Source: Caryophanales bacterium UBA4856
Lineage (GTDB): Bacteria > Bacillota_I > Bacilli_A > RFN20 > CAG-288
Length of the DNA stretch: 36,105 nt
Reading direction: 5' to 3'
NCBI GenBank assembly: GCA_002399765.1
Contig: DHEG01000003.1
Span: 17,930-54,034 of the forward strand
A model generated the notes under the pieces. The model did not search any database. It was not told where the DNA came from and saw nothing but the letters and a program-made list of their open reading frames with translations. How positions within the stretch are numbered: position 1 is the stretch's first letter; each line of letters opens with the position of its first letter. Shown here in pieces: positions 1 through 36,105 of this stretch. The translations under genes and the position numbers were made by a program.

Positions 1-2117
1 ATCTCCTGGCGCTTGAAGGAAACCGAAGTGAAGATGTAGTTCATGGTGACCAAAACCGAGACCACCGCCATCCCCAAGGCGATGTAAAGGGAGACCTTGC
101 TCAGGGTGCTCATGAGCTTGGAAAAACTATCGTCGAGATGATGGTCTGCCAATACATCCGAGACGGCAAGGCGATAGAACTTATATGAATATGTCGCTGA
201 GGCAGCGGAAGAGAGGAAGGCTTCATCGGAAGCGGTGATGGCAGACTTCTCTTTGTTTGAAATCGCGAACAGCTTACGGACGGTGGCCTTATCGGGCGTA
301 TGGACGAAGATCGCGTCATATTTGTTTAGGCTCAACGCTTCGTCGTTTTGGGGGATAGCCAAGACCTTGTCGACTATGTCGCTATCCTCGAAGGCCGAGG
401 GAGCCACGAAGACAGACCGGGCGATGCCATTGGCGAAATCGTCCAAGGCCAAGGTGTCCTTGTTCAGCGTATCGGCGCTTTCGCTCCCATAGATCTCTTC
501 GGCATAGTCCTTGTCAAAGCCGGTGTCGACAAGACCGGTTATCCTGAAGGGGCTTACCGAATCGTCAACGGCAAGGTCAATTCTTTGACCTTCCAGATCG
601 GCGAATCCGTTTACATCCTCGCTGGTCCCATCGGACAGGACGATCCCATTGTTCTCAAGCATCGCCAACTGATAATCGGTGATGGCAATGTCATAAGCGT
701 CCTGGGGGAGGGTCCCCTCCAAAAGGCTCAAGCCGGCCTCATCGCCTTCAAAGGCCACGAAACCCGATGGGGTGGCATCGTAAAGACCCGAAGGAGCGTA
801 TTCGGTAGGGAACGAGGCTCCCCTGGCCTTTACCTCAGCCAGCACTTGGTCAGAGCCAAACGCATCTTGCAATTGCTTGAGGTCGTCATCGGAAAGGCTT
901 AGTTCCCCATCGCTTTCCCCATTCGCAAAATACATCTTCTTGCCAGCCACTTTCATGTACCTGTATTGATAAAGGTCGGCAATCGCGGCAAAGGTGTTGT
1001 TGATGTCATAGGTAGATAGGGTGCTGGACAACCCCAGGAAGGTGAAGCTCAGGATTGAGAGGATTATGGTCATCGCCAAGCGGAAGCGATGATGGCCCAT
1101 GGAACTTACGCCCATCTTGAATTCGACTTTCACGGGCATACGCGAATCAACACTTGCGTATTTCTCGTCACTCCCCTGTTTTTCCTTAATTGGCGACTTG
1201 GCAGTGGGCTCAAAGCCCAAGACCGGTTTGTAGATGTCTTCCTCCGTCTCGTCCTCCCGGGCTAGCCGGGCTGGGATCCGTTCCTTGCCATCGAAAAGCA
1301 CATAGGCCGGTCCTTGAATAGAGGAACCTTTGGATAGTGCGCCCAATCCTTCTTCCGAAAGCGCCCCAGCATCATCGACCCTCAATATGCCTGGGGCAAC
1401 CTCAGACACCCTTCCTGACATCCCGACCTTCCTGTCTCCCAACCCGGTAAACGTCTGGTCCCTGACCATCCGGCCATCCCTGAGGGAGATTATCCGATCG
1501 GCATACCTCTCCGCCGCTTCACGATCATGGGTCACGCATATCACGAGCCGCGTCTTTGCCAAAGCCTTCAAAAGGACGAATATCCTGTTTCCGTTGGCAT
1601 GGTCCAAGGCGCCGGTCGGCTCATCGGCAAGAATCAACTTGGGATCCTTGATCAAGGCTCTGGCGATGGCAATCCTTTGCTTTTGGCCACCGGACAGCTG
1701 ACTGGGGAAACGATCCTTTTGCTGGCTTAGGCCCACCTCTTCCAAAGATTGGCAGACCTTTTCCTCCGTGACCTTCTTTCCTTGCAATTCCAAGGCCAAT
1801 GCCACATTCTCATAAACGGTCAGACTGGGCATTACGTTATAGTCCTGAAACACGAAGCCGACATACCGGTTGCGGTAATTGTCGAAGTCTTGTGGCTTGA
1901 AAGCGCTGGAAGACTTCCCGAACAGCACCAGTTCCCCGCTGTCATAGGTATCGATTCCGCCGATGATGTTGAGCAAGGTGGATTTCCCCGATCCGGATTT
2001 CCCCAAGATGAATACAAGCCCGGCATCGGGCAAAGACAAGTTGATGTCTCGCAATGCCTGGACCTGTTCAGTCCCTTTCAACCTATAGGATTTGCAAAGG
2101 TTTTTCGCTTCGATCAT
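1..2117 (-). CDS. ABC transporter ATPase-permease fusion (FtsX/MacB type), 3' end outside window
   Basis: The frame opens at an ATG at 2117 and runs without a stop off the left edge, giving about 705 residues. The N-terminal ATPase has Walker A GKSGSGKST near residues 39-47, a Q-loop in FVFQDYNV, the signature LSGGQKQRIAIARAL, Walker B with LILADEPTGALD, and an H-loop in CVTHD. A linker with an internal stretch of acidic residues leads to a first membrane helix (about residue 350, RLAMTIILSILSFTFLG). A roughly 300-residue extracytoplasmic domain follows, then a second helix ending MNYIFTSVSFKRQE, which is where FtsX permeases normally continue into a K-R-E-I-G-I-L-R-like motif. Single-chain ATPase-FtsX transporters usually export or sense peptides, antibiotics or lipids; the substrate here is unknown. 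The ribosome-binding site is weak (AAGAGAG, then AGGAA next to the ATG). The assignment to the family is secure, the role is not. Confidence 0.9.
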   Translation of the reverse strand, partial: MIEAKNLCKSYRLKGTEQVQALRDINLSLPDAGLVFILGKSGSGKSTLLNIIGGIDTYDSGELVLFGKSSSAFKPQDFDNYRNRYVGFVFQDYNVMPSLTVYENVALALELQGKKVTEEKVCQSLEEVGLSQQKDRFPSQLSGGQKQRIAIARALIKDPKLILADEPTGALDHANGNRIFVLLKALAKTRLVICVTHDREAAERYADRIISLRDGRMVRDQTFTGLGDRKVGMSGRVSEVAPGILRVDDAGALSEEGLGALSKGSSIQGPAYVLFDGKERIPARLAREDETEEDIYKPVLGFEPTAKSPIKEKQGSDEKYASVDSRMPVKVEFKMGVSSMGHHRFRLAMTIILSILSFTFLGLSSTLSTYDINNTFAAIADLYQYRYMKVAGKKMYFANGESDGELSLSDDDLKQLQDAFGSDQVLAEVKARGASFPTEYAPSGLYDATPSGFVAFEGDEAGLSLLEGTLPQDAYDIAITDYQLAMLENNGIVLSDGTSEDVNGFADLEGQRIDLAVDDSVSPFRITGLVDTGFDKDYAEEIYGSESADTLNKDTLALDDFANGIARSVFVAPSAFEDSDIVDKVLAIPQNDEALSLNKYDAIFVHTPDKATVRKLFAISNKEKSAITASDEAFLSSAASATYSYKFYRLAVSDVLADHHLDDSFSKLMSTLSKVSLYIALGMAVVSVLVTMNYIFTSVSFKRQE

Positions 2118-2251
2118 TTCCTGGCTCTCTTAGATATGACTTCCGGACAATAATAGCATTACCAAATAATAAAATTGCCAATATTGCAAAATTCAGCATT
2201 CGTTTAATTTTTACAACTCTTTTTGGGAATAACTGTTCAGTCTTTTAACAT

Positions 2252-2280
2252 TTGACATAAAGCCAAATAAACAATAATGT
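2252..2280 (+). promoter_or_regulatory. Candidate promoter for the lipoprotein gene
   Basis: A perfect TTGACA lies at 2252-2257 and a poor -10 (TAATGT) 17 bases later at 2275-2280, in the AT-rich gap between two divergent genes. Transcription would start only a few bases before the likely ATG, so the mRNA would be almost leaderless. This agrees with the lack of any visible Shine-Dalgarno sequence. The weak -10 keeps confidence low. Confidence 0.25.
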
Positions 2281-2284
2281 CTTG

Positions 2285-3406
2285 ATGATCAAAATGACAC
2301 AGAAAGAAAACAAATCATTGCTGGTTTTGGCTATGGTCGCCATTTCCCTGACTTCTTGTGGCGGGAGTACGCTTTCCATCTCGAACGCTTCTTCCAGTTC
2401 CTCCTCGGTTTCAAGTTCCACCACTGATTCGTCTTCGTCGGTAGACGAAGACCTAATCGACCCATTCCCCGTAAATTTCGTCAGGATGAGCGCCCCAACG
2501 GACTATGAGGGTACCACGCCCTGGGAAGCGTGGAAGACCTTGAGCGACACCAAGGATATCTATTTCCTCATGGATCACAAGATGGGCAATTCCAATTCAT
2601 ACGATGTCGGGTACGGAAAGGTGGACGTCACATATCCGTCCTTGGGCTCTATGGAAGTCTACTCCCAGGATGTCTATACCTTAGGAATATCGGAAGGGAC
2701 TTCCACCTATACCCAGTTCGTTACCAAGGGACAGGTTTTCGGGGACCTCTTGAGTTTCACCGTCAACGGGGCTTCCCGCCAAGTGGAGGACGTAGTCGAC
2801 AAGACCTACAAGACCATCGATTCGAAAACCACAGATGCCTCCGATTTCTCCATCGATGGCACAGGCCTGGATGCTGCGGCGACAGTGAGCGCTTGGGACT
2901 CGCCAAAGTCCTACAAAGATCGCAGTTCGTTTCTGGAAGTGACAGGGCACGACCTTTTCGAACTGACCAATTACTACGTACCCGATACCTCGGCGATACT
3001 CGACGTGGAGGTATCAAGGCTCGGCGAAGACGAGAACGAGGTCGACATGACTTTCTCTACCAACGACGAGGGCGGCAAGACCGATGCCTCGACTTGGTAT
3101 GCCAAAGAGCAGTCCGTCATCCTAGGGGCCACGATCGACTCAGACACCGCAAGGATAACCATCGCCATCAACTCCTTGGCGGTCAAGTTCTATGTCGACG
3201 ATGACTGGAACATTACCAAGACCGAAACAAGCGAGAGCTACACTGCAAACGTCTTTATCGGCAGCAGCACCAATCCCATATCCCTAGACATAACCAACGA
3301 GATGACCACCCTTTTCACCGTCTTCGAAAACGAGAGCGACATCGCTGACAAAAGGGTATGGGATTTCTATGACGAGACCCGTTCCCAGATAGGAAAAGAC
3401 GAATAG
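2285..3406 (+). CDS. Serine-rich putative lipoprotein of unknown function
   Basis: The protein is about 373 residues. It has a basic start (MIKMTQKENK), a hydrophobic stretch (SLLVLAMVAISL) and a lipobox LTSC followed by GG, so it should be lipidated at Cys25 and anchored outside the cytoplasmic membrane. A low-complexity Ser/Thr spacer (about residues 28-55) follows, as is common in Gram-positive lipoproteins. The rest is an acidic, beta-rich-looking domain that I do not recognise (DFSIDGTGLDAA, WYAKEQSVILGA, YTANVFIGSSTNPISL). No Shine-Dalgarno is visible for the ATG at 2285, for the ATG at 2294, or for the upstream TTG at 2282, so the exact start is uncertain. It diverges from the ABC transporter, and a role as its substrate-binding partner is possible but unsupported. 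degV follows after 42 bases. Confidence 0.75.
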   Translation: MIKMTQKENKSLLVLAMVAISLTSCGGSTLSISNASSSSSSVSSSTTDSSSSVDEDLIDPFPVNFVRMSAPTDYEGTTPWEAWKTLSDTKDIYFLMDHKMGNSNSYDVGYGKVDVTYPSLGSMEVYSQDVYTLGISEGTSTYTQFVTKGQVFGDLLSFTVNGASRQVEDVVDKTYKTIDSKTTDASDFSIDGTGLDAAATVSAWDSPKSYKDRSSFLEVTGHDLFELTNYYVPDTSAILDVEVSRLGEDENEVDMTFSTNDEGGKTDASTWYAKEQSVILGATIDSDTARITIAINSLAVKFYVDDDWNITKTETSESYTANVFIGSSTNPISLDITNEMTTLFTVFENESDIADKRVWDFYDETRSQIGKDE

Positions 3407-3448
3407 GATTAAGTGCTAGAATTGTGTCAAAGGAGAATGCACTGATCC

Positions 3449-4375
3449 ATGAAAGTCGCCATTGCTACAGATGACAACGCTCATTTTCCTGATGAGGAAA
3501 CCAAGAGATTAGGTCTGTTCGTGGTTCCGATGCCAATAATAGTGGATGGCCAAGAAAGATACGAAGGCCCCGATTTCAACCAAGATCAATTCTTTGCCCT
3601 CCAGACTTCCGGTCACGACATGCACACCAGCCAGCCCACTCCCGGCAATGTCATGGGCATATGGGACCGGGCTTTGGCCGAGGCCGACCAGGTCCTTTAT
3701 GTACCCATGAGCTCAGGCCTTACCCAAGCAGTCAACACCGCCAAGATGCTCGCTGCCGATGACAAATATGTCGGGAAGGTATTCGTCGTGGACAACCACC
3801 GTATCTCGGTTACTTTAAGGGACTCCATTTACGATGCCTTGGCCTTGGCCAAAGCAGGCCAGGATGCCAAAGGCATCCAGGACTATTTGGAGAAGACGTC
3901 CCACGAATCAAAGATCTACATAATGGTCGATACCCTTAAATACCTGGTAAAGGGCGGGCGCGTCACTCCTTCAGGAGCGGCCTTAGGCGGCTTGCTTCAC
4001 ATAAAGCCGATATTGAAGATAGAGGGCGGAAAACTAGATGCCAAAGCCAAGGCCGTCGGTACCAAGATGGCCGAGCACATGATGATCAACTTCATCGCCG
4101 AGGATGTAGCCAATTTCTTCAAAGGCATCAAGGATCACCTGTCCTTCGGAATGGCCTATACCGCCGACCGGGCCAAAGCCTTGGATTTCAGGAACCAGTT
4201 TGCCCAATCGTTGGGAATCGATCCCACCAGTATCCTGGCCGATCCTCTCTCCCTTTCCATCGCCGTCCATATCGGTCCCGGGGCTTTGGCCGTGACCGTC
4301 TCAAGAGTCGTCGATGAAACACTCATCAAGGAAGCCGAAAGGAGACAGCTTGAAGAGGACAACAAGAAAGCCTAA
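3449..4375 (+). CDS. degV: DegV family fatty-acid-binding protein
   Basis: At 308 residues this is slightly longer than typical DegV/FakB proteins (about 280). It opens with the conserved beta strand and acidic pair (MKVAIATDDNAHFPDE), then carries HTSQPTPGNV, SSGLTQAVNTAK in place of the usual SSGLSGT, a VDNHRIS segment, and the hallmark YLVKGGRVTPSGAALGGLL followed by HIKPIL. DegV proteins bind one fatty acid; FakB members present it to the kinase FakA for phosphorylation and phospholipid synthesis. No fakA is seen here, so the subgroup is open. AAAGGAG at 3429-3435 lies 13 bases before the ATG. An extended -10 (TG, one base, TAGAAT at 3417-3422) could give a promoter of its own. The stop overlaps the stop of the convergent glucosidase by four bases. 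Confidence 0.93.
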   Translation: MKVAIATDDNAHFPDEETKRLGLFVVPMPIIVDGQERYEGPDFNQDQFFALQTSGHDMHTSQPTPGNVMGIWDRALAEADQVLYVPMSSGLTQAVNTAKMLAADDKYVGKVFVVDNHRISVTLRDSIYDALALAKAGQDAKGIQDYLEKTSHESKIYIMVDTLKYLVKGGRVTPSGAALGGLLHIKPILKIEGGKLDAKAKAVGTKMAEHMMINFIAEDVANFFKGIKDHLSFGMAYTADRAKALDFRNQFAQSLGIDPTSILADPLSLSIAVHIGPGALAVTVSRVVDETLIKEAERRQLEEDNKKA

Positions 4376-6009
4376 CCGTAGATCCTGAATTCGTAGGGTT
4401 TAAGGGTATAAGAAGACTGAGTCGCATCGGAAAACAGAACTTGGAGCTTCCCGAGTTTCCTTCTCAGTGCCTTCCCTATTTTTTCCTTGTGTTTTCCAAG
4501 ATTGGCAACGATTGTCAAACTGGCCTTGCCATAGGCCCTTTCGAATGCCAAGACCTCTTCTTTCGTCTTCAAGGCCTCGAAACTTCCATAGGAAAGTTCG
4601 GGATGAGCCTCGCGAAACGAAGAGAGGGAACGGAAGAAAGCGAGGACCGAATCGGGGTCTTCGGACTCAGCGGCGACATTTATCTTTTCGCTCTTGCCAA
4701 AGTTTGGCTTTTGCCACGGTTCAATACCCTTTCGGGTAAAGCCATAGGAAGTGGAGGGGTCAGGCGTAAAGGCCATCGGTATGCGGGAATCATCGCGGTT
4801 GAAGTGCTTGCCGATCAAGTTTCGCACCAAGCGCGAAACCTTTTTGGCCTTCAGCAGGGCCATTAGATTCTTTAGCATTATGTCGCTTGATTCCTCAGGC
4901 TTGAACTTGGCATAGCCCTCGGCGCCCAGTTCCTCTCCCTCAAAGATGAACGGGGTACCTCTAAGCGTCAAGAGAAGCCCCAAAAGCATCTTGGCGCCCA
5001 AGCGTTTATGACGATGATCGACAAACCTCCCTATAGACCTGAGTTGGTCATGGTTTTCAAGATAGTTGGCGTTCCAGTCAAGCCCCGTCTGCCATTTTAT
5101 TATCGATTCCTTTAGATCCTTGGGTTTTGCCATGATTCGGAAGACCTTCTTATCCAAAAGGACGGTCTCGAATTGGAATAGCATGTTCAGCTCCCCGTTC
5201 TTTTGATAGTCGTTGGCTTCACTTATTCCGCATCCGCTGCATTCCCCAATCAAGAACCCATTGTATTTGCTGATGACATCGTCTTGAAATCTCTTAAGCA
5301 ACCTGTGGACACCATCTACATTTGTATAATGCTCAGCCCCTATTCCGCTGAAGCCCTTTTCGTCGCCATCGGCAAAGCTTTCCTTGTAGATCACGTTGAT
5401 CATGTCGCAGCGGAAGCCAGCCACGCCCTTGTCTAGCCAGAACCGCATTATATCCTCCACCGCTTTGATTACAGCCGGATTGCGATAGTTCAAATCGGGT
5501 TGGCTTTCGGAAAACAGGTGCAGGAAGTAGGTGTCATCTTCTCCGGGCACCTGCCCCCAGGCTGATCCGCCGATAACCTGAGTCCAGTTATTCGGATAGG
5601 ACCCGTCTTTTCCCTTCCTGAGAATGTAATAGTCCCTATAAGGCGAATGAGGATCTGTTATGGCGCTCTTAAACCAAGGGTGGTCTATGGAGGTATGGTT
5701 GATGACCAAATCCATTATTATCCCGATGTCCCTCTTGCGAGCTTCCGTCAGAAGTTCGTCAAAATCGGCCATGGTGCCAAAGCGAGGATTGACCTTTTCG
5801 TAGTCGGATATGTCATAGCCCATGTCGCGCATCGGCGATTCATATATTGGATTGAGCCAAATATAACCGGCACCCAGGCTCTTGATATAATCCAATTCCT
5901 CGATTATCCCCTTAAGATCGCCAATTCCATCTCCGTTACCGTCTTTGAACGAAGCAGGATATACCTGATAGACAAAGCCCCTTTTGTAGTCAGGAAAATC
6001 GTTTTTCAT
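4372..6009 (-). CDS. GH13 alpha-glucosidase (oligo-1,6-glucosidase type)
   Basis: This is a cytoplasmic 545-residue glycoside hydrolase (no signal peptide) that should release glucose from the non-reducing end of short alpha-glucans. It has the calcium loop DGNGDGIGD, region I DLVINH, region II GFRCDMIN with the nucleophile Asp202, the acid/base Glu256 in LIGECSG, and region IV ENHDQLR with Asp321. The residue after the nucleophile is Met. In this subfamily that position is usually Val for alpha-1,6 specificity or Ala/Thr for alpha-1,4, so the linkage preference cannot be called. The ATG at 6009 is chosen because AAGAGGG sits about nine bases upstream; the ATG at 6015 is too close. A -10-like TAATAT lies at 6039-6044. 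No sugar transporter is adjacent. The stop overlaps convergent degV. Confidence 0.93.
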   Translation of the reverse strand: MKNDFPDYKRGFVYQVYPASFKDGNGDGIGDLKGIIEELDYIKSLGAGYIWLNPIYESPMRDMGYDISDYEKVNPRFGTMADFDELLTEARKRDIGIIMDLVINHTSIDHPWFKSAITDPHSPYRDYYILRKGKDGSYPNNWTQVIGGSAWGQVPGEDDTYFLHLFSESQPDLNYRNPAVIKAVEDIMRFWLDKGVAGFRCDMINVIYKESFADGDEKGFSGIGAEHYTNVDGVHRLLKRFQDDVISKYNGFLIGECSGCGISEANDYQKNGELNMLFQFETVLLDKKVFRIMAKPKDLKESIIKWQTGLDWNANYLENHDQLRSIGRFVDHRHKRLGAKMLLGLLLTLRGTPFIFEGEELGAEGYAKFKPEESSDIMLKNLMALLKAKKVSRLVRNLIGKHFNRDDSRIPMAFTPDPSTSYGFTRKGIEPWQKPNFGKSEKINVAAESEDPDSVLAFFRSLSSFREAHPELSYGSFEALKTKEEVLAFERAYGKASLTIVANLGKHKEKIGKALRRKLGKLQVLFSDATQSSYTLKPYEFRIYG

Positions 6010-6015
6010 CCTCAT

Positions 6016-6343
6016 TACCCTCTTGAGAGAAACCGCTCATATTATCGGGTCAAAACGCCATCATTAAAAGTCAAAACCATCAAAGCGGCAAAACGAACGA
6101 TCGCCGCTTTGGAATCAAAGACCAAAAGCGCTAAATCGATAGCGCCCGCATAAATCACAGCCGCAAAATAACTGAAGAGCAAAGCAAGCAATTCCAAGGG
6201 ACCTGTCCATATAAAAGAAACATTCCGAACCTTTCGGGCCCTTTTGCCGCGCCAATCCCATGAGTCTTCTATGCCCTCGTCCTGTTGGTCGGTATTGCCG
6301 TGTCGCTGTGGCTTGCCCATAGCGACTGGAAGGGAGGCGGAAA
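6016..6343. other. Spacer with probable decayed coding fragments
   Basis: No convincing intact gene is seen. On the plus strand, the end of the region encodes a hydrophobic helix and polar tail (VFYALVLLVGIAVSLWLAH, then SDWKGGGK). It has no proper start because a TGA lies just upstream, and its TGA stop overlaps the ATG at 6344 as in coupled operon genes. This looks like the last piece of a lost membrane-protein gene. On the minus strand, a frame ending near 6042 encodes two hydrophobic segments (LELLALLFSYFAAVIYAG and IVRFAALMVL) but has no credible start. The glucosidase promoter must also lie here. Confidence 0.4.
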
Positions 6344-6658
6344 ATGATTAGGAAATATTCTGTTCTTATGGGTCGTGTTGAAGGGAATAGTCGTTTTCAT
6401 CCTCATGTTGTTGTTGGATATGATCAAGGTAAGCTTGTTACTGTTAATTTGACTTCTGAGTCAAAGGTGAAGGGAAAGAGGGTTTACAGGCTTTATAAAA
6501 ATCCAAAGGTTTCTTATGCCGTTAATGAACTTTATATTAAGCCTCTCGGCGAATATCAACTTCCTGAAGGTAAATGGGTTGTGAGTGGGAAGGATAAGAA
6601 AATATTAGATAGGATTTATTTTTCTAATGTTGGGAAACCTTTGAAAGTTCATAAATGA
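6344..6658 (+). CDS. Small protein of unknown function, AT-rich codon use
   Basis: This encodes 104 residues and is preceded by a good ribosome-binding site (GGGAGGCGG), so it is probably translated. The protein is basic and beta-rich (YSVLMGRVEGNSRFHPHVVVG, then KLVTVNLTSESKVKGKRVYR) and has no membrane segment. Codons are strongly A/T-ending (ATT, GTT, CTT, TTT, AAA), unlike the C/G-ending codons of nearly every neighbour, which suggests recent acquisition. The layout loosely recalls small PemK-like or mobile-element proteins that begin with a reading of the type K-Y-x-V and a H-P-H-V stretch, but I do not recognise a family. It sits between a decayed membrane-gene end and a strong hairpin, within 500 bases of an integrase remnant and tRNA-Trp. 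A toxin or element-encoded regulator is a guess only. Confidence 0.65.
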   Translation: MIRKYSVLMGRVEGNSRFHPHVVVGYDQGKLVTVNLTSESKVKGKRVYRLYKNPKVSYAVNELYIKPLGEYQLPEGKWVVSGKDKKILDRIYFSNVGKPLKVHK

Positions 6659-6659
6659 A

Positions 6660-6707
6660 AAACAAGCGTGTATCTAGATCACATGCTAGATATCTTCGCG
6701 CTTGTTT
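6660..6707 (+). terminator. Bipartite hairpin after the AT-rich gene
   Basis: A perfect nine-base outer stem (AAACAAGCG at 6660-6668 with CGCTTGTTT at 6699-6707) encloses a perfect seven-base inner stem (TATCTAG at 6671-6677 with CTAGATA at 6686-6692). It begins directly after the stop codon. The downstream tract TTGTTTAGTT is only moderately T-rich, so it may be an imperfect terminator or an mRNA-stabilising end rather than a classical intrinsic terminator. Confidence 0.6.
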
Positions 6708-6743
6708 AGTTGAATTGTGTCATGAAAGGAGGTGAAAGTCAAC

Positions 6744-7223
6744 ATGGTTAAGCTTCCGTGGTTGTCGGCGTACTTCCCGGTCTTGCTGTATCCGTTCTAC
6801 TGGCTCTTCCTCCTTTGCTTCTATTTCCTCTACCTGCCCATATATTCCGTCTTCCCTCTCTTCGGCCCCTTCCGGTCCGTGGGGTCTTTGGTCAGGTTCT
6901 ACGAGAGGCATACGTCCCGGGTGAGGCAAGACCTGGAGTTCGACAGGGAAGACGGGAAGGCACGGAGGGGCATAATCGACATAAGGTCCTATTTAGGCCA
7001 TTCCTCGTCGACCGTGACCGAGAAGCATTGCATCCGCGAGATGGACGAGAGGAAGGTTGAGGTAGCGGACCTCTTCGAGAGAATCTATTTGGGCGATAAT
7101 TTCCGAAAGTTGTTGCCGGAAATAAAAAAGTGCCCATTTCATGGGCATTTTTCTCTTCATGGCGGGGGAACAAGGAATCGAACCCTGAACAGCGGTTTTG
7201 GAGACCGCAGTTATACCTTTTAA
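6744..7223 (+). pseudogene. Chimeric remnant: membrane segment joined to tyrosine-recombinase C-terminus
   Basis: The ATG at 6744 has an excellent ribosome-binding site (AAAGGAGGTG at 6725-6734). Residues 1-45 are strongly hydrophobic and aromatic (FPVLLYPFYWLFLLCFYFLY). From about residue 75 the sequence changes to DIRSYLGHSSSTVTEKHC, then an alpha-helical tail. That part aligns position by position with the box II end of tyrosine recombinases (L-G-H-S-S, six residues, then the catalytic Tyr). His, codon CAT, stands where the Tyr nucleophile should be, and no Arg-rich core is present upstream. The frame has no stop of its own: it runs through a terminator hairpin and into the antisense of tRNA-Trp before ending at 7221-7223. 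I read it as a dead fusion left by an element that used the tRNA 3' end. Confidence 0.45.
7124..7152. terminator. Bidirectional intrinsic terminator
   Basis: TGCCCAT (7131-7137) pairs with ATGGGCA (7141-7147) around a three-base loop. Six A's on one side (7124-7129) and five T's on the other (7148-7152) give a T-tract in both directions. It ends the tRNA-Trp transcript on the minus strand a few bases past the CCA, and would stop plus-strand transcription from the integrase remnant. Confidence 0.8.
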
Positions 7224-7233
7224 CTATTCCCCC
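7160..7233 (-). tRNA. tRNA-Trp (anticodon CCA), CCA end encoded
   Basis: The minus strand folds into a full cloverleaf: acceptor GGGGGAA/TTCCCCC, D stem GTTA/TAAC, anticodon stem GCGGT/ACCGC with loop CTCCAAA, and T arm CAGGG-TTCGATT-CCTTG. The discriminator is G and the 3' CCA is encoded. Anticodon CCA (bases 7199-7201 on the plus strand) reads only TGG, in line with TGA being used as a stop in this genome. It lies 37 bases downstream of the GNAT gene and may be cotranscribed with it. The 3' half is a typical integration target for tyrosine recombinases, and a recombinase remnant sits right beside it. Confidence 0.96.
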
Positions 7234-7270
7234 ATAATCGGGCCTGAATATTTAACCGCAATTCAAGCCA

Positions 7271-7837
7271 TTAAACAACACCTTGTTTATTGCGAGACCA
7301 CTCGTCCCGGGAAAGCATGAAGTGATTGACGAGGAAGGTACCGGAAGCAAACTTGGTAGGCTCGACGTCCTTGCCGATAAAGGCAAAGCCCAATTTTTTG
7401 GCCACGCCCATGCTCCTGTCGTTTCCCTCGAAGATGTCCAAATACAGGGCCTTGGCATTCAGGACAGCGAAGCAGTACCGCAACACTTTCCCAACTGCCT
7501 CGGGCATCAACCCCTGTCCCCAATAGTCCTTGCTAAGCACATAGCCAATTTCGAAGCCGAAAAGAGGGCGAAAAACGGACCCGACACCAAGGATGTCCTT
7601 GATGCCGATGGTACCGATCATTTTCCCCGAAGCCCTGAGCTCCAAGGCAAAGATGCTTTGGGTCGTGGCGGAGAGAAGACGGTTCAAGACGAACCGCGAT
7701 TCGGCCAAAGAGGAATGATGGATCCAGCCCGCGCTCTCCCCGACTCCCTTAACCTTGCAGTATTCGTGGAAGTCGTCTAGGTCAGCGCGAGAGAGCGGTC
7801 TTAGCCTCAGCCTTTCGGTCGTGATGACCGGTAGCAT
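7271..7837 (-). CDS. GNAT N-acetyltransferase, RimJ/RimL type
   Basis: This 188-residue protein starts with the usual TTERLRLRPLSRADLDDF strand-helix. It carries the acetyl-CoA-binding region (FEIGYVLSKDYWGQGLMPEA) and the late VLNAKALYLDIFEGNDRSM-GVAKKLGF segment typical of ribosomal-protein-type acetyltransferases. It would transfer acetyl from acetyl-CoA to an amine such as a protein N-terminus; the acceptor cannot be read from sequence. The ATG at 7837 has a modest AAGG site about eight bases upstream and lies nine bases after the yqeY stop, so the two are cotranscribed. tRNA-Trp follows. Confidence 0.9.
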   Translation of the reverse strand: MLPVITTERLRLRPLSRADLDDFHEYCKVKGVGESAGWIHHSSLAESRFVLNRLLSATTQSIFALELRASGKMIGTIGIKDILGVGSVFRPLFGFEIGYVLSKDYWGQGLMPEAVGKVLRYCFAVLNAKALYLDIFEGNDRSMGVAKKLGFAFIGKDVEPTKFASGTFLVNHFMLSRDEWSRNKQGVV

Positions 7838-7846
7838 ATGAAAACC

Positions 7847-8278
7847 TTACTTTGCCTGGAAGCTTCTGGCTACCTTGGCCACCAATCCCATGTCGGCTTT
7901 GCCGGCGTACTTGGTCTTGAACTCGCCCATCACGGCCTTGATGGACTTGTCCGGGAGGGCCGAGACGATCTTCTTAATGTCATCCTCGCTCATCAGGACC
8001 GGTTTGTATTGGCTTACCACCTCAATCTGGCGACGTATGGCCTTGGCCTGCTCCGGCCTATCGCCCTGGACATAGGTATCCAGTTCCTCGTCAAGTTCCT
8101 TCAAGACCTTGCCGATGACCTTGTACATCTCCACATCGGTGAAGGGCTGCCCTTTGGTACGGCAATCGACTATGGCGTAATCAGCGGCGGAAAGAATGGC
8201 GCCATAGGCATTCTTGGCATCCGTGTCGCGGGCCTTTATCGCCTTGAAGTTGTCCTTCTTTATATCATCGTAAAGCAT
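7847..8278 (-). CDS. yqeY: YqeY/GatB-like domain protein
   Basis: This 143-residue protein matches the stand-alone YqeY family: MLYDDIKKDNFKAIKARD, then IGKVLKELDEEL, RRQIEVVSQYKPVLMSEDDI, and a C-terminal ALPDKSIKAVMGEFKTKYAG. The domain resembles the tRNA-binding tail of GatB (amidotransferase subunit), but YqeY's own function is not settled. A longer frame reaches upstream to 8341, but the ATG at 8278 has an ideal AAGGAGG site, and the upstream residues are basic and read into mreB. It lies 28 bases after mreB and 9 bases before the acetyltransferase, in one apparent operon. Confidence 0.92.
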   Translation of the reverse strand: MLYDDIKKDNFKAIKARDTDAKNAYGAILSAADYAIVDCRTKGQPFTDVEMYKVIGKVLKELDEELDTYVQGDRPEQAKAIRRQIEVVSQYKPVLMSEDDIKKIVSALPDKSIKAVMGEFKTKYAGKADMGLVAKVARSFQAK

Positions 8279-8306
8279 TGCTGCCTCCTTGCCGGTTGAT
8301 CGCCTC

Positions 8307-9284
8307 TCAAATGTATTCCTCGGCGGCCTTCTTAAGGCCAAGCATCACCCCATTTGGCATATCGGATGCCAGATGGATCGGCATCTTCAGCTCCTTCTCC
8401 AGGAAAACCTTCATCCCCCCGATAAGGGCTCCCCCACCTGTGACCAAAACGCCAGACTTCACCAAATCGGAAGCCAATTCGGGCTTCACGTCCTGTAGCA
8501 CTTCTTCGGTCATGTCGGCAATCTCTTCGGCGAGAGGTATCAAGATAGGCCTGAGCTCGGCCGTGGAAAGGATTGCGGAGGAGGGCAATCCCGTGACGAC
8601 ATCCCGACCGGATACCTCCAAAAACTGATTCTCGGCCCCGGTATCGACAGAGCCGATACGCATCTTGGCCATCTCGGAAGTGACCGGTCCGATGGCCAGG
8701 TTCTTGTTGTTCTTGGCAAAGCGCTCGATCGCCCTGTCGAAACTCCTGCCACCGACCTTGGCCGAACGGGCCGCGGCGATATCGCCTAACGCGATGGCAC
8801 CGCAATCGGAAATCCCACCGCCTATGTCCAGGACCAAAACACCTTTGGGGGAAGACATGTCGACACCCGCGCCCAAGGCGGCCATCTTGGCGGACGACTC
8901 GATGATTATCCTCCTGGCACCCAGGTTCTTGATGACATCCAAGAGAGCATCCCTTTCGACCGTGGTCATCTGGTTTGGAGCCGAAGCCAGGACAGTCGAG
9001 CCCCTCAGGGCCCTATGCAGCTTGAGGTTTATGAAGACCTGGCTTATGAAGCGGACGCATAGCTCCACATCGGCCACAACACCCGCCTGGACCGGGTCGA
9101 AGACCTTGATGTCATAAGGGCTCCTGCCGATGGCCTTGCTGGCCAAATAGCCGATCTCGGCCACCTTCCCGGTCCGGCTATCGATGGCGATGGCCGTTGG
9201 CTCGTCAAAGACATTCCCACGCGAAGAAAGCCAGATGCGAGTCATGGATGTGCCCAAATCAATGCAGATGACTTTTGCCGCCAT
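8307..9284 (-). CDS. mreB: MreB-like bacterial actin with altered catalytic residues
   Basis: At 325 residues this is a normal-length MreB/Mbl actin, expected to form filaments under the membrane and guide cell-wall synthesis or shape. The phosphate-1 loop is CIDLGTSMTRIW, phosphate-2 is LVLDIGGGISDC (about 150-161), and the adenosine motif VLVTGGGALIGGM is intact. Two positions differ from canonical MreB. The segment normally I-E-E-P-M-A-A-A reads IESSAKMAA, so the catalytic Glu (E. coli Glu143) is Ser. The usual GGG-T-T-E is GGG-I-S-D. These changes predict weak ATP hydrolysis, as known for some Spiroplasma MreB paralogues. It is the first gene of an apparent mreB-yqeY-GNAT operon with its own TATAAT (9311-9316). 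A non-MreB actin-like protein is possible but less likely. Confidence 0.88.
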   Translation of the reverse strand: MAAKVICIDLGTSMTRIWLSSRGNVFDEPTAIAIDSRTGKVAEIGYLASKAIGRSPYDIKVFDPVQAGVVADVELCVRFISQVFINLKLHRALRGSTVLASAPNQMTTVERDALLDVIKNLGARRIIIESSAKMAALGAGVDMSSPKGVLVLDIGGGISDCGAIALGDIAAARSAKVGGRSFDRAIERFAKNNKNLAIGPVTSEMAKMRIGSVDTGAENQFLEVSGRDVVTGLPSSAILSTAELRPILIPLAEEIADMTEEVLQDVKPELASDLVKSGVLVTGGGALIGGMKVFLEKELKMPIHLASDMPNGVMLGLKKAAEEYI

Positions 9285-9310
9285 GGTTATACTCGCCCCC
9301 GTTAATACGA

Positions 9311-9316
9311 ATTATA
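9311..9316 (-). promoter_or_regulatory. -10 element for mreB
   Basis: On the minus strand this reads TATAAT, perfect consensus, followed by a leader of about 20 bases to the mreB ATG. No good -35 is visible at the expected distance; the stretch there is the end of typA and an inverted repeat. This implies that mreB does not rely only on read-through from typA. Confidence 0.5.
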
Positions 9317-9317
9317 C

Positions 9318-9338
9318 CAAATAGATAAAGACTATTTG
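9318..9338. repeat. Inverted repeat between typA and mreB
   Basis: CAAATAG (9318-9324) and CTATTTG (9332-9338) form a perfect seven-base inverted repeat around ATAAAGA. It covers the typA stop codon and lies immediately upstream of the mreB -10, in the -35 zone. It could be an operator or a weak terminator; there is no T-tract of note. Confidence 0.4.
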
Positions 9339-11173
9339 CTAAGCCCGTACTCTTCCGGATGGTGGGCTTCGTACTTCTTGCGGGCATTTGTATCCAAGAT
9401 CTTCTTGCGCATGCGGATGTTCTTAGGGGTTACCTCGACCAACTCATCGTTGTTGATGTAGTCCAAAGCCTCCTCCAAAGACATCTTCCTGGGAGCCTTC
9501 AAGACAATCGTCTGATCCTTGTTGGAATTGCGCTCGTTGTTCAAGGGCATCCCCTCGGTAACGTTGACAGCCATGTCGCGGGGGAACTTGTTCTCCCCGA
9601 TTATCATTCCCTCGTATACCTCAGTGCCAGGAACAATGAACATGGTCCCCCGTTCCTCGATGTGCTTAAGGGCATAGGAAGTGGCCTTGCCAGCGTTCAC
9701 GGAGACCAATACGCCTTGCTGTCTCCTGCCGATCGTTCCTTTGACCACAGGGCGGTATTCCTTGAATGAGTGGTTGATTATGCCATAGCCACGGGTGATG
9801 GTCATGAAAGTGGTCATGAAGGAGATCAGGCCACGGGTGGGGATTATGTAGTTCAGACGGGTCTGGCCATTGTTGGAATCCATGTTGACCATCGTGGCCG
9901 AACGGGTGCCGACCAGATTCATGACCGGTCCGACATATTCATCAGGCACGTCGATCTGCAGATCCTCGAAAGGCTCGCACTTGACGCCGTTTATTTCCTC
10001 GACGATGACGTCGGGCTTTGAGACCTCAAGCTCAAAGCCTTCACGCCTGAGGGTCTCGATCAATACCGACAGATGCAACTCGCCGCGTCCACTGACCAAG
10101 AACGACTCGGAAGCGGGTTGGGCCACATATTTCAAGGATACGTCGCTTTGGGTCTCCCTGAACAGCCTGTCGCCAAGCTTGGCCGCCGTGACGAACTTGC
10201 CTTCATTGCCGGCGAAGGGGCTTTGGTTGGCCGAGAACGTCATCTGCAATGTAGGCGGATCGATTCTCAGCAAAGGCAACCTCTGGACATGGTCGGGCGT
10301 GCAGAGGGTCTCGCCGACCTCGATGTCAGGCAAACCACCGATGGCACAGATCTCTCCGGATTGGGCGACGGGAATCTCGATCCTGGACATACCGACATAT
10401 CCGTAAAGCTTTTGGACCCTGAAGTTCTTCTGGGAACCATCCAGCCTCACGCAGGTCAAAAGATCGCCAGGCTTGACCTGACCGGTCTCGATGCGGCCGA
10501 TCCCGATACGGCCGATGTAGTCGTTGTAGTCGAGCATGGAAGGCTGGAACAGGAACGGAGCCTCAACATTGATCTTAGGAGACGGGATCTCCTTGACGAT
10601 GGTGTCCAAAACCGGAGCCATGGTCGGCTGCTGGGTCGAAAGATCGCGGGAAAAGGAGGAGGTGCCTTTCAAGGCCGAGCAATAGACGATCTTGTAATCG
10701 AGCTGCTTGTCATCGGCTCCCAAATCCATGAAGAGCTGGAGAATCTCGTCCTCGGTCTTCTTGATGTCGGCATTGGGCCTATCGACCTTGTTGATCACGA
10801 CGACGATCTTTAGTTTGTACTCCAAGGCGGTCTTCAGGACAAACCGGGTCTGGGGCATGACGCCATCAAAGGCATCGACCACCAAAACGGCGCCATCGAC
10901 CATGTTCATGATTCTCTCGACCTCGCCGCCAAAGTCAGCATGGCCCGGGGTATCGAGAATGTTTATGGTCGTTCCCTTGTAGTCGATCGAGGTCGTCTTC
11001 GCCAGAATAGTAATCCCGCGCTCGTGTTCGATGGGGTTGGAATCCATCATCGCGATGTCACCGGACTGGGGCATTGCCACGGTACCGGTCCAGGTCAATA
11101 GCCGTCCTACCAAAGTGGTCTTTCCGTGATCGACATGCGCGATAATCGCGACGTTCCTAATCTGCTTATCCAT
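9332..11173 (-). CDS. typA: Translational GTPase TypA/BipA
   Basis: At 613 residues this is full length for TypA, a ribosome-binding GTPase related to EF-G and LepA that helps ribosome assembly and stress or cold adaptation. The GTPase domain has AHVDHGKTTL (G1), RGITILAKTT (G2), DTPGHADFGGEV (G3), NKVDRPNAD (G4) and CSALKG (G5). An EF-Tu domain-2-like barrel, an EF-G domain-III/V-like region and the TypA-specific C-terminal domain (RNIRMRKKILD near the end) follow. A good promoter lies at 11244-11273 and GGGAGAG sits about nine bases before the ATG. The gene is followed by mreB on the same strand. Confidence 0.97.
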   Translation of the reverse strand: MDKQIRNVAIIAHVDHGKTTLVGRLLTWTGTVAMPQSGDIAMMDSNPIEHERGITILAKTTSIDYKGTTINILDTPGHADFGGEVERIMNMVDGAVLVVDAFDGVMPQTRFVLKTALEYKLKIVVVINKVDRPNADIKKTEDEILQLFMDLGADDKQLDYKIVYCSALKGTSSFSRDLSTQQPTMAPVLDTIVKEIPSPKINVEAPFLFQPSMLDYNDYIGRIGIGRIETGQVKPGDLLTCVRLDGSQKNFRVQKLYGYVGMSRIEIPVAQSGEICAIGGLPDIEVGETLCTPDHVQRLPLLRIDPPTLQMTFSANQSPFAGNEGKFVTAAKLGDRLFRETQSDVSLKYVAQPASESFLVSGRGELHLSVLIETLRREGFELEVSKPDVIVEEINGVKCEPFEDLQIDVPDEYVGPVMNLVGTRSATMVNMDSNNGQTRLNYIIPTRGLISFMTTFMTITRGYGIINHSFKEYRPVVKGTIGRRQQGVLVSVNAGKATSYALKHIEERGTMFIVPGTEVYEGMIIGENKFPRDMAVNVTEGMPLNNERNSNKDQTIVLKAPRKMSLEEALDYINNDELVEVTPKNIRMRKKILDTNARKKYEAHHPEEYGLSK

Positions 11174-11243
11174 TACGTTATCTCTCCCAAAGGAAACAAG
11201 GACATAACTAAAAACTTCCGTTATGGCCTAACCTTGCGCGTAG

Positions 11244-11273
11244 ATTATACGCTTCACGAACTTTTTTCGGCAA
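11244..11273 (-). promoter_or_regulatory. SigA-type promoter for typA
   Basis: On the minus strand a TTGCCG -35 (11268-11273) is followed, 18 bases later, by a perfect TATAAT (11244-11249). Transcription should begin near 11237, giving a leader of about 64 bases before the typA ATG. Confidence 0.65.
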
Positions 11274-11303
11274 TTCAACTTAAAAGTTAATCCCGATGTC
11301 AAC

Positions 11304-11330
11304 AAAAAAAGAGCAGGCCCAAGGACCTGC
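11304..11330 (-). terminator. Intrinsic terminator after the small membrane peptide
   Basis: On the minus strand GCAGGTCC pairs with GGGCCTGC (one G-T pair, tight loop) and is followed by CT and seven T's. It closes the transcript of the 1411-residue protein and its small partner, upstream of the typA promoter. Confidence 0.8.
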
Positions 11331-11353
11331 CCCCTTCAAAACATCCCTTCTGC

Positions 11354-11491
11354 CTAAAGGAGATAGGACAAAGAGAAGGCGATGGCAATTATCAGGACCA
11401 CGGCCAACAAAAGGGTAGTCCCGATAAGGAATAGCTTCGTGAATGCCGCCAGATGGGTATCATCCAGCCGCTCCTCTTTCTTGTTTGCCAT
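11354..11491 (-). CDS. 45-residue single-helix membrane peptide
   Basis: This small gene encodes a charged N-terminus (MANKKEERLDDTHLAAFTK) followed by one membrane helix (LFLIGTTLLLAVVLIIAIAF) and the end SLSYLL. The orientation should be N-terminus inside. AAAGGGGA, overlapping the end of the upstream 1411-residue gene, lies about nine bases before the ATG, and only five bases separate the stop from the start. Translation is therefore probably coupled and the two products made together. A terminator follows 24 bases downstream. I recognise no family. The tight coupling suggests an accessory subunit of the large membrane protein, by inference only. Confidence 0.72.
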   Translation of the reverse strand: MANKKEERLDDTHLAAFTKLFLIGTTLLLAVVLIIAIAFSLSYLL

Positions 11492-11496
11492 TTACT

Positions 11497-14400
11497 TCAT
11501 TCCCCTTTCTTTTTGCTTTCTTTCTTGAGTTGAGACAACGGCTTGACCGGAGTGATGGGCTTGATGGTTGCAGCAGGCTTAATGGGAGCCAAAGGCACCA
11601 GCGGCTTTACGATGGGTCTGCCTTCGGGTTCCTTGGCCTTTTCCTCTGCCGGCTTCTCTTCCTTCTTCATGGTTACAGGCACGATTGGAGTAATGGGGGC
11701 AACGGGCGTGGGAACGACGGTGGGGGAGGGGGCATTCGCGACTTGTGCGGCCTTTTCCCTCTCCCATTGCCTCTTGGCCTTCTTCCATTCACGGATGGAG
11801 GGGAATGCGGTAACGGGCTTATCGAACTTCTCGCTAGCCACAGGCGCTGTCGGAGTGACGACCGCCGTGGCGACTACATACCCGGTCCGTCTAGCACGCT
11901 GCTTGGCGGCCTTCTCCTTGCGAGCGGCGAACACATCCACGGGTTTGGTCTGGCCGGCAAAGACCGGCGAAACGACGATCTCCTGGTTGGTGATGGCCTT
12001 GTTGAACGCCTCTTCGGGAGTCAAGGCACCCTTGTAGCCACCCGATACCTTCTTGAGCTGGAACCACACATGGCGAGCCTGGACGGGCTTGATCTCCACG
12101 GGCTTTGCGTTCTGTATGGCATGCTGAAGCGTGACCGGGCCAAGATGACGTTCTTCAGCGCCGGCACTCTCCGGCTTCTCTTCCTCATGCTTGATGGGTG
12201 CGACGGGAGCGATGGGCTTGACTGGCGCGATGGGCACGACGGGGGTAACCTTTTCGCCTTCTGTGGTTTCCTCTTCGCTGACAGGTGATATCGGCTTGGC
12301 GCGAACACCCTCTTGGACATTTCCATACCAGTAGTCAGGCGTCTTGTCGGAAGGACGGTTAGTCAAGACGGGCGCAGTGGCAACAGGCGCGATAGGCGAA
12401 CCGCTGGTGGTCTCCCCAACGCCATGTGCCACCTTGGCCGTAACCTGGGCCTTCTCGATTTCGGGTGAAATGGTCTTGATGGGGGCGTTTCCCGGAGTCC
12501 AATTGCCGGTGGGCAAAGAAGCATTGGAGGGTATGCCGTTGGTGGCAAGGAAGCCCTGATAGGCCCTTCCATAAAGCACTTCGCCGGAAGGATGGGTCTC
12601 GACCTGCTTGCCTTGGTTGGCCTTGACCGCAAGCGTCTCTTTGGCTCCTTCGTACCAAAATGCAGCAGGCTGTTCGGAAGGGATGACTATGGGGGCGATG
12701 GCAACGGGTGCTACAGGTTCACCGGCAGAAACCGATGCGACTTTCTCCACGAAAGCCACGACGGGTGCTTTCTCCGAAACGGGGACGACGGGACCCACGA
12801 CGGGCGAAACGACGATAGGTTCTGCCCCGGCATTGGAATACCAATAATCGGGAGTCTTGTCGGATGCCCTGTTTGCAAACACCGGAGCCTGGGCAACTGC
12901 CGGAATCTCGGGTCCTTTCGCCAAAGCGGAGATGGAAGCGCTGGAAATGGCAGTGATCGTCTCCAAGGGCTTGGGATAAGAGCCGGACACGACCTGGTGA
13001 GGAAGGAAGCCTTGATAGACGTGGCCGTATTGAACTTGCCCGGAAGGACGGGTCTCGACTTGGGTGCCAAAGGCCTTGGCAACATTGGCTTCCTCGACGG
13101 CCCCACCATACCAGAACGCCGCAGGCTGTTCTGAAGGAACGACGATCGGGGCGACTGGAACAGGTTCGGCAGGAGCGACCTCAACGGCGATCGGAGCAAC
13201 AACGACCGGCTTGACACCGACGCCAACGAACCAGTAGTCAGGCGTCTTGTCGGAAGGACGGTTGCTGAATACAGGCGCTACCGCCACCGGAGGAATTGCT
13301 TCGGAAGGTGTTTCTTTGATGGCTTCAAGAGTGGCGGGAGTCACCGGCTTAAAAGCTGACGCTTCTTCACCCTGAAGCACTATTCCAGATACGACCTGAC
13401 GGGGCAAGAAGCCCTGATAGACATTCCCATACAGGACTTGGCCGGAAGGCCGGGTCTCGACCTGGCTACCGGCGACCTTGGAAACGGTCACCTCTTCTAC
13501 GGCATTGGCAAACCAGAACGCAACCGGTTGTTCGGAAGGAACGACCACTGGGCGAACCGCAACGGGCGCAATCACTGCCGGAGCAATGGGCGTTGCCGGC
13601 TTTGCCATAGCCACGGGTGCTGCGACAGGAGCGGCAATCACGGGCTTTGCACCCGCTCCCAGATACCAATAGTCAGGCGTCTTGTCGGAAGGACGGCTTG
13701 CGAAAATCGGGGCTAAGGCAACAGGAGGGATGGCTTCGCCTTCCGCTTCGGGCACTATTAGACCCGATGCCACTACCTGAGGTTTGCCACCGACGTTGAC
13801 TACCTGGACATAGTTGGGAACCGATCCTTGAGGCAAAGCCTTCCCAACGACAAGTCCCTGATAGGCTCTCCCATAGGCCTGACCGTATGGATGCGTCTTT
13901 ACCTGGTTACCGGCAGCCTTGATGACATTGACTTCCTCTACCGCACCGGCAAACCAGAAGGATACCGGTTGCTTTGAAGGCACGACAACGGGTTCGGCCA
14001 AAGCGGCGGCTTGGGTTTCGACACCTATGGGCAAGCCACTGGCCTCGACGCTAGCCTGTCCATACCAGGCCTCGGGGATATTGTCGGCAGGTGTCAGGAC
14101 GGGTTTGGGTTGGGCGAGCGCGAATTCGTTCTCGGCTTCCGGAGCGGGGGTGAGCCTGAACGGCTCCAGGGCATTTGCCAATCTTTCGTAAAGGTCCGTA
14201 TAGGGAGCGGCGTAGGATGCGGCTTCCACTTCCTTTACGGGTTCAGAAGCGACAGGTTTGACCGCAACGGGTACGGAAACATTGCCAAACCAAAAGGCTG
14301 GCTCTTCGTCGGAAGGCTTGTTGCCAACGGTTGGGGCGAACCAATGAGAAGGTTCTTCGTCGGAAGGACGAGCCTCCTGTATGGAAGCATTGCCATACCA

Positions 14401-15732
14401 ATACTCAGGGGCCTCGTCGGACGGACGCCAAGACGCCTCGACCACGACGGGAACAGGCTGAGCAACCGGTTTGGTTTCCTTCAGGTACTCCACTGGCAAG
14501 GACTTGACCGCATCGTCCATAGAGGGGTTGAGGGCGATTATCGAAGATATGAGGGTGGGGTCGAGAAGCAAGACATCATCATCCAAGGAGGAAACGGAAT
14601 ACGAGGAAACGGATTCGCGTATGACATTTCCCTCGACGTTGAACCTGACGGGACTGATTTCCACAACACCGGTCCCGAGCGCACTTACGTCGCCTGCTCC
14701 CTGAGCGAGTTGATCGACAGGCGTGCCAGACAGGGCCACTTGATCCAAACGTGAGCCAGACGCGTCAATCTCCCCCCTCATCTCGCGGGAAGGACGCTGG
14801 ACGCCTATGGCGAAACGAGACTGGGAAACAAATACGGGCGCAAGGGTATGACCAGTGAGGTTCTCGACGTATTTGTCGCGGGCGGCCAAAGCACGCTTCT
14901 TTCCGATTGGCTTGCGGAAGAGCCAGACAAAGACAGAGCAGACCACGAGGACGAAGGTCACTATTGCAAAGAGGCCGGCGATCCACAAAAGTCCATCCAA
15001 GACGTTGGCGCAGGTGAAGTATCCCATCGCCAAGTAGATGTTCTTGAAGTTGCCGAAGAAGAAATATTCAACGTTGTCGTCGAGCCAAGCCATCGGAGTC
15101 GAGACAATGGAGGATTGGTAGATAACGCCAAGCGGGCCTACGTTGGCATTGGTGAAAATGTACCAGCCTATCCTCAACAGCAAAAGGACCAACGCGACGA
15201 AGCCGAGGACAACGCCAGTTATTATTCGTCCCACTGGCCTGCCCCCGACGTAATTGTGCCAATCGAATTCCTGGTCCAATTGGGTATCGTTCAAGCCGCC
15301 GAAATATTTGGCCTTGATGTCGGCAGGCGAACCCTTGAGCAATGCGTGCCCAAAGTTCCCTTCACGATCAACGAAAGGAACGACATATGAATTATCGTCG
15401 GCCTCAAGCGGCTTTACGGGGCTGGCGTTTTTGTTCTTGCGGGCATGGTTTATGGCAATCAGGGGCCAAATGGTCAAAAGTTGGAGGACGACAATGGCAA
15501 CAACCAATAGGATCACTCCCCAGAACTGGGTAAATGCGGGGAATGGATTGGCCCACGGCAACTTGTCAGCAAGATCTTGGTAACCGCTGAACACAACGGA
15601 AAAGAAAGTGACCTTTGTGCTTAGCCACGAATTCGCTTGCGGAATCCCAAACAGCAAACCGAATATGACGGCAACAGCCGTCAGGGCCTCAAGAACTCCG
15701 ACCCAGATCTTCCATGCTGCTTTCTTTCCCAT
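11497..15732 (-). CDS. Large four-helix membrane protein with repetitive Pro/aromatic cytoplasmic tail
   Basis: This is a 1411-residue protein of no family I recognise. Membrane helices lie at about 7-30, 71-94, 168-194 and 245-272. The basic stretch after helix 4 (FRKPIGKKRALAARDK) and the basic N-terminus place both ends in the cytoplasm, so residues 273-1411 form a long cytoplasmic tail. The tail is rich in Pro, Val and Ala and carries twelve copies of a motif like P-S-[DE]-x-x-P-x-[YFH]-W-[YF]. From about 585 to 1130 there are four long repeats of 130-155 residues, each with V-P-S-E-Q-P-x-A-F-W, an Y-Q-G-F segment and R-P-S-D-K-T-P-D-Y-W. The last 150 residues are basic. The ATG at 15732 has GGGAGGTG upstream; an upstream ATG (15795) lies almost on the predicted transcription start. 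A membrane-anchored scaffold is the best guess, compare the acidic proline-rich cytoskeletal proteins of mycoplasmas, but similarity is in style only. Confidence 0.85.
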   Translation of the reverse strand: MGKKAAWKIWVGVLEALTAVAVIFGLLFGIPQANSWLSTKVTFFSVVFSGYQDLADKLPWANPFPAFTQFWGVILLVVAIVVLQLLTIWPLIAINHARKNKNASPVKPLEADDNSYVVPFVDREGNFGHALLKGSPADIKAKYFGGLNDTQLDQEFDWHNYVGGRPVGRIITGVVLGFVALVLLLLRIGWYIFTNANVGPLGVIYQSSIVSTPMAWLDDNVEYFFFGNFKNIYLAMGYFTCANVLDGLLWIAGLFAIVTFVLVVCSVFVWLFRKPIGKKRALAARDKYVENLTGHTLAPVFVSQSRFAIGVQRPSREMRGEIDASGSRLDQVALSGTPVDQLAQGAGDVSALGTGVVEISPVRFNVEGNVIRESVSSYSVSSLDDDVLLLDPTLISSIIALNPSMDDAVKSLPVEYLKETKPVAQPVPVVVEASWRPSDEAPEYWYGNASIQEARPSDEEPSHWFAPTVGNKPSDEEPAFWFGNVSVPVAVKPVASEPVKEVEAASYAAPYTDLYERLANALEPFRLTPAPEAENEFALAQPKPVLTPADNIPEAWYGQASVEASGLPIGVETQAAALAEPVVVPSKQPVSFWFAGAVEEVNVIKAAGNQVKTHPYGQAYGRAYQGLVVGKALPQGSVPNYVQVVNVGGKPQVVASGLIVPEAEGEAIPPVALAPIFASRPSDKTPDYWYLGAGAKPVIAAPVAAPVAMAKPATPIAPAVIAPVAVRPVVVPSEQPVAFWFANAVEEVTVSKVAGSQVETRPSGQVLYGNVYQGFLPRQVVSGIVLQGEEASAFKPVTPATLEAIKETPSEAIPPVAVAPVFSNRPSDKTPDYWFVGVGVKPVVVAPIAVEVAPAEPVPVAPIVVPSEQPAAFWYGGAVEEANVAKAFGTQVETRPSGQVQYGHVYQGFLPHQVVSGSYPKPLETITAISSASISALAKGPEIPAVAQAPVFANRASDKTPDYWYSNAGAEPIVVSPVVGPVVPVSEKAPVVAFVEKVASVSAGEPVAPVAIAPIVIPSEQPAAFWYEGAKETLAVKANQGKQVETHPSGEVLYGRAYQGFLATNGIPSNASLPTGNWTPGNAPIKTISPEIEKAQVTAKVAHGVGETTSGSPIAPVATAPVLTNRPSDKTPDYWYGNVQEGVRAKPISPVSEEETTEGEKVTPVVPIAPVKPIAPVAPIKHEEEKPESAGAEERHLGPVTLQHAIQNAKPVEIKPVQARHVWFQLKKVSGGYKGALTPEEAFNKAITNQEIVVSPVFAGQTKPVDVFAARKEKAAKQRARRTGYVVATAVVTPTAPVASEKFDKPVTAFPSIREWKKAKRQWEREKAAQVANAPSPTVVPTPVAPITPIVPVTMKKEEKPAEEKAKEPEGRPIVKPLVPLAPIKPAATIKPITPVKPLSQLKKESKKKGE
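12341..14430 (-). repeat. Tandem coding repeats in the 1411-residue protein
   Basis: Four near-tandem units are anchored by P-S-x-Q-P-x-x-F-W (near 13968, 13527, 13127 and 12668) and by R-[PA]-S-D-K-T-P-D-Y-W (near 13683, 13246, 12856 and 12351). Unit spacing is about 400-460 bases. Four shorter, less regular copies of the aromatic motif precede them (near 14415, 14356, 14299 and 14082). The DNA around the motif is itself conserved (GTCTTGTCGGAAGGACGG on the plus strand recurs), so recent duplication or gene conversion is likely and copy number may vary between strains. Confidence 0.85.
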
Positions 15733-15807
15733 AGACACCTCCCGCTTTTGATAGGGGTCATTCCCTTCCCGCTCGTCTTCATAAAACTTCAGCAATATAC
15801 AAGTAAA

Positions 15808-15836
15808 ATATTATCACCGCTCCTATGTGGTATCAA
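15808..15836 (-). promoter_or_regulatory. Promoter for the 1411-residue membrane protein
   Basis: On the minus strand TTGATA (15831-15836, five of six consensus) and TAATAT (15808-15813) are separated by 17 bases. The predicted transcription start is near 15801, giving a leader of about 68 bases to the ATG at 15732, which supports that start over the one at 15795. Confidence 0.6.
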
Positions 15837-15996
15837 GTTGTTTATTGGGATATCGTCCTTAACTATGCGTATGTTTCTTTTTAAAACCGATTTGCAAAAT
15901 ACCCGACTCCCCAAAAAGGCGGAAAAAGAAGGCCATTTGAAAGCAATCTAGTCGTTTTTATTAAATTGCAGGTAGTGCTTTGCACCGCAATGAAGG

Positions 15997-17385
15997 CTAT
16001 TTCCTTAGCTTTTCGTATGGTAGTATGCGGTTGTCCTTCGTCACCGTATAGACCCTCATGTCGGGGAAATCCTTGTCAAACATGGTATCGTCGAAAATGA
16101 CGAATATGTAACCGTATTTAGGCTGAAGGGCGAGGATCAGGGAATAGAGCTCGGTCGTAAGGACGTGCTTGGTATGGAGAGCCGAGCGATCCACCAGGAC
16201 CACTTCGGGGGAATAGGCCAGAAGATAGGCGAACAGTATCTTGTAGTGGTAATCATCATTTATGAACTGCCAGATGTAGCGATTCATTATGTCTTCCGGT
16301 TCGTAGACATCCAAATCCCTCAAAAGGGTCAAGGCCCTGGAGTGGGCTTCTTTTTCGCTGCACTCGTTGGTAATCATCAAGATCTTCACAAGGTTATGGC
16401 CAATCGTCTTGTTTGGATCTACCAAGGCCTGCTTGAACTGACCCAGCAATCCGACCTTGAAATTGTTTATGGCCGCGAAAGTCTTCTTGAAATGGCCGGG
16501 GATCAAGTCGATGCTAGGCCCCTTCCTAAGCCACCGCTTGTTCCGTCTCATGGCTTTCGCCAAAGACCTGTTCCAAGGAGTAACCAGCCTGACCAAGGGG
16601 GAGCGCATCTGGAAGAAGAAGTCCTTCCAACTATCCCTGGTATCCAATGCCCTGGTCTTGGCCCAATACAGCCTCTTCAGATCCGGAGTCTGGAAATAGC
16701 GATATTCACGTTGCTCCTGGGTGCTGAAAATAGAGAGGTAGGGTTCGTTCTTCCGCTCTTGGTCAGCACACTTGCGATCCCAATCCCCCTTCAGACGCAA
16801 GAATTCCTGGCCCTGGGCGTCCTTGGTGGCAAAGAACTGCTTCTTGGCCTGGGCAAGCCTTTGATCCATCGCGGCCTGTTGCTGCGCCAAGGAATCCAGC
16901 CGCTCTTGAAGACGATTGCCGTTTCCCGCCCTTCCGCCCTTTAGGCCATAGGTTTTCTCGGCTCTTTCCACCGCCTTCCCATAATCATTCTCGCTTATCA
17001 TCTTCTGAAGTTTGGAGAGGATGACCTGATGATGCCTCAGCAGATCGGTCATGGCCTTGGTCTCCTGGGCCTTGAGGCTCCTGGCCCTGAAGCGCTTCAT
17101 TATGTGATCGTATTTTATTCGGCAGGTATAGCGCCAGTTAAGGTAGTAGGGATCGACCAGGGGCTTGCCGGTGATGACGACATTGTTGATAAGGGCGTGC
17201 TTGATTTTACGGCGGAAGCCCTTGAACGAAGGCGCATATTCGTGGACGTTGAAATGGGATTGGTAATAGAAGCAATAGACAGGTCCGGGAACCAGGACAA
17301 TGTCGCCGTCTTCGGTGCTGATGGTTATCTGAGGGCTGGGACGTCCCTGCTTAGCCCCAGTGTTGCGTGTATCCTCTTTTTCCAT
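15997..17385 (-). CDS. ABC-ATPase-like pseudoenzyme with coiled-coil insert
   Basis: This 462-residue protein is soluble and rich in basic residues. Residues about 318-455 follow the layout of the C-terminal half of an oligopeptide-type (OppF) ABC ATPase: LVDPNKTIGHNLVKILMI, EKEAHSRALTLLRDLDV, NRYIWQF, LLAYSPEVVLVDRSAL, YGYIFVIFDDT. The catalytic signatures are gone. The signature S-G-G-Q is INDDYHY, the Walker B Glu is replaced by Arg in LVDRS, the H-loop His is replaced in FDDT, and no Walker A is present. Residues about 100-240 are helical and Gln/Lys-rich, probably coiled coil. It should not hydrolyse ATP. GAGGA lies six bases before the ATG. It is upstream of, and on the same strand as, the large repeat protein. 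The homology is inferred by eye from motif order and spacing. Confidence 0.8.
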   Translation of the reverse strand: MEKEDTRNTGAKQGRPSPQITISTEDGDIVLVPGPVYCFYYQSHFNVHEYAPSFKGFRRKIKHALINNVVITGKPLVDPYYLNWRYTCRIKYDHIMKRFRARSLKAQETKAMTDLLRHHQVILSKLQKMISENDYGKAVERAEKTYGLKGGRAGNGNRLQERLDSLAQQQAAMDQRLAQAKKQFFATKDAQGQEFLRLKGDWDRKCADQERKNEPYLSIFSTQEQREYRYFQTPDLKRLYWAKTRALDTRDSWKDFFFQMRSPLVRLVTPWNRSLAKAMRRNKRWLRKGPSIDLIPGHFKKTFAAINNFKVGLLGQFKQALVDPNKTIGHNLVKILMITNECSEKEAHSRALTLLRDLDVYEPEDIMNRYIWQFINDDYHYKILFAYLLAYSPEVVLVDRSALHTKHVLTTELYSLILALQPKYGYIFVIFDDTMFDKDFPDMRVYTVTKDNRILPYEKLRK

Positions 17386-17446
17386 TGTTTTCCTCGTTTT
17401 TGCTGCATAAGATCACAAACGTCTCGGGCATTAGACTAAACTATTT

Positions 17447-17452
17447 TATAAT
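17447..17452 (+). promoter_or_regulatory. -10 element for the HAD-thioesterase pair
   Basis: TATAAT, perfect consensus, lies in the divergent gap 28 bases before the ATG at 17480. No convincing -35 is seen 16-18 bases upstream. Confidence 0.45.
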
Positions 17453-17479
17453 TACCCAAGTGATAGAGGGAATATATAG

Positions 17480-18217
17480 ATGAGCAAAGCATCCTTCGTA
17501 TTGTTTGATTGCTGGGATACGGTCATAACATATCGCGTTTCGAATCCTCAATGGATGGCTGAACGTCTTTTGGACAATTGCGACAATACCGAAAATCGCT
17601 CGGCCCAGGAGATAACCGAATTTTTCTTCAACCTGATGGATGAATATTACCGTACCATGAACGACTTCGATTCTTCCATCGGTCCCCTGTTGAATTACCT
17701 TTGCATCGCCATGGGCCTCAAGCCGAAGATGTCTATCGACAGGCTCCAAAGCGAAGTGCTCGAAGGCCAATACGAGCCTGAGCCTTTGCCGGGCCTCAAG
17801 GACATAATGGATTTCCTCGACCGCCATGGCATCGGCTATGCCGTTGCCTCCAATACCGTTTACGGTGCCCAAGGTACCAAGGCCCATATAGATGGCTGCT
17901 ATCCAAACAACCACTTGGCCTTCGTGATGGCCTCCAGTGAGGTGGCGGTAAAGAAGCCCAATCCCCGTTTCTTCCAAACCGCAGCCAAGATCGCAGGCAA
18001 GAAACCGGCCGATTGCATCTACATCGGTGATAACTTCTTTGCCGATGTCTTCGGCTCCCAAAGGTCGGGGTTCCATGCCTCAGTATGGTACAACCGCCGC
18101 GATGAATATCCTCCCTTTGAATATCACCATGAGATTCCCACCACTCTCAAGTATTACGAAATCCATGAATACCATGAACTTTTGCCGATATTGGAAAAGG
18201 AGCTGGCAATAAAATGA
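17480..18217 (+). CDS. HAD-superfamily hydrolase
   Basis: This 245-residue phosphatase-like protein has all four HAD motifs: I, FDCWDTVI (Asp nucleophile plus second Asp); II, ASNT; III, the Lys in VKKPNPRFF; IV, YIGDNFFADVFG with its Asp pair. A helical cap lies between motifs I and II (C1 type). Such enzymes dephosphorylate small metabolites; the substrate is not evident. AGAGGG sits about nine bases before the ATG. Its TGA overlaps the next gene's ATG (18214), so translation with the acyl-ACP thioesterase is coupled. Confidence 0.93.
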   Translation: MSKASFVLFDCWDTVITYRVSNPQWMAERLLDNCDNTENRSAQEITEFFFNLMDEYYRTMNDFDSSIGPLLNYLCIAMGLKPKMSIDRLQSEVLEGQYEPEPLPGLKDIMDFLDRHGIGYAVASNTVYGAQGTKAHIDGCYPNNHLAFVMASSEVAVKKPNPRFFQTAAKIAGKKPADCIYIGDNFFADVFGSQRSGFHASVWYNRRDEYPPFEYHHEIPTTLKYYEIHEYHELLPILEKELAIK

Positions 18218-18963
18218 GCGGCAACCAGGTATTTGCGGAAGAACATTCGCTGGAGTATTCCGATTACGACATCCATGATTTCGTCTTTCCTTCCTCATTC
18301 TTGGAGATGTTCCAGGACATCGCCGGGAACCACAGCGAAAGGCTGGGCTGCGGTTATGAGACCATGAAGGCCAAAGACCTGATGTGGATCTTGGCACGCA
18401 ACAGGTTGGATATACTGGGCAATCCCAAGGTAGCGGAGAAACTGAAGGTTACGACCATCGTGAAAAGGCCGATCGGCCTCCAGTTCGAGCGTGAGCTTGC
18501 GATAGAGGGAACAAAAAGCGGAGAGCTCTATGTCACGGGGCTTTCCGTTTGGGTCGTCTCTAATCTCAAGACCCGTCGCTTGGTGCGGCCAGCGGGCATC
18601 GCCTATCCCGATTCCTTCCCCTATAAGGAAACAAGATACCAAAAAGGCCTTCTCGCATTGCCAGAATTGGATAATGGCGGAATGAAGCCCTATGAATACA
18701 AGGTCGGATTCTCGGACCTGGATCATAACCGCCATATGAACAATTGCCGTTATGCCACTGCGCTTCTGGACGCTATATCCCCCAAGGAGGGTCAACGCCT
18801 CTCCTTCCTGGAGATCGACTACGAAAAAGAAGTCCTCGAGGGAGACACCCTTTCGATTTTCTTGGGCAAACAGGACGATGGCTCTTATCTAGCCAAGGCT
18901 TTGAGAAGCGATGGCAAGGTTTCCTTCAAGGCTTCCTTCGGCCTCACACAGGATCGGGGTTAA
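18214..18963 (+). CDS. Acyl-ACP thioesterase (double hotdog)
   Basis: This 249-residue protein has the layout of bacterial FatA-like thioesterases, which release free fatty acids from acyl carrier protein. The first hotdog starts HSLEYSDYDIHDFVFPSSF and includes MWILARNRLDI. The second starts EYKVGFSDLDHNRHMNNCRY, where the Asn/His pair is catalytic in the family, and includes EIDYEKEV. It overlaps the HAD gene by four bases. Together with DegV it points to handling of free fatty acids. It ends 14 bases from the convergent pgpA, with no obvious terminator between. Confidence 0.92.
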   Translation: MSGNQVFAEEHSLEYSDYDIHDFVFPSSFLEMFQDIAGNHSERLGCGYETMKAKDLMWILARNRLDILGNPKVAEKLKVTTIVKRPIGLQFERELAIEGTKSGELYVTGLSVWVVSNLKTRRLVRPAGIAYPDSFPYKETRYQKGLLALPELDNGGMKPYEYKVGFSDLDHNRHMNNCRYATALLDAISPKEGQRLSFLEIDYEKEVLEGDTLSIFLGKQDDGSYLAKALRSDGKVSFKASFGLTQDRG

Positions 18964-18977
18964 AGGAAGGGTCGAGC

Positions 18978-19592
18978 CTATACATCCATGCCACGGTGAG
19001 GGCCAAGTACTTTAGGGTGGGCAACGGCATGCATTTGAGCGACCCTGACCGCCGCCACTGCGGCCAAAGCCCCGACGATATCGTCAAGGAAGCAGTTGTC
19101 ATGGGTCTTGCTATCGTTAAGTTCGGAGATCTTACCCGGCTTTGTCACGTCAAGATGTCCGAAATTCGTTATTCCGATGGTGCCATAATTCCCGGATATG
19201 CCGATGGCGATGCATTCATCGAGCCCGAACAAGCCCAGGTCATGGTTGAGGATTGACCGCAGCGGTTCCATGATCACGTTCTTCTCAGCCAAAAAGTCAA
19301 GGTTGACGGCCAAAAGAATCGCGTGGAACTGTTCGCGTTTGGAAAGGATTTCCAGCACGGAGTCCTGCATCTCGCTCAACTTGAGATCTGGAAGATATTT
19401 CCTTTGGTTTTCGTATGCCAATTCGGCGATGTCCTCCACCGTGACGCCTCTCTCCTTAAGAACCGCGATGTTTATCTTTCGCATCTCTTCGGGCGTATAG
19501 ATGTCAGAAGGATGCGGCTTGAATCCCTTCAAGCATTCGAGGCAGGGTGGTTCAAACTCCTTTGGACTGTCGCCTTTTCCGTCTTTATCCAT
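18978..19592 (-). CDS. pgpA: Phosphatidylglycerophosphatase A-like protein (YutG type)
   Basis: This 204-residue protein resembles Bacillus YutG/PgpA, which removes the phosphate from phosphatidylglycerophosphate to give phosphatidylglycerol. An N-terminal helical part (LKERGVTVEDIAELAYENQ, KREQFHAILLAVNLDFLAEK) precedes the PgpA core: GLDECIAIGISGNYGTIGIT, NFGHLDVTKPGKI, and DNCFLDDIVGALAAVAAVR with the conserved acidic pair. Membrane insertion is weak to judge, as in other YutG proteins. It has its own promoter (19617-19645), and the mRNA would begin almost at GGAGG, 13 bases before the ATG. It is convergent with the thioesterase gene. Confidence 0.88.
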   Translation of the reverse strand: MDKDGKGDSPKEFEPPCLECLKGFKPHPSDIYTPEEMRKINIAVLKERGVTVEDIAELAYENQRKYLPDLKLSEMQDSVLEILSKREQFHAILLAVNLDFLAEKNVIMEPLRSILNHDLGLFGLDECIAIGISGNYGTIGITNFGHLDVTKPGKISELNDSKTHDNCFLDDIVGALAAVAAVRVAQMHAVAHPKVLGPHRGMDV

Positions 19593-19616
19593 TTAACAAT
19601 AAAGGCCTCCGTTCCA

Positions 19617-19645
19617 ATTATATGTTTCTGACATTGCCCTTGCAA
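19617..19645 (-). promoter_or_regulatory. Promoter for pgpA
   Basis: On the minus strand TTGCAA (19640-19645) and a perfect TATAAT (19617-19622) are separated by 17 bases. The -35 shares four bases with the base of the hairpin at the end of comFC, so the upstream transcript's 3' structure and this promoter physically overlap. Confidence 0.65.
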
Positions 19646-19668
19646 CCTTTGGCCTTTCTAAAGGTTGC
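19642..19668 (-). terminator. Hairpin at the 3' end of comFC
   Basis: GCAACCTTT (19642-19650) and AAAGGTTGC (19660-19668) form a perfect nine-base stem with a nine-base loop. It spans the comFC stop codon. No T-tract follows on either strand, so it may slow or protect rather than terminate. Confidence 0.45.
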
Positions 19669-20299
19669 TTATATGACTATGTATGTTCATTCCCAAATTT
19701 TCCATAAGCACTATACCCGTTGCACTTTTGGCTCCACCCTCCAGTGCCAGGTCCAGGCAGGCTTCGATCGTGGCACCAGTAGTCATGACATCATCGAAAA
19801 CGAGGACTTTCTTTCCCGCCAAAGGAGCCGGACCTCGCAGCGAGATCCTTTCCCGTACCTTCATCCTTTCGCCATAAGCCAGATTCTTTTGGGACGGCCC
19901 ATCGTCCTTAGCGAAGGGTTTCACGGCTTTTATGCCGACATAGCCAAGCATCTCTTCCAAATGGTCGAATCCCCTGTCCCTATATGCCTGGCCCGTGGTA
20001 GGTACCAATGCGAAAACCCACTTCTTGGCCAATAGGCGCAAAGTCCATCCAAAAGGGTACAAGAATACGCTTCGCATCTCGAAGTCGTTAAGGGTCTTGT
20101 AGCGAAAAAGCCAGTCTTTTACGGGAGAAGCATATTCGAATAGCGAATATATCTTGTGCTTCCCCTGAGTGGAGAACCTCATCAGTCTCCTTTCGCTCCC
20201 CAGGCATCTGTCGCAGAGGATGGGTTTAGGGGACAGCCAAGTTATAAGGCTCTTGTCCTGAATGTCAGCAAAGCAGCTTTTGCATACGGGCTTTTTCAT
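19658..20299 (-). CDS. comFC: ComFC-like phosphoribosyltransferase-domain competence protein
   Basis: This 213-residue protein has an N-terminal zinc-binding part (CKSCFADI and CDRCLGSERR) and a C-terminal phosphoribosyltransferase fold with the PRPP motif VLVFDDVMTTGAT preceded by YGERMKVRERISLRG. ComFC acts with ComFA in the uptake of single-stranded DNA during transformation. The ATG at 20299 lies 35 bases inside the comFA reading frame, a typical comFA-comFC overlap. A longer frame to 20452 is rejected because its extra residues only shadow comFA. A hairpin covers its stop. Whether the cell is competent cannot be told from these two genes alone. Confidence 0.93.
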   Translation of the reverse strand: MKKPVCKSCFADIQDKSLITWLSPKPILCDRCLGSERRLMRFSTQGKHKIYSLFEYASPVKDWLFRYKTLNDFEMRSVFLYPFGWTLRLLAKKWVFALVPTTGQAYRDRGFDHLEEMLGYVGIKAVKPFAKDDGPSQKNLAYGERMKVRERISLRGPAPLAGKKVLVFDDVMTTGATIEACLDLALEGGAKSATGIVLMENLGMNIHSHISNL

Positions 20300-21431
20300 T
20301 GGCTTGCTCAATGATGCTGATAGCCCTTGAAATCTTGCCTTCTTTCCTGTTTCCATAGAACAAGACCTTTCCATTCTCAAAGCCACGGATCCTACCGGCC
20401 CTACCGGCGATCTGAACCAAGGCCTCGGGCGAGTAAATCTCGTTGTCTGCATTGAAGACCAGGACTTGGAGGTCGGCTACGGTGACACCTCTCTCCAACA
20501 CGGCCGTGGTGACAAGGTAGCGGAGATGACCGGATTTGAAAGCACTGATCTTCTCTTCCCGGTATTCGTCTTCCGAATTGACGCTTTCGCCTTTTGGGAC
20601 AAGATGCTTTACCAAATTGAACATCCTTTTCGACTCAAAAATAGTTGGCACAAAAAGGAAGACCTGTCTTCCCTCCTTCACCATCTTCTTAAGCTCAAGG
20701 ACCATGTTGGCAAATCCCAATACCCCTGCTTTCCTGTATTCGGGGACCGGAAGAGGTTTTCCGTGGAAGCGGCTGTTTAGCTCTATGACCCTTCCACCTC
20801 TCTTTGAGATCTCGTCGAGGTCTTCGCCTGATGGCGTTGCCGATAGCAAGACATAGGTGCCCCTAACCGCTTTCCTGAACATGTTCTTCAAAAGCTCGTT
20901 GTCATGGTAGGGAAAGGCGTCGATTTCGTCGAACACGACCAAGTCGAAATAGTTCGGGTAGCGATAAAGCTGATGGGCGGTCAAGACGACGACATCGCCG
21001 GTGAGGTCATCGGTATGGCCATGGCAGACCATCGCGATTTTGGCATGCGGAAAGGCCTTCTTTATTCTTGGCCCTATTTCGAGGACAACGTCATGCCTAG
21101 GCGTTGCGAACGCCACCTTGAGCTTCCTTTGAAGGAACCATTCCATCGTGGCGAAGACCAATTCCGTCTTCCCCGCACCCGTGACGGCCTTTATCAGGAC
21201 CGGCTTCTTTATCTTGGCGCACTCCAGCACCTGGTCCGAAACCTTTCTTTGTGGTTCGGTCAAGGAATAGGGAAGTTCCAATGGAACAGGTGGCCCTTCG
21301 CGCTCATAGGGCTCGGCCTTGGCCCCGCTGAATTCAAGGCATTTTCGGCAATACGTCTCCCCTTTCTTTCCCAAGCCCAGGAAACGGACATTGTCGTTCC
21401 CGCATCTTTGGCACACAAACCCTCTTCCCAT
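20265..21431 (-). CDS. comFA: ComFA DNA-translocase helicase
   Basis: This 388-residue DEAD-type helicase drives DNA import in competence. It has a four-Cys zinc site (CQRCGNDN and CRKC) near the start, Walker A AVTGAGKTE, TPRHDVVLE (motif Ia), LVVFDEIDAFPYHD (motif II), LLSATPSG (motif III) and QIAGRAGRIRG (motif VI). It matches Bacillus ComFA in domain order and is somewhat shorter. The ATG at 21431 is chosen for its GGAGG site nine bases upstream and because the zinc motif begins right after it; the longer frame to 21602 reads through a terminator. It overlaps comFC by 35 bases. Confidence 0.95.
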   Translation of the reverse strand: MGRGFVCQRCGNDNVRFLGLGKKGETYCRKCLEFSGAKAEPYEREGPPVPLELPYSLTEPQRKVSDQVLECAKIKKPVLIKAVTGAGKTELVFATMEWFLQRKLKVAFATPRHDVVLEIGPRIKKAFPHAKIAMVCHGHTDDLTGDVVVLTAHQLYRYPNYFDLVVFDEIDAFPYHDNELLKNMFRKAVRGTYVLLSATPSGEDLDEISKRGGRVIELNSRFHGKPLPVPEYRKAGVLGFANMVLELKKMVKEGRQVFLFVPTIFESKRMFNLVKHLVPKGESVNSEDEYREEKISAFKSGHLRYLVTTAVLERGVTVADLQVLVFNADNEIYSPEALVQIAGRAGRIRGFENGKVLFYGNRKEGKISRAISIIEQANEKARMQKLLC

Positions 21432-21479
21432 CCTATTGGCCTCCGATATATTTATGGACAGTAAAGGGATTATTGCAGC

Positions 21480-21507
21480 AAAAAAGGGGTAGCCTTGGGC
21501 CACCCCT
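21480..21507 (-). terminator. Intrinsic terminator after the purine permease
   Basis: On the minus strand AGGGGTGGCC pairs with GGCTACCCCT (one G-T pair) around loop CAA, followed by six T's. It separates the permease from comFA. Confidence 0.9.
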
Positions 21508-21532
21508 ATCACGCGATTCCTTTTTTGATGTC

Positions 21533-23101
21533 TCAAGCCGCAGAAGTCATGGAGTCCAGGATTGGCATCACGATGAAGTAAGCGAGGAACAGGGCCGCAC
21601 ATACCTCAAGTATGACCGAGACATTCCATGTCGCCTTTGCCAAAGTCTTAATCGTGCCAGACCCATCGACATAGGTCAAGGTCTTGTCAGAACCAACGCT
21701 GGTCTTGTATTTGGCCACGTTGCTGGCCACGTAGGCATACTTGACCTTGGAAGATAGATAGACGATTCCATCAATCAGCACATAGCTTATGAAGCCATAG
21801 GCCATACCGTCGGAGATGCTGTAGGAGAAGGCCATGAAGATACCCGCAAACATCGCTGGTATGGCGGCTTCCAGCTTGTTCCACTCAATGTCCTTGAAGG
21901 AACTAAGCATCATACAGCCAACCAGGATCAAGACCGGCGCGGTGGCCGCAAAGGGTATAGCGGTTATGGGGCCAACCAAGAAGACTGACAAAGCGAAGCA
22001 AATAGCGGTGACAACCGAAGCCAAACCGGTCTTGGCCCCCTCGCCGATTCCGGCAGCGGACTCCACGAAGGTGGTGGTGTTGGAAGTGCCCAATATGGCG
22101 CCGATCGAAGTGGCGATGGAATCAGCGAACAAAGCCTTGTCCATACGAGAATGGAAACCGGAGGAATTCTCCAGTGCCTTCATGTCGTCATCGGTGAAGA
22201 TTCCCGTCTTCCTTCCTGTCCCGATGAAGGTTCCGATGGTATCGAAAGTATCGGACATCGAGAAGGCGAAGATGGCCATAAGCACTTCCGGAATCTTGGC
22301 GGCGTTGCCGAACAGACTTCCGAAACCGGCTTGGGTGAATATGACGCCAAAGGTCTCGGGGAACTCTTGGAAGGCCTCCACGAAGCTTACGCTATTGGCC
22401 TCGAAATCGGTCACCGAGGCCTGACCGCCGAAGGGGATGAGACCAAACAGGGTGGTGACGATGATGGTGATGATCATGGCACCGGGGACTTTCAAGACAT
22501 TCAGGACTATGCCAAGGACCAAGCCGAAGACGAATACGCCAAGAGTTGCGGTGCTTACGTCCGACAGAGCAGGGACACCCGACGAGAAGTTTATGAAGCC
22601 AACATTGACCAAACCCAAGAAAATCAAGAAAACGCCTATGCCACCACCTATGGCATTCTGCAGGGATTCGGGTATGGCCTTTATCAGCATCTTCCTGACC
22701 TTGGTCACGGTCACGAGGATGTTGATCAGGCCGCAGATGAATACCATGGTCAGCGCTTCCTGCCAAGTGAAGCCCAGGGCATCGACGACAGTGTAGGTGA
22801 AGAAGGCATTGAGACCCATTCCGGGGGCGAGGGCATAAGGGACGTTGGCGAACAAGCCCATGAACAAGGTGCCGATCATGGCCGCAAAGGCGGTGGCTAT
22901 CACCACGGCGCCGGCAGGCATACCTGCTCCGGAGAGTATGCTCGAGTTTACGGCCAGGATGTAGGCCATGGCGAAGAAGGTGGTAAGGCCGCCCAAGACT
23001 TCCTTAGACCAGTTGGTGTTATGGCCCTTGAGGTCGAAGAACGGCTTACGCCCCTTATTGACGACGTTGCTGCTTGACTCACTCGTCTCAGGTGAACCCA
23101 T
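21533..23101 (-). CDS. NCS2-family purine permease (AzgA/PbuG type)
   Basis: This 522-residue multi-spanning membrane protein has the AzgA subfamily hallmarks ALAPGMGLNAFFTY and GTSNTTTFVESAAGIGEG, so it should import hypoxanthine, guanine or adenine with protons. About twelve to fourteen hydrophobic segments are visible. The ATG at 23101 has GGAGGAAA upstream, and the extra residues up to 23152 lie in the leader. I see no purine riboswitch in the leader (23102-23220). A clear terminator ends the gene. It suggests purine salvage, common in Mollicutes-like bacteria. Confidence 0.93.
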   Translation of the reverse strand: MGSPETSESSSNVVNKGRKPFFDLKGHNTNWSKEVLGGLTTFFAMAYILAVNSSILSGAGMPAGAVVIATAFAAMIGTLFMGLFANVPYALAPGMGLNAFFTYTVVDALGFTWQEALTMVFICGLINILVTVTKVRKMLIKAIPESLQNAIGGGIGVFLIFLGLVNVGFINFSSGVPALSDVSTATLGVFVFGLVLGIVLNVLKVPGAMIITIIVTTLFGLIPFGGQASVTDFEANSVSFVEAFQEFPETFGVIFTQAGFGSLFGNAAKIPEVLMAIFAFSMSDTFDTIGTFIGTGRKTGIFTDDDMKALENSSGFHSRMDKALFADSIATSIGAILGTSNTTTFVESAAGIGEGAKTGLASVVTAICFALSVFLVGPITAIPFAATAPVLILVGCMMLSSFKDIEWNKLEAAIPAMFAGIFMAFSYSISDGMAYGFISYVLIDGIVYLSSKVKYAYVASNVAKYKTSVGSDKTLTYVDGSGTIKTLAKATWNVSVILEVCAALFLAYFIVMPILDSMTSAA

Positions 23102-23227
23102 GCTTTTTCCTCCTCTATTGGAAATGGGCCGTCTGGCGAAAAGGGAGAACACATTCCAAAGGTTAGACTTTGGTTAGGTCCATTTAAACCCAGTGCAAAG
23201 GTGTGGCAAACGCTTTCAACTTCTCGA

Positions 23228-23258
23228 CAAAAAAATCCGTGCCGAACGGGCACGGACT
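23228..23258 (-). terminator. Intrinsic terminator after lemA
   Basis: On the minus strand GTCCGTGCC pairs with GGCACGGAT around CGTTC and runs into seven T's. It lies 18 bases past the lemA stop and insulates the permease gene. Confidence 0.92.
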
Positions 23259-23275
23259 TTCGAAACGACGATTCT

Positions 23276-23872
23276 TTAGAATTCCATCTTGACGTCTTGG
23301 CGCTTGGCTTCCTCCGCCTGGAAGAACTTGCGGGGCTGAAGCTTAAGCGAATGGGCGACAAGACTCCTGGGGAAGGTTACGAGATTCTGGTTGAAGATCG
23401 AGACATTGGAGTTGTAGAGCCGACGGGAAGCCTGAAGATGTTCCTCGGTGTCCGCGGCAGTGGCCTGCAAGGAAAGGAAGTTCTGGTTAGCCTTCAGATC
23501 AGGGTAGCGCTCGACCACCAAGTTGATCTTGCTGGCCAGTTCGTCCAGCTTGTTGTTGTATTTGGCCATCTCCTCGGCATCGCCTGCCTTATAACCCGTA
23601 CGGGCCTCCACGACCCCGACAAGGGTCTCGCTCTCGTGCTTGGCATAGCCCTTTACTATCCCCAACTCCTTGGTCAAGAGGTCGTACCTCTTGGTCAGGG
23701 CGACATCGATGTCGCTGGCGGACTCGTCGATCTTCACCGCCTGGGACTTCAAGGAGTTTCCGGTGGAAATCCACCAACCGATTATGGATATTATGATGAT
23801 TACCAAAACGACCGCCACCACTATTCCCACCACTGCTCCCACAGAGATCAACGCGGGCATTGTTTTTATCAT
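23276..23872 (-). CDS. lemA: LemA family protein
   Basis: This 198-residue protein has one N-terminal membrane helix (VVGIVVAVVLVIIIISII) and a long helical domain with the LemA hallmarks: SASDIDVALTKRYDLL, VKGYAKHESETL, and NQNLVTFPRSLVA near the end. LemA proteins are membrane-anchored four-helix bundles of unclear function. The ATG at 23872 has an ideal AGGAGGG site, so the longer frame to 23890 is not used. It lies 37 bases after ftsH and is probably cotranscribed, which hints at a role in membrane protein quality control. Confidence 0.94.
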   Translation of the reverse strand: MIKTMPALISVGAVVGIVVAVVLVIIIISIIGWWISTGNSLKSQAVKIDESASDIDVALTKRYDLLTKELGIVKGYAKHESETLVGVVEARTGYKAGDAEEMAKYNNKLDELASKINLVVERYPDLKANQNFLSLQATAADTEEHLQASRRLYNSNVSIFNQNLVTFPRSLVAHSLKLQPRKFFQAEEAKRQDVKMEF

Positions 23873-23909
23873 ATCGCCCTCCTTTGCCAATTATTCTAGC
23901 ATTTCCGAA

Positions 23910-26273
23910 CTACCGCTTATCGCCTTCGCCAAAAGAAGAGACCAGGGACTTCAGACTATTGACCGATGCGTCATCGGTGGTGATTAGAAGGACCTCATGG
24001 CCGGAATACTTCTCAAGATGCTGGGCAATGATATCGGGACTGGCGGAGATGTTTGCCAAATCGGCTCTCCCGATGAATATTATGCCAGCCTTGCCAGCCG
24101 GATACATCCTGACTATGGCGTCCCGGAACGCATCGGAATTGATTGGACCGGAACCTGCCTTATAGGCACAGACCACCAAATCGGTCAAGCCGTGACTAAG
24201 GATATCGTCCACTTCCTTGTAGAAGGAGGAATATTCGGGTATCAAGGTGATCTTGCCGGGATTGAGGGGCTTGTAGCCGTGGAAGGGATCGGCTGTGGGG
24301 CCACTTATGTAATGGTTCTCGTAATGGGGCAACTCCTTGTGAACCAAAAGGTACTTGATCTCCTCGGCGGTAATGGTCTCCTTTTGGATCAAGGCGTTGG
24401 CGATAAGCTCCACCTGATCCTTATGGGTCGTGATGATTTCCTTGGCCTTGGCATAGCATTCCTCGATGATCTTCCGCTCGGCCTCATCGATCTCGTAGGC
24501 CACCTGGGCCGAGAAGTTGCGCTGCAGGTTGTTGTAATCCCTCCCCAGGAACACATCCTGGTTGGGGTTCTCGTATTGGATGGGGCCCAACGAACTCATG
24601 CCATATTCGGTGACCATCGAGCGGGCAATCAAAGTCGCCTTCTCGAAATCATCGGAAGCTCCGGTCGATACATCACCGAAGAACACCTCCTCAGACACCC
24701 GGCCACCGAGATAGCCGGTTATGCGCGCCAAAAGCATCTTCTTGGTATAGAGGAAACGGTCACGATCAGGAGCCATCAAGGTATGGCCACCCGTGCGGCC
24801 ACGGGGAATGATGGAAACGGACTGGACCTTGTCGGCATCAGGCAAGGTAAGGCCCACTATGGCATGGCCAGCCTCATGATAGGCGACCTGACGTTTGTCG
24901 GCATCGTCCATATGGGTCTTCTTGGCAGGGCCGGCAATGCGCCGGTCTATGGCCTCGTCGATATCCGGCATGGTGATGCGGTCGCGGTTGTTGCGCACAG
25001 CCAAGATGGCCGCCTCGTTCAAGACGTTGGCCAGATCGGCGCCCGAGAAACCCACGGTTCTTGCGGCGATGCTGTTGAAGTCGATATCGGAAGCCAAGGG
25101 CTTGTTGCGGCCATGGACCTTCAAAATGGCCGCGCGGCCCTCCCTGTCGGGAAGATCCACGGTTATGGTCCTATCGAAACGCCCTGGACGGAGCAAAGCG
25201 GGATCGAGGATGTCGGCCCTGTTCGTCGCGGCCATCACGATGACCCCGGAATTGTCTTCGAAGCCATCCATCTCCACCAAGAGTTGGTTGAGGGTCTGCT
25301 CGCGCTCGTCGTTGCCACCGCCAAGACCGGCGCCTCTCTGTCTTCCTACCGCATCTATTTCATCGATGAAGATCAAACAGGGGGCGTTCTTCTTGGCCGT
25401 GTTGAACATGTCGCGGACGCGTCCGGCACCAACGCCGACGTACATCTCCACGAAATCGGAACCGGAAATCGAATAGAAAGGCACGGAAGCCTCGCCAGCT
25501 ACCGCCTTGGCCAGAAGGGTCTTGCCGGTGCCGGGAGGGCCAACCAACAGAATGCCTTTAGGAAGCTTGGCTCCCATCTTCTTGTATTTCTCGTTGCTAT
25601 GGAAGTACTCGACTACTTCCCTGAGCTCGTTGACCACCTCATCGCAACCGGCGACATCGGAGAAGCGGACCTTGGAACTGGTCTCGCGCTTGGCCCGGGA
25701 CTGGTTGAAGCTCATGATTTGGCCCTGGCCCATGTTCATGGACCGACTCATGGCCCTCAGCAGGAACCAACCCAGCAAGGCAAAGACGACGATGTACAAA
25801 AGAGGAGAAAGCCAAGACCAAACGCTGTTGGTCGACTCGATGGTCAAGCCGGAATAGCGGGTCGAGTCGAAGTACGCGCTTCCATCGCTATTGGTGCGGG
25901 TGCTCATGACCTCAACTATCCAGTTATACTGGTTTTCGTCGAATGTGCCTTGGAAGCCCTTGGTGGTGTTGCTATCCACGTAGGTGCCGCTGACATAGTA
26001 GATGTTGTCGGATGAGGCGCTTTGCTCGATCGTAACGGTTTGGATGTCCTCGTCCTCTAGGAAGGTGGCAAACTCGCCATCGGGAACCCCGTCCCCACTG
26101 GTATCGGCCGTAATCTGGGTATTGGTGAAGGTGGTGACTTCCATGGAAGTGCTCGGCTGGATGACGGTGTAATAGAGAATCAACGTAACGGCCATAACGA
26201 AGATCAACGCCGTCAGGACCAACGACCAAACGCTGTTTCTCCTACCGCCGTTGTTACTGTTTCTTTCTGCCAT
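23910..26273 (-). CDS. ftsH: FtsH AAA+ membrane protease with extra C-terminal domain
   Basis: This 787-residue zinc protease degrades misfolded and regulatory membrane and cytosolic proteins. Membrane helices lie at about 15-37 and 152-174 with a 115-residue outside domain. Walker A GPPGTGKT is at 245-252, Walker B IFIDEID near 301, arginine fingers at 362 and 365 (LRPGRFDR), and HEAGH at 466-470 with a third zinc ligand near DDFEKAT. The normal protein would end near residue 651 ([12 protein letters not shown]). Here 136 more residues follow, with alternating strands and helices ([39 protein letters not shown]), an alpha/beta domain I do not know from FtsH. A perfect TATAAT (26317-26322) and GGAGG seven bases before the ATG support expression. 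lemA follows. Confidence 0.97.
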
Positions 26274-26316
26274 TGGCCGGCCTCCTAGATAGACGAACCT
26301 AAACGCTCAATAGATG

Positions 26317-26322
26317 ATTATA
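26317..26322 (-). promoter_or_regulatory. -10 element for ftsH-lemA
   Basis: On the minus strand this reads TATAAT in an AT-rich gap, 43 bases before the ftsH ATG. No strong -35 is seen at 16-18 bases; TCGAAT is the hexamer at 17. Confidence 0.5.
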
Positions 26323-26422
26323 TAAGATAGATAGGACAATTCGACGACAATGTCTATTTATATACTCAATATTTTCATTTAGTTGGACCGATTCAAGAAT
26401 CGCTAAAGATAAATATGCAAAC

Positions 26423-26455
26423 AAAAAGGCCAGTTTTTCGAAAAGCTGGCCTTTT
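26423..26455 (-). terminator. Intrinsic terminator after rpoC
   Basis: On the minus strand AAAAGGCCAG pairs perfectly with CTGGCCTTTT around a 12-base loop, and the T-tract continues. It is 14 bases past the rpoC stop and closes the rplJ-rplL-rpoB-rpoC transcript. Confidence 0.93.
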
Positions 26456-26469
26456 CGCGAATCCAATCG

Positions 26470-29400
26470 CTACTTTGCGATAGCGGGTTTGACAGAAGTG
26501 GAAGCGAGTGTAGGCTCTCCATCGTCATCATCGTCCTTGCTTGCAGCCGAAGCGGTGGCAGGGGCCGCGCCGGCCTTGCCAGGCTCTTGGACATAGCCAT
26601 AGCCCTGGATCTCCTCGGGGAAGAACTCGCTGTCGGTGAAACCGGATTCAAGGGACTCGAAGTCTTCCTTGGATTCGCGCTCCTTGGCCACGAAGTCCTC
26701 TTTGGGATCGAGGGGGGCGATGCCGGTGCCGGCAGGTATGAGCTTGCCGATCATGACGTTCTCCTTCAAGCCCTTGAGGTAATCGGTCTTGCCTTGCAAG
26801 GTAGCATCGGTAAGGACCCTGGTGACCTCCTGGAACGAAGCGGCGGAAAGGAACGAGTAGGTATCCAGGGCAGCCTTGGTGACACCCAGTATCATAGGGC
26901 GACCAACGGCCGGACGTTGACCGTGTTCGAGGGCCTTTTGGTTCTTGGAAGTGAAGTTGAGCAAGTCGGTCCTCATGCCGGCGATCAGATCGGTGTCGCC
27001 AGCATCGACGACTATGATCTTGGAAAGCATCTGCCTGACGATGACCTCGATGTGCTTGTCGGAAATGTTGATGCCCTGGGCGCAGTAGACCTTCTGGACC
27101 TCGTCGATGATGTAGCGGGCGACAGTGGCGGGGTCGGGGTATTCCAGCAATTCCTTGGGATCGATGGAACCGAAGGTAAGAGGCTGGCCGTTGACCACGT
27201 GCTGGCCGTTGGTCACCTTGACCCTGGCGCCATAGTTGGTAGTGAACTGCTTGGACTCGAGTTTGTTGGTGACGGTGATGGCCCAACGATCGCCGACCTG
27301 CGATATGTCGGTGACGTCGCCTTCGATAGAGGAAATGGTAGCCTGACCCTTGGGGTTACGGACCTCAAGCAACTCCTGAACACGGGGAAGACCCTGAGTG
27401 ATATCGGAACCGGCAGTGCCACCTTCGTGGAAGGTACGCATGGTCAGCTGAGTGCCAGGCTCGCCTATCGACTGAGCGGCCATGATACCGACGGTATCGC
27501 CGATCTTGGCCATCTCGCCTGTCGCCATGTTGCGGCCGTAGCAGTGGACGCAGACACCGTCGGAAGATTGGCAGGTGAGAAGCGAGCGAATCTCGACGGT
27601 CTCCACGCCGGCGGCAGCGATCTTGGCGGTTATGCCCTCGTCGATGAACTGGTTGGCCTTGACGATGAGGTCGCCCTTCTTGTCATAAAGGTCGGTGGCA
27701 GCGAAGCGACCGAGGCAACGTTGAGCCAAGGAGACGACCTCCTTGCCATCGCTGTCCAAGACCGGACGGACCCAGATGCCGTGATCGGCACCGCAATCCT
27801 CCTCGCGGATTACGACAGCGTGGGAGACATCGACCAAACGACGGGTGAGGTAACCGGAATCGGCGGTCTTCAAGGCGGTATCGGTAGAACCCTTACGGGC
27901 ACCATGAGTGGCGATGAAGTACTCGCTGACGTCCATGCCATCGCGGAACGAATGCTTGACAGGTATCTCGAGAATCTTGCCATTAGGTCCGCTCATCAAG
28001 CCACGGATTCCAATCAACTGGACGAAGTTGTTTATGGAACCACGGGCGCCCGAGCGCGCCATCATGAAGACGGGGTTACGCGGATTGGCCTTCATGTAGC
28101 CATCGACCATGGATGTGATGGTGTCCTTGGCAGCGGTCCAGCGCTTGATTATGGCATCGTGACGCTGTTCGCCAGTCAAGACGCCTTCGTCGTAACGCTC
28201 CTGGATCTCGTCCACGTCCTTGTCGGCAGCGGCCACGACCTGCTCCCTTCCGGGGAGCGGGTTGATATCGGTGATGGAGATGGTGAGTCCCAACTTGGTG
28301 CAATAGAAGTAGCCAGTATCCTTGATGCGGTCGAGAAGCATGGCGGTACGGGTGGAGCGATAGCGACGGAACAACTCGTTGATTATCGAGGCAAGTTCCT
28401 TCTTGGAGACGGGTACGGTGGCGTTCCACTTGTCCTTGAAGTAGGTCGGGATATCGGTCCCCATCGGCACGAACCAACCATCGGAAGCGGAAACGAACGA
28501 GCCCTTGGCATGGGACGGAGCATCGTTGATGTAGGGGAAGTCGGAGGGGAACATGCTGTTGAAGATGAGCTTTCCGACCGTGGTCAAAAGGTACTCGGAG
28601 TTTTGCTTTGCGGTGAAGGAAGCCTTGTGCAGGGCAGCCGCAGGTATGGCCACGCGGTTGTTCATGTGGACCGCCTTGGCGTCATAGGCCCTCATGACCT
28701 CATCGAAGTCACGGTAGACGTGTCCGTCCATCAAGGCATATTCGCCGAAGCGCTCCGCATTTACGGTGTCGCCACGGGCAAGCGCCTCTTTCTGCTGAGC
28801 CAAGAAGTCGGCCGGAGCCTGCTCGGAGGTGAGGAAGTAGTGACCGACGACTATATCCTGGACAGGTATGGCCAAGACGGTGGCATCACGAGGCGAAAGG
28901 ATGTTCTTGGTGGAGATCATCAAATCGAAGGCTTCCTGCTGGGCCTCCCTTGAAAGAGGGACATGGATAGCCATCTGATCGCCATCGAAATCGGCGTTGA
29001 AGCCGGGGCAGACCAACGGATGAAGACGGATGGCGCGACCATCGACCAACACGGGCCTGAAGGCCTCGATGCCCAAACGGTGCAAAGTGGGGGCACGGTT
29101 CAAGAGGACCGGGTGGTTGGGGACGATCTTCTCCAACACGTCATAGACCTTGTCGTCGTAGCGTTCGATCATCTGGTCGGCCTGCTTGGTGGTGGAAGCA
29201 TAGCGCTCCTTCATCAGTTCGCAGGCGATGAAAGGCTTGAAGAGCTGAATGGCCATCTCGCGCGGCAAGCCGCACTGGTCCATCCTGAGGAACGGACCGA
29301 CGCAGATGACGGAACGGCCGGAATAGTCGACACGCTTGCCCAAGAGGTTTTGACGGAACCTGCCGGACTTGCCCTTCAAGGCGGAAGACAAGGACTTGAG

Positions 29401-30513
29401 CGGACGGCCTTGGGTACCGGTGACGGGCTTGTTGCGACGGCCGTTGTCGATTAGGGCATCGACAGCTTCCTGAAGCATACGCTTCTCGTTGACCATGATG
29501 ACGGTCGGAGCCTTCATGTCGATAAGCTTCTTCAAGCGGGCATTCCTGATGATGACACGGCGATACAGCTCGTTGAGGTCGGATACGGCATAACGGCCTC
29601 CATCCAACTGGGTCATAGGCCTGAGATCGGGCGGGATTACGGGGACGGCCTCCAGTATCATCCAGGATGGGTTGTTTGCGGAATTCCTTATCGACTCGAC
29701 GACCTCCAGGCGCTTCAGAAGCTTTTGGCGCTTCTGGTTCTTCTGGCCCTGGGTCTCCTTGAGCTCGCTTTCGATCTTGGTGAATTCGGCATTGACGTCG
29801 ATTTCCTTCAAAAGTTGCTCGGCCGCCTCGGCGCCCCAGCCGAACTTGGCGCCGGTGAACTTGGTGATGAAGTGGGAGGTGGAAATGAAATCGTAAGTCT
29901 CCTGGTTGTTATGGAGATGTTCGATCAAGTCCTGGCAATGCCTCTTGTCCTCGGGCATGGCATCGGTGACGACACCCTGGTCGATGAAGCTGTTGAGGAT
30001 GGTTATGAACTTCTCGCGTCCGTTCTTCTCATCCAAGACCTCCTTGTAGGCCAAAAGCTTGCAGGAGCCCGGATTGAGCACGATGTGGGACTGGAAGTAA
30101 ATGACCTCTTCCAGATCCTTGGGCGGGATGTCCAAAAGCAAAGCCATCTTCGAAGGAGTGCCCTTGAGATACCAGATGTGGGCGCAAGGGGAAGCGAGGT
30201 TGATGTAACCCATGCGCTCCCTGCGAACCGCCTTGGTAGTGACCTCGACGCCGCACTTCTCGCAGACGATGCCAGCGAACCTTATCTTCTTGTACTTTCC
30301 GCAATGACACTCATAGTCCTTGGCCGGACCGAAGATCCTCTCGCAGAACAAGCCATCGGGCTCGGGTTTCTGCGAACGGTAGTTGATAGTCTCAGCCTTG
30401 GTGACCTCACCGGCTCCGGGCTTCCCGTGCCTTTCGGCATAGGACCAATTCCTGATGGCCTCGGGTGATGCAAGGCCAATCTTTATCGAAGCCAATCTAT
30501 CTAGATCGAACAT
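26470..30513 (-). CDS. rpoC: RNA polymerase beta' subunit
   Basis: This 1347-residue protein is the catalytic clamp subunit of RNA polymerase. The N-terminal zinc site uses Cys69, 71, 84 and 87 (ECHCGKYKK and CEKCGVEV). The magnesium-binding NADFDGDQ lies at 506-513, the bridge-helix/trigger-loop region contains MMARSGARGSINNF and GARKGSTDTALKTADSGYL, and the second zinc site uses Cys residues in REEDCGAD and CQSSDGVCVHC. The C-terminus ends with a short Ala/Asp-rich tail (DDDDDGEP). The ATG overlaps the rpoB TGA by one base with GGAGGGTGAC upstream, so the two are translated together. It is of normal length for Bacillota, with no large insertion. Confidence 0.98.
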   Translation of the reverse strand: MFDLDRLASIKIGLASPEAIRNWSYAERHGKPGAGEVTKAETINYRSQKPEPDGLFCERIFGPAKDYECHCGKYKKIRFAGIVCEKCGVEVTTKAVRRERMGYINLASPCAHIWYLKGTPSKMALLLDIPPKDLEEVIYFQSHIVLNPGSCKLLAYKEVLDEKNGREKFITILNSFIDQGVVTDAMPEDKRHCQDLIEHLHNNQETYDFISTSHFITKFTGAKFGWGAEAAEQLLKEIDVNAEFTKIESELKETQGQKNQKRQKLLKRLEVVESIRNSANNPSWMILEAVPVIPPDLRPMTQLDGGRYAVSDLNELYRRVIIRNARLKKLIDMKAPTVIMVNEKRMLQEAVDALIDNGRRNKPVTGTQGRPLKSLSSALKGKSGRFRQNLLGKRVDYSGRSVICVGPFLRMDQCGLPREMAIQLFKPFIACELMKERYASTTKQADQMIERYDDKVYDVLEKIVPNHPVLLNRAPTLHRLGIEAFRPVLVDGRAIRLHPLVCPGFNADFDGDQMAIHVPLSREAQQEAFDLMISTKNILSPRDATVLAIPVQDIVVGHYFLTSEQAPADFLAQQKEALARGDTVNAERFGEYALMDGHVYRDFDEVMRAYDAKAVHMNNRVAIPAAALHKASFTAKQNSEYLLTTVGKLIFNSMFPSDFPYINDAPSHAKGSFVSASDGWFVPMGTDIPTYFKDKWNATVPVSKKELASIINELFRRYRSTRTAMLLDRIKDTGYFYCTKLGLTISITDINPLPGREQVVAAADKDVDEIQERYDEGVLTGEQRHDAIIKRWTAAKDTITSMVDGYMKANPRNPVFMMARSGARGSINNFVQLIGIRGLMSGPNGKILEIPVKHSFRDGMDVSEYFIATHGARKGSTDTALKTADSGYLTRRLVDVSHAVVIREEDCGADHGIWVRPVLDSDGKEVVSLAQRCLGRFAATDLYDKKGDLIVKANQFIDEGITAKIAAAGVETVEIRSLLTCQSSDGVCVHCYGRNMATGEMAKIGDTVGIMAAQSIGEPGTQLTMRTFHEGGTAGSDITQGLPRVQELLEVRNPKGQATISSIEGDVTDISQVGDRWAITVTNKLESKQFTTNYGARVKVTNGQHVVNGQPLTFGSIDPKELLEYPDPATVARYIIDEVQKVYCAQGINISDKHIEVIVRQMLSKIIVVDAGDTDLIAGMRTDLLNFTSKNQKALEHGQRPAVGRPMILGVTKAALDTYSFLSAASFQEVTRVLTDATLQGKTDYLKGLKENVMIGKLIPAGTGIAPLDPKEDFVAKERESKEDFESLESGFTDSEFFPEEIQGYGYVQEPGKAGAAPATASAASKDDDDDGEPTLASTSVKPAIAK

Positions 30514-33500
30514 CAGTCACCCTCCTTTCCGTCATCATCGCCATTAGTGGAAGAAGAGTCATCGTTCTTCTCGGCATCCTTGAGGTCGTCCAAAGAGACG
30601 ACATCGGAAGAATCGCCGTAGAGATCCTTGACATCGTCGCCAAGACGATGGGAAGCATTCTCCTTGGCTTCCTCGTCCTCGATGGAATAGTTGCGGGTAT
30701 CGTGGATGATCTTGCGGGTTTCCTTGGCGTTCTCGGCCGTGATGGAATCCATGTCGATGGGCTTGTTGTCCTTGTCGAGAAGCTGGACGTCTATAGCCAG
30801 GCCCTGCAACTCCTTGAGCATGACCCTGAACGATTCAGGCATGGACGGACGAGGCACGGGCTGACCCTTGAGGATGGCTTCGTAGCACATATTCCTGCCG
30901 ACCATGTCGTCGGACTTGATGGTGAGCATCTCCTGCAAGGTGTGTGCGGCTCCGTAGGCTTCCAAAGCCCAGACCTCCATCTCGCCGAAACGCTGACCGC
31001 CGTTTTGGGCCTTGCCGCCCAAAGGCTGCTGAGTGACCAAGGAATATGGTCCGGTCGCACGGGCATGAACCTTGTCGTCGACCATATGGTCGAGCTTGAT
31101 CATGTACATGGTACCGACCGATATCCTGTTGTCGAAAGGCTCGCCGGTCTGACCATCGTAGACGACGGTCTTGCCATCAGGAGCCACGCCAGCCGCCTCC
31201 ATCAAGGAAGCCAGTTCCTGGGTTGAGACACCATCGAAGACGGGAGTGGCGACCTTGAGGCCTAGCCGCTTGCAGGCTTCGCCCAAGTGGGTTTCCAAGA
31301 TCTGACCGATGTTCATACGTGAAGGGACGCCCAACGGGTTGAGGAGCATGTCCATCGGGGTGCCATCGGGCAAGAAGGGCATATCCTCGACGGGTACGAG
31401 CCTGGAAATGACACCCTTGTTGCCATGACGTCCGGACATCTTGTCGCCTTCGGAGATCTTTCTCTTCTGGATGATGTGGACCTTGACTTCCTCCATGACG
31501 TTGGGCGGAAGCTCATCGCCGCTGGAGCGCTTGAAGATCTTCACGTCCTGGACTATCCCGGCGCCGCCATGAGGCACCTTCAAGGATGAATCCTTGCCCT
31601 CCTTGGTCTTGTCGGAGAAGATGGACTGAAGCAGTTTCTCCTCGGGGGTGAGTTGAGTCTCGCCCTTCGGGGTGATCTTGCCGACCAGGATGTCGCCTTC
31701 CCTGACGACCGTGCCGGGGATCACGATGCCGTTCTCATCCAAATGGGACTTGGCTTCCTCGGAGATATTGGGGACCTCGCGGGTGAATTGCTCATTGCCG
31801 ATCTTGGTCTTGCGCAGATCGATGGTGTATTCGTCGATATGGATCGAAGTGAAGGTATCGTCGCGCCGCTTCTGCTCGCACATCACGACTGCGTCCTCGT
31901 AGTCGTAACCGTGCCAAGTCATGAAGGCGATTGTCTCGTTCTGGCCCAAAGCCAGATCGCCGTGATCCATTGCGGGTCCGTCGGCGATTATCTGACCGGC
32001 CTTCACATGGTCTCCTATGGCGACAATGGGAGTCTGGTTTATGCAGGTGGCTTGGTTGGCCTTGGCGAACTTCCTTAGCTTGTAAAGGACCTTCTCCTTG
32101 GTCTCGTCTTCCTCTATCTCGACCTTGGTGGCATCGACGTAGGTGACGGTCCCGTCGTTCTTGGCGACTACCGCAGCGCCGGAATCATGGGCGATCTTGT
32201 ACTCCATGCCGGTTCCCACGAAGGGAGTGTGAGGCCTAAGCAAAGGCAAGGCCTGACGCTGCATGTTGGATCCGAGCAAAGCACGGGTGGTATCGTCGTT
32301 CTCCAGGAAGGGAATGCAAGCCGCGGCGATGGAGACGATCTGCTTAGGCGAGACATCGATGTAGTCGACTTCGTCCCTGTCAGCCAGAATGGTATCGCCA
32401 TCACGACGGGCAATGACCCTCTTGTCCAGTATCTCGCCATCGGGCGCGATGTTGATGTTGGCTTCGGCTATGGTATGGCCACGCTCCTGGTCGGCGGTCA
32501 TGTACTCCGTCTCGTCCTGGATGACATGATGGTTGCGGACACGGCGGTAAGGAGTGGTTATGAAGCCATGTTCGTCAATCTTGGCATAGCAGGCCAAATT
32601 GTTGATCAAGCCGACGTTTTGACCCTCAGGGGTCTCGATAGGACAAATACGGCCGTAATGGGTGTAATGGACATCACGTACCTCGAAGGAAGCACGGTCA
32701 CGGGAAATGCCGCCGGGTCCCAAGGCGGATATACGGCGCTTGTTGGTCAATTCAGCCAATGGGTTGGTCTGATCCATGAACTGGGAGAGCTGGGAAGAGT
32801 TGAAGAAATCCTTGATGTTGGAAGTCAAGGGCTTGATGTTCAAGACGTTGGAAGGCTTGGTATTGGCGGAATTGGGATCGGAAAGCAGGGCGATCATGCG
32901 GTCACGGATGGACTTCTCCATACGTGAGAGGCCCTGACGGAAATGCTCCTGAATCAACTCGCCGACGCATTTGACACGGCGGTTGGAAAGGTTATCGATG
33001 TCGTCCACATCCCCGATCCCGTCGATGACGTTGAGCATGTAGGAGAAGATGGCGAATATATCGGAGGCGGTGACATAGGAAACGGTCAGGTTGAGATCGG
33101 TCCCGACTATGTTCAAGACCTTGCCGGTAGGGGCATCGCCAGCATGGACCTTTACGAAATTGACCTTGCCATGGGTGTCCAAGGCGGTATTGATGTGGAA
33201 CCAGTTGTCGGGGTCGGTACCGTCGAGTTGGCAGTTGCCCTTCTCGAAGAACTTCGCGTTAGCTAGCTTTTGGACATCCTCGTGAGTCAATTGATGGCCA
33301 TTCTCGAAAACGACCTCACCTGTGTCACCATCGACCAGGTCCTGCGCCAACACCCTGTTGGTCAAGCGGTTGTAGATACCGAGTTTCTTGGTCAGCTTGA
33401 AGCGGCCAGCCCGACCCAAGTCGTAATGTTTCTTGTCGAAGAAGCGAGTGTGGACCAAAGAGGTAGCCGAGGAATCGGTTATGGGTTCGCCGGGACGAAG

Positions 33501-34316
33501 CTTGGCGTAGATTTCCTTTACGGCGAGCTTGGCGATCTGGGACAGGTCACCGTTCTTGATGGTAGGCACCTTGAACTTGTCCAAGGTGTTGTCCAAAAGT
33601 TTGTTGCCATCACCAAACAGCTGATGGATGGTCAGATCATCGACCAAGCCCAAAGCCCTCATCAAGGTGACGGAGGCGACCTTGCGCTGCTTGTCGATGC
33701 GAACGGTCAAGACATCCTTGGCATCGGACTCAAACTCCAGCCAGGTACCACGCTGCGGGATTATGTCCGCACCGTAGATCAGCTTTCCGGACTTGTCGCG
33801 TTCCTTGGAAAGATAGGCGCCAGGGGAACGGACGATCTGGGAGACTATGCAACGCTCGGCACCGTTTATGACGAAGGTGCCCGAATCGGTCATGGTCGGA
33901 TAGTCGCCCATGAAGACCGGCTCCTCGACGATCTTGCCATCGGGGAAGCGAAGCCTCATGGTCGCCGTGAGCTTGCGGCTGTAAGTCAGGTTCTTGGCCT
34001 TGGCCTCGAAGGGTCCGCCTTCGGGTGTCGGCTCGGACCACTTGAATGAACCGGGAACGTATTCCAGCACTATCTCCTTGGCGCTGGTGTCGCCCTTCTC
34101 CTCCTGCTTGAGCTTGGGGTCGATGGAACCGATGGGGAAGAAGTCGTTCAATTCGTCATCGATGCCCTTCTCCAAGAAGGACTGGAAAGAATCAGTCTGG
34201 ATCTCGCAAAGGTTAGGCAGTGCCAGTGCACCCGAAACCTTGGCGAAGTCGATACGATCATTATTCAATCTCTTGTAGTTGTCTATGAAGCTGATGTCTG
34301 CTTTGGTCTCACCCAT
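30513..34316 (-). CDS. rpoB: RNA polymerase beta subunit, rifampicin-site Asn variant
   Basis: This 1267-residue protein is the second large RNA polymerase subunit. The rifampicin region reads SSQLSQFMDQTNPLAEL then TNKRRISALGPGG. The residue equivalent to E. coli His526 is Asn (Asn525 here, codon at 32742-32744), the state known from Mollicutes that are naturally rifampicin-insensitive. Other landmarks are VCPIETPEG-like ICPIETPEGQNVGLI, GKITPKGE and KMSGRHGNKGVIS. The ATG at 34316 has AGAGAGGTA about ten bases upstream; the frame also extends to an unlikely TTG at 34322. The C-terminus is acidic (DDSSSTNGDDDGKEGD). The order rplL-spacer-rpoB-rpoC is canonical. Confidence 0.98.
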   Translation of the reverse strand: MGETKADISFIDNYKRLNNDRIDFAKVSGALALPNLCEIQTDSFQSFLEKGIDDELNDFFPIGSIDPKLKQEEKGDTSAKEIVLEYVPGSFKWSEPTPEGGPFEAKAKNLTYSRKLTATMRLRFPDGKIVEEPVFMGDYPTMTDSGTFVINGAERCIVSQIVRSPGAYLSKERDKSGKLIYGADIIPQRGTWLEFESDAKDVLTVRIDKQRKVASVTLMRALGLVDDLTIHQLFGDGNKLLDNTLDKFKVPTIKNGDLSQIAKLAVKEIYAKLRPGEPITDSSATSLVHTRFFDKKHYDLGRAGRFKLTKKLGIYNRLTNRVLAQDLVDGDTGEVVFENGHQLTHEDVQKLANAKFFEKGNCQLDGTDPDNWFHINTALDTHGKVNFVKVHAGDAPTGKVLNIVGTDLNLTVSYVTASDIFAIFSYMLNVIDGIGDVDDIDNLSNRRVKCVGELIQEHFRQGLSRMEKSIRDRMIALLSDPNSANTKPSNVLNIKPLTSNIKDFFNSSQLSQFMDQTNPLAELTNKRRISALGPGGISRDRASFEVRDVHYTHYGRICPIETPEGQNVGLINNLACYAKIDEHGFITTPYRRVRNHHVIQDETEYMTADQERGHTIAEANINIAPDGEILDKRVIARRDGDTILADRDEVDYIDVSPKQIVSIAAACIPFLENDDTTRALLGSNMQRQALPLLRPHTPFVGTGMEYKIAHDSGAAVVAKNDGTVTYVDATKVEIEEDETKEKVLYKLRKFAKANQATCINQTPIVAIGDHVKAGQIIADGPAMDHGDLALGQNETIAFMTWHGYDYEDAVVMCEQKRRDDTFTSIHIDEYTIDLRKTKIGNEQFTREVPNISEEAKSHLDENGIVIPGTVVREGDILVGKITPKGETQLTPEEKLLQSIFSDKTKEGKDSSLKVPHGGAGIVQDVKIFKRSSGDELPPNVMEEVKVHIIQKRKISEGDKMSGRHGNKGVISRLVPVEDMPFLPDGTPMDMLLNPLGVPSRMNIGQILETHLGEACKRLGLKVATPVFDGVSTQELASLMEAAGVAPDGKTVVYDGQTGEPFDNRISVGTMYMIKLDHMVDDKVHARATGPYSLVTQQPLGGKAQNGGQRFGEMEVWALEAYGAAHTLQEMLTIKSDDMVGRNMCYEAILKGQPVPRPSMPESFRVMLKELQGLAIDVQLLDKDNKPIDMDSITAENAKETRKIIHDTRNYSIEDEEAKENASHRLGDDVKDLYGDSSDVVSLDDLKDAEKNDDSSSTNGDDDGKEGD

Positions 34317-34352
34317 TATCAATACCTCTCTCTATGTCTACGGGAAGGTCTC

Positions 34353-34445
34353 GCCGGTAGCAAGGGGTCGCCATGCACTACGACCCCCGGCTGTCGGCTT
34401 CGTTTCCTTAAAACCTACAAACGCCCGGGCCATTTGGGCCGCGGG
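34353..34445 (-). promoter_or_regulatory. Two hairpins in the rplL-rpoB spacer (attenuator or processing site)
   Basis: The spacer holds two strong structures. One pairs GGGGTCG (34364-34370) with CGACCCC (34381-34387) around a ten-base loop, with a further GCCGG/CCGGC outside it. The other pairs CCCG-GGCC (34424-34431) with GGCC-CGGG (34437-34445) around ATTTG, with one bulged base. Neither is followed by a T-tract. An attenuator or RNase III site that lowers rpoBC relative to rplJL is known at this place in other bacteria. Confidence 0.5.
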
Positions 34446-34475
34446 TCGGAAACTACTAACAAGACGACGGGGAGA

Positions 34476-34844
34476 CTACTTGACTTCGACGGTAGCGGAA
34501 GCAGCCTCGAGCTTCTTCTTGATCTCGTCAGCTTCGGTGGGAGAAACCTTCTCCTTGATCTTGGAAGGTACGACATCGACGAGCTTCTTGGCATCCATCA
34601 AGCCCAAGCCAGTGATGGCCTGAACAGCCTTGATGACGGCGACCTTGGAACCGGTGAAGCCAGTCAAAGTGACGGTGACCTCGCTGGGTCCTTCGGCCTT
34701 GGCAGCGGCGGCGGGGGCAGCGGCGACAGCCGCGGCGGCCTTGACGCCGAACTCAGTCTCGATGGCCTTTACCAAATCGAAGAGCTCGACTACGGTGTAC
34801 TCCTTCAAAGAGGCGATAATGTCTTCCTTGCTAACTTTTGCCAT
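34476..34844 (-). CDS. rplL: Ribosomal protein bL12 (L7/L12)
   Basis: This 122-residue stalk protein recruits translation factors to the ribosome. The N-terminal dimerisation helices ([20 protein letters not shown]) are followed by an Ala-rich hinge (about residues 36-50), then the globular domain with [20 protein letters not shown] and [13 protein letters not shown]. Length and layout are standard. GGAGG lies 13 bases before the ATG. It follows rplJ by 34 bases. Confidence 0.98.
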
Positions 34845-34878
34845 AATTATTGGTTTTCCTCCTGTGTGGCAACTACGA

Positions 34879-35439
34879 CTAAGCAGCCTTGGGGGCAGCG
34901 ACAGCCGCGGGTGCGGCAGGGGCTTCCTTCTGCTTCTTCTCGGCGATCAACTTCACATCGATGGCGAGATTGCGCATACCGGCTTCCAAAACCGAAAGCA
35001 GCATGGAGAGCAAGCCCTTCCTGCTTCCGGCAGCGCCGATCTCGGCCATGGACTTCGCATCCATGAAGGTGTGATCGATAAGACCACCCTTGATGACTGC
35101 GAACTTAGCGTTGTTGGCGCAGAAATCGCTCACGACCTTCAAAGCGGCGATAGGATCATCGCAGGTGATCAGGGCATTGGCCCCGACCAGGTACTTCTCC
35201 AGATCCTTGTCGTTCTCTTCGTCAAGAGCGCGCTTAACCAACGTGTTCTTCCTGATCTCCAAACCGGCCTTAACCGGCTTGTCATCGACCTTGACGTCAC
35301 GCAAAGCGCGACGCAATTGGGTCAAGGAAGCGACGTCGAGTCCCTGATAGGACATGACGATCACGCTGCTAGCGGTCTTGAGACGGTCAGCGAGTTCCGC
35401 AACTTCAGCCTTCTTGGCTTCAAGTGTCTTGGGATTCAC
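34879..35439 (-). CDS. rplJ: Ribosomal protein uL10
   Basis: This 186-residue protein anchors the bL12 dimers on the large subunit. It has the usual start ([20 protein letters not shown]), [10 protein letters not shown], and a C-terminal helix for bL12 binding with an Ala/Lys-rich end ([12 protein letters not shown]). It starts at a GTG (35437-35439) with GGGAGGTAAC eight bases upstream. The L10 leader lies just upstream and should mediate feedback control by the L10-L12 complex. Confidence 0.97.
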
Positions 35440-35509
35440 TTACTGTTACCTCCCGAATCCTTGTCGTATCTTCTCGTCTCATCCCGACTGCCTTTTTGGC
35501 AAACAACAT

Positions 35510-35580
35510 ACTCTTGGGACTGTGGCATGTGCCTCGGCAACCTTATTAAGCCTTTTAAGCCGTCGCTGTCTTAGGTACGC
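35510..35580 (-). ncRNA. Ribosomal protein L10 leader
   Basis: The rplA-rplJ spacer contains, on the minus strand, the conserved L10-leader core (35532-35571) with GGCTTAAAAGGCTTAATAAG and then GTTGCCGAGG, which form the kink-turn and loops bound by L10(L12)4 in Bacillota. A small TGCC-AAAAA-GGCA hairpin follows before the rplJ ribosome-binding site. Limits are approximate; a covariance-model search was not possible. Confidence 0.7.
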
Positions 35581-35613
35581 TGTTTATGCCAGAACTACTT
35601 CCGATCGCGGCAA

Positions 35614-36105
35614 TTACTTGCTGGCGACCGGATTGATCTTGATGGCGGGACCCATGGTGGTAGAGACTGAGATGTCCTGAATGTAGGTGCCCTTCACCGA
35701 AGCGGGCTTTACCTGGTTCACCAGGTTGATGATGGAATGGATGTTGTCGGCGAGATCCTTGTCGGAGAAGGAGACCTTCCCAATCGGGAGCTGGATGTTT
35801 CCATCCTTGTCGGTACGGTATTCGACCTTACCGTTCTTGATCTCCTTTATGGCTTCGCCGATGTTCATGGTAACGGTGCCGGTCTTGGGGTTAGGCATCA
35901 AACCCTTGGGTCCGAGCACACGGCCAAGACGTCCTATCTGGCCCATCATGTCCGGAGTGGCGACTATTACGTCGAATCCGAACCAGTTCTCCTTCTGGAT
36001 CTTCTCCAGGTAGTCGACATCACCCACGAAATCGGCCCCAGCCGCCTTGGCATCAGCCTGCTTGGTCCTGGTCAAGGCCAAGATCTTCTTGGTCCTGCCA
36101 TTGCC
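35614..36105 (-). CDS. rplA: Ribosomal protein uL1, 5' end outside window
   Basis: The frame enters from the right edge (first residues GNGRTKKILALTRTKQA) and ends at 35614, giving about 163 of the usual 230 residues. Family landmarks are AAGADFVGDVDYLEKIQ, FDVIVATPDMMGQIGRLGRV, LGPKGLMPNPKTGTVT and GKVEYRTDKDGNIQLPIG. uL1 binds 23S rRNA at the mobile stalk and represses its own operon. An apparent start at 36081 is internal. It is followed by the L10 leader. Confidence 0.97.
   Translation of the reverse strand, partial: GNGRTKKILALTRTKQADAKAAGADFVGDVDYLEKIQKENWFGFDVIVATPDMMGQIGRLGRVLGPKGLMPNPKTGTVTMNIGEAIKEIKNGKVEYRTDKDGNIQLPIGKVSFSDKDLADNIHSIINLVNQVKPASVKGTYIQDISVSTTMGPAIKINPVASK

Follow-up and report, generated by a model that had tools for sequence, protein, structure and literature searches.

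A predicted membrane scaffold with repeated tryptophan motifs and its co-distribution with MreB in one order of Bacilli

Introduction

What does a bacterium do with a protein of 1411 residues that begins with four hydrophobic segments and goes on with a tail full of regularly spaced tryptophan motifs? Such a protein is encoded in the window, the stretch of 36,105 nucleotides analyzed here as a whole. From the letters alone, an initial annotation proposed a membrane-anchored, multivalent scaffold with a coupled micropeptide and named MreB, encoded nearby, as a candidate partner. The analysis described below asked how far the anatomy, the relatives and the distribution of the protein, called P0001, agree with this proposal.

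Anatomy of the scaffold gene and its product

The gene and the parts of its product are the following.

11497..15732, minus strand: gene of P0001, the 1411-residue predicted membrane-anchored scaffold (ATG start, translation table 11; homologues by protein search)
14902..15732, minus strand: N-terminal region with four predicted membrane helices, residues 1-277 (hydropathy)
12319..14424, minus strand: tail region with 12 W-motifs, residues 437-1138 (motif count and shuffles)
12527..13992, minus strand: long repeats with a period of about 134-152 residues, each with a PS[EK]QP..FW and a [PA]SDKTPDYW motif
11956..12093, minus strand: C-terminal motif IKPVxAxxVxFxLKxxxxxYxGxLTPEEAF..., residues 1214-1259 (alignment A4 of 15 proteins; profile in 20 of 279 genomes)
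11743..11799, minus strand: SIREW/SIRDL helix near the C-terminus (alignment; the model of the relative P0005 reaches its best pLDDT here, about 73 for the block)

Hydropathy finds four segments, starting near residues 5, 63, 165 and 239, and behind them a tail of about 1136 residues, which bears out the layout first described for this minus-strand gene. Basic residues, located by eye, stand at the N-terminal end, behind helix 2, ahead of helix 3 and behind helix 4; since they flank the inward sides under the positive-inside rule, both ends of the protein and its tail should be cytoplasmic. The composition of the tail is strongly biased, with an abundance of Ala, Val, Pro and Glu. A structure model of P0005, built from 13 rows, places 767 of 947 residues below pLDDT 50 (mean 36.8) and gives weak support to a tail of this type that is probably disordered. 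Table 4 (TGA as Trp), brought up by the annotation's remark on mycoplasmas, was discarded: under table 11 the reading frame ends five bases ahead of the peptide described below, and the relatives of P0001 were translated under table 11.

The repetitive character of the tail was confirmed at both the protein and the DNA level. Twelve of its 17 tryptophans end a [PA][SA]...W[YF] motif, and the 12 occurrences of [PA][SA]x3-7W[YF] compare with 0.24 on average and at most 4 among 2000 composition shuffles. The long repeats are visible as a unit of 182 nt in three copies and a core of 113 nt in four, spaced by 402-456 nt and 61-73% identical in DNA to the reference copy.

Flanking elements and the 45-residue peptide

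Three small features accompany the gene.

11354..11491, minus strand: 45-residue ORF with one predicted helix, beginning 5 bases past the scaffold stop codon
11306..11337, minus strand: terminator hairpin after the scaffold and the 45-residue ORF (folding energy against shuffles)
15808..15836, minus strand: promoter-like site TTGATA-17-TAATAT (consensus scan, not above chance)

The terminator placed by the annotation behind the two reading frames is well founded: the hairpin, which precedes a U-run, folds with -21.8 kcal/mol (z -3.1), a value that none of 200 shuffles equaled, although a consensus terminator scan does not list it. For the promoter proposed upstream, a possible site exists at 15836-15808, but the scan found 4 such sites where 2.3 +/- 1.5 are expected. 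The ORF of the proposed micropeptide is present at five bases and may be translated; the peptide has no match in Pfam or NCBIfam. Its only relatives found are two proteins of 45 residues with 98% and 91% identity, and inspection by eye of 400 bases downstream of each of 17 distant family members revealed nothing comparable, so that no conserved coupling was seen. A hydrophobic 30-residue ORF 22 bases after the scaffold of genome G005 was rejected as a counterpart, its start lying inside a terminator-like hairpin; several other ORFs behind distant members look like tRNA shadows. In G001, a genome of an uncultured Bacilli MAG, the scaffold runs off its contig.

A family without a described counterpart

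P0001 has no match in Pfam, NCBIfam or the PDB. A protein search (7991 candidates scored) gave 474 homologues at E <= 0.001, and no functional name occurs among the best 120 of these 474. The earlier statement that the protein matches nothing therefore holds for known families but not for proteins in general. Full-text searches of published papers, few of them subscription ones, on MreB, wall-less Bacilli and motif scaffolds listed no title or abstract opening that describes such a family, and no publication joining RFN20 with mreB was found. By these comparisons P0001 is a member of an apparently undescribed family. P0001, P0004, P0005 and P0011 have in common the membrane region, the W-motifs and the C-terminal motifs RxVxFQLK, LTPEEAF, RTGY and SIREW, while whole-protein identity among relatives falls to about 30%.

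A scan of named genomes gave a single locus, L001, which is part of G001. The family was then surveyed in 279 genomes from the Bacilli order to which G001 belongs, with three profiles, all run on the same genomes: A2, covering the window lineage and made without P0006, a protein that fails to align at its end; A4, the C-terminal region of 15 proteins; and A6, from eight members of a second subfamily. A further alignment, A5, was too divergent to use. Matches were obtained in 25 (A2), 20 (A4) and 30 (A6) genomes, and their union places the family in 42 of the 279. Four weak ones among the 30 A6 matches, all in genomes without strong MreB (G049, G231, G236 and G238; E 2e-5 to 7e-4), were left out of this count after the proteins were read; in our own reading they are an ABC transporter, a polytopic membrane protein, a GGDEF-type sensor and, in G238, a short MscL-like protein.

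The members that were read have about four helices (by hydropathy for nine, by eye for the others) and a long acidic or proline-rich tail, so that an order-wide family of this build, joined by profile and synteny, was found. Over the membrane region, the window subfamily and the second subfamily align with an hhalign probability of 99.2% (E 1.1e-19, 302 columns); the C-terminal region and the gene position tie the window subfamily to the remaining members. Conserved short motifs occur in subsets. LTxxxAF is present in 14 and the juxtamembrane pattern G-x-G-V / D-L-G-V (by regex) in 13 of the 29 members other than the window's, both occur together only in the window's protein and in L046 and L047, and the window's protein carries these two and the W-motif. 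None of the short motifs recurs in every one of the 30 members read.

Database searches with other members agree with those made for P0001. Ten members had no match above a curated cut-off in Pfam and NCBIfam. Profile A4 retrieved no PDB chain and profile A6 a single one, SERBP1 (E 0.09), probably through low complexity. In one distant member (L050:9284-11569), helix 4 and the region behind it match MPN262 at 2.6e-5, with 23 bits against a cut-off of 800; this weak match may reflect chance or a distant Mycoplasma relative.

Gene neighborhood gives a further handle on orthology.

17480..18963, plus strand: HAD hydrolase and acyl-ACP thioesterase, divergent neighbors marking orthology (synteny)

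In 20 regions around members, several of them cut by contig ends, homologues of the HAD hydrolase and the thioesterase occur in 13 and ComFA in 11. Locus L001 has the gene order of the window: ComFA, ComF, PgpA, thioesterase and HAD on the other strand, scaffold. Two other proteins of the window deserve mention. Between the scaffold and the divergent neighbors lies a protein of 462 residues (15997-17385) with weak NCBIfam matches of the OppD/GsiA type (best 4.4e-6) and none in Pfam, possibly a degenerate ABC ATPase, in which the Walker-B-like stretch reads VVLVDRS. Further on, FtsH (23910-26273, 787 residues) has a C-terminal extension of about 145 residues, the M41 match stopping at residue 641.

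Distribution together with MreB

The strongest clue to the role of the family comes from the candidate partner named in the initial annotation, whose gene lies in the window next to typA.

8307..9284, minus strand: MreB, proposed partner (Pfam MreB_Mbl, 7e-85)
9332..11173, minus strand: TypA/BipA, whose gene also adjoins mreB at 4 of the 6 other loci examined

The MreB model matches 266 of the 279 genomes, and the matches fall into two groups: 45 genomes score better than 1e-40, and the next best value is 1.6e-25. PF06723 matches of about 1e-25 and weaker were not accepted as MreB; most of the listed ones fall in ORFs of about 610 residues, which were taken for DnaK by length and score. Of the 45 genomes with MreB better than 1e-40, 42 contain the scaffold family, and none of the other 234 does (Fisher p about 1e-46, a value that ignores kinship). 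The three MreB-positive genomes that lack the family in every profile are G004, G028 and G048; for G048 an assembly gap is possible, because its close relative G052 has the family.

Kinship was partly controlled with an RpoB tree in which the window stands beside 29 genomes (30 rows; a thirtieth genome requested had no RpoB match). This tree requires four changes of MreB, at least three of them forced by starred branches, and five of the scaffold family. The G191/G193 branch, apart from the two main clades, has both MreB and the family, and G065, nested in the second clade, has neither. Starred branches yield three independent pairs, in which family and MreB differ in the same direction in 1.7, in opposite directions in 0 and not at all in 1.3 (average over random pairings); with only three independent pairs this test cannot reach significance. 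About three independent changes underlie the co-distribution.

Physical linkage adds nothing to it. The direct typA-mreB neighborhood of the window recurs in L139, L140, L141 and L143 (G001, G005, G013 and G004), the two genes are about 5 kb apart in G018 (L142), and no typA match was seen in L144; no scaffold match was found near mreB in any of these six loci. Because mreB adjoins typA elsewhere and L139-L144 contain no scaffold match, the proximity of scaffold and mreB in the window was rejected as evidence.

It is a real possibility, to be taken seriously, that shared ancestry explains the pattern: the scaffold could be a general membrane organizer or sensor of certain families in which MreB is merely kept too. 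The small number of independent changes, the underpowered pair test and the six mreB loci lacking a neighboring scaffold all suit this reading, which has more difficulty with the complete absence of the family from the 234 genomes without strong MreB and with the joint appearance of family and MreB in the separate branch G191-G194.

The MreB proteins themselves have a peculiarity. In canonical MreB the catalytic glutamate stands in a T-T-E sequence. In the seven aligned MreBs, from the window and L139-L144, this place is always occupied by D or N (ISD, TSD, TTD, ITD or STN), and these proteins may be slow or inactive ATPases. Spiroplasma MreB3 lacks the catalytic Glu and Thr, according to a review (PMC12372405).

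Elongation machinery and the state of the wall

Models for MreC, RodZ and RodA/FtsW were searched in 70 genomes, the 45 MreB-positive ones and 25 others. MreC was found in none of the 70, while 8 of 14 control genomes matched. For the RodZ-type domain HTH_25, 22 of the 70 genomes had weak matches and two had matches above the cut-off, in ORFs of 146 and 93 residues; this model is unspecific, matching 13 of the 14 controls, archaeal ones included. RodZ and MreC may have diverged beyond the reach of these models.

RodA/FtsW was detected in 20 of the 70 genomes, 14 of the 45 MreB-positive ones and 6 of the 25 others. All 31 MreB-positive genomes without RodA/FtsW carry the scaffold family, compared to 11 of the 14 with it, and the three MreB-positive genomes without the family all have RodA/FtsW. 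Among G001-G023, the first-numbered relatives of G001, only G004 has RodA/FtsW (1 of 23), and it is without the scaffold. Single absences are not safe, because G191 and G193 lack RodA/FtsW and G192 and G194 have it. Walled and peptidoglycan-deficient families occur in several uncultured Bacilli orders, as stated by Field et al. (PMC10868615); the species of the window may be wall-less.

W-motifs inside and outside the scaffold

The tails of P0001, P0004, P0005 and P0011 contain 13, 11, 5 and 23 WY/WF pairs, respectively, one of those in P0001 belonging to the C-terminal motif; only these counts were used for the relatives, on which the motif regex overcounts overlapping matches. None of the 29 more distant family members scanned has the W-motif, which for this reason does not belong to the core of the family. 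A W-motif profile of 23 rows was run on G001 at E <= 10, with eight matches, and on 25 of the 279 genomes at E <= 0.1, with seven matches, all in G001 and none in the 24 other genomes. The carriers in G001 are the N-terminal extension of FtsY (four units), an OppF-like ATPase and a membrane protein of 423 residues with two helices and a DUF3137 match below the cut-off. A related FtsY, P0126, has seven WY; the FtsY homologue search returned the cluster of the query itself and one relative. Among the window's ORFs of at least 100 residues, only the scaffold has the motif. The OppD- and OppF-like ATPases of G001 (L003:3-1154 and 1120-3108) have long, highly charged insertions within the ATPase region.

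Judged from these occurrences, the W-motif has the look of an element for docking or self-association, specific to the lineage and carried by several membrane-bound proteins. The annotation had seen in it the binding sites of one repeated partner. Conservation in P0001, P0004, P0005 and P0011 and recurrence in FtsY, the OppF-like ATPase and the 423-residue membrane protein are in favor of this idea, but the absence of the motif from the distant members restricts it to one lineage.

The same occurrences bear on two further explanations. The scaffold might be a hub of membrane-protein biogenesis, on which W-motifs dock the SRP receptor FtsY and the transporter ATPase to a membrane patch, with MreB incidental. 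Repeated WY units in the FtsY of two related species and in the OppF of G001 would be expected from such a hub; since the motif is missing from 29 of 29 distant members and 24 of 24 other genomes, the hub could only be a lineage-specific addition, and we regard it as improbable. Least probable is a near-neutral, low-complexity tail that grows by repeat duplication, the W-motif being a dispersed coding repeat without a partner: strong composition bias and a copy number between 5 and 23 in four relatives are what it predicts, but the motif stays fixed while repeat DNA drops to 61-73% and whole proteins to about 30% identity, and the C-terminal motif persists in part of the order.

Comparison with known systems

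RodZ consists of a cytoplasmic HTH_25 domain and one membrane helix. P0001 has no Pfam HTH_25 match and four hydrophobic segments instead, and neither P0001 nor the 10 relatives scanned have a match to MreC (PF04085). By sequence, P0001 is thus neither of these, and yet RodZ or MreC appears to be its nearest functional comparison. Like them, the family consists of membrane proteins that go with MreB (42 of 45 against 0 of 234 genomes) and for which a tie between filament and membrane is proposed; it differs from them in its four helices, its long, probably disordered tail and its occurrence in many genomes without detected RodA/FtsW. RodZ links MreB to wall synthases, according to the same review (PMC12372405).

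The mycoplasma cytoskeletal proteins to which the annotation compared the tail are alike in style and not in sequence. The EAGR-box and acidic proline-rich terminal-organelle proteins (HMW1/MG312, MG200, MG386) are likewise acidic and proline-rich, and PMC9262362 describes them as cytoskeleton-associated, with an aromatic motif common to several proteins. The scaffold family differs in its four membrane helices, in a different aromatic motif and in occurring with MreB. No EAGR-box or terminal-organelle match was found, P0001 having no Pfam or NCBIfam match and the 10 relatives only matches below the cut-off.

In Spiroplasma, MreB1, MreB5 or fibril can each give helicity to a wall-less bacterium (PMC9663586). 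The '7th protein' (SPE_1229) is membrane-attached and goes with the MreBs of a wall-less bacterium (PMC10074174); it is unlike the scaffold in being a predicted lipoprotein with a globular fold on the outside, encoded among the mreB genes. The tail, as a probably disordered region proposed to collect partners, resembles the C-terminal region of RNase E and PopZ. Both differ from the scaffold, which has a four-helix anchor and no sequence relation found to either.

A model for the scaffold

P0001 may best be explained as a scaffold that is anchored in the membrane, extends, mostly disordered, into the cytoplasm and acts together with the MreB cytoskeleton, with the W-motifs as a lineage-specific recruitment code; we give this tentative reading a probability of about 0.4. 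The multivalent membrane scaffold originally suggested is partly supported: it fits the anatomy, the low-confidence model of the tail and the separate conserved motifs.

The four helices seen in the sequence would hold the protein in the membrane, in the orientation proposed above. Behind them the family keeps G-x-G-V / D-L-G-V, LTPEEAF or both, conserved in subsets, and either the membrane region or these motifs might contact MreB filaments and link these with the membrane or with one another. RodZ and MreC/D share such a filament-tying job in walled bacteria. The long variable tail would be a flexible spacer, decorated in each lineage with recruiting motifs of its own. In the window lineage these would be the W-motifs, found as well on FtsY, the OppF-like ATPase and a small membrane protein. 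With the motif on several proteins, a single W-motif reader, or self-association, would gather them at the same membrane patch.

A bolder version, which we consider rather unlikely as a whole, extends this tentative reading to the organism: a Bacilli lineage without RodA/FtsW would keep MreB as a wall-independent skeleton, the four-helix family would replace RodZ and MreC, and the W-motif code would sort the scaffold, the SRP receptor, a peptide-transporter ATPase and another membrane protein to this skeleton.

The function and the attachments of MreB in bacteria without a normal wall have been studied mainly in Spiroplasma. An unnamed family that tracks MreB, where MreC and RodZ are undetected and RodA/FtsW often too, is a concrete candidate for an MreB partner, and its natural gene pairs with MreB are material for the study of MreB anchoring without peptidoglycan. 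A tryptophan motif that a scaffold has in common with FtsY and with a transporter ATPase would, if the reading is true, be an unusual bacterial sorting code.
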